A stretch of 35,672 bases of DNA, from contig CAMZED010000004.1 of NCBI GenBank assembly GCA_947305675.1, positions 1-35,672 on the forward strand, given 5' to 3'. The position numbers and the translations under genes were made by a program. This document shows positions 1 to 35,672 of the stretch, one piece after another. The notes beneath the pieces are model-generated. The model was not told the DNA's origin. It ran no database searches and was given only the letters and a program-made list of their open reading frames with translations. The stretch comes from an uncultured Clostridia bacterium (lineage in GTDB: Bacteria > Bacillota > Clostridia > Oscillospirales > CAG-382). How positions within the stretch are numbered: the first letter of the stretch is position 1; every line of letters starts with the position of its first letter.

Positions 1-789
1 ATCCGAAGCAAGGAAGGCGTGATCGTAGCCAGAGTGCGTTGGGGCGATGGCACGGCAGTTTTGAAGTGCTTCGAAAATACTGCTTTCTGCAGAGAGATTC
101 AGAATTACGATATTATGCAGAAGTGTGGCATCCCGACCATTACTGTGCTGGGGAAAAGCGACCGCTCGATTCTACTGGAGGATGTAGACTCCTCTGATAC
201 ATATCGTCTTGGTATGGAGCAGGATCTCGACAACCCGGCCGTAATCAAAGCAATTGCGAAATGGTATAAAATCCTCCACACCAATGGCAGGCAGTATGTT
301 CAGCAATATGGCTCCGGAATGTACGAGGAATGGGACTTCTTTACCATGGAGAACATCAAGGCCATTCGGACTCGATTCGAGTTGGCAGGCTCTGAAGGGC
401 TGAAGGCCATCATGGATCACTATGGGGAGTTACGGGAAAGAATAGACGCCGCCCCACGCACGCTCACCTATAATGACTTCTATTACACCAACCTGGTGGT
501 CAAAAAAGACGCTTCTGAAGCCATGATGTTTGATTATAACCTGCTGGGAAAAGGAAATCCTGCCTCTGATATCAGGAACGTCACGTATTGGTTCACAGAG
601 GAAAACAAGAAACTGTTCTTCTCGGTGTACGGGAAAAAAGATAACGAGCTTCTGCTTCTTGACCGGATCTGTGACCCTGTTGTTTCCCTCTATTATGCCA
701 TGAGCAGGGATGTTTTTCCCAGTTGGGCTAAGGAAGCTGTCAATAAGCTCGAAGAAATCCCAAGGCTAATTGCGAGATTAAACGTATAA
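1..789 (+). CDS. APH-family phosphotransferase, 5'-truncated by window edge
   Basis: This is the C-terminal part of an aminoglycoside/choline-kinase-like phosphotransferase. The reading frame is open from base 1, and an N-lobe strand ending in TAVLKCF is already in progress. The GTG at 19 lacks a properly spaced ribosome binding site, so the true start lies upstream. About 150 residues after that GTG the catalytic loop reads TYNDFYYTN, a variant of the HGDxxxxN Brenner motif that keeps the catalytic Asp and the metal-binding Asn. The DFG-equivalent follows as FDYNLLGKG. Such kinases transfer the ATP gamma-phosphate to small hydroxylated substrates, and the substrate here cannot be read from sequence. 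Base and codon use looks less GC-biased than in the genes to its right, which could mean transfer. It should not be called an antibiotic-resistance gene without assay. Confidence 0.75.
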   Translation: MRSKEGVIVARVRWGDGTAVLKCFENTAFCREIQNYDIMQKCGIPTITVLGKSDRSILLEDVDSSDTYRLGMEQDLDNPAVIKAIAKWYKILHTNGRQYVQQYGSGMYEEWDFFTMENIKAIRTRFELAGSEGLKAIMDHYGELRERIDAAPRTLTYNDFYYTNLVVKKDASEAMMFDYNLLGKGNPASDIRNVTYWFTEENKKLFFSVYGKKDNELLLLDRICDPVVSLYYAMSRDVFPSWAKEAVNKLEEIPRLIARLNV

Positions 790-845
790 AATAGAAAATT
801 CATCATGATCAACATCGACGGATTCACAAGGGCGTAGAAAAACAA

Positions 846-880
846 AGCAGGTTATCCCGCTTTTTCAGGGATAACCTGCT
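846..880. terminator. Bidirectional intrinsic terminator
   Basis: A 13-bp perfect stem, AGCAGGTTATCCC paired with GGGATAACCTGCT, has a 9-nt loop. A short T tract follows on the + strand, and a T-rich stretch follows on the - strand just past 846. It lies between the convergent phosphotransferase and dockerin genes and can end transcripts from both. Confidence 0.9.
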
Positions 881-917
881 GTTTTATCGTTCGGACGCCC
901 GTATTTACGGGAAAGGT

Positions 918-3797
918 TTAAGCTTTTGCGCCGGGGATGAGTTTGTTGCCGATGATGTGACGTTTGATAAGGATATAGTCGGCAGCGTCAACTTCGCCGT
1001 CACCGTTGATGTCGGCGCGTTTGACCCGGTCTTCGCCGAGCGGTTTGTTGCCGATGATGTGACGTTTTACAAGAATATAGTCAGCCGCGTCTATCTCGTC
1101 GTCACCGTTGACGTCGCCGATCCCGTAAGGATCTTCGACGGCGGTTTCGAGTTTGATCGCATAAGAAGCGAGGGTGAGTTTGCCGTTTTCAACGTCGACG
1201 CCGTAGACGGCAACTTTATCGCCGACCTTGAAGCCGTTGCGAACGAGGGTGCGGTTGGCGTTTCCGACGCCGCTGTCGCCATGAACCGCGAGAAGGATCT
1301 CGTCGGCGGCGAGCGTTAAATCGGGGTCTTCCTGGTTCGGCCAAGGATGGACTTCATACTGAGCGACGTTGTCGGTGACGATATAGCATCCGTCCGCCTC
1401 GCTCCACTTAAGGAAGAGGTTCTGGGTAAACTTGGCGTTGGCGTTTGCCTGGCGCAGGTTGCCCATATCGGAAGTGAACACGTGCGCGTCGTTTTCGTAA
1501 ATAGTGGAGTTGACGCCGTTGATATATACCGCGTTGGTAACGGGATGAACGGTCTTGATAACTTCAACTTCGTTTATCCAGGTGAATTGGCCGGTGGGAA
1601 CCGTTGTGAAGCGTACGTAGCGCGCGCTTACGCCCTGTTCGAAGCTGACTTCATCGACATATGCCTGCCAGCTGTTCGCTCCCGCGGTGTCGACAAGTTT
1701 TTCGTCCAGCAAAGTATAACCGTTTTTGTCGTTGGCGCCTTTGCTTACAGTTGCGATCTTTTCGAAATCGGTGCCGTTTTCGGAGATCTCGACGGTGAAG
1801 CTGTAAGGAGTGGAGATGCCCCAGTCGGAGATAGCGCCGACGTGAAGAGCGACTTTATCGAACTTCTGAACTTCTTCGAGGTCGACGGTTATCGCGGGTT
1901 TGCTGGAAGAACCCCAGGCACTGTAGACGTTGGAACTGCCCTCAAGCACATCTTTTCTGCCATCGGTAAGGCGTTTGCCGTCGTCGTGGAGGATGTTGGG
2001 ATCAGGCCAGCCGCCGTTGGTATAATTGCTGCCGCCGGTGACGGTATAGCTCTTGCCCTCGGAGATAACGAATCCCTGTTCGCCGGTGAGAGCGAGCCAT
2101 TTTTCGATGTTCTTGGTGGCTTCGGTGACCTGTTCCGAGGTAGCCTCGTCGGATCCGAGCACCGCAAGCCCTTCGGCGTAGGCGGCGCGGAGGTTGGTAA
2201 GCACTTCTTCGCTGTAATCGGCAAAGTTGACGCTGACGGCTTTGGTGACAAGTTCGTTGAGTTTATCCTTGCCGGAAAGCGCCGCCTGGAGCCTCATAAG
2301 CAGCGAGCGAACGTCGCCCGAGACGAGAACTTCGTTTTCGGTTTTATAATCCTCGATCGCTTTTATTGCTTCGGCGACCGCGACGTCGCTGTCTTTACCG
2401 CCGTCTTTTGCGGCTGCAACGGCGCTGTCGAGCGCGGTGTTGAGCGCGGTGTCGACCGTGCTGGATTTTTTGACAATAAGTATGCAGTCAGCGACCGGAC
2501 GTACGTAACCTTGGGTGGCCATAAGATAACCGGGGTTGCCGCTGCCGTCATCCTGCGCGTACATGGCAACGCTTCCGCCGCCGTCCATACGGATAACGTC
2601 GACGCAGCCGAGTCCGATCATCGCTTTCGCGACGTCGCGCAGAGTAGCGCTGGGGGAATTGCCGGTGGAATAGGAGTCGCCGGCGGTGACTGTGCTGTCG
2701 GAAGTGAATAAAACGTAACTGCCGTCGGCTTTTCTGCCGAAAGCGGTCCAGCGTGCTTTGAGTGTGACGGAGTGTGTACCGATGGTGGATTTGATCTGAG
2801 TCTGGTCAACGCCGTCTTTAACAAGCCAGCCGACGTTTTCGATAACGCTGTTGGCGTTTTCGATTATCTCGCGGGATTCTTCGACTGTTTCGGTGACGGA
2901 GATGCTGATGCTGTCGCCGGCTTCGAGATCTTTTACGAACTTGGCGTTCGGAGAAGTCGATTTTACGAAAATATCGAATTTGTCGGATACGTCGTTGTAT
3001 CCTTCGGATACCTGAGCGGCCTCGGTGCCCTTGGTGACGGAGATAACTTCGCCTTTAAGGGTTCCGCCGACGACGAGATCGGTGTTGTCGAGTTTTTTAC
3101 AAAGAACGTTGTATCCTTCAACAGAGGTGTTGGTATCGGCGGTTTTGCCGCAGGAGGTATCGAAGTAATAGAATCCGTTGCTCCAGTAATTTGCAACGGG
3201 GTTGCCGGATTTGTCTTTTTCGTTGGTGCCGGACGTCTTGTTAACGTAATAGAGGCTGCCGACTTCGGACCCTTTGATATACAGTTTGTAATCGATAAGG
3301 CTGTTGACTACCTTAAAAGTACCGTCGGAAGCGAAAGCCACCACTTCGCAGGCGTCGCCCGCGTGGGCGGACATAACTTTGCCGTTGGAAATGATATAAT
3401 CGACCAGGGTGCCGTAGGCGCCGCGGCTGCCGGTGCTGCCGCTGTCCATCGAGAAGAAGGAGCCGTTTATCGCGCCGACGACTTCATAGCCGTATTTATC
3501 GACGGCTACGCCGTACTGTGTTGCAAGGGTGCCGCTTGTGCCGGCATAACCCATAAACGCCATGGGCAGATATCCGTCAGCCGGGTCGAACTCCATGGCA
3601 ACAGCGTCGACGGTGGTGCCGTTTTCGCCGCTGGTAAGAACGTATTTTTGATAAGTCACGTCATCATTGATGTTCTGTTCTGTGCCGATCTTATCAAAAG
3701 CGTAGGTATAAGTCTCAGCCGAAACGGTCGTAATAAGGCAGGCCGCCAGCATGAGCATCGTCACCGTAAAAGCGACGACTCTTTTCGTCAATTTCAT
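918..3797 (-). CDS. Secreted phosphodiester glycosidase (NAGPA-like) protein with type I dockerin
   Basis: This 959-residue exported protein starts with a signal peptide (KR at 5-6, then a hydrophobic stretch to VSA at 25-27). LAAC at 17-20 also fits a lipobox, so lipoprotein processing is possible. Residues about 60-440 match the phosphodiester glycosidase / NAGPA (former DUF2233) fold: INGSFFSMDSG near 110 and the signature RMDGGGSVAM around 404. A helical FIVAR-like region (about 460-590) and a discoidin-like carbohydrate-binding region (about 610-745) follow. The C terminus carries two dockerin repeats (GDVNGDDEIDAADYILVKR and ADINGDGEVDAADYILIKR) whose DNA forms a direct repeat near 944-1115. 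The dockerin implies attachment to a cohesin scaffold at the cell surface, and no cohesin is present here. NAGPA relatives cleave phosphodiester-linked sugars, so exopolysaccharide or wall trimming is inferred. AAAGGAG lies 8 nt before the ATG. Confidence 0.85.
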   Translation of the reverse strand: MKLTKRVVAFTVTMLMLAACLITTVSAETYTYAFDKIGTEQNINDDVTYQKYVLTSGENGTTVDAVAMEFDPADGYLPMAFMGYAGTSGTLATQYGVAVDKYGYEVVGAINGSFFSMDSGSTGSRGAYGTLVDYIISNGKVMSAHAGDACEVVAFASDGTFKVVNSLIDYKLYIKGSEVGSLYYVNKTSGTNEKDKSGNPVANYWSNGFYYFDTSCGKTADTNTSVEGYNVLCKKLDNTDLVVGGTLKGEVISVTKGTEAAQVSEGYNDVSDKFDIFVKSTSPNAKFVKDLEAGDSISISVTETVEESREIIENANSVIENVGWLVKDGVDQTQIKSTIGTHSVTLKARWTAFGRKADGSYVLFTSDSTVTAGDSYSTGNSPSATLRDVAKAMIGLGCVDVIRMDGGGSVAMYAQDDGSGNPGYLMATQGYVRPVADCILIVKKSSTVDTALNTALDSAVAAAKDGGKDSDVAVAEAIKAIEDYKTENEVLVSGDVRSLLMRLQAALSGKDKLNELVTKAVSVNFADYSEEVLTNLRAAYAEGLAVLGSDEATSEQVTEATKNIEKWLALTGEQGFVISEGKSYTVTGGSNYTNGGWPDPNILHDDGKRLTDGRKDVLEGSSNVYSAWGSSSKPAITVDLEEVQKFDKVALHVGAISDWGISTPYSFTVEISENGTDFEKIATVSKGANDKNGYTLLDEKLVDTAGANSWQAYVDEVSFEQGVSARYVRFTTVPTGQFTWINEVEVIKTVHPVTNAVYINGVNSTIYENDAHVFTSDMGNLRQANANAKFTQNLFLKWSEADGCYIVTDNVAQYEVHPWPNQEDPDLTLAADEILLAVHGDSGVGNANRTLVRNGFKVGDKVAVYGVDVENGKLTLASYAIKLETAVEDPYGIGDVNGDDEIDAADYILVKRHIIGNKPLGEDRVKRADINGDGEVDAADYILIKRHIIGNKLIPGAKA

Positions 3798-3829
3798 GTT
3801 CAGAACTCCTTTGCTTTTTTATATGTGAT

Positions 3830-3858
3830 ATTATACAAAAATTATATCATCGTGTCAA
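3830..3858 (-). promoter_or_regulatory. Consensus sigma-A promoter of the dockerin gene
   Basis: On the minus strand TTGACA (3858-3853) and TATAAT (3835-3830) are separated by exactly 17 nt. Both hexamers are perfect consensus. It lies 33 bp upstream of the dockerin gene's ATG and about 10 bp after the maf stop codon. Confidence 0.85.
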
Positions 3859-3867
3859 TAGAAATAA

Positions 3868-4467
3868 TCAGTTTTGACCTAAAATATCAGAGGGTTTAAT
3901 TCCCATTTCACCCAACTTTTTGTGTATGACGGATATCGGCAGTCCGACGACGTTGAAAAAATCGCCCTCGACCGATTCGACAAGGGTGCATCCCCTCTCC
4001 TGAACTCCGTAAGCGCCGGCTTTGTCCATGGGTTCGCCGGTGGCGACGTACGAATCGATATCCTCGCCGGAAAGTTCCCGGAATTTTACGTTTGTGGCGC
4101 AGACTCCGCTCTCTTCGCTCCCGTCGGGCGATACGATACACCAGCCGGTAAGCACTTCATGGCGCCTGCCGGAAAGACTTTTGAGCATACGCTTTGCGTC
4201 CGCGGCGTCGCGCGGTTTGCCGAGTATTTCGCCGTCGAGACAAACCACCGTATCGGCACCGATCACAAAACGCCCGCGCGCCCGCGGAAGAGCGGCGACT
4301 CCGCGCGCTTTTATCGCCGCGTTGAGTTTTACGAGTTCACCCGGGCTTGCCGCCGAAACGAGTTCTTCGGCTTCGGAGGCGATCACTTCGAAGCTGTAAC
4401 CCGCCATTCTTAAAATCTCCCGGCGCCGCGGCGACCCCGACGCGAGTATGAGTTTTGTTCCGTTCAT
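3868..4467 (-). CDS. maf: Maf-like nucleoside triphosphate pyrophosphatase
   Basis: Maf proteins hydrolyse non-canonical or modified nucleoside triphosphates (dTTP/UTP class) to monophosphates and are linked to septum control. The N terminus carries the family signature LILASGSPRRREIL, and VIGADTVVCLDG and LSGRRHEVLTGW follow in the usual order. The length of 199 residues is typical. I chose the ATG at 4467 because GAGGAATACA places a Shine-Dalgarno 6 nt upstream and the signature then begins at residue 5. A 22-codon upstream extension in frame is not conserved-looking. It is the last gene of the run of minus-strand genes starting at 6910. No terminator is visible before the dockerin promoter. 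Confidence 0.92.
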   Translation of the reverse strand: MNGTKLILASGSPRRREILRMAGYSFEVIASEAEELVSAASPGELVKLNAAIKARGVAALPRARGRFVIGADTVVCLDGEILGKPRDAADAKRMLKSLSGRRHEVLTGWCIVSPDGSEESGVCATNVKFRELSGEDIDSYVATGEPMDKAGAYGVQERGCTLVESVEGDFFNVVGLPISVIHKKLGEMGIKPSDILGQN

Positions 4468-4606
4468 TGTATTCCTCGTCTTAAATGCCCTGATCCCATC
4501 TGCCGTAAAAATCCGCAGCTCCGCAGGCGGCAAGCGCCGCCGGGATAAGAGAGATCCTCTTTTTTGTCATTGCCGAAAGCTTCTTGAACAGTTTTACGGT
4601 CGCCCG

Positions 4607-5107
4607 TTAAAATCTCAAAACATAATCGAGTCTGTCGTCGCCGTTTTCGCATGCGGCTTTTGCCACGCGGGAATTTATGAACCCGCATTTTTCCAAAGCT
4701 TTTGCCGCACGCGTGTTTGACAGCGGCGCCGAGGCGTAAAAACGGTTTATGCGGTATTCCGACCTCGCGTATTTAATAAGCAGTCTGAGCGCTTCGGTCC
4801 CGATGCCTTTCCCGCGCAGGCTCTCGCTTGCGATAAGAAAAAACACGTCGGCGCGGTTCTCGGAATAGACCACGTTCACAAGCCGCACCATCCCTATTAT
4901 CTCGTCGGTCTTGGTGAATATCCCGGCGGCGGGACACCAGTCGCTTTTTTCCTCCAGCGCCGCGAAAAGCTCGTCCGCCTTTTGCTCGTCATAAACGAAT
5001 TTTTCTCCCGACGCGGGATCGGGAGTGTATTTGCGCCATAACGCGCGGTGCTCTTTTTGCGTCATCGGGCGAAGCAGAATGCTTTTGCCGCTTGTAACTA
5101 TATCCAT
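4607..5107 (-). CDS. GNAT-family N-acetyltransferase
   Basis: This 166-residue Acetyltransf_3/RimJ-like protein would transfer acetyl from acetyl-CoA to an unknown amine. The pyrophosphate-binding loop is visible in SESLRGKGIGTEALRLL (motif A), followed by NRFYASAPLSNTRAAKALEKCGF (the C-terminal motif B region). The start is supported by a strong GGAGGGGG 3-4 nt upstream. The stop of the preceding GNAT gene is 10 nt away, so the two are cotranscribed. A 139-bp gap separates it from maf. Substrate unknown. Confidence 0.85.
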   Translation of the reverse strand: MDIVTSGKSILLRPMTQKEHRALWRKYTPDPASGEKFVYDEQKADELFAALEEKSDWCPAAGIFTKTDEIIGMVRLVNVVYSENRADVFFLIASESLRGKGIGTEALRLLIKYARSEYRINRFYASAPLSNTRAAKALEKCGFINSRVAKAACENGDDRLDYVLRF

Positions 5108-5117
5108 TTTCCCCCTC

Positions 5118-5564
5118 CTATAAAATTTTGAACAGCCGGGCGTGCCAAAATTCCATGCCCAGTTCGTCGATATAAAAATGCAGTATCTTTTTGTAATCTT
5201 TCGTCGCCGTCGAAAGCATAATAAAGCCGTATTCGTCTTTTAATGCTTTTTCGGCGTGTTCAAAAAGTTTTTTGCCGATCCCTTTTCCGCGGTATTCCGG
5301 CAAAACGTATATCTCGTCGACCTCGAAATATTCTGTGCCGTCCGGCATTACCGAGCTTGAATTTTTTGCTTTTTCGCCGCACCCGAAAAGATAGCCCACA
5401 ACTTTTTCGCCGTCGAACGCCGCAAAAACGCGTTTACCTTCAAATTCGTCAGCGCCGTTTTTAACGTATCCGCGGCAGCTGTTTTCGGCTTCCCAAAGCG
5501 CCGAAAGTTCAATAAGATCGGTTATATGCCGGTTTGCTTCTACTTCTTTTATGTTCATTTTCAT
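5118..5564 (-). CDS. GNAT-family N-acetyltransferase
   Basis: This 148-residue stand-alone GNAT domain has acceptor-side strands VFAAFDGEKVVGYLFG, then motif A at VLPEYRGKGIGKKLFEHAE, and ends in a typical FYIDELGMEFWHARLFK tail. Its ATG overlaps the TGA of the upstream GNAT-methyltransferase gene as ATGA (5561-5564), which is translational coupling. A second ATG two codons in is an alternative start. It looks like the aminoglycoside/small-amine GNAT type, but the substrate cannot be assigned. Confidence 0.85.
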   Translation of the reverse strand: MKMNIKEVEANRHITDLIELSALWEAENSCRGYVKNGADEFEGKRVFAAFDGEKVVGYLFGCGEKAKNSSSVMPDGTEYFEVDEIYVLPEYRGKGIGKKLFEHAEKALKDEYGFIMLSTATKDYKKILHFYIDELGMEFWHARLFKIL

Positions 5565-6910
5565 TCTTTCACCGCCAGCGTCGCCCAGAACGTCGGCACG
5601 CCGTGCTCATGCAAAAATCCCGTTCCGTTCGTATCGTCGTAAACGTCCAACAGTTTAAACCCTGCCTTTATCTGTCCGGCGATCTGTTCGGATATAGTAT
5701 GCGAGAACTGCATTCCGCAATCATCGCCCAGTATGTCTTCACGCTGACGCGAATTTGTTATCGGGTCGAACGGAAGGTTTTCGGTTATATGCGATTCGTC
5801 CTCGCCGAACAAAAAGTTAAAGCCGTTATCCAGCCCGGCAAGCAACCGACCGCCTTTTTTCAAAACGCGCGCGCATTCGCGCCAGACCGGCAATACTTCG
5901 CGTATATAGCAGTTGGAGACGGGATGAAAAATAATATCGAAAAAGCCGTCCTCAAACGGTAACGGTTTGGTCATATCTGCGCAAACAGTGTGAATCTCAT
6001 ACCCTTCGCGTTTTGCGACGGCGATCTCGCTTTCGATCTGCTTTGCCGAGTTATCCAGCACCCAGCATTCCGCGCCCAAAAGCGCAAATACCGGCATCTG
6101 CTGGCCGCCGCCCGAAGCGAGGCCAAAAACTCTTTTGCCTTTCAGATCGCCGAACCAGCTTTTCGGCACCGGCTTTGTCGGCGTGAGCACTACCGACCAG
6201 TTGCCCGAACGAACCTGGTCGCACACCTCGTGCGTGACGGGGATCCCCCATTCCCAACCCTCTGCGACCCAGCGGTCGATAGTGGCGGAATTGATATTAG
6301 TGTAATGCTGTGCAAAGTAATCATCGCGGAAAATAATATTTTCACGCGTCTGTATCTCCTCGCCGTTGTGGGGAAAAACGTGATCCATATAATAATGCAT
6401 CCCGACGCGTTCCTGCAAACGGCGCGATCCCTCGTTAAAAACAAAATGACCGCAATTGACAAAATCCAGGTCGTGCTTAACGAAGAAATCTTCAAACGCA
6501 GCAAGCAAAAGTCCGGTCATTATCCCTAATCGCTGATAATCGCCGTTCAGCACGAACGAAAGCGATACGCCTTTTTTGTTTTCAAGCTCTTTGTCCGCTT
6601 TTACAAACGGATAAATATTTATTCCGAAGTTGCCGATCACCTTGCCGGTTTGCTTATATACCACGGCAAAATCCCGCGTGGGAACCGACCTGTCGGTAAG
6701 TTTGGCGAACTCCGATTTTGCCTCGGCTTCGTCTTTAAACGCATCCATGCCGGAAAGCCTTAAAAGCTCCGGCTGAGAGCGGTATTCGCAAAAATCGTCG
6801 AAATCGCCCTCTTCAAAAGGGCGCAGAAGAACACGCCCGCTCTCAAGCGGTTCGCCGGTAAGCCATTCGGACACTTCGGCGATTATCTCTTTTACTCTTT
6901 CATCCGTCAT
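5561..6910 (-). CDS. GNAT acetyltransferase - class I SAM methyltransferase fusion
   Basis: A 449-residue two-domain enzyme. Residues about 20-195 are a RimJ/RimL-type GNAT domain (RVLLRPFEEGDFDDFCEYR at the start, LNGDYQRLGIMTGLLLAAFE as the CoA loop, NEGSRRLQERVGM after it). Residues about 200-449 are a class I methyltransferase: SAM motif I GKRVFGLASGGGQQMPVFA, acidic VLDNS at the end of strand 2, VCADMTKPLPFEDGFFDII for motifs II/III and a conserved HPVSNCY. The methyltransferase half alone resembles a widespread small-molecule methyltransferase family of about 250 residues, so the acetyltransferase is a fused extra. It heads a run of two more GNAT genes and maf. GAGGAC precedes the ATG at 6910. 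Substrate unknown; modification of the same amine-bearing molecule by both domains is inference. Confidence 0.85.
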   Translation of the reverse strand: MTDERVKEIIAEVSEWLTGEPLESGRVLLRPFEEGDFDDFCEYRSQPELLRLSGMDAFKDEAEAKSEFAKLTDRSVPTRDFAVVYKQTGKVIGNFGINIYPFVKADKELENKKGVSLSFVLNGDYQRLGIMTGLLLAAFEDFFVKHDLDFVNCGHFVFNEGSRRLQERVGMHYYMDHVFPHNGEEIQTRENIIFRDDYFAQHYTNINSATIDRWVAEGWEWGIPVTHEVCDQVRSGNWSVVLTPTKPVPKSWFGDLKGKRVFGLASGGGQQMPVFALLGAECWVLDNSAKQIESEIAVAKREGYEIHTVCADMTKPLPFEDGFFDIIFHPVSNCYIREVLPVWRECARVLKKGGRLLAGLDNGFNFLFGEDESHITENLPFDPITNSRQREDILGDDCGMQFSHTISEQIAGQIKAGFKLLDVYDDTNGTGFLHEHGVPTFWATLAVKE

Positions 6911-6940
6911 ATGCGGTCCTCAAACGTATTTTATATAAAA

Positions 6941-6969
6941 AATATAACATATTTGCTTTCGGGTGTCAA
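6941..6969 (-). promoter_or_regulatory. Sigma-A promoter of the GNAT-maf gene run
   Basis: Minus-strand TTGACA (6969-6964), a 17-nt spacer and TATATT (6946-6941) lie 31 bp upstream of the GNAT-methyltransferase ATG. It is arranged back to back with the punA promoter. Confidence 0.75.
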
Positions 6970-6980
6970 TATAATATGCC

Positions 6981-7010
6981 TTTACTTTGACGCGGTTGAT
7001 GTGATATAAT
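6981..7010 (+). promoter_or_regulatory. Sigma-A promoter of punA
   Basis: TTTACT (6981-6986), an 18-nt spacer and a consensus TATAAT (7005-7010) lie 33 bp before the punA ATG. A TTGACG at 6987 is too close to the -10 to serve as the -35. Confidence 0.65.
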
Positions 7011-7043
7011 ACGTAAAAACAAACGCAAAGGGGCATTAAACAT

Positions 7044-7874
7044 ATGGACAGGGACCTTTACGGCAGAGCGCTCGCCGCCGCTGAATTTTTGAGAACGAAA
7101 ACAAAACACCGTCCAAGGATCGCCGTGATACTCGGAAGCGGGCTCGGCGGACTTGCCGAAAGTATAGAAGACGCCGACGTTATCCCTTATAACGACATCC
7201 CGGGTTTTCCGCGTTCTTCCGTCGCCGGGCACGCGGCAAGAATGGTTATCGGTGAACTGTGCGGCAGGGCAGTCGCAATTATGCAAGGCAGGGCGCATTA
7301 TTACGAGGGATATTCCATGGGCGAAGTGGCGTTCCCCGTGTTTGCTTTGCGCCTTTTCGGCGTGGAAGAGATCATTATCACCAACGCCTGCGGCGGAATA
7401 AACGAAGAATTCGCGCCCGGAGATCTTATGCTTATTACCGACCACATAAACCTTACCGGCGCAAACCCGCTGATCGGTCCGAACGACGAAAGGTTCGGCA
7501 CCCGGTTCCCGGATATGACCGAGGTGTACGACCGAAAACTTATAAGCGCCGCCGAGCATGCCGCCGACTTACACGGGATCGGGCTGAAAAAAGGAGTTTA
7601 CGCCTTCTTTCCCGGCCCATGTTACGAAACCGCTGCGGAGATAAGGGCGTATAAGGCGCTCGGCGCGGACGCGGTCGGTATGTCGACCGTTCCCGAAGCC
7701 ACCGCCGCGTGTTATCTCGGAATGCGCGTCGCAGGAATTGCCTGCATAACGAATATGGCGACCGGGATCGCGCGGAACAAACACTCCCACAGCGAGGTGC
7801 TGGCTGCCGCCGATGCCGCCGGAGAACGCCTCGGACAACTGATCTCCGCACTTGTCACCGGAATCGAAGAATAA
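7044..7874 (+). CDS. punA: Purine-nucleoside phosphorylase (trimeric PNP class)
   Basis: The enzyme cleaves inosine and guanosine with phosphate to base plus ribose-1-phosphate (purine salvage, cytosol). The 276-residue length fits the trimeric PNP family. Landmarks are the phosphate loop VILGSGLGGLAE near residue 30, PGFPRSSVAGHAA, MQGRAHYYEGYSM, TNACGGIN and the substrate-site region FFPGPCYETAAEIRAYKALGADAVGMSTVPEA, all intact. AAAGGGG lies 10 nt before the ATG. It is a single gene with its own promoter. Its TAA stop is part of TAATCGGC, the edge shared with several other genes in the window. It is unlike the hexameric DeoD class. Confidence 0.93.
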   Translation: MDRDLYGRALAAAEFLRTKTKHRPRIAVILGSGLGGLAESIEDADVIPYNDIPGFPRSSVAGHAARMVIGELCGRAVAIMQGRAHYYEGYSMGEVAFPVFALRLFGVEEIIITNACGGINEEFAPGDLMLITDHINLTGANPLIGPNDERFGTRFPDMTEVYDRKLISAAEHAADLHGIGLKKGVYAFFPGPCYETAAEIRAYKALGADAVGMSTVPEATAACYLGMRVAGIACITNMATGIARNKHSHSEVLAAADAAGERLGQLISALVTGIEE

Positions 7875-7934
7875 TCGGCACGCGAAAATAAACGTACAAA
7901 TCCCGGACGTATCTGCCGGGCATGAACGAAAAAG

Positions 7935-7957
7935 GTTATCCGCCCGGTGCGGATAAC
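7935..7957. other. Inverted repeat downstream of punA
   Basis: GTTATCCGC and GCGGATAAC form a perfect 9-bp stem with loop CCGGT. There is no good T tract on the + strand. An A tract on its left gives a T tract on the minus strand, so it may add to termination of leftward transcripts. Confidence 0.5.
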
Positions 7958-7995
7958 GTACGACAGTCGAGCTTTTCGGAAAAGCACTGTTTTTA

Positions 7996-8047
7996 AAGGG
8001 GTTACGCGGCTTTGGTGAAAGCAGCATAACCCCTTTGCGTTTTTTCT
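7996..8047. terminator. Intrinsic terminator between punA and the membrane-protein gene
   Basis: A 10-bp stem, AAAGGGGTTA paired with TAACCCCTTT, is followed by a run of six T at 8041-8046 on the + strand. On the minus strand a five-T run follows the stem, so it can serve both convergent genes. Confidence 0.85.
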
Positions 8048-8160
8048 TGTTCGGGCAATTTACGTCATTCGTGCCGTATCGGTGCGTAAATAGCCGCTTT
8101 GTCTGCGCTCTGGCAGGCAAACGCCTGTTTCAGCCGGTTGGTTTTTTGTTTTAACGGCTC

Positions 8161-9078
8161 TCAGACCGCAGCGTTCTGCGGAAGCACGACCGTTTTCGCC
8201 CATTCCGCGAATTGCTTTTCGTACTTTTCCGCGTCGGACGTATCACAGCAGAATTCCACTATCCAGCAGGCGTTTGCGCTTCTGTAATAATAATCGTGAT
8301 AGGTCAGATCGTCGCTCCCGTCGCGGTAGACGAATGAACAGCCGGGAATATCGCCCGGTAAGGTTTTCACGTCGCGTATCCCGTCTTCGTTTTCAAGGAA
8401 GGTCCGCCTTGCTTTTGAGAATTCGTCAAGGCTCATCGAGGTGAATTCCTCGCCGTCCTCGTAGCCGTACCGCGTGACCCAAACCGAAACGTAGCGGTTT
8501 TCAAAGTAGGCGTAATCTCCGGGCTCCGGATCGTACTCGCGGAACGTGGCGGGCAGGTCTATCGAAAACCCGTTTACGGCGTAGGTCTTTGCGCCGGAGT
8601 TGCCGGCGCGGAAAAGCACCGCTAAAAGGACGATCACCGCGATCCCTATCACGGCTCCGATGACCGCTCCGCGAACGCGGGCTTTTTTTAGCACCTTGCC
8701 GTATTCCGCGGCGTTTACGGAACGGTGCGCCTGCATTTCCGGCGTTACCGTCACGTTTTCAAATCGGAAGGGAAACCCGGTATTTACGTCGTATATACAC
8801 CTGCCGGTCAGCTCTACGTCGTCGCTTCCGGCAGGGATATCGTAATAATCGTTGATCAGATCCTTATCCGGCGATTTTTCGCGGTTCACGACGTATATAC
8901 GCGCGGCTTCTTCGCCGATCTCGAATACGGCGGAGGAGGCGTTTGCGATCTCGCCGAGTTTTCGGCACCGTTCACCTGAAACAGTCAGATCGCCGGAGTT
9001 CGGGTCGACGATATAGATTTTTACCGTTATCAGTTTTGCCGAAAAGGCTTTTTCACGCGTGATTTTCAGTTTACGCAC
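8161..9078 (-). CDS. Single-pass membrane protein of unknown function
   Basis: I do not recognise the family. From the chosen start it has 305 residues: a soluble N-terminal part (about 1-135), a transmembrane helix at about 137-156 (GAVIGAVIGIAVIVLLAVLF) and an outer domain of about 145 residues opening with YAVNGFSIDLPATFREYD, reminiscent of PsbP/DUF1795-like lipoprotein domains. The GTG at 9078 was chosen because GAGG lies 8 nt upstream and because a consensus promoter (-10 ending at 9110) would place the transcript start just inside the longer reading frame. Starts at 9111 or 9138 would lie on or before that -10. Monocistronic, and convergent with punA. A role in sensing or envelope maintenance is only a guess. 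Confidence 0.7.
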   Translation of the reverse strand: MRKLKITREKAFSAKLITVKIYIVDPNSGDLTVSGERCRKLGEIANASSAVFEIGEEAARIYVVNREKSPDKDLINDYYDIPAGSDDVELTGRCIYDVNTGFPFRFENVTVTPEMQAHRSVNAAEYGKVLKKARVRGAVIGAVIGIAVIVLLAVLFRAGNSGAKTYAVNGFSIDLPATFREYDPEPGDYAYFENRYVSVWVTRYGYEDGEEFTSMSLDEFSKARRTFLENEDGIRDVKTLPGDIPGCSFVYRDGSDDLTYHDYYYRSANACWIVEFCCDTSDAEKYEKQFAEWAKTVVLPQNAAV

Positions 9079-9109
9079 GGCGGACGCCTCGCTTTCATTG
9101 TTTTTTGAC

Positions 9110-9138
9110 ATTCTATCATACGCGGGACGGGTTGTCAA
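9110..9138 (-). promoter_or_regulatory. Sigma-A promoter that helps fix the start of the membrane protein
   Basis: Minus-strand TTGACA (9138-9133), a 17-nt spacer and TAGAAT (9115-9110). The TSS would fall near 9103, upstream of the GTG at 9078 and its GAGG. Transcripts from here could not use the ATG at 9111. Confidence 0.6.
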
Positions 9139-9158
9139 TATCGCGCCGGAGCGCGTTT

Positions 9159-9758
9159 TTACCTGCGGTCGAACGCCGGGTTATAGGCGTAGAAGTTCTT
9201 GTAATCAAGATTATCTTGTATGATCCTCAACGCGTCGCCGAAGCGTTGGTAATGGACGATCTCGCGTTCGCGGAGGAAGCGGATCGGATCTGCTACGTCG
9301 CGGTCGTCGCAGAAGCGCAGGATATTGTCATAGGTCAGCCGCGCCTTCTGTTCGGCGCCGAGATCCTCGCTTATATCGGCGATCGGGTCGCCGGTCGACT
9401 GGAAAGTCGCGGCGTTGAAGGGGTATCCCGCCGCCGCCTGAGGATAGATCCCGGTGGTATGGTCGACGAAATACGGGCCGAAACCGCTGTCCATGATCTG
9501 TTTTTCGGTGAGATTGCGCGTAAGCTGATAGATGATCGCGCTTACGATCTCCATATGCGCCAGTTCCTCGGTACCGATATCGGTAAGGATCCCGGTCACC
9601 TCGTTGTAAGGCATACTGTAACGCTGGGAAAGATAGCGCATAGCGGCGCCGGTTTCGCCGTCGGGTCCGCCGAGCTGCGAGATTATAAGCTGAGCAAGTT
9701 TCGGGTTGGGCTCTTTTATATTAACCGGGAATTGAAGTTTTCGGTCGTAGGTCCACAT
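9159..9758 (-). CDS. cotJC: Spore coat protein CotJC, manganese-catalase family
   Basis: This 199-residue protein has a ferritin-like di-metal fold related to Mn-catalase. It begins MWTYDRKLQFPVNI, as in CotJC. Metal-ligand segments are visible in DIGTEELAHMEI and in REREIVHYQRFGDAL near residue 165. CotJC is an inner spore-coat component made in the mother cell and may detoxify peroxide. It is the third gene of cotJABC. GGAGG overlaps the end of cotJB and lies about 8 nt before the ATG, so translation is probably coupled. Length and ends look intact. Confidence 0.95.
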   Translation of the reverse strand: MWTYDRKLQFPVNIKEPNPKLAQLIISQLGGPDGETGAAMRYLSQRYSMPYNEVTGILTDIGTEELAHMEIVSAIIYQLTRNLTEKQIMDSGFGPYFVDHTTGIYPQAAAGYPFNAATFQSTGDPIADISEDLGAEQKARLTYDNILRFCDDRDVADPIRFLREREIVHYQRFGDALRIIQDNLDYKNFYAYNPAFDRR

Positions 9759-9761
9759 ATT

Positions 9762-10034
9762 TTAATCCTCCGTATTCTGCCAGGGCCATTTGTCCATCGT
9801 CCAGTGCCAGATCTCCGGCTCGCCGCGGTTTACCGAAGCGTTTTCCGCGGTAAGCGGACCGTAGGACGCCTCGTATTCCGCTTTCAGGCTTTCGGCGTCG
9901 GACGTGAATCTGCGGTGCATTTCGAGCGCCTTGCGGTTGAACGGATGCCCGTCGAGATAAAGCGCGCATTCGTGAGCGGCGAAGCACGCCTCCTGTATGC
10001 GCCTCATAAGCGCGTCTTTTTGAAGTTCAGCCAT
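9762..10034 (-). CDS. cotJB: Spore coat protein CotJB
   Basis: A 90-residue small coat protein. The family core is clear: RRIQEACFAAHECALYLDGHP, then a central helix and a C-terminal tryptophan-rich WHWTMDKWPWQN. I start it at the ATG at 10034, which has AAAGGAG 10 nt upstream and gives the usual length. A longer open frame upstream is only antisense-like extension inside cotJA. It overlaps the end of cotJA by 8 nt and is followed after 3 nt by cotJC. Its biochemical role is unknown; in Bacillus it is needed with CotJA and CotJC for normal coat composition. Confidence 0.93.
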   Translation of the reverse strand: MAELQKDALMRRIQEACFAAHECALYLDGHPFNRKALEMHRRFTSDAESLKAEYEASYGPLTAENASVNRGEPEIWHWTMDKWPWQNTED

Positions 10035-10248
10035 TTTGCCGGTGCTCCTTTCTTCCGTAGAACGGCAGGTCGAGGCAGGCGAAAAGCGTCCCGCGCGAAA
10101 GCGCTTTTGACTGGTCATAAAGATTCTCGAACCGCTGATAGGGGACGTAGCTCATAGCGAGCGACGCCCGCGCCGGGAATGTGCTTTGTTCGGCGGGATA
10201 TGCCGCTTCGCCGGCGTCGGTCGGGAATTCGTCTTTCAGCATATTCAT
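10027..10248 (-). CDS. cotJA: Spore coat-associated protein CotJA
   Basis: This 73-residue protein has the CotJA signature LAMSYVPYQRFENLYDQSKALSRGTLF followed by LDLPFYG. It is the first gene of cotJABC. AAGGAG lies 10 nt before the ATG, and a second ATG two codons later is a weaker alternative. The operon is mother-cell specific in Bacillus, under sigma-E. A sigma-E-like -10 sequence is noted upstream at 10332-10339. Confidence 0.92.
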   Translation of the reverse strand: MNMLKDEFPTDAGEAAYPAEQSTFPARASLAMSYVPYQRFENLYDQSKALSRGTLFACLDLPFYGRKEHRQNG

Positions 10249-10331
10249 CTGTTTTTTTCTCCTTAAAAATCGTTTTTACGGCTTTTTTCGCACGCGGGGC
10301 GGGAAAAGCGGTTTTCTTCCCGCCCTGTTAC

Positions 10332-10339
10332 ATTGTATG
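10332..10339 (-). promoter_or_regulatory. Possible sigma-E-type -10 element for cotJABC
   Basis: The minus strand reads CATACAAT, a full match to the sigma-E -10 pattern CATACAnT, about 85 bp upstream of cotJA. I find no convincing -35 at the expected 14-15 nt spacing (the region reads CACCAACTCGG), so this is tentative. Confidence 0.35.
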
Positions 10340-10368
10340 AACCGCGCCGCCGAGTTGGTGAAAAACTA

Positions 10369-10397
10369 TTGCAAAAAACGAGCGGAAATGATACAAT
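10369..10397 (+). promoter_or_regulatory. Sigma-A promoter of the glycosidase-dehydratase operon
   Basis: TTGCAA (10369-10374), 17-nt spacer, TACAAT (10392-10397). The predicted start near 10404 is 9 nt before the AAAAGGAG of the first gene, so the leader is very short and leaves no room for a riboswitch. Confidence 0.75.
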
Positions 10398-10426
10398 GAA
10401 TCGAATAGCGCCAAAAGGAGAACTAT

Positions 10427-12397
10427 ATGGTTTCGATAAAATCAGGTGAAATGGTGTTTTCGGTGTCGGAGGACGCCTCGAAAACCGAGCTGAGCTGTCT
10501 GGGGACGGCGCTGCGTCAAAGCGAAAACGCCGATTTCTGGCGAATTTACACCGACGACGGATATGAACGCGAAATGACGGTGCGTTCGTCGTCTCAGACC
10601 GGCAGGGTATCGCTTGCCGGCGATTCTCTTGAAATAAACTACGAAAAACTTGTCGCCGACAACGGCAGGGTTTTCGAGATCGCCTTTAAAGTGACGGTGA
10701 AGAAAAGCGTTAGCACTTACGAGGGATTCCTGTTCTCGTCGGAAATCGACAACCGTTCCGGCGCGCGTGTAAACGAGGTCCAGCTGCCGTTTTTCGATCT
10801 TGCTCACGGGTGCGGGGAAAACCGCGCCGACGACGTGCTTTATCAGATAAACGGGCTTGGCTGGAAGACTTTGGACCCGTGGGAGCGCATTAAAAAAGCC
10901 TGCCATACCGAATATATCGCTTCGGACAACCACGTCGTGTGGAACGCGATGCGTTATCCCGGCGACGCGGCGATGGGCTGGTTCGGACTTCAGAGCGGCG
11001 AAAGGTTCCTTTATATCGGCAGGCAGGATCCCGAGCTTAAGATCTGCGCGATGGCGGCGGGCGTTTCGCCTCGCGGAAAAGAGCCGCGGCTTCTGCTTAC
11101 GATATCCCACTTCCCTTTTGTCAAACCCGGCGAAAAACTTACCACAACCGAATGTTTTGCCGCGCTTTGCAAAGGCGACTGGACAAAAGGTTCGGACATA
11201 TACGGCAATTATGCCCGCGCAAACTGGTATAAACCGCCGCGCGTGCCCGAATGGGTGAAAAATATAACCGGATGGCAGCGCATTATTCTGCGCCACCAGT
11301 TCGGCGAAAAGAATTTTGATTATTCCGATCTGCCGCGGATCTACCGCGAGGGCAAAAAATACGGTCTTAACATGCTTATGGTGTTCGGCTGGTGGAAGGG
11401 CAGGTTCGATAACGGATATCCGATATACGAACCGGACGAAGGGCTCGGCGGCGCCGAGGAACTCAAAAAAGCCATAAAGGCGGTGAACGCTGATGGCGGG
11501 TACGTCGCGCTTTATACCAACGGACAGCTGATCGACGTGAACACCGATTATTACCGTGAGACCGGAAAAGACGTTTGCCGCATAGATATCGACGGCAACG
11601 ACTACCGCGACCATTACCGGTTCGGCAACGACGGGCTCACGCTGCGCGCGTTCGGCTACAAATCGTTCGTCACCGCCTGCCCCGCCAACGAGGAATGGCA
11701 GAGAATTCTTATCGAGCACGAGAATATGAAATTCTCGTACGGCTGCGATTCGGCTTTCTTCGATCAGATCGGCGGCGCGGCTCCGCTCCCCTGCTTTAAC
11801 GAAGAGCATTTCCACGGCGCGCGTGCCGACGAATGCGAGAAGTGGCGTGTCGCCGCTTTTAAGAATATGTTCGCGCACTGTCCGGAAGGAAAAGCCATCG
11901 GCACCGAGATGGTCAACGATATGGTGCTTTCCTACGTTCATTACATCCACGGGATACAGGTCGGCGCGGTTTACGTGCCGGGATGCTTCCCCGAGATGTT
12001 CATGCGCACCTTCCCCGAAGTCATACAGACCGACAGGTTCGTTCACGACAACAAAGAGGGCACCGATCAATCGCTTAAAAACGCGTTCATCCACGGGTTC
12101 AGGCTCGACGTTTCGCCCTGGCGCGGCAGAACGCATATCGGCGAGCTGCCCGATCTTGCCGAAAAGATCGGCAAATTGCTTGCCGAAAAGGAAAAATACC
12201 GCCGGTTCTTTTATGAGGGCGATTATGTTTACGACCGTCCCGGGACGATCCCCGAAGGGGTCAAAAACGGCTGTTTCGTGAACGGCGGCGAAAAGATCTA
12301 TACGCTTTGGAACGACACTCAGTCCGAGCAGGCGTTTTTGCTTGCCGGCAAAGAAATAAAAATGGCTCCACAGGAGGTTAAGGTATGTTTGATTTGA
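10427..12397 (+). CDS. DUF6259-like putative glycoside hydrolase
   Basis: A 656-residue cytoplasmic protein (no signal peptide). It looks like the DUF6259 family: an N-terminal beta-sandwich (about 1-270), then a TIM-barrel-like part beginning near PEWVKNITGWQRIIL. Barrel-strand motifs visible are LNMLMVFGWWKGRFDNGYP, GYVALYTNGQLIDVNTDYY, SYGCDSAFFDQIGG (whose two Asp are candidates for a catalytic residue) and AIGTEMVNDMVLSYV. AAAAGGAG lies 6 nt before the ATG. Lack of export means it would act on an imported oligosaccharide or glycoside. It overlaps the SDR gene by 13 nt. Family assignment is by recall of sequence style; substrate and even hydrolase activity are unproven. Confidence 0.7.
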   Translation: MVSIKSGEMVFSVSEDASKTELSCLGTALRQSENADFWRIYTDDGYEREMTVRSSSQTGRVSLAGDSLEINYEKLVADNGRVFEIAFKVTVKKSVSTYEGFLFSSEIDNRSGARVNEVQLPFFDLAHGCGENRADDVLYQINGLGWKTLDPWERIKKACHTEYIASDNHVVWNAMRYPGDAAMGWFGLQSGERFLYIGRQDPELKICAMAAGVSPRGKEPRLLLTISHFPFVKPGEKLTTTECFAALCKGDWTKGSDIYGNYARANWYKPPRVPEWVKNITGWQRIILRHQFGEKNFDYSDLPRIYREGKKYGLNMLMVFGWWKGRFDNGYPIYEPDEGLGGAEELKKAIKAVNADGGYVALYTNGQLIDVNTDYYRETGKDVCRIDIDGNDYRDHYRFGNDGLTLRAFGYKSFVTACPANEEWQRILIEHENMKFSYGCDSAFFDQIGGAAPLPCFNEEHFHGARADECEKWRVAAFKNMFAHCPEGKAIGTEMVNDMVLSYVHYIHGIQVGAVYVPGCFPEMFMRTFPEVIQTDRFVHDNKEGTDQSLKNAFIHGFRLDVSPWRGRTHIGELPDLAEKIGKLLAEKEKYRRFFYEGDYVYDRPGTIPEGVKNGCFVNGGEKIYTLWNDTQSEQAFLLAGKEIKMAPQEVKVCLI

Positions 12398-13137
12398 CAG
12401 GAAAGACCGCGCTGGTGACGGGTTCTTCACGCGGGATAGGAAAAGGGATCGCTTTGGCGTTCGCACGGCAGGGCGCCGACGTGGTGGTAAACTGCGCGGG
12501 GAATATTGCCGCCGCGGAACAGACCGCGGACGAGATAAGGGCTTTGGGCGTAAAGGCGCTGGTAATAAAAGCCGACGTAAGCGAACCCGATATGGTAAAG
12601 GAAATGTTTGCAAAGATAATGGCGGAGTTCGGAAAGCTCGACATTCTTGTGAACTGTGCGGGAACTTCGCAGGATAAAGATATATTCGATATGACCAAAG
12701 AGGATTGGGACAGGATAATAAAGACCAACCTCACATCGGGAATGCTTTGCAGCAAAGCCGCCATGGAGATCATGCGCGAGCAGAAACACGGCAGAATAAT
12801 ATTTATTTCGTCGGTAGTCGCCGAGCGCGGCGCTCTGTTCGGGCACGTCCATTACGCCGCAACCAAAGCGGGTCAGATCGGCATTGTGAAATCGATGGCG
12901 CGCACCGCCGCTCCGCTCGGTATAACCGTAAACGCGATCGCTCCCGGGCTTATACGCACCGAACTGCTGGTGCAGACCCACGGCGTCGAGGGCGTTGAGG
13001 AACTCGGCGCAAGCATACCGCTCGGGCTGGGACGCCCGGAGGACGTCGGTGCGGCGGCGGTTTATCTCGCCAGCGACGAGGCAAAATACGTCACCGGCGC
13101 GACGCTCGACGTAAACGGCGGCGCCAACTTCAGATGA
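12385..13137 (+). CDS. SDR-family NAD(P)-dependent dehydrogenase
   Basis: A 250-residue classical short-chain dehydrogenase/reductase. The cofactor loop TGSSRGIG is at residues 12-19, NCAG at 90-93, catalytic Ser at 142-143, and the YxxxK pair at Tyr157 and Lys161. The C-terminal PGLIRTEL and YVTGATLDVNGG are complete. It resembles FabG and glucose-1-dehydrogenase types. In this operon, with a lactonase-like and a dehydratase gene rather than fatty-acid genes, oxidation of a sugar at C1 is the better guess. GGAGG lies 7 nt before the ATG, inside the end of the preceding gene. Its stop overlaps the next start as ATGA. Confidence 0.9.
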   Translation: MFDLTGKTALVTGSSRGIGKGIALAFARQGADVVVNCAGNIAAAEQTADEIRALGVKALVIKADVSEPDMVKEMFAKIMAEFGKLDILVNCAGTSQDKDIFDMTKEDWDRIIKTNLTSGMLCSKAAMEIMREQKHGRIIFISSVVAERGALFGHVHYAATKAGQIGIVKSMARTAAPLGITVNAIAPGLIRTELLVQTHGVEGVEELGASIPLGLGRPEDVGAAAVYLASDEAKYVTGATLDVNGGANFR

Positions 13138-13802
13138 AGGTCACGCGGCTCGGGCAGGCGGGGCTTCGGATCGATACCCCCGATGCGAAAATTCTTGTCG
13201 ACCCTTATTTTACCGACAGCGCTTTTGAAATATCCGGCGTACACCGCAAAAAAGAGGCTCCCGATTGGGTGTGGGACATAAAACCCGATATACTGCTCGT
13301 CACCCACGATCATATCGACCATTACGATCCGGAAACGGCAAAACGTTTCGTTAACGAAAACACCGCGGTGACGGTGCTTTCGCCGCGCAGCGTATGGGAA
13401 AGAATAAAACTTTGCGGCGGAAACAACAATTTTGTGCTTGTTTCGCCGGGCGTGCGGTGGAGCTGCGGCGGCACGGCGGTGACCGCGCTTTCCGCGGTGC
13501 ATTCCGATCCGTTTGCCGTGGGGTTTGCAATATCCGCCGAAGGCAAAACCGTTTGCATTACCGGCGATACGCTGTTTTCCGAAGCGATCGGATATCCTTT
13601 CGAAAGCGCGGATTATATGTTCCTGCCGATAAACGGGCGGGGAAACAATATGAACGCCTTAGACGCAGCGGCGCTTGCGGAAAAATATAAAGTAAAACGA
13701 GCCGTTCCGGTGCATTACGGTATGCTCGATTCCGTCGCGCCCGATATTTTCGAATACGCGGGAAAATACGTAATGGAAGATTTCAGAGAATACGAAATAT
13801 AA
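13134..13802 (+). CDS. UlaG-like metallo-beta-lactamase-fold hydrolase (putative lactonase)
   Basis: A 222-residue MBL-fold protein with the metal-binding motif THDHIDHYD at residues 57-65, a later ITGDTLF (bridging Asp) and a final VPVHYGM histidine. The short form without accessory domains resembles the L-ascorbate-6-phosphate lactonase UlaG / YtkL group. Its position between a sugar-type SDR and an aldonate-type dehydratase suggests it opens the lactone made by the SDR; that is inference. The start ATG overlaps the SDR stop (ATGA at 13134-13137), and the stop is 11 nt before the next GTG. Confidence 0.85.
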   Translation: MKVTRLGQAGLRIDTPDAKILVDPYFTDSAFEISGVHRKKEAPDWVWDIKPDILLVTHDHIDHYDPETAKRFVNENTAVTVLSPRSVWERIKLCGGNNNFVLVSPGVRWSCGGTAVTALSAVHSDPFAVGFAISAEGKTVCITGDTLFSEAIGYPFESADYMFLPINGRGNNMNALDAAALAEKYKVKRAVPVHYGMLDSVAPDIFEYAGKYVMEDFREYEI

Positions 13803-13813
13803 GGAGAAAAAGC

Positions 13814-14974
13814 GTGAAAATAACCGATATAAAAGCGTTTGTGGTGGACTGTTTCCGCACGAACTGGGTGTTTATAAAAGTTTATACCGACGAAAATATC
13901 GACGGAGTCGGCGAGGCTACGCTCGAATACAAGGAAAAAGCGCTGCTCGGCGCGGTCGAACACGCAAAAGAGGCGCTTGTCGGCAAAGATCCGATGCGTA
14001 TCGAAGAGAATATGCACAACCTCTACCGCGATGCCTACTGGCGCGGCGGGGCGGTGCTTATGTCCGCCATATCCGGGATAGAAACGGCTTGCTGGGATAT
14101 AAAAGGCAAGGCGCTCGGCGTGCCGGTGTATGAGCTTTTGGGCGGCAAACTGCGCGACAGCGTGCGTATTTACGTGAACGGCTGGTTTTCCGGCGCCAAA
14201 ACGCCCGAGGAGTTCGGCAAAAAGGCGGCTGAAGCCGTTAAACGCGGAGTCACCGCGATGAAGTGGGACCCTTTCGGAAAGAGTTTTCTGGAAATATCCA
14301 ACGCCGATCTTCAAACCGCGCTCGAGTGCATCGACGAGGTCCGCAAGGCGGTCGGAAGCAAGGTCGATCTGCTCATCGAAGGTCATGGCAGGTTCGATGT
14401 TCCCACAGCGATAAAGATCGCGCGCGAGATCGAACAGTTCAAGCCGACATTTTTCGAAGAACCCGTTCCGCCGGACGATCTCGCATCGCTCAAACGCGTG
14501 CGGGACAATTCGCCGGTGGCGATATCGGCGGGCGAACGGCTTTACGGGATACGCTCTTTCAAAGATCTGTTAAGCCTCGGCGCCGCCGATTACATACAGC
14601 CCGACGTTTCGCACGCGGGAGGCATACTGGAGCTTAAAAAAATCGCGGCGATGGCGGAGGCTTATTATATCCCGTTCGCGCCGCACAACCCGTCGGGGCC
14701 GGTGGCGAACGCCGCTACTTTGCAGTTGGCGGCTTGCTGTCTTAATTTCAGCATACTTGAAATAATGTACAGCGACGTAACTTACCGCAAAGATATCACC
14801 GACGAAAGCCTTTGCTTCCGCGACGGTATGATCGAAATACCCGGAAAACCCGGGCTGGGCTTGACTTTGAACGAGGAAGAATGCATTAAACACCCCTATC
14901 AGGTCCATACGTTAAGGCATTACACCGGCGCGCTGACCGACATTCGCCCGCCGAAGACCGAGTTTTATTTCTGA
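13814..14974 (+). CDS. Enolase-superfamily sugar-acid dehydratase (mandelate racemase/MLE type)
   Basis: A 386-residue member of the mandelate racemase subgroup close to galactonate/gluconate dehydratases. Metal ligands are Glu189 (LLIEGHGRF, with His191 next to it), Glu215 or Glu216 (FFEEPVPP) and Glu241 (SAGERL). The general acid/base residues are the Asp264-His267 pair (QPDVSHAGG) and His291 (APHNPSGP). Lys150 sits in TAMKWDPFG. Such enzymes convert an aldonate to a 2-keto-3-deoxy acid. In DgoD the first metal ligand is Asp, here Glu, so the exact substrate should not be assumed. It starts at GTG with AAGGAG 7 nt upstream. It is the last catalytic step of the operon; no KDG kinase or aldolase is nearby. 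Confidence 0.88.
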   Translation: MKITDIKAFVVDCFRTNWVFIKVYTDENIDGVGEATLEYKEKALLGAVEHAKEALVGKDPMRIEENMHNLYRDAYWRGGAVLMSAISGIETACWDIKGKALGVPVYELLGGKLRDSVRIYVNGWFSGAKTPEEFGKKAAEAVKRGVTAMKWDPFGKSFLEISNADLQTALECIDEVRKAVGSKVDLLIEGHGRFDVPTAIKIAREIEQFKPTFFEEPVPPDDLASLKRVRDNSPVAISAGERLYGIRSFKDLLSLGAADYIQPDVSHAGGILELKKIAAMAEAYYIPFAPHNPSGPVANAATLQLAACCLNFSILEIMYSDVTYRKDITDESLCFRDGMIEIPGKPGLGLTLNEEECIKHPYQVHTLRHYTGALTDIRPPKTEFYF

Positions 14975-15005
14975 CTGACGTCTGCGCTTTCGGAGGTAAT
15001 TACAA

Positions 15006-16118
15006 ATGACGTGGAATTTGTTGATAGCGATATTCCTGCTTGTAAGCGTTTTGCTGCAATTTTATCTTGTGACGCGGTTCCGCAAGTTCGGATTTATCAA
15101 AAAGATCTCCAAAAAGAGCCGTTTTCTCGGCTGGGCGTGCGCGCTGATCCTTTCGGCGCTGCCTTGGGCGTTCCTTTTTGTGAACGTCTACGCCGCGGTG
15201 ATCGCTTTGGTCCACCTTGCGCTGATCTGGGCGATTTGCGATCTTTTCGGGTTCGTTTTTCACAAGATCACCCAACGCAAGCGCAAAAAATACGCCGCCG
15301 GAGCCGCGGCTTTGGCGATAACGGCGGTTTATCTCGCCGTGGGGTGGTTCTGCGCCCATCACGTTTTCCGTGTCGATTACACTTTTACTACCGAAAAACC
15401 GCTTCCCGGCGGCGGATTGAGGATAGTCGAGCTCGCCGATTCGCATATCGGAATAACGCTTGACGGCGAAGATTTTGCGAACCAGATGGATCGCATAAAC
15501 GCCGAACAGCCCGACGCGGTGGTGATCTGCGGCGATTTTGTCGACGACGACACCAAAAAAGAGGATATGATAACGGCGTGCCGGGCTCTTGGGAAATTAA
15601 AGACTTCATACGGCGTTTATTTCATATTCGGCAACCACGACAACGGATATTTTGATTACCGCGATTTCAGCTCGGCTGAACTGCGCGAAAATCTTGTTTC
15701 GAACGGGGTCAGGATACTTGAGGACGAAAGCGTGCTTATCGCCGATTCGTTTTATATCGTCGGCAGGCTGGACCGCACCTTCCCCGACCGTAAGGAAGCG
15801 CCGGAACTTACAAAATCGCTCGACAAAAGCAAATATACAGTTATGCTCGACCACCAGCCGAACGATTACGCCAACGAGACTTTAAGCGGCGCCGATCTGG
15901 TGCTTTCCGGGCATACCCACGGCGGGCACATTTTCCCCGCCGGACCGATAGGGATCTGGATGGGCGTAAACGACAGGTTTTACGGCACCGAGACGAGATG
16001 GCTCGGATCCGAAAGCAAAACCGACTTTCTGGTGACTTCCGGGATCTCCGGATGGGGCATACCGTTCAAAACCGGAACGATTTCGGAATACGTCGTTATT
16101 AACGTGCTGAACGGCTGA
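15006..16118 (+). CDS. Membrane-anchored metallophosphoesterase (YkuE-like)
   Basis: The first 120 of 370 residues hold four hydrophobic helices (about 3-23, 42-62, 64-86, 97-118). A calcineurin-type phosphoesterase domain follows, with ADSHIG (Asp145, His147), GDFVDDD (Asp177), GNHDNG (Asn210, His211), a lone His in LDHQPND and GHTHGGH near 302. All metal-binding blocks are present. By the positive-inside pattern the catalytic domain is probably on the outer face, which suits wall- or lipid-phosphate hydrolysis as in YkuE. GGAGG precedes the ATG. It begins 31 nt after the dehydratase gene and may be cotranscribed, but it has no evident part in sugar-acid metabolism. Confidence 0.87.
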   Translation: MTWNLLIAIFLLVSVLLQFYLVTRFRKFGFIKKISKKSRFLGWACALILSALPWAFLFVNVYAAVIALVHLALIWAICDLFGFVFHKITQRKRKKYAAGAAALAITAVYLAVGWFCAHHVFRVDYTFTTEKPLPGGGLRIVELADSHIGITLDGEDFANQMDRINAEQPDAVVICGDFVDDDTKKEDMITACRALGKLKTSYGVYFIFGNHDNGYFDYRDFSSAELRENLVSNGVRILEDESVLIADSFYIVGRLDRTFPDRKEAPELTKSLDKSKYTVMLDHQPNDYANETLSGADLVLSGHTHGGHIFPAGPIGIWMGVNDRFYGTETRWLGSESKTDFLVTSGISGWGIPFKTGTISEYVVINVLNG

Positions 16119-16133
16119 TAAATAAACAGCGAA

Positions 16134-16173
16134 AAAGGGATTATGCCGAACACGAGATCGGTGTAATCCCTTT
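16134..16173. terminator. Intrinsic terminator after the metallophosphoesterase
   Basis: AAAGGGATTA pairs perfectly with TAATCCCTTT. The + strand then reads CTTTGATTG, and an A-rich stretch at the left gives T residues on the minus strand. It lies between convergent genes and resembles the stems in the repeat arrays. Confidence 0.8.
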
Positions 16174-16250
16174 CTTTGATTGTCTTTGATTTACTTTGTT
16201 AATCTTTGATTGTCTTTGATTGTCTTTGATTGTCTTTGATTAACTTTTGC
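16171..16250. repeat. 10-bp-period tandem repeat (TGTCTTTGAT)
   Basis: Eight consecutive decamers: TTTCTTTGAT, TGTCTTTGAT, TTACTTTGTT, AATCTTTGAT, then three identical TGTCTTTGAT copies and a decayed TAACTTTTGC. It starts inside the terminator's last bases and ends about 13 bp before the 3' end of the LysM-CAP gene. Confidence 0.9.
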
Positions 16251-16265
16251 GCAAACAGCCTCTTA
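16240..16265 (-). repeat. Repeat-module head at the 3' end of the LysM-CAP gene
   Basis: On the minus strand the TAA stop is followed two bases later by GGCTGTTTGCGCAAAAGTT, which differs from the array head GGCTGTTTACGCACAAGTT at two positions. It begins right at the stop codon, as the copies at rnjA and murA do. Confidence 0.6.
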
Positions 16266-16862
16266 TGACCCTCCGGTGAACATTTGAGTCCAATAATAAT
16301 CCTCAAACCCCACGCCGATCTTTGTGAACGCCGGATTCAGAATATTCGCGCGGTGCCCGGGCGAATTCATCCAGGCGTCGACCACCGCCTGAGGAGTTCT
16401 TTGGCCCATTGCGATATTCTCGCCGGCGGTGCGGTAAGAGATGCCGAACGCCTTGATCATATCGAACGGCGAGCCGTACGTCGGGCTGGTGTGCGAGAAA
16501 TAATGCTTTTGCGCCATATCGCGCGATTTATAACGCGCCACGCGTGAAAGCTGCCAGTCCTCTTCCAACTGTTTCAGCCCGTTTTGCGACCGGATCACGT
16601 TCACAAGCCTTACGACCTCGGCTTCGTACGCGACGGCGGCGCTTGAGTCTACCGGGACTTCGATAACGTCGCCGGGATAAATAAGATCGGGATTTTTTAT
16701 TTGCGGGTTGGCGCCGATCAACTCGTCAAGCCCTACTTTGTATCTGACCGCGATCTTCCAGAGCGAATCTCCCCGGACAACGGTATATTTTTCCGCCGAC
16801 GCCGTGACGCAAAGCGATAAAGCCAAAAGCGCCGCCGCCAGCAGTGAAAAGACTTTTTTCAT
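16263..16862 (-). CDS. Secreted LysM-CAP (SCP/YkwD-like) protein
   Basis: 199 residues. A signal peptide (KK at 2-3, hydrophobic core, cleavage near ASA at 21-23) is followed by a LysM domain (about 25-71: YTVVRGDSLWKIAVRYKV ... IYPGDVIEVP) that binds peptidoglycan or spore cortex. A CAP domain (about 80-199) has HYFSHTSPTYGSPFDMI, GENIAMG and MNSPGHRANIL, the usual CAP motifs with their His and Glu. This LysM-plus-CAP architecture is common in spore-coat and cortex-associated proteins (SafA/YkwD-like), so a spore or wall role is likely but not shown. GAGGTGA lies 8 nt before the ATG. No clear sigma-A promoter is seen in the roughly 100 bp upstream. Confidence 0.9.
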   Translation of the reverse strand: MKKVFSLLAAALLALSLCVTASAEKYTVVRGDSLWKIAVRYKVGLDELIGANPQIKNPDLIYPGDVIEVPVDSSAAVAYEAEVVRLVNVIRSQNGLKQLEEDWQLSRVARYKSRDMAQKHYFSHTSPTYGSPFDMIKAFGISYRTAGENIAMGQRTPQAVVDAWMNSPGHRANILNPAFTKIGVGFEDYYWTQMFTGGS

Positions 16863-16960
16863 ATTGATTCACCTCGCTGAATATTATTTCTCGCACAGCA
16901 AAAAATATTGCAGGTTTTAAAAACCAAAAAAACGGATAAGGAACGTAAAACCAAACGAGA

Positions 16961-16988
16961 AAAGGCACTGTTTTTTTACAGCGCCTTT
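16961..16988 (-). terminator. Intrinsic terminator of rnjA
   Basis: On the minus strand AAAGGC-GCTGT pairs with ACAGT-GCCTTT across an A-rich loop (one mismatch), followed by TTCTCGTTTGG. It lies about 40 bp past the rnjA stop, after a repeat-module head. Confidence 0.7.
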
Positions 16989-17008
16989 CCTTATCTATTC
17001 TTATAAAT

Positions 17009-17044
17009 AACTTGTGCGTATGCGGCCGATTATCCGCGGTCTCC
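17009..17044 (-). repeat. Repeat-module head overlapping the rnjA 3' end
   Basis: The minus strand carries GGAGACCGCGGATAATCGGC (17044-17025), identical over 20 nt to the murA 3' end, followed by CGCATACGCACAAGTT. The rnjA stop TAA lies inside it, so the element edge encodes the last four residues, GDRG. Confidence 0.85.
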
Positions 17045-18709
17045 GTAATCGAAAACTATCGGGATGACCATGGGCTTGCGCTTCGTCCGCTTGTTCGCGT
17101 AATCGGCAAGGTCCTCACGCAGGCGGAGTTTTATCGCAGAAACGTCGGTAATGTCTTTTGCAAGGCAGCGGATAATGCAGTTATATGCAAGTTCTTCGAG
17201 CTTGCGGATAATATCCTCGTTTTCTTTTTCATAAACAAATCCGCGCGTGGTCACCTCCGGCATGATCGAAACGGCGCCGAATTCCGGATCGATCCCCGCC
17301 GACACGACGATAACGCCGTCCTCCGCGAGTTTTTTGCGGTCGCGCAGGACGACCCCGCCGACGTCGCCGATCCCGCTGCCGTCGACCATTACCGAACCCG
17401 CCTCCACGCTTCCGGCGTGCTTTATCGTCCGGCGCGAAAGTTCGATCACTCCGCCGATCTCCGGCAGAAGGATTCTGCCGTCTTTCATTCCCAGCTCGCG
17501 CGCGAGCCCGGCGTGGGCGACAAGATGTTTATATTCCCCGTGAACCGGGATAAAAAAGTCCGGGCGGGTGAGCGTGTGCATAAGTTTCAGTTCTTCGCGG
17601 CAGGCATGCCCCGAAACATGAACGTCGTAATTGCTGTAGGTGATAACTTCAGCGCCGCGGCGAAACAGTTCGTTTATTATTTTGGTAATAAACTTTTCGT
17701 TGCCGGGGATCGCCGATGAGGAAAGCACCACCAGATCGCTGCTGCCGAGCGTGAGCTGATTGTGTTCCCCGAACGCCATACGGTAAAGCGCGCTCATAGG
17801 TTCGCCCTGGCTGCCGGTCGTAACCACCGTTATTTTCTCCGGCGGATATTTTTTAACGTCGGAAATATCGACAAGCGTTCCTTCCGGTGCGAAAAGATAC
17901 CCGAGCCTTGTCGCCGCGCTTACAAAGTTCTGCATACTTCTGCCGGTGACGGCTACCTTCCGCCCGGCTTTTACGCTGGCGTTGATTATCTGCTGAACGC
18001 GGTGGACGTTGGAAGAAAAAGTTGCAATAACGACCCGGCGAGTCTCACCGTTAAAGATCCTGTCGAAACTGACGGCGAGCGAACTTTCGCTCGGGGTGTA
18101 TCCCGGGCGTTCGGCGTTGGTGCTGTCGCAAAGCAAAAGCCTTATTCCTTTGCGTCCCAGTTCCGCCAGCCGCGCAAGATCTATCGGCTTTTCGCCCACC
18201 GGGGTGAAATCCACCTTGAAATCGCCGGTGTGAAGTATCCTTCCGCAGGGGGTGTTTATGCAGATCGCGCATGAGTCGGGCATCGAGTGGTTCACGTTGA
18301 TATATTCGCATTCAAAAGCCCCCAGCGTTACCGATTGCCCGGCGTGAATCTCGTAAAGCCTGGCATTTTTTACGTTGTGCTCGGCTAACTTGCCTTCAAT
18401 TATCCCCAGCGTAAGCCTTGTGGCGTACACCGGCACGTTGAATTTCTTTAAAAAATAGGGTACCGCGCCGATATGGTCCTCGTGACCGTGAGTGATCAGC
18501 AGTGCGCGCAGTTTTTCAACGTTCTTTTCAAGATAGCTGAAATCGGGTATGACCAGATCGACTCCGAGCATATCGTCCTCGGGGAACATCACTCCGCAAT
18601 CGACCGCGATAATATCCCCGCCGTATTCAAAGGCGGTCATATTCATTCCGATCCCGTCAACGCCTCCGAGAAAAACAATGTTTACGTTCGGTTTTTTGTT
18701 TTTGGGCAT
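17030..18709 (-). CDS. rnjA: Ribonuclease J
   Basis: This 559-residue metallo-beta-lactamase/beta-CASP nuclease acts in mRNA turnover and rRNA maturation with both endonuclease and 5'-to-3' exonuclease activity. THGHEDH at residues 73-79 is the zinc site, and HSMPDS, HTGDFKVDF, LCDSTNAERPG, TGSQGEPMSAL and the beta-CASP VHVSGHA follow in order. The C-terminal domain continues to the end. Length matches RNase J1/J2; which paralogue it is cannot be told. AAAGGA precedes the ATG. The last codons (GDRG) come from a repeat element shared with murA, so the native tail was probably different. It has a sigma-A promoter with a roughly 100-nt leader. Confidence 0.95.
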   Translation of the reverse strand: MPKNKKPNVNIVFLGGVDGIGMNMTAFEYGGDIIAVDCGVMFPEDDMLGVDLVIPDFSYLEKNVEKLRALLITHGHEDHIGAVPYFLKKFNVPVYATRLTLGIIEGKLAEHNVKNARLYEIHAGQSVTLGAFECEYINVNHSMPDSCAICINTPCGRILHTGDFKVDFTPVGEKPIDLARLAELGRKGIRLLLCDSTNAERPGYTPSESSLAVSFDRIFNGETRRVVIATFSSNVHRVQQIINASVKAGRKVAVTGRSMQNFVSAATRLGYLFAPEGTLVDISDVKKYPPEKITVVTTGSQGEPMSALYRMAFGEHNQLTLGSSDLVVLSSSAIPGNEKFITKIINELFRRGAEVITYSNYDVHVSGHACREELKLMHTLTRPDFFIPVHGEYKHLVAHAGLARELGMKDGRILLPEIGGVIELSRRTIKHAGSVEAGSVMVDGSGIGDVGGVVLRDRKKLAEDGVIVVSAGIDPEFGAVSIMPEVTTRGFVYEKENEDIIRKLEELAYNCIIRCLAKDITDVSAIKLRLREDLADYANKRTKRKPMVIPIVFDYGDRG

Positions 18710-18820
18710 AAAAAATCTTTTCCTTTCTTTCGAGGGAAACCTTTAAAAAATATAAGGCTGCGGTTTAAAATCGTGTTCATATGTAAAAGGCGCATCACTC
18801 GCCTCAAAGTTCATCATACA

Positions 18821-18849
18821 ATTATGCAACATTTCTTTGCGTTTGTCAA
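18821..18849 (-). promoter_or_regulatory. Sigma-A promoter of rnjA
   Basis: Minus-strand TTGACA (18849-18844), a 17-nt spacer and CATAAT (18826-18821). The start would be near 18814, giving a leader of about 105 nt. That is long enough for post-transcriptional control, but I see no recognised riboswitch in it. Confidence 0.7.
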
Positions 18850-18934
18850 GTCGGCTGTGTCACAAGCCGCGTTTTCGGCATATGATTACAATATATGATA
18901 AATTCACGGCGGCAATATGAGGTACATATCCCAC

Positions 18935-18963
18935 TTGACATTTTTGACCGTTGATGGTATGAT
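18935..18963 (+). promoter_or_regulatory. Sigma-A promoter of murA
   Basis: TTGACA (18935-18940), exactly 17 nt, TATGAT (18958-18963). The start near 18970 leaves a leader of about 37 nt with AAAGGTG before the ATG at 19007. Confidence 0.8.
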
Positions 18964-19006
18964 TAATCCGTAATATTGCAATTATTGCCGAAAGGTGTTA
19001 ATTTTA

Positions 19007-20275
19007 ATGGATAAACTCTATATCTCCGGCGGCAAACCGCTCATCGGTTCCATAAATATCGGCGGAATGAAAAACGCCGCCCTGCCCATAATTTTCGCCA
19101 CCGTCCTGGTCGGTGACGTCTGTGTGCTTGAAAACCTTCCCGAGGTAAGCGACATAAACACCGCTCTGGAGATGATATCCCGTATGGGCGCAAAAGTCGA
19201 AAGGCTTGACCGCGGCACCTACCGTATCGACACGCGTGAAGTCCGCTGCGGCAGCGCTCCGCTCGATCTGGCGGGTTCAATGCGCGGCTCTTATTACGTG
19301 CTCGGCGCCGAACTCGGCAGGTTCGGCAGATCCGCCACCGGGCTTCCCGGCGGCTGCAATTTCGGCAAAAGACCGATCGACCAGCATATTAAAGGATTCG
19401 AAGCGCTCGGCGCCAAAGTGATTTGCAGCGACGACGCCGTAAGTTGTTTTGCCGAACGTCCGCTTACCGGCACTTCGGTTTATCTCGATATCGCGTCGGT
19501 CGGTGCGACGGTAAACATTATGATGGCGGCGACAAAAGCCCAGGGTATGACGGTCATCGATAACGCCGCGCGCGAACCGCACATCGTCGACCTCGCCAAC
19601 TTCCTCAACTCCTGCGGGGCGAACATCTCCGGCGCCGGGACAGAGGTCATAAAGATCCGCGGCGTTTCGGAGCTTCACGGCGGCACTTATGCCATCATCC
19701 CGGATATGATCGAGGCGGGCACTTATATGATCGCCGCCGCCGCCACAAAAAGCAAGCTGACGATAACCAACGTTATCCCCAGGCACCTCGAAGCGACCAC
19801 CGCCAAACTGATCGAAGTCGGTGTAAAAGTCGAGGAAGGCGATGATTACGTCACCGTGTCTTATGAGGGCGAGCTTAAAAAAGCGCGCGTCAAGACCGAT
19901 TTTTATCCCGGTTTCCCGACGGATATGAATCCCCAGTTCTGCGTTCTTCTCTGCCTTGCCGACGGCGAAAGCGTGCTTACCGAAAGCGTTATGGATAACC
20001 GCTTTAAATATACCGACGAACTCGCCCGTATGGGCGCAAAGATCTCCGTCCACGGGCGCGACGCGGTCGTCACCGGCGTGACGGAACTTCACTCGGCAAA
20101 CGTGCGCGCCGTCGATCTGCGCGCCGGTGCGGCAATGGTTATCGCCGCGCTTGCCGCCAAAGGCACCACCGTGATCGACGACATTTATCACATCGAGCGC
20201 GGATACGAGGATATGGTGGAGAAGCTGAGGGGCGTCGGTGCCGACATCCGGATCGTCAGGGGAGACCGCGGATAA
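19007..20275 (+). CDS. murA: UDP-N-acetylglucosamine 1-carboxyvinyltransferase
   Basis: MurA transfers enolpyruvate from PEP to UDP-GlcNAc, the first committed step of peptidoglycan synthesis. The 422-residue protein begins MDKLYISGGKPL. It has GMKNAALPIIFA near residue 22, the fosfomycin-sensitive loop PGGCNFGKRPIDQHI with catalytic Cys117, and the later TDMNPQF and ERGYEDMVEKL motifs. Start: the ATG at 19007 has AAAGGTG 9 nt upstream; the in-frame GTG at 18995 lies within that Shine-Dalgarno. Its final GDRG and stop are contributed by the repeat edge (20261-20280). Several terminators in series follow. Clostridia often carry two MurA paralogues; which one this is cannot be told. Confidence 0.95.
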   Translation: MDKLYISGGKPLIGSINIGGMKNAALPIIFATVLVGDVCVLENLPEVSDINTALEMISRMGAKVERLDRGTYRIDTREVRCGSAPLDLAGSMRGSYYVLGAELGRFGRSATGLPGGCNFGKRPIDQHIKGFEALGAKVICSDDAVSCFAERPLTGTSVYLDIASVGATVNIMMAATKAQGMTVIDNAAREPHIVDLANFLNSCGANISGAGTEVIKIRGVSELHGGTYAIIPDMIEAGTYMIAAAATKSKLTITNVIPRHLEATTAKLIEVGVKVEEGDDYVTVSYEGELKKARVKTDFYPGFPTDMNPQFCVLLCLADGESVLTESVMDNRFKYTDELARMGAKISVHGRDAVVTGVTELHSANVRAVDLRAGAAMVIAALAAKGTTVIDDIYHIERGYEDMVEKLRGVGADIRIVRGDRG

Positions 20276-20316
20276 TCGGCTGTTTACGCACAAGTTGATC
20301 AATAAAATAAATTCGG

Positions 20317-20357
20317 AAAGGGTTATACCGTACTTTCGTTCGGCGTAATCCTTTTTT
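20317..20357 (+). terminator. Array 1 terminator 1 (murA)
   Basis: AAAGGGTTATACCG pairs imperfectly with CGGCGTAATCCTTT across a loop containing ACTTTCGTT, followed by a run of T. It lies 42 bp after the murA stop. Confidence 0.85.
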
Positions 20358-20399
20358 CGTTTCCCCGATTATTATGATTTTTATAACTTGTGCTTGCAC

Positions 20400-20444
20400 G
20401 AAAAGCTCGACTGCCGTAGACCACTACGGCGACGCTCGCTTTTC
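20400..20444. repeat. Array 1 hairpin segment, copy 1
   Basis: The lower stem is GAAAAGC/GCTTTTC, then a 6/7-nt internal loop, and the upper stem is GCCGTAG/CTACGGC with loop ACCA. Confidence 0.85.
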
Positions 20445-20540
20445 CTGCAAAACATCTCGATTCTACGCGGTCTCCGCGCCGTACCGTGTTGGCGGATAAT
20501 CGGCTGTTTACGCACAAGTTGATCAATAAAATAAATTCAG

Positions 20541-20581
20541 AAAGGGTTATACCGCGCTTATGTTCGGCATAATCCTTTTTT
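20541..20581 (+). terminator. Array 1 terminator 2
   Basis: AAAGGGTTATACCG pairs with CGGCATAATCCTTT, followed by T residues. The loop differs from terminator 1 (CGCTTATGTT), and the stem has CATAA where the first has CGTAA. Confidence 0.85.
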
Positions 20582-20623
20582 CGTTTCCCCGATTATTATG
20601 TTTTTTATAACTTGTGCTTGCAC

Positions 20624-20668
20624 GAAAAGCTCGACTGCCGTAGACCACTACGGCGACGCTCGCTTTTC
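20624..20668. repeat. Array 1 hairpin segment, copy 2
   Basis: Same structure and same upper stem (GCCGTAG/CTACGGC) as copy 1. Confidence 0.85.
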
Positions 20669-20763
20669 CTGCAAAACATCTCGATTCTACGCGGTCTCCG
20701 CGCCGTACCGTGTTGGCGGATAATCGGCTGTTTACGCACAAGATATTTAAAATATAATTCAGG

Positions 20764-20803
20764 AAAGGGTTATACCGTACTTTCGTTCGGTGTAACCCTT
20801 TCA
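20764..20803. terminator. Array 1 terminator 3, bidirectional (murA / sigK)
   Basis: AAAGGGTTATACCG pairs with CGGTGTAACCCTTT. It lies between the convergent murA and sigK genes and is the only copy positioned to end sigK transcripts as well. T-rich flanks occur on the + side (CATTGTC is weak) and on the minus side. Confidence 0.75.
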
Positions 20804-20881
20804 TTGTCTATTCTGTTTTATCTATACTTTATCTATACCGCAAGAATTTACGTCTTATGCTTTTCCGAAAACGCCCGCCGA

Positions 20882-21577
20882 TTATTTTGCGCCTTTTGTG
20901 ATAAAGTCCCTGATCTTATCCAGCGCGGATTTTTCCAGCCTCGATACATATGAGCGGGATATCCCCATCATCCCGGCGACGTCGCGTTGGGCGTAATGTC
21001 TGCCGCTTTTGGTGAGCCCGTAGCGCAGAACGATTATCTTCCGCTCGCGGTCGGTAAGCACGGTTTTTATCGCTTTTGCGACGTTTTCGAGCCGGATCTG
21101 TTTATCGATCGTCTCGGCGATATCGTCGGGCGACGCGATTATTTCCAGATAAGTCAGCGGATTGCCGTCCTTATCGACGTCGACCGGATCGTTGATCGAC
21201 GTGACCGACGAATGTTTTTTCTGCGCGCGGAAATACATAAGTATCTCGTTCTGAAGGCATTTCCCGGCATAGGTGGCAAAGCGGGCGCCGTTTTCGACGT
21301 CGAAACTGTCGATCGCTTTTATAAGTCCTATCGTTCCGACCGAAATAAGATCGTCCTGCTCGCGCGAGGCGGTATAATACTTTTTTACGATGTGAGCGAC
21401 AAGCCGAAGGTTGTGCTCGATAAGTTTGCCTCGGGCAGCCGAATCTCCGGCACGGGCGCGCACAAACAGATCGTGCTCCTCCTGTTTTGAAAGCGGCGGC
21501 GGAAAGGAATGGGTGTCGGACGTGCGAAGCACAAGACAAAAGCATTTTGAAAGCAGATTCAATACGAACGTCAGCAT
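20882..21577 (-). CDS. sigK: Sporulation sigma factor SigK (pro-sigma-K)
   Basis: This 231-residue sigma factor drives late mother-cell gene expression in sporulation. The N terminus (about 1-20, MLTFVLNLLSKCFCLVLRT) is a hydrophobic pro-sequence of the type removed by SpoIVFB. PPPLSKQEEHDLF and the region 2 core LIEHNLRLVAHIVKKYY follow, then DDLISVGTIGLIKAIDSFD, FATYAGKCLQNEILMYFRA and region 4 with the helix-turn-helix (YAQRDVAGMMGISRSYVSRLEKSAL). The reading frame is uninterrupted, so there is no skin element. GGAGGTGA lies about 11 nt before the ATG. It is divergent from spoIIE. I could not identify a convincing sigma-E promoter. Confidence 0.95.
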   Translation of the reverse strand: MLTFVLNLLSKCFCLVLRTSDTHSFPPPLSKQEEHDLFVRARAGDSAARGKLIEHNLRLVAHIVKKYYTASREQDDLISVGTIGLIKAIDSFDVENGARFATYAGKCLQNEILMYFRAQKKHSSVTSINDPVDVDKDGNPLTYLEIIASPDDIAETIDKQIRLENVAKAIKTVLTDRERKIIVLRYGLTKSGRHYAQRDVAGMMGISRSYVSRLEKSALDKIRDFITKGAK

Positions 21578-21707
21578 AAAAAGATTTTCACCTCCGGAAA
21601 AATCTATGCCGACTTTTTAGATAAAAGAACCTTTGTCGTACCAAATTGATCCGATTATTTAATTAAGCCGAAAAACACATAAAAATACCCAAAAAAATTG
21701 CTCGCGC

Positions 21708-21717
21708 TTCGACAAAA
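21708..21717 (-). promoter_or_regulatory. Spo0A box (0A box) between sigK and spoIIE
   Basis: The minus strand reads TTTTGTCGAA, a full match to the Spo0A recognition sequence (core TGTCGAA). Its centre is about 37 bp upstream of the start expected from the spoIIE -10 at 21737, over the -35 region, which itself is non-consensus. This is the geometry of Spo0A-activated sigma-A promoters. Confidence 0.8.
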
Positions 21718-21736
21718 GAATCTCCTGTGCAAAAGT

Positions 21737-21742
21737 TATAAT
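21737..21742 (+). promoter_or_regulatory. -10 element of spoIIE
   Basis: A consensus TATAAT lies 31 bp before the spoIIE ATG. The -35 position (AAAAGA) is poor and covered by the 0A box, which fits activator dependence. Confidence 0.65.
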
Positions 21743-21773
21743 TCCGGTATAAAAAACAAAGGACGGTTAAAAA

Positions 21774-23939
21774 ATGGAGATCAGTCTTGCAAGATCAAAG
21801 TTAAAACCGGCTTTCGCCGGGATACTCTCGGGGGCGGCGGCTTTTGTGCTGGGCACCGCTTCGATCGCCGAAGGCGTTAAGCCTTTCGGCATAAGCCTTA
21901 TATGCGCGGTCGGGAAAGAAAAACGGAAATATGTATTCGCCGGGGCGCTTCTGGCTTCGCTTACCGACAAAAACATATGGCTTTCGGCATTCTGCGCGGT
22001 TTATATATTCATTGTTCTTGCCGCAAAAGAAAAGCACGGCGGCGTGTTCATTTACACCCGCGTATTGCTTGCGCTTTCGGCGAGCGCTCTGCGCGCCGTT
22101 TATATCGCGGTGGGAGGGATCGGATCGGTCGCTTCGGTTTTTTCGCTGATCGCGGCGGTGATATCCTACCCGGCTTTTACATACGCCTTCCGGGGCAGAT
22201 ACGACCGCAAAAAAGAACTGCGCCGGGTAAGATACGAGATATCGCTTTTGGCGTTTGCGTTCGCTTTCACCGCTGCGGCCGCCCCGTTTGAACTGTTCGG
22301 CGTAAACCTCGGCATTATCCCGGCGGCGGGATTCACGCTTTGCGCCGCGCGGCGCAAAGGGTTCGCGTTCGGCGGTATATGCGGGACGGTGTGCGGCCTT
22401 GTCGCCGGAGGAGCGGCGACGGGAGCTTTGGGAGTGATGGGGATGGCTTACGGTCTGCTCGCGGGGGAGAGCGAGCCGCTTGCCGTTATCCTGGGATATA
22501 TGCTTTCGGTTTCGGGCTATTATTACCTTGCCGGAGCCGAAACCACCCCCGCGGCGGCGCTGATGCTTTTGGCTGTGACGGCGGCTTTTTATCCGCTTCG
22601 CAAAAAGATCGCTCCCGCCGAACCGGCTCCGAGCGCCGAAAAGCGCGCCATGGACCGGCGGATGTCGCGTTACGCGGCGACTTTCTCCTCGCTTTCGTCG
22701 CTGTTTTATTCGGTTTCCGACGCCGCGCGCGAACAGAGCGTGAGCGAACTTAACGCCGATATCGTTAAAACCGTCGACGAAAGATGCGGCCATTGCGCCG
22801 GCTGCGAGCTTGACAAAAGCGAAATAACCAACTTCTTCACCAGGGAAATACGCAACAACGGCGTCGTCACCTACGCAAGAATGCCTTCGCACATAACCTA
22901 TCGCTGCCCGAACGCCATGGCTCTGGCGAGATCGGTGAACGGGCTGACCGCTTTGCGCCATGCCGACGGCGAAAAAGGGCTTAAACGTATGGCGGACGAA
23001 TATTCGGCTTTCTCGGCGATACTTTCCGAGGCGGCGAAGAGCCAGGAGGAATCCCGCCGCGAGGACCGCGCCGCCGCGCGGGAGATAAAAAGCCGGCTTG
23101 CGGAGATCGGCGTGACGTGCGACGGGGTCCGCGTAAGCGGAGCGCGCCGGCGCGAGGTGACGGTTTTCGGCGTGGAGCCCGAAAAAATAAGCTGTTCGCC
23201 GGCGGATATATCGGGCGTTTTTTCGGGCGCGGCGGGTACAAAAATGTCCGACCCCGAACTTGTCCCGCACGACGGCTATACCCTTTTAAGATCCCACAGC
23301 GTTCCGGGGTTCAGAATGGAATACGCGAAGTTTTCCGAAGCCAAAAGCGGCGAGCAGGTCTGCGGCGACACGGTGAGCGTTTTTGAAAGCGACGAAAACC
23401 GCTTTGTCTGCCTTGTGTCCGACGGAATGGGCAGCGGGCGCGACGCCGCGCTTACCAGCCGCCTTTCGGCGATAATGCTTGAAAAACTGCTTTGCGTCGG
23501 CGCCGAAAAAGAAAGCGCGCTTAAACTTTTGAACAAGGCGCTGAGCGAAAAGCAGGAAGAGGTATTCGCCACCGTCGATCTGCTCGAGATCGACCGCATC
23601 ACCGGCAAGGGCGAAATAATAAAAGCCGGCGCGGCACCGAGCATACTTATACGCGGCGGAAAATCGTACAATCTCGAATCCCGCACGCCGCCCGCCGGAA
23701 TAATGAAAACCGTGATCGCCGACAAAAAGACTTTTGAGGTTCGGAAAGGCGATATGATCGTTATGATGAGCGACGGGATAATGCAGACCGGCTCTGAAAA
23801 AAAGATCCTCCCCGCCGAGGGGATCCCGCCGATGCCCTCTGCGCGGGCGCTCGCCGAAAAGATCCTGCGCGACGCGCGCGACGAGCTCGGGTGCGGGGGA
23901 GAGGACGATATGTCTGTCTGTGTAATTCGCGTCTATTAG
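21774..23939 (+). CDS. spoIIE: Stage II sporulation protein E (SpoIIE phosphatase)
   Basis: SpoIIE dephosphorylates SpoIIAA-P to release sigma-F in the forespore and takes part in polar septation. The 721-residue protein has about ten hydrophobic segments in residues 1-285, a cytoplasmic middle part with CGHCAGCEL near 340, and a C-terminal PP2C-type phosphatase (about 500-721). Metal-site residues are Asp532 (CGDTVS), SDGMGSG around 549, MMSDGI around 665 and DDMSV around 711; all are intact. AAAGGA lies 11 nt before the ATG. Control by Spo0A is suggested by the upstream 0A box. It ends in TAG 8 bp before a repeat head, and repeat array 2 fills the gap to the next gene. Confidence 0.95.
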   Translation: MEISLARSKLKPAFAGILSGAAAFVLGTASIAEGVKPFGISLICAVGKEKRKYVFAGALLASLTDKNIWLSAFCAVYIFIVLAAKEKHGGVFIYTRVLLALSASALRAVYIAVGGIGSVASVFSLIAAVISYPAFTYAFRGRYDRKKELRRVRYEISLLAFAFAFTAAAAPFELFGVNLGIIPAAGFTLCAARRKGFAFGGICGTVCGLVAGGAATGALGVMGMAYGLLAGESEPLAVILGYMLSVSGYYYLAGAETTPAAALMLLAVTAAFYPLRKKIAPAEPAPSAEKRAMDRRMSRYAATFSSLSSLFYSVSDAAREQSVSELNADIVKTVDERCGHCAGCELDKSEITNFFTREIRNNGVVTYARMPSHITYRCPNAMALARSVNGLTALRHADGEKGLKRMADEYSAFSAILSEAAKSQEESRREDRAAAREIKSRLAEIGVTCDGVRVSGARRREVTVFGVEPEKISCSPADISGVFSGAAGTKMSDPELVPHDGYTLLRSHSVPGFRMEYAKFSEAKSGEQVCGDTVSVFESDENRFVCLVSDGMGSGRDAALTSRLSAIMLEKLLCVGAEKESALKLLNKALSEKQEEVFATVDLLEIDRITGKGEIIKAGAAPSILIRGGKSYNLESRTPPAGIMKTVIADKKTFEVRKGDMIVMMSDGIMQTGSEKKILPAEGIPPMPSARALAEKILRDARDELGCGGEDDMSVCVIRVY

Positions 23940-23993
23940 AGACCGTGTATAATCGGCTGTTTACGCACAAGTTGATCAATAAAATAAATTCGG

Positions 23994-24034
23994 AAAGGGT
24001 TATTCCGTACTTTCGTTCGGTGTAATCCTTTTTT
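23994..24034 (+). terminator. Array 2 terminator 1 (spoIIE)
   Basis: AAAGGGTTATTCCG pairs with CGGTGTAATCCTTT, followed by a T run. It lies 55 bp after the spoIIE stop. Confidence 0.85.
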
Positions 24035-24076
24035 CGTTTCCCCGATTATTATAATTTATATAACTTGTGCTTGCAC

Positions 24077-24121
24077 GAAAAGCTCGACTGCTTTACGGTT
24101 GTAAAGCGACGCTCGCTTTTC
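24077..24121. repeat. Array 2 hairpin segment, copy 1 (covarying upper stem)
   Basis: The lower stem GAAAAGC/GCTTTTC is kept, but the upper stem is GCTTTAC/GTAAAGC with loop GGTT. All three changed bases on the left arm are compensated on the right. Confidence 0.88.
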
Positions 24122-24217
24122 CTGCAAAACATCTCGATTCTACGCGGTCTCTGCGCCGTACCGCGTTGGTGTATAATCGGCTGTTTACGCACAAGTTAAG
24201 CAGAAAAATAAATCAAA

Positions 24218-24256
24218 AAAGGGTTATACCGCGCTTATGTTCGGCATAATCCGTTT
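24218..24256 (+). terminator. Array 2 terminator 2
   Basis: AAAGGGTTATACCG pairs with CGGCATAATCCGTTT. A G breaks the T tract and the stem base, so this copy is weaker. Confidence 0.6.
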
Positions 24257-24300
24257 CTCGTTCCCCCGATTATTATGATTTATATAACTTTTGCTTTTCC

Positions 24301-24345
24301 GAAAACGTCGACTGCCGTAGACCTCTACGGCGACGCTCGCTTTTC
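24301..24345. repeat. Array 2 hairpin segment, copy 2
   Basis: The upper stem is GCCGTAG/CTACGGC with loop ACCT. The lower stem is partly decayed (GAAAACG against GCTTTTC). Confidence 0.8.
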
Positions 24346-24474
24346 CTGCAAAACATTTCGATTCTACACGGTCTCCGCGCCGTACCGTGTTGGCGGATAA
24401 TCGGCTGTTTACGCACAAGTTGATTAATTACAATCGGCTGTTTACGCACAAGTTAAGCAGAAAAATAAATTCGG

Positions 24475-24516
24475 AAAGGGTTATTCCGCGCTTATGTTCG
24501 GCGTAACCCTTTTTTC
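24475..24516 (+). terminator. Array 2 terminator 3
   Basis: AAAGGGTTATTCCG pairs with CGGCGTAACCCTTT, followed by six T. It is the last element before the promoter at 24555. Confidence 0.85.
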
Positions 24517-24554
24517 AGCGGAGCGGGCAGACCGATAAACGTTGTTTGCCGCTA

Positions 24555-24583
24555 TTGATTTTTTTGAACGAAAGTGATAGAAT
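24555..24583 (+). promoter_or_regulatory. Sigma-A promoter of the FAD dehydrogenase-pepT operon
   Basis: TTGATT (24555-24560), 17-nt spacer, TAGAAT (24578-24583). The start near 24590 is about 28 nt before the ATG at 24618. Confidence 0.7.
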
Positions 24584-24617
24584 AGCGGCGCAAGAACGTT
24601 TTTCGGGAGAATCATTT

Positions 24618-25988
24618 ATGAATTACGACGTTATAATCATCGGAGCGGGCCCCGGCGGGATATTCACCGCTTATGAGCTTACGCAAAAAAGCCCGGGACT
24701 TAAAGTCGGAGTTTTCGAGCTCGGACATCCGCTTTCACAGCGGAAATGCCCCATCGACGGCAAAAAAATAAAAAGCTGCGTAAACTGCAAAACCTGCGCG
24801 ATAATGAGCGGGTTCGGCGGAGCCGGCGCTTTTTCCGACGGAAAATACAACATAACCAATCAGTTCGGCGGCACGCTTTACGAATACGTCGGCAAAGAAC
24901 CCGCGCTTGAACTTATGCGCTACGTCGACGGAATAAACATTGCCCACGGCGGAAAAGGGACAAAGCTTTATTCCACCGCCGACACCGCGCTTAAAAAGAA
25001 ATGCCTTGAAAACAAACTTCATTTACTCGACGCTCAGGTTCGCCATCTCGGCACCGACATAAACTACGTTGTGCTTGAAAACCTGTATGACGAGCTTAAG
25101 GACAAGGTGGATTTTCACTTCGACACCGCGATATCCTCGGTCAACAAGACCGGAGACGGGTTCGAGGTGTTCGCCGGCGAGCAGAAATACACCGGCAGAT
25201 ACTGCGTGATCTCGGTCGGCAGGAGCGGAAGCAAATGGATGGAGACGGTCTGTCGCGATCTCGGAATAACGACCCGTTCCAACCGCGTCGATATCGGCGT
25301 GAGGGTCGAGCTTCCGGCGGAAGTGTTCTCGCACATTACCGATGAACTTTACGAGAGCAAGATCGTTTACCGCACCGAAAAGTTCGAAGATCTTGTCCGC
25401 ACATTCTGTATGAATCCCCACGGCGCCGTGGTAAACGAAAACACCAACGGCATTATCACCGTGAACGGGCACAGTTATGAAGATAAATCCAAGCACACCG
25501 AGAACACCAATTTCGCACTGTTGGTAAGCAAGCATTTTTCGGAACCGTTCAAAGACAGCAACGGCTACGGCGAAAGCATTGCAAGGCTTTCGAATATGCT
25601 GGGCGGCGGAGTGATAGTGCAGCGGTTCGGCGACCTTGTGCGCGGGCGGCGCAGTACCGAACGCCGCATAGAGGAAAGTTATCTGACCCCGACTCTGGCG
25701 GCGACTCCCGGCGATCTGAGCCTGGTAATACCGAAGCGGATACTCGACGGAATAATCGAAATGATCTACGCCCTCGACAAGATCGCCCCCGGAACCGCCA
25801 ACGACGACACCCTGCTTTACGGCGTGGAAGTAAAGTTTTACAATATGGAAGTCGAGATCGACCGCAATCTCGAAACGGAATGCAAAGGGCTTTACGTGAT
25901 AGGCGACTGCTCGGGAGTTACCCATTCGCTTTCGCACGCTTCGGCGTCCGGCGTTTATGTCGCAAGACAGATCGGAGGAAAGCAATGA
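24618..25988 (+). CDS. FAD-dependent dehydrogenase (COG2509-like)
   Basis: A 456-residue flavoprotein. The Rossmann FAD motif GAGPGG is at residues 9-14 and the C-terminal FAD motif GLYVIGDCSG near 435. A cysteine-containing stretch after the first strand (KCPIDGKKIKSCVNCKTCA, then GFGGAGAFSDGK) is typical of the uncharacterised COG2509 dehydrogenases. Three of its Cys lie close together and could hold a metal or serve redox. GGGAGA precedes the ATG at 24618. The 24 upstream in-frame codons overlap the promoter and are rejected. Its stop overlaps the pepT start as ATGA. No substrate can be assigned. Confidence 0.85.
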   Translation: MNYDVIIIGAGPGGIFTAYELTQKSPGLKVGVFELGHPLSQRKCPIDGKKIKSCVNCKTCAIMSGFGGAGAFSDGKYNITNQFGGTLYEYVGKEPALELMRYVDGINIAHGGKGTKLYSTADTALKKKCLENKLHLLDAQVRHLGTDINYVVLENLYDELKDKVDFHFDTAISSVNKTGDGFEVFAGEQKYTGRYCVISVGRSGSKWMETVCRDLGITTRSNRVDIGVRVELPAEVFSHITDELYESKIVYRTEKFEDLVRTFCMNPHGAVVNENTNGIITVNGHSYEDKSKHTENTNFALLVSKHFSEPFKDSNGYGESIARLSNMLGGGVIVQRFGDLVRGRRSTERRIEESYLTPTLAATPGDLSLVIPKRILDGIIEMIYALDKIAPGTANDDTLLYGVEVKFYNMEVEIDRNLETECKGLYVIGDCSGVTHSLSHASASGVYVARQIGGKQ

Positions 25989-27187
25989 CCGTACTTGAAC
26001 GTTTCCTTAAATACGTTTCTTTCGGCACCAACTCGGACGAGGATTCGCTTTCCTGCCCCTCGACGTCATCGCAGCTTGAACTGGGAAGGTATCTTGCCGA
26101 GGAACTCGGCTCGCTCGGAGCCGAGGGCGCCCACCTTGACGAAAACGGCTACGTTTACGGTTTTATTCCGGCGACGGAGGGCTGTGAAAACGCGCCGACT
26201 GTCGGGCTGATATCCCACATGGACACCTCGCCCGCGGTTAAGGGCGACGGGATAAACCCGCGCGTGATCCGCTATTCCGGCGGCGATATAATCCTTAACG
26301 AAAGCACCCGCATCTCGCCCGAGGAATTCCCCGCGCTGAACGCGCACGTCGGCGAAACCCTGGTGGTCACCGACGGGACCACTCTTTTAGGCGCGGACGA
26401 CAAAGCCGGGATCGCCGAAATATTCACGGTTTGCGAATATCTTGCCGAACACCCGGAGGTATCTCACGGCGCGATATCGGTATGTATCACCCCGGACGAA
26501 GAGATCGGCCGCGGCGCCGACCGGTTCGATCTTGAAAAATTCGGCGCGGATTGGGCTTACACCGTCGACGGCGGCGAGCTGGGCGAGATAGAATACGAAT
26601 GTTTCAACGCCGCGTCTGCGACGGTCACGGTGAAAGGATTGAACATCCACCCCGGATCAGCCAAAAACAAAATGAAAAACGCCGCGCTTATGGCTTGCGA
26701 GCTTGTGGGTATGCTTCCGGCAGCCGAAACTCCGGCGCACACCGAGGGATACGAAGGGTTTTATCACCTTTGCGGGATATCCGGCGACGAATCCGCCGCA
26801 AAAGTTAAACTTATAATACGCGATCACGACCGCGAAAAGTTCGAATCGCGGAAAGATTTTGTTAAAAACGCCTGCGCTTATCTTAACGGTGTTTACGGCG
26901 ACGGAACTTTTGAATGTGTTATCGTCGACAGCTATTACAATATGAAAGAAAAGATCCTTCCGCATATGCACGTCGTACGCGCGGCGGAAGAAGCGATGCG
27001 CAAATGCGGAGTCACCCCGAAAACCGTTGCGATCCGCGGCGGCACCGACGGCGCGCGCCTTTCCTATGAAGGGCTTCCCTGCCCCAATATTTCCACGGGC
27101 GGCGCCAACTTCCACAGCGTTCACGAATACGTATCGGTCAACGCGATGGAAAAGATGGTGGAAGTGATCATCGAACTTATAAAATAA
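25985..27187 (+). CDS. pepT: Peptidase T (tripeptide aminopeptidase)
   Basis: A 400-residue M20 metallopeptidase that removes the N-terminal residue from tripeptides in the cytosol. Residues visible are SHMDTSP (zinc ligand His78, Asp80), LLGADDKAG (bridging Asp), TPDEEIGRG (catalytic Glu and its neighbour), the dimerisation-domain block NIHPGSAKNKM and GGANFHSVHEYV (last zinc His). Length and motifs are standard. Its ATG overlaps the TGA of the flavoprotein gene, so the pair is translationally coupled. GGAGG lies upstream within that gene. A bidirectional terminator follows. Confidence 0.95.
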   Translation: MTVLERFLKYVSFGTNSDEDSLSCPSTSSQLELGRYLAEELGSLGAEGAHLDENGYVYGFIPATEGCENAPTVGLISHMDTSPAVKGDGINPRVIRYSGGDIILNESTRISPEEFPALNAHVGETLVVTDGTTLLGADDKAGIAEIFTVCEYLAEHPEVSHGAISVCITPDEEIGRGADRFDLEKFGADWAYTVDGGELGEIEYECFNAASATVTVKGLNIHPGSAKNKMKNAALMACELVGMLPAAETPAHTEGYEGFYHLCGISGDESAAKVKLIIRDHDREKFESRKDFVKNACAYLNGVYGDGTFECVIVDSYYNMKEKILPHMHVVRAAEEAMRKCGVTPKTVAIRGGTDGARLSYEGLPCPNISTGGANFHSVHEYVSVNAMEKMVEVIIELIK

Positions 27188-27222
27188 TACTTTTATAAAA
27201 TAATACTTATAAAATAATAATC
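27178..27222. repeat. AT-rich short direct repeat after pepT
   Basis: TATAAAATAATACTT occurs twice (the first copy overlapping the pepT stop codon), followed by a partial third copy reading ATAAAATAATAATC. This duplicates the pepT 3' end and its stop region. Confidence 0.75.
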
Positions 27223-27230
27223 AAACAGCA

Positions 27231-27273
27231 AAAAGGGCAGCCGGCGCATTATTACGGACCGGTTGCCCTTATT
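27231..27273. terminator. Bidirectional terminator between pepT and ricT
   Basis: AAGGGCA pairs with TGCCCTT, continued by GCCGG/CCGGT. A run of A precedes it and TATTTG follows, so it can end both convergent transcripts. Confidence 0.85.
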
Positions 27274-27282
27274 TGTCGATAT

Positions 27283-28482
27283 TTATTTGTCCTCAAGTTC
27301 TTTGAGGTCCTCGCTGACTTCTTCTTTTACTTTTATCATACCGAGGACTTTAAGTTCGCTTTTTCCGAACACCTTAAGCGTTTGATCGCTGTTCATTTTT
27401 ACTTTTATCCTGCCGGTGAGGAAACTGCTCTCGACGATAACGCCGCGCCCTTTTGGGGTATCGACGATGGTGTCGACCTTGGGGAAGGTGGCGTATTCCC
27501 TCTCGTAAGTATCGTTTTCAAAGCGCAGGCAGCACATAAGTCTGCCGCAGGCGCCGCTGATCTTTGCGGACGAGAGCGAAAGGTTTTGCTCTTTCGCCAT
27601 TTTTATCGATACCTGGGCGAAATCCGGAAGGAACGTGTTGCAGCAGAACGGTCTGCCGCAGCAGCCCAGCCCGCCGAACAGTTTTGCCTCGTCGCGGACG
27701 CCGATCTGGCGCAGTTCGATCCTGGTGCGGAAAACTCCGGCGAGATCTTTTACAAGTTCGCGGAAGTCCACCCTTCCCTCGGCGGTGAAATAAAAGCAAA
27801 GTTTGGCGTTGTCGTGGGTGTATTCGACATCGACCAACTGCATTTCCAACCCGTTTTTGGCGACCTTTTCATACCAGATCGGGCGGGCTTCCTCCTCCAG
27901 GCGGCGGTTTTCGGCATTGCGGGCGTCGTCCTCGGGAGTCGCTTTGCGCATTACGGGTTTCAGCGGGAACACCACCTCGGATTCGGGGACCTCTTTGTTG
28001 CCGAGCGCCACTTCGCCGTATTCGACGCCGCGCACCGTCTCGACGACGGCGTGCTCGCCTTTTGAAAAAGAGACGCCTTCCGGCGCGAAGTAATAAACTT
28101 TTCCGCCGTTGCGGAACCTTATGCCGACCACCTCGACTTTCGGCGACCCATCGTCGGCGGGCGCGGCGCTTTCGGATGAAGGCTCGTAATCAAAAAGATA
28201 CTTGCGCTCCTCCTCGGGCGGGGGGGTGAACCCGGTCGCGGCGACGGCTTCCGGCGCTTCGTCGCGGACCTCCGGACGGGGATTTTTTGTATTGTCGCGC
28301 GGGCGGTCTTTGTTCCGGGCAAGGTTTTCTTTGGTTTCTTTATTCTGCGGTTCTTTATTCTGCGGTTTGTTCCTGCCGCCGTACCCGTGCCCGCCGCGAT
28401 GGCGGTTTCCGCGGCGCGCTCCGCCGTTGAAATGATTTTTCTCGGACCTTTCGGTTCTTTCGGGGGATTTGTTTTCTTCCAT
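27283..28482 (-). CDS. ricT: RicT/YaaT PSP1-domain protein
   Basis: In Bacillus RicT (YaaT) forms the RicAFT complex that affects RNase Y activity, sporulation and biofilm formation and carries Fe-S clusters. This 399-residue homologue has the PSP1 core (about 120-330) with KVYYFAPEGVSFSKGEHAVVE and the cysteine-rich signature GLGCCGRPFCCNTF followed by GACGRLMCCLRF. Residues 1-110 are an extra low-complexity, basic and probably disordered segment (NRHRGGHGYGGRNK, NKEPQNKETKENL), making it much longer than YaaT (about 275). AGGAG lies 7 nt before the ATG at 28482; the open frame beyond that is antisense to holB coding. It is 20 nt downstream of holB, the conserved Firmicutes order. Confidence 0.92.
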   Translation of the reverse strand: MEENKSPERTERSEKNHFNGGARRGNRHRGGHGYGGRNKPQNKEPQNKETKENLARNKDRPRDNTKNPRPEVRDEAPEAVAATGFTPPPEEERKYLFDYEPSSESAAPADDGSPKVEVVGIRFRNGGKVYYFAPEGVSFSKGEHAVVETVRGVEYGEVALGNKEVPESEVVFPLKPVMRKATPEDDARNAENRRLEEEARPIWYEKVAKNGLEMQLVDVEYTHDNAKLCFYFTAEGRVDFRELVKDLAGVFRTRIELRQIGVRDEAKLFGGLGCCGRPFCCNTFLPDFAQVSIKMAKEQNLSLSSAKISGACGRLMCCLRFENDTYEREYATFPKVDTIVDTPKGRGVIVESSFLTGRIKVKMNSDQTLKVFGKSELKVLGMIKVKEEVSEDLKELEDK

Positions 28483-28502
28483 TGTTTTTCTCCTATATGT
28501 TT

Positions 28503-29453
28503 TCAGCCGGCGGCGGAAACGACAAGATCCGACGCGAGCTTTGCCGTCGCGGCGGTGACGTTTGCGTTTCCGGCAAGTGAAATGAGGCATAAAGTCGCCG
28601 ATTCCGCCATACGGGCAAGCGCACGCTTCGAGGATCTTGCGGCGGCGCCGACGGCTTCCGCTCCGTAATCGCCGGCAAATCCGTATTTGACTTTGGCGGC
28701 GGAATCGCACAGCGCGACGAATTCTTTAAGAACTTCTTCAAGTTTGTCGCGTTTGTATTTGGCGGCGACAAGTTTTATCAAAAGCCCGTACCTGTCGTGC
28801 GCGAGCGCAAGACGCATTATCTCCGCCGCTTTGCCGCGGACCTCGCCCGTATCCGGCGAAAGCATCCGGCGCGCCTCGCCAAGGTTGCCCTGCGCGGCGG
28901 CGGCTGCGAAAGCGATATCTTTCCCCGGCACGGCGGGAAATTCGGCGGAGAGCAGTTCGAGCAGTTCGCCCTCGCCGAGGCCGTCGAGCCTGACGCGCTG
29001 CCCGCGCGACAAAACGGTGGGCAGAAGCGAGGACCGGCTTTCGGTCAAAAGAAAGATCACGACGCTTTCGGGCGGTTCTTCGAATATCTTAAGCAGCGCG
29101 TTTTGCGCGTCTGAACGGAGCTTGTCCGCGCCGTTCACGATAAACACCTGGCGTTCGCCGTCGTTGGGTTTAAGCGTGCCGCGGCGGACGAGTTCGCGCA
29201 CGTCGTTGATCGAAGCCGCTTTTTCGCCGTCACCGACGACAAAAATATCGGGGTGTTCACCCATCCCGGCTTTTACGCAGCTTTCGCAAACTCCGCAGGG
29301 CTTGTGTTTCCCGGTGCAAAGCAGCGCACGGGCGCAATAAAGCGCAAAATCAAGCTTGCCGACCCCGGCGGGGCCGTCGACGATATAGGCGTGTGAATTC
29401 ACGCCGTTTTCGACTTTTGCGGAAAAAAGCGCTTTTTCGGCTGAGTTGAGCAT
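28503..29453 (-). CDS. holB: DNA polymerase III subunit delta'
   Basis: This 316-residue clamp-loader subunit helps load the beta sliding clamp. The P-loop-like GPAGVGKL is at residues 27-34, the zinc-module cysteines C46, C53, C56 and C59 (CTGKHKPCGVCESC), then NGADKLRSDAQNALLKIFEEPP and LPTVLSRGQRV (the SRC region carries a Gly in place of Cys). AGGGA lies upstream of the ATG. The C-terminal collar domain is short but complete. It is followed by ricT. A tandem 23-bp repeat lies between the probable promoter and the start codon. Confidence 0.93.
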   Translation of the reverse strand: MLNSAEKALFSAKVENGVNSHAYIVDGPAGVGKLDFALYCARALLCTGKHKPCGVCESCVKAGMGEHPDIFVVGDGEKAASINDVRELVRRGTLKPNDGERQVFIVNGADKLRSDAQNALLKIFEEPPESVVIFLLTESRSSLLPTVLSRGQRVRLDGLGEGELLELLSAEFPAVPGKDIAFAAAAAQGNLGEARRMLSPDTGEVRGKAAEIMRLALAHDRYGLLIKLVAAKYKRDKLEEVLKEFVALCDSAAKVKYGFAGDYGAEAVGAAARSSKRALARMAESATLCLISLAGNANVTAATAKLASDLVVSAAG

Positions 29454-29470
29454 GGCACGTCCCTGAAAAG

Positions 29471-29516
29471 TTCGTAATATACTTAATATGATATTCGTAA
29501 TATACTTAATATGATA
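29471..29516. repeat. Perfect 23-bp tandem duplication upstream of holB
   Basis: Positions 29471-29493 and 29494-29516 are identical (each begins TTCGTAATATACTTAATATG). The unit is AT-rich and lies in the predicted holB leader. Confidence 0.9.
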
Positions 29517-29517
29517 T

Positions 29518-29526
29518 ATAATATCA
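29518..29526 (-). promoter_or_regulatory. Possible extended -10 promoter of holB-ricT
   Basis: The minus strand reads TGATATTAT, an extended -10 (TGn plus TATTAT). No clear -35 is seen. The start would fall in the upstream copy of the 23-bp repeat. Confidence 0.35.
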
Positions 29527-29567
29527 CAAAAACTCGAAGAATAAAAGGGGTATTTATAAAAAATAAT

Positions 29568-29596
29568 TTGACAAAATATTATAAAAGGGCTATGAT
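29568..29596 (+). promoter_or_regulatory. Sigma-A promoter of coaW
   Basis: TTGACA (29568-29573), exactly 17 nt, TATGAT (29591-29596). The start near 29603 gives a leader of about 35 nt. Confidence 0.8.
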
Positions 29597-29637
29597 ACTG
29601 TAAGAAGTTACTCCGTCAGTTGAAAGAGGTGCAATCG

Positions 29638-30465
29638 ATGATAATACTCGGCATAGACGTCGGCGGCAGTACGACAAAAATCGTAGGCTTTGAGAACGGA
29701 AGGTTAATAGAACCGCAGATCGTAAAAGCGACCGACCCGATCGCTTCGGTCTACGGCGGGTTCGGCAAGTTCACCAGCGAAAACGGCATTGCGCTCGACA
29801 GGATCGAAAAAGTAATGGTGACCGGAGTCGGTTCGACTTTTGTCGGCGGCGACGTTTACGGCGTCCCAGTGACGCACGTCGACGAATTCCGCGCCAACGG
29901 GCACGGCGGGCTTTATTTAAGCGGGCTCGGCGAAGCGATCGTCGTCAGTATGGGCACCGGCACGGCTTTTGTCTATGCCGACGGCAAAACCAAAAGTTAC
30001 GAGCATCTCGGCGGGACCGGGGTCGGCGGAGGGACGCTTGTCGGGCTCGGCAGCCGTATGATCGGTATGAATTCCGCCCGCCATATCGCGGAGCTTGCGA
30101 AGGAGGGCGATATTTCAAAAATCGACCTTCTCATTTCGGATATCACAAGAAACCGCATCAGCCCGATGCTTACCGCCAACGCGACAGCTTCGAATTTCGG
30201 CAACCTGAGCGATCTCGCCGCAAAAGAAGACATTGCGCTGGGCATAATAAACATGGTGTATGAGACTATCGGTATGATGGCGATCTTCTCGGCGCGCACG
30301 CGCGGGCTTAAAGACATAATCCTTATCGGGCATCTTTCGATGCTGCCCGGCGCAAAAGACGTTTTCGACAAGCTGAACGATATGTTCGGTATGAATTTCA
30401 TAATACCCGAAAAAGCAAACTACGGCACGGTTATCGGCGCCGCGCTCGAAAGCAGGAGGGAATGA
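29638..30465 (+). CDS. coaW: Type II pantothenate kinase
   Basis: CoaW phosphorylates pantothenate, the first step of coenzyme A synthesis; type II enzymes resemble the eukaryotic PanK fold and are largely insensitive to CoA feedback. The 275-residue protein has the ASKHA phosphate loop GIDVGGSTTKIVG at residues 4-16, VTGVGST, the catalytic-loop region THVDEFRANGHGG with its Glu, VSMGTGTAFV and GGTGVGGGTLVGL. The ATG at 29638 has AGAGGTG 6 nt upstream; the TTG at 29620 is rejected. An HTH gene begins 3 nt after its stop. Confidence 0.92.
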   Translation: MIILGIDVGGSTTKIVGFENGRLIEPQIVKATDPIASVYGGFGKFTSENGIALDRIEKVMVTGVGSTFVGGDVYGVPVTHVDEFRANGHGGLYLSGLGEAIVVSMGTGTAFVYADGKTKSYEHLGGTGVGGGTLVGLGSRMIGMNSARHIAELAKEGDISKIDLLISDITRNRISPMLTANATASNFGNLSDLAAKEDIALGIINMVYETIGMMAIFSARTRGLKDIILIGHLSMLPGAKDVFDKLNDMFGMNFIIPEKANYGTVIGAALESRRE

Positions 30466-30468
30466 CCG

Positions 30469-30846
30469 ATGGCGGAAAACAACAGATGGAACAAAAAAAT
30501 TTTTTCGCTTCTGCTTGCCGAAGCCAAGGGAGTCCGCTCCTGGAGGCAGTTTGCCGACGACTGCGGAGTAAGCTACGTTCAGATGCGCAAACTGGCACTT
30601 ATGACGCAGGAAAATCCCCCGCGCCCGAAGCTGATACGCAAAGTGGCTTCGCACGCCTTTAACGATATCGACCTGGAAGATCTTATGTTCGCCGCCGGGA
30701 TGAACCAGCCCGACCTCAAAGCCCGCCGCGCCATACAGAAGCCGGTCGTTTCAGAACAATATATGTCGCTTTCGACCAAGGACAAACGTATGGCGGACAG
30801 GTTCATAGAGTTTCTGGCGGACAACGCCGATGCTCCGGACGACTAA
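30469..30846 (+). CDS. XRE-like helix-turn-helix protein of unknown role
   Basis: A 125-residue small protein. SWRQFADDCGVSYVQMRKL (about 26-44) fits a lambda-repressor-type HTH, and LIRKVASHAFNDIDLEDLMFAAG resembles the following helices of such domains. The C-terminal part (SEQYMSLSTKDKRMADRFIEFLADN) looks like the helical tail of XRE regulators. GGAGGG within the end of coaW lies 9 nt before its ATG, so the two are coupled. A regulator of coaW or of the facing small genes is possible but not shown. Its stop overlaps, tail to tail, the stop of the next, minus-strand gene. Confidence 0.75.
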   Translation: MAENNRWNKKIFSLLLAEAKGVRSWRQFADDCGVSYVQMRKLALMTQENPPRPKLIRKVASHAFNDIDLEDLMFAAGMNQPDLKARRAIQKPVVSEQYMSLSTKDKRMADRFIEFLADNADAPDD

Positions 30847-31139
30847 AACAAAAGCATTGCCAGCACCAGGAGCGTAAGTATATCGTTTTCGCCGTCGGAA
30901 TCGAGCAAAAGAAGGATCCCTATGGCGATCAGCAGAATGTCGTCGAGTTTAAGATCGCGCAGCGACCTCAATCCCGGCAGAAGCGGCGCTCTTTCGCGCG
31001 GCGGAACTTCCTCCCGCACGGGCGGAGGGAGCGGATCGGGCTCGGCGCGGCGTTCCTCGAAACGGTCGTCGTAATAACCCTGTTCGGCGTTATAAAGCTG
31101 GCCGTCGCTGCGAATACCGCCGTAATCACGCGAATACAT
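30843..31139 (-). CDS. Small protein with hydrophobic C terminus, unknown
   Basis: 98 residues. The first 60 are charged and proline-rich (EPDPLPPPVREEVPPRER), then LKLDDILLIAIGILLLLD and ENDILTLLVLAMLLF form two short hydrophobic stretches. This LDD-ILLI...LLLL...D-LLLL pattern occurs in small uncharacterised proteins of spore-forming Clostridia (recall, not searched). GAGGTGAT lies 4 nt before the ATG. It is the last of three clustered small genes. The TAG stop and the opposing HTH stop share CTAA. Confidence 0.65.
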   Translation of the reverse strand: MYSRDYGGIRSDGQLYNAEQGYYDDRFEERRAEPDPLPPPVREEVPPRERAPLLPGLRSLRDLKLDDILLIAIGILLLLDSDGENDILTLLVLAMLLF

Positions 31140-31148
31140 CGTATCACC

Positions 31149-31487
31149 TCACTTTTTAAGGTTTTTCAAAAGCGAAACAACGGCAAGCGTCCGCGCGATA
31201 TCGTCGACTTTGCCTTGTTTTTCTTTGCTCAGCAGCGGTTTCAGCGAATAGAGCAAAGCGACGTGCGGATCGCGTCCGGCGGTGACGGCGGACGGCAGTA
31301 GGTTTTGCACCGGAGCCTCTTTCGGCGCGGCGGGTTCGGAACTTCCGCCGGGCGAAGCGGCGCTTTCAGGCCCCCCCTGCGACAAACCGTTTGCGATCGC
31401 CGAGATCTTTTTGAAAGAATCGGGATCGGAAAGAAGGTTCTGTATCTTCGAAGCGAGATCACCGTCCAATATCGACACCCCGTTCAC
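31149..31487 (-). CDS. Small hypothetical protein
   Basis: 112 residues. The N terminus (LASKIQNLLSDPDSFKKISAIANGL) and C terminus (HVALLYSLKPLLSKEKQGKVDDIARTLAVVSLLKNL) look helical and conserved. The middle (PESAASPGGSSEPAAPKEAP) is a flexible linker. The C-terminal half resembles small clostridial proteins with an LKPxLSxExxxKxD pattern, from recall. The start is uncertain: the GTG at 31487 has no Shine-Dalgarno, and the GTG at 31478 or the TTG at 31469, preceded by ACGGGGTG, would also work. Any of them overlaps the upstream gene, indicating coupling. Confidence 0.6.
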   Translation of the reverse strand: MNGVSILDGDLASKIQNLLSDPDSFKKISAIANGLSQGGPESAASPGGSSEPAAPKEAPVQNLLPSAVTAGRDPHVALLYSLKPLLSKEKQGKVDDIARTLAVVSLLKNLKK

Positions 31488-31722
31488 GAAGTATGCGCGC
31501 TATCTCGCCGCTTTTTTCGGATCCGGCGGAATCGATCAGCCGCTGAGCTTCCTCCGGCGTCATCTGCGATATCATCGCCCGCAACCGGTCGAGGTTGTTA
31601 AGCATTATTCCGGTTTTGAGCCTGTCGGCTCCGGCGGCGGAGGCGATCTCGGAAGCGAGCCGCCTGAGTTCGGAATCGTCCAGCGAAAGGATACGGTCGA
31701 TCGAGTTTTTATCGACGTTCAT
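31459..31722 (-). CDS. Small helical hypothetical protein
   Basis: 87 residues, mostly amphipathic helix (NSIDRILSLDDSELRRLASE, LNNLDRLRAMISQMTPEEA, RLIDSAGSEKSGEIARIL), with no membrane segment or known motif. I use the ATG at 31722 because GGGAG is 9 nt upstream; the ATG at 31731 touches the Shine-Dalgarno and cannot use it. It is first in the three-gene minus-strand cluster and overlaps the next gene. Confidence 0.6.
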   Translation of the reverse strand: MNVDKNSIDRILSLDDSELRRLASEIASAAGADRLKTGIMLNNLDRLRAMISQMTPEEAQRLIDSAGSEKSGEIARILRERGVDIGR

Positions 31723-31770
31723 AAAAAACATCTCCCTTTGTTCATTTATTGTTGATTGGAGTGACGACAG

Positions 31771-32283
31771 ATGTATAAATGCAAACCCGAGCGCAGCGTT
31801 CTGCAGGCTCGGCTGATAGGTGTGCCGGGCTTTGTTCTGAGCTTCGCGGCGCTCATATTCGGCGGCTCAGTGCCGGAATACGGTTCGTTCGTCACGCTGG
31901 CGGGGTTCGTTTTGCTGTGCGTGACGCTTATGCTCGTGCTGCGCTACGTTATGAGCGAATACGAATATTCCGTCGACGGCGAGAGCTTTACCGTGACCCG
32001 CGTTATGGGCAAAAAGCGGACCGATATGTGCTGCATAAGCCTTTCGACCGCGATAGAATTATATAAAAAGCAGGATTATGCCGCTCTGCCCAAAGCCGAA
32101 AAAGCGATAACGAAATATTCGCTTAACCAGAATATCAAAGCGGATTCCTACGTTTTTCTGTGCGAGTTCAACGGCAGACGGACGATGGTCGAATTCGAAC
32201 CGAACGAGGCTTTTGCGGGAATAATGCGCGAACAGATCGCCGCCGCGAAGAAAAACGCGGACGGAGAAAACCCCGAAGGCTGA
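31771..32283 (+). CDS. Two-helix membrane protein, unknown
   Basis: 170 residues with two hydrophobic helices near 14-33 and 40-60 and a cytosolic-looking C-terminal domain of about 110 residues starting SEYEYSVDGESFTVTRVMGKK, a beta-rich PH-like pattern as in small bPH-domain membrane proteins. GGAGTGA precedes the ATG by 6 nt. It is divergent from the small-gene cluster, and no promoter hexamers are clear. The role is unknown. Confidence 0.65.
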   Translation: MYKCKPERSVLQARLIGVPGFVLSFAALIFGGSVPEYGSFVTLAGFVLLCVTLMLVLRYVMSEYEYSVDGESFTVTRVMGKKRTDMCCISLSTAIELYKKQDYAALPKAEKAITKYSLNQNIKADSYVFLCEFNGRRTMVEFEPNEAFAGIMREQIAAAKKNADGENPEG

Positions 32284-32326
32284 TATACGAACGCTAATAT
32301 AATTCTATGCGGTTTTTCCGAATTGG

Positions 32327-32354
32327 TTGCAATTTCCGAAAAAATCGCTATAAT
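32327..32354 (+). promoter_or_regulatory. Sigma-A promoter of the GlpA-like redox operon
   Basis: TTGCAA (32327-32332), 16-nt spacer, consensus TATAAT (32349-32354). The start near 32361 is about 27 nt before the ATG at 32388. Confidence 0.65.
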
Positions 32355-32387
32355 AAAGATATCCCTATCAAGGAGAAGTATCGGTTT

Positions 32388-33824
32388 ATGTATGATACAG
32401 CAATAATCGGCGGCGGCGTATGCGGTGCCGCCATAGCGATGTATCTTTCAAAGTACGAGGTCAGATGCGCGCTGTTTGAAAAAGAAAACGATATCGCAAT
32501 GGGGACCACAAAGGCGAACAGCGGTATTGTGCACGCCGGATACGATCCCGAACCCGGAACTCTTATGTCGGCGCTGAACGTTCGCGGATGCGAACTGACC
32601 GAGGAGCTGTGCACCACTTTCGGCGTGCCTTACCGCAAATGCGGTTCGATGGTGGTGGCGTTCGACCAGAAGGACGTCGAACACATCTCGCGGCTTTACG
32701 AGCGCGGCATCGCCAACGGCGTGCGGGGTATGAGGCTTATCGACCGCGAGGAACTGCTTGCGGCGGAGCCGAACCTCAACCCCGAAGTGCGCGGGGCGCT
32801 TTACGCTCCGAGCGCCGGCGTTGTGAACCCCTGGCGATTCTGCATAGCGATGAGCGAGGCGGCGGCTGAAAACGGTGTCGAATTTTATCTGAACAGCGAA
32901 GTTACCGCGATCGAAAAGATCACGGGAGGGTTCAGAATCACCGCCGGCGGCAAAGAATACGAGGCGGCTTATATCATCAACGCCGCGGGGATCTATGCCG
33001 ACAGGATCGCGGCGATGGTCGGCGAGAACGATTTTAAGATCACTCCCTCGAAAGGCCAATATTACCTGCTGGATAAAAACCAGGCGGGGCTGGTGAACAG
33101 CGTCATTTTCCAGTGTCCGACCGATCGCGGAAAAGGCGTTCTTGTCTCCCCCACCGCCGACGGGAACATAATCGTCGGTCCCAACGCCGAAAAAGACAAT
33201 CTCCCCGACGACACTTCGACCACGCGTGAAGGGCTTGAGTTTGTCGCGGCGGAAGCGGCGAAGACCACGTCAAAGATCAACTACCGCGAGAACATAAGGT
33301 CATTTTCGGGATTGCGCGCCAATTCCGACGCAAAGGATTTCATCATAGGAGAATCGCCCGTCTGCCGCAAGTTCATTAACGTCGCGGGGATAAAATCGCC
33401 GGGACTTACCTCGGCGGCGGCGATCGGCGAATATATTATCGACGTGCTTAAAGACTGCGGCATGTTCATGACCGAAAAGAAGGGCTGGCGCGTGCCGGAG
33501 CCGAAAATACGGTTCGCCGAGCTTTCGCCCGAGGAAAAAGCCGATATCTGCAAGCGCAATCCGAAATACGGCAACGTCATCTGCCGCTGCAACACGATCA
33601 CCGAGGGTGAAATTATCGACGCGCTCAACAGCCGCATCCCTCCGCGCACGCTCGACGGCATAAAGCGCCGCGCCGGAACGGGGATGGGCAGGTGCCAGGG
33701 CGGTTTCTGCGGCCCGAAGGTGCATTCGATAATCTGCGAGTTTTACGGCGTCCCCGCCGAAAGCGTTCTGCTCGACCGCGAGGGATCGTATATAGTATGC
33801 GGAAAGGTCGGTGAGCGCGAATGA
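32388..33824 (+). CDS. GlpA-like FAD oxidoreductase with C-terminal [2Fe-2S] (BFD-like) domain
   Basis: A 478-residue DAO-family flavoprotein similar to anaerobic glycerol-3-phosphate dehydrogenase subunit A. The FAD loop GGGVCGAA is near residue 8, followed by NSGIVHAGYDPEPG. The C-terminal BFD-like domain has Cys399, Cys401, Cys436 and Cys441 (CRC ... CQGGFC), a C-x-C-x34-C-x4-C cluster-binding set. The ATG at 32388 has AAGGAG about 12 nt upstream and follows the promoter; the longer frame would begin before the -35. Its stop overlaps the next gene's start as ATGA. No GlpC subunit or glycerol kinase is adjacent, so glycerol-3-phosphate as substrate is likely but not certain. Confidence 0.87.
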   Translation: MYDTAIIGGGVCGAAIAMYLSKYEVRCALFEKENDIAMGTTKANSGIVHAGYDPEPGTLMSALNVRGCELTEELCTTFGVPYRKCGSMVVAFDQKDVEHISRLYERGIANGVRGMRLIDREELLAAEPNLNPEVRGALYAPSAGVVNPWRFCIAMSEAAAENGVEFYLNSEVTAIEKITGGFRITAGGKEYEAAYIINAAGIYADRIAAMVGENDFKITPSKGQYYLLDKNQAGLVNSVIFQCPTDRGKGVLVSPTADGNIIVGPNAEKDNLPDDTSTTREGLEFVAAEAAKTTSKINYRENIRSFSGLRANSDAKDFIIGESPVCRKFINVAGIKSPGLTSAAAIGEYIIDVLKDCGMFMTEKKGWRVPEPKIRFAELSPEEKADICKRNPKYGNVICRCNTITEGEIIDALNSRIPPRTLDGIKRRAGTGMGRCQGGFCGPKVHSIICEFYGVPAESVLLDREGSYIVCGKVGERE

Positions 33825-35083
33825 GGAACTGCGAACTTGCGATAATAGGCGCGGGTCCTGCCGGACTTGCCGCCGCGGTCGCCGCGCGCGAAGCCGGCGT
33901 GAAAGATATTGTTATAATCGAACGCGACGGCGAACCCGGCGGGATACTGAACCAGTGCATACACAACGGGTTCGGGCTTCACCGGTTCGGCGAGGAACTC
34001 AGCGGCCCGGAATACGCCGGAAGATATATCGATATGCTCGCGGGAGGCGGGATCGAACTCAAACTCGGCACGATGGCGCTCGGAATCGAGAACAAAACCG
34101 TTTCGGTCGTATCGGAATCGAACGGGTTCGAGCAGATCGCCGCAAAAGCCGTTATCCTCGCGATGGGCTGCCGCGAGCGCAGCCGCGGGCCGATATTCGT
34201 CCCCGGCGACCGCGGAAGCGGCGTTTTCTCGGCGGGGAGCGCGCAAAGATATCTTAACATCGAAGGTTATCTTGTCGGCAAACGGGTGGTAATACTCGGC
34301 AGCGGCGACATAGGGCTTATTATGGCGCGAAGGATGACTCTCGAGGGAGCCAAAGTTCTTGCCGTCGCCGAAATAATGCCTTATACCAACGGGCTTTCGC
34401 GCAATATAGCGCAATGCCTGAACGATTTTGACATACCGCTTTATCTGTCCCACACCGTCACGAAGGTGATCGGAAAAGGCAGGGTCGAAGGGATAGTGAT
34501 CTCGCAGGTCGACGGCAACATGAAGCCCATACCCGGCACCGAAAAGCAGTTCGAATGCGACACGCTCCTGCTTTCGGTCGGACTTGTACCCGAAAACGAA
34601 CTTACCCGTGCCGCGGGGATAGATATCGATCGCCGCACGAACGGCGCCTCCGTGGGCGAGGATATGCAGACCTCGCAGGAAGGCGTTTTCGCCTGCGGGA
34701 ATGTGCTTCACGTGCACGATCTTGTCGATTACGTTTCGGCGGAAAGCGAACGCGCCGGCAGAGCCGCGGCGAAATATATTCTTTCGGGCGGGAACGCCGG
34801 AAAGGGCGACCAGATAACTCTGCTTAACGGCGGAAACGTGGGATATACCGTTCCCCAACGCATTGACCCCGCCAACGTGACCGATTCGGTCGACGTGTTC
34901 TTCAGGGTCCGCAAAAAGATCGCCAAAGCCGAGATCGCCGTGATCTCAAACGGCGAGAAGATCGCTTCGTTCAAGCGCAGCTTCCTGGCCCCCGGCGAAA
35001 TGCAGAAGATCACGCTGACAAAGGCGGTTCTCGAACGCGCCGGCGGCGAGATAACCGTATCGGCAATTGAAACGGAGGCGTAA
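33821..35083 (+). CDS. FAD/NAD(P)-dependent oxidoreductase (pyridine nucleotide-disulfide type)
   Basis: A 420-residue partner of the GlpA-like protein. The FAD motif GAGPAGLAAAVAAREAG begins at residue 10, then EPGGILNQCIHNGFG, AMGCRERSRGP, a second nucleotide-binding motif LGSGDIGLIMARRM for NAD(P)H, and GVFACGNVLHVHDLVDYV as the final FAD contact. It lacks the CxxxxC redox disulfide of lipoamide dehydrogenases. In Clostridia this gene sits between the GlpA-like and DUF1667 genes, probably forming a complex that passes electrons between substrate and NAD(P). The start overlaps the upstream stop (ATGA). Confidence 0.87.
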   Translation: MRNCELAIIGAGPAGLAAAVAAREAGVKDIVIIERDGEPGGILNQCIHNGFGLHRFGEELSGPEYAGRYIDMLAGGGIELKLGTMALGIENKTVSVVSESNGFEQIAAKAVILAMGCRERSRGPIFVPGDRGSGVFSAGSAQRYLNIEGYLVGKRVVILGSGDIGLIMARRMTLEGAKVLAVAEIMPYTNGLSRNIAQCLNDFDIPLYLSHTVTKVIGKGRVEGIVISQVDGNMKPIPGTEKQFECDTLLLSVGLVPENELTRAAGIDIDRRTNGASVGEDMQTSQEGVFACGNVLHVHDLVDYVSAESERAGRAAAKYILSGGNAGKGDQITLLNGGNVGYTVPQRIDPANVTDSVDVFFRVRKKIAKAEIAVISNGEKIASFKRSFLAPGEMQKITLTKAVLERAGGEITVSAIETEA

Positions 35084-35088
35084 AACCG

Positions 35089-35430
35089 ATGAAAGAAATG
35101 ATTTGCATTGTCTGTCCGCGCGGATGCCGCCTGAGAGTCGACGAGTCGACGCTTGAAGTGACGGGAAACACCTGCCCGCGCGGCGCCGAATACGGCAGGA
35201 ACGAGGTGACTTGCCCGATGAGGACCGTGACGGGATCCGTCGCCGTTAAGGGCGGAGTCCACCCGATGCTCGCCGTGCGTACCGACCGCCCCGTCCCCAA
35301 GGACAGGATATTCGACGTTATGGCGGCGCTTCACGGGTTCACCGCGGTTTCGCCGGTAAAACGCGGCGAAACGCTTATAAAAAACGTCTGCGGCACCGGC
35401 GCGGATATAATCGCCTCGCGCGATATGTGA
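35089..35430 (+). CDS. DUF1667 domain protein
   Basis: A 113-residue small protein that is the standard third gene of this redox operon. Cysteines occur as CIVCPRGC at 6-13, NTCPRGA near 28 and TCPM near 42, a likely metal or Fe-S site. The sequence then runs VHPMLAVRTDRPVPKDRIFDVM, the family core. GGAGGCG is about 10 nt before the ATG, and the gap to the preceding stop is 5 nt. It may take the electron-transfer role that GlpC plays elsewhere; that is inference. Confidence 0.9.
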   Translation: MKEMICIVCPRGCRLRVDESTLEVTGNTCPRGAEYGRNEVTCPMRTVTGSVAVKGGVHPMLAVRTDRPVPKDRIFDVMAALHGFTAVSPVKRGETLIKNVCGTGADIIASRDM

Positions 35431-35467
35431 TCAACCCGCATACAGTCGGGCGCGGCGCGATATAAAC

Positions 35468-35509
35468 GAAAGAAACCTGATTTGTCAGTAGACAAATCAG
35501 GTTTCTTTC
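35468..35509. terminator. Perfect 19-bp inverted repeat after the redox operon
   Basis: GAAAGAAACCTGATTTGTC pairs perfectly with its complement across loop AGTA. The right arm ends in TTTCTTTC, giving a weak U tract, so it probably terminates the operon. It is longer and more perfect than the other terminators here. Confidence 0.75.
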
Positions 35510-35599
35510 ATGTGTAAGGAGTATAAAAAAAGACGATTATAAGAATAGCGTTTATTACTTTGAACTCTTGCAAAATCGGCTTTGATTTTGAAATATACA

Positions 35600-35672
35600 G
35601 TGATATATCTCGCTTGCGCTCGATGTGATATGTTTGCCTTGCGGCAAACGTGATATTTTTCGCTTGCGCGAA
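35600..35672. repeat. 25-bp-period GTGATAT-hairpin array, cut by window end
   Basis: GTGATAT occurs at 35600, 35625 and 35650, each followed by an 18-nt inverted repeat centred on TTGC. Unit 2 is perfect (GTTTGCC/GGCAAAC), unit 3 is TTCGC/GCGAA and cut by the edge, and unit 1 has two mismatched central pairs. Stem sequences differ between units while the frame is fixed. Confidence 0.9.

Follow-up and report, generated by a model that had tools for sequence, protein, structure and literature searches.

Probable supply of the murA and rnj gene endings by a small structured repeat in an uncultured Clostridia genome

How do two unrelated genes come to end in the same 20 nucleotides? The question is raised by murA (19007-20275, forward strand) and rnj, encoding RNase J (17030-18709, reverse strand), divergent neighbours in the window analysed here (the whole stretch of 35,672 nucleotides, from a gut bacterium), whose identities are backed by curated models (TIGR01072/PF00275 and TIGR00649/PF17770, respectively). 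The 20-mer GGAGACCGCGGATAATCGGC was found exactly at 20261-20280 on the forward strand, as the end of murA, and at 17044-17025 on the reverse strand, as the end of rnj, the two copies forming an inverted pair 3.2 kb apart. Both translations terminate in GDRG, with the last four sense codons (GGA GAC CGC GGA) and the TAA stop coming from the repeat edge (20261-20275 in murA and 17044-17030 in rnj), which bears out the initial annotation in its claim that the same nucleotides are read in the same frame on opposite strands.

It had also been held that such an identity, in the same frame, is improbable by chance. As regards the sequence, this stood: shuffles gave a mean of 0.02 matches with three or fewer mismatches. 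As regards the frame, it did not, because among the three readable frames at the left end of the element only GGA GAC CGC GGA TAA stops immediately, while the others stay open for approximately 13 codons or more; surviving fusions would favour that frame, and its use by both murA and rnj is not independent evidence. Across the whole genome (1.59 Mb, 171 contigs), the murA and rnj copies were the only exact ones. Inexact copies were found at C81:6519 (two mismatches), approximately 47 nt past the stop of its gene, and, as a third match in the window, at 23938-23957 (C4:23938, three mismatches).

We consider it highly probable that a small, non-autonomous mobile element, one settling at gene 3' ends, supplies GDRG and the stop codon to both murA and rnj, and that the 20-mer is its left terminal repeat. 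Under a different account, which we regard as rather unlikely, there was a single real insertion, and the ending of one gene was transferred to the other by gene conversion or template switching between the divergent neighbours. This would fit the inverted arrangement of the pair, the CGCGGAT that both copies have where those at C81 and 23939 read CGTGTAT, and the fact that the rnj copy comprises only the left part of the element. However, the identity is limited to the 20 nucleotides and ACGCACAAGTT, with different flanks and terminators at the two sites, and the genome contains several further copies. An artefact of assembly could also be imagined for a metagenome-assembled genome fragmented into this many contigs, the more so as the repeat is often found at contig ends (at C81, and likewise in G004, G007, and G008). 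Yet murA, rnj, and both arrays of the repeat lie within one 35.7-kb stretch, and stop-abutting copies occur in many independent genomes, making such an origin extremely improbable.

Architecture, fold, and copies of the element

The 20-mer forms the left end of an element 180-276 nt long, the modules of which follow in the order A (GGAGACCGCG), B, C (ACGCACAAGTT), terminator hairpin T, C' (AACTTGTGC), hairpin E, and A' (CGCGGTCTCC). Together they fold as a Y, with A and A' as the outer stem, one arm containing a rho-independent terminator, and the other a conserved hairpin with strong covariation. In the murA copy (all on the forward strand), the left terminal repeat A (20261-20270), which codes for G-D-R and supplies the next codon's first base, and the right terminal repeat A' (20466-20475) are exact complements approximately 200 nt apart. 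Box C (20286-20296) pairs with box C' (20385-20393). Arm 1, AAAGGGTTATACC...GGCGTAATCCTTTTTTC (20317-20358), is a rho-independent terminator-like hairpin, and arm 2, or E (20394-20451), is a conserved hairpin with a near-invariant internal loop, TCGACT / GACGCTC. The predicted fold of 20258-20480 is one Y-shaped structure of -89.2 kcal/mol (z -8.6, 0/200 shuffles). Judging from the sequence, the left boundary at murA could extend 3-5 nt further upstream, because the C81 copy also has TCAGG there.

The pairings were compared across copies. Both sides have changed in 11 of the 21 pairs of the E arm (20 copies), with the internal loop almost invariant. C and C' are paired in 0.91 of cells (75 copies), compared with 0.77 or less after the left and right halves were shuffled among copies. 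The outer stem has a mean length of 6.4 versus 4.9 with shuffled partners, and it reaches at least seven pairs in 34 of 75 copies versus 9 expected, a modest test that is confounded by the relatedness of the copies. Inverted terminal repeats are thus present, with complementary A and A' that pair above shuffled controls, and the outer stems covary from copy to copy (CAGACCGA/TCGGTCTG, CAGAGCG/CGCTCTG, GGAGACCGCG/CGCGGTCTCC, and GGAACCGC/GCGGTTCTG). Among approximately 100 loci, no copy contains a gene, and no parent transposon with the same ends and an internal gene was found. Neither the window nor the element matched Rfam.

Several copies lie in the window. The gene murA is followed by an array of 2.4 units (period 224 nt; 20261-20801, forward strand), and the first A of a second array (23939-24516, forward strand) overlaps the TAG stop (23937-23939) of a SpoIIE-domain gene (21774-23939). 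The partial element 3' of rnj (16984-17044, reverse strand) has A, B, and C together with a different terminator hairpin; its left terminal repeat A occupies 17035-17044 at the gene end, and A' and the E arm are missing. A truncated copy of a second subfamily (CAGAGCGCAGACAAAGCGG...), with its E arm cut off, is found at 7957-8113 on the reverse strand. Elsewhere in the window, a terminator-like hairpin similar to arm 1 (16130-16172) is directly followed by seven tandem repeats of a 10-nt unit, TCTTTGATTG (16173-16241).

Gene tails at the repeat edge

The initial annotation further proposed that the element had replaced the native C-terminal codons of two essential-type enzymes, an idea that GDRG tails in orthologues without the repeat would contradict. 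No GDRG tail was seen among the MurA and RNase J orthologues of 24 genus genomes that were readable to their ends; a few genes were interrupted by an internal stop or ran off their contig. In the closest relative, G007 (85% identity for MurA and 76% for RNase J), the tails read ...LSDLMPTPKA and ...LLEVGK, and no repeat is present there. Homology breaks at the repeat edge in both proteins (GADIRIVR followed by GDRG versus GANIEIVSDKI in MurA, and PIVFDY followed by GDRG versus TTLFEIQL in RNase J). These comparisons support the proposed replacement, the GDRG tail being lineage-specific and beginning at the edge of the element. What was exchanged, however, is only the non-conserved tail past the family models, which stop before the repeat (at residue 415-417 of MurA and residue 553 of RNase J), and at rnj only the left part of the element is involved.

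Past the conserved GADI, MurA orthologues end in SDKI, SDDIRA, STNN, SENI, and others, and past the conserved RTKxxPM, RNase J orthologues end in FEIQL, LLEVGK, FDVRL, and others. Since the replaced residues lie beyond the family models, the GDRG endings probably represent a neutral swap of a variable tail and not damage. The cost was likely low, since these tails are hypervariable in any case and a stop codon and a terminator come with the repeat. A full element lies 3' of rnj in G018 with the native tail and its TAA retained (...FEIQL TAA G CAGAGCG), and therefore insertion beside the rnj stop need not alter the protein.

No empty murA or rnj site alignable base by base was found, and we deduce the loss of native codons at both genes from relatives that are at most 85% identical. 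Either a small deletion or recombination would be needed in both cases, and since the rnj copy has no E arm or A', it may have arisen through exchange with the nearby array, by recombination or conversion, instead of its own insertion. A further ending of this kind is seen at L239 (G006:C38:39183), where the protein terminates in ...YNYVAGRV with the TGA stop inside the repeat; its last residues (...AGRV) and stop likely come from the element edge.

Might murA and rnj instead have ended in this way natively, by chance, with the element merely abutting them and no codons replaced? Many copies do only adjoin the native stop or have 1-3 nt in common with it (L217, L240, L228, and the copy at 23939), and the RRD tail of a Zn-peptidase in G007 overlaps a copy although its orthologues end in the similar RPRD. 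For murA and rnj we nevertheless find mere abutment very improbable: their GDRG codons are repeat sequence without a counterpart in orthologues, and in murA these codons pair with A' 200 nt away. The SRRD ending of the G007 Zn-peptidase was itself not counted as a repeat-supplied tail on account of the RPRD of its orthologues. In L335, L338, and L339, the Zn-peptidase gene ends TTC AGA CCG AGA GAY and a stop (FRPRD), which resembles the CAGACCGAGA edge of the element; no element lies downstream, and the likeness is probably a coincidence.

Insertion sites, mobility, and distribution

Approximately 100 element loci were fetched for reading of their flanks, and most left ends point toward the 3' end of a gene in the same orientation. 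By script, the distance between the left end and a co-oriented stop is within -12 to +15 nt for 14 of 73 copies versus 0.5% of random positions, with the terminal-repeat boundary set by a regular expression that is accurate only to several nucleotides; in another 23 copies the stop is 13-60 nt upstream. The sites fall into two classes. In the first, the stop abuts or overlaps the left repeat (murA, rnj, the TAG at 23937-23939, rnj of G018, and genes in G003, G006, G044, and G045). In the second, the stop lies 13-60 nt upstream, with a host terminator hairpin in between and the same hairpin again after the element.

Direct repeats of at least 11 nt flank about a third of copies compared with 7 of 414 mismatched pairs, a count from which a handful of artefacts caused by overlapping flanks or arrays were discounted by eye. 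The filled site L265 (G012:C31) and the empty site L319 (G014:C28) differ by a 247-nt insert with an exact 27-nt duplication, ATACCTCTGTCGTAACGGCAGAGGTAT, which occurs once in G014, where the empty site reads ...AACAATATACCTCTGTCGTAACGGCAGAGGTATTAAATT... The duplicated 27 nt are a terminator palindrome and hold the stop codon of the upstream gene. This pair is direct evidence of mobility, for a sister copy of the murA and rnj elements. The duplicated stretch tracks the length of the hairpin, approximately 23-29 nt in clear cases, which suggests recognition of structure.

Duplicated host terminator hairpins flanking the element were also noted at L229, L230, L255, L256, L264, L267, L268, L277, L306, L307, and others, and in some of these pairs the stems are alike and the loops different. 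At L263 (G008:C84), the two flanks resemble the arms of a single terminator hairpin, with the element placed as though in the loop. A second palindromic repeat, of the AAACCCCAC...GTGGGGTGGTTT or GGGGTCCCC type, lies inside the E hairpin of the first at L013, L014, L015, and L038.

BLAST detected relatives of the element in 11 of 24 genus genomes. A wider search, with a covariance model built from E and A', showed copies in 13 of these 24 and in 19 of 63 family genomes, representing five of the 13 sampled genera. All matches fell within the host's family, with none outside it in a 245-genome sample of the order. Among named public genomes, the nearest is that of a metagenome-assembled 'Oscillospiraceae bacterium', with 78% MurA identity. 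Presence at a given gene is patchy among species, rnj being filled in G000 (the window's genome), G012, and G018 and empty in G014.

This patchiness bears on whether the copies are selfish mobile DNA at all or structured RNA elements (RNA stabilisers or small RNAs) selected at 3' ends. Strong covariation of the whole-element fold and the 3'-end position are what such RNAs would display. A transcript terminated at T would, however, lack the full Y, because T precedes E and A'; therefore the conserved outer stem more likely serves at the DNA level, in movement. Together with the exact insertion and duplication demonstrated for G012 and G014, the absence of a match to Rfam, and the patchy occurrence, this makes a selected RNA an improbable alternative.

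We therefore retain the mobile element, and a sequence of events can be proposed. The element would be one imperfect palindrome folding as a Y, with the terminal repeats as outer stem and the terminator in one arm. One array would have landed at the murA end and a partial copy at the rnj end, each removing the few last native codons and the stop, either by insertion with a small deletion or by later recombination. The murA ending would now include the repeat's own terminator besides GDRG and its stop, and the element is probably tolerated at gene ends owing to this stop codon and terminator. Host terminators may be recognised through their hairpin, and the mobilising enzyme may act in trans. 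More tentatively, the integration machinery might read the rho-independent terminator hairpin as a structure, cut its base on both sides, and duplicate the whole terminator of variable length. Endings of the murA and rnj type might then be a second landing mode, in which the element's own terminator and stop replace the native ones.

A selfish repeat could thus persist cheaply at the ends of essential genes by carrying a terminator of its own and a stop codon in one frame. Terminator insertion with whole-hairpin duplication is seen in clean form in the wider family, which could serve to examine whether mobile elements can target nucleic-acid structure rather than sequence. For annotation, it is a warning that short lineage-specific tails common to unrelated proteins can be repeat sequence.

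Comparison with known systems

The element family and its terminator-duplicating mode appear to be undescribed, as there is no Rfam match and a limited literature search found nothing on terminator-targeting repeats with hairpin-length duplications. Group IIC introns insert beside rho-independent terminators and resemble the element in this respect, but the element is shorter than 280 nt and duplicates its target, and no group II intron RNA core was detected by Rfam in the window or the element. REP/REPIN sequences are palindromic and intergenic, form hairpins with conserved unpaired bases, and are moved by RAYT, a Y1 HUH transposase. The element is like them in all these features except the last: Y1_Tnp (PF01797) was absent from 18 of 19 carriers, G000 included, in a profile search of 63 genomes (with incomplete assemblies), and REP/RAYT was rejected as a general mover. 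The analysis found no enzyme that would mobilise the element.

In Streptococcus pneumoniae, 58 annotated genes overlap BOX elements, which encode the stop codon in 36, with no strong evidence of truncation (PMC3049150). BOX elements and the present family have in common a small size, a modular build, an interspersed distribution, stable folds, and terminal repeats, and both encode stops of flanking genes (here murA, rnj, and likely L239). The Y fold with its built-in terminator arm, the different module order, and the terminator-length duplication distinguish the present family, which also has no Rfam match. The SPRITE repeats of pneumococcus are also terminator-like and enriched at the 3' ends of genes, and consist of a single 18-bp duplex and a U-rich tract (PMC3049150), whereas the present element combines two arms with an outer stem.

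The replacement put forward in the initial annotation is supported, but as a phenomenon it has a close precedent in pneumococcal BOX (PMC3049150), and with MITEAba12 as another precedent the repeat-encoded ending of a gene is a further case of something known. Less expected is the terminator-side insertion with the host hairpin on both sides. MITEAba12 fuses to a gene and supplies its stop codon, truncating it by 398 residues (PMC6382973). Like MITEs, the element is short, has inverted terminal repeats and no gene, and duplicates its target, although precise insertion with a target-site duplication was seen at the one filled and empty pair (G012/G014) and not at murA or rnj. It differs from MITEAba12 in that only non-conserved tails change and in that the 27-nt duplication of the mapped case spans a terminator hairpin.
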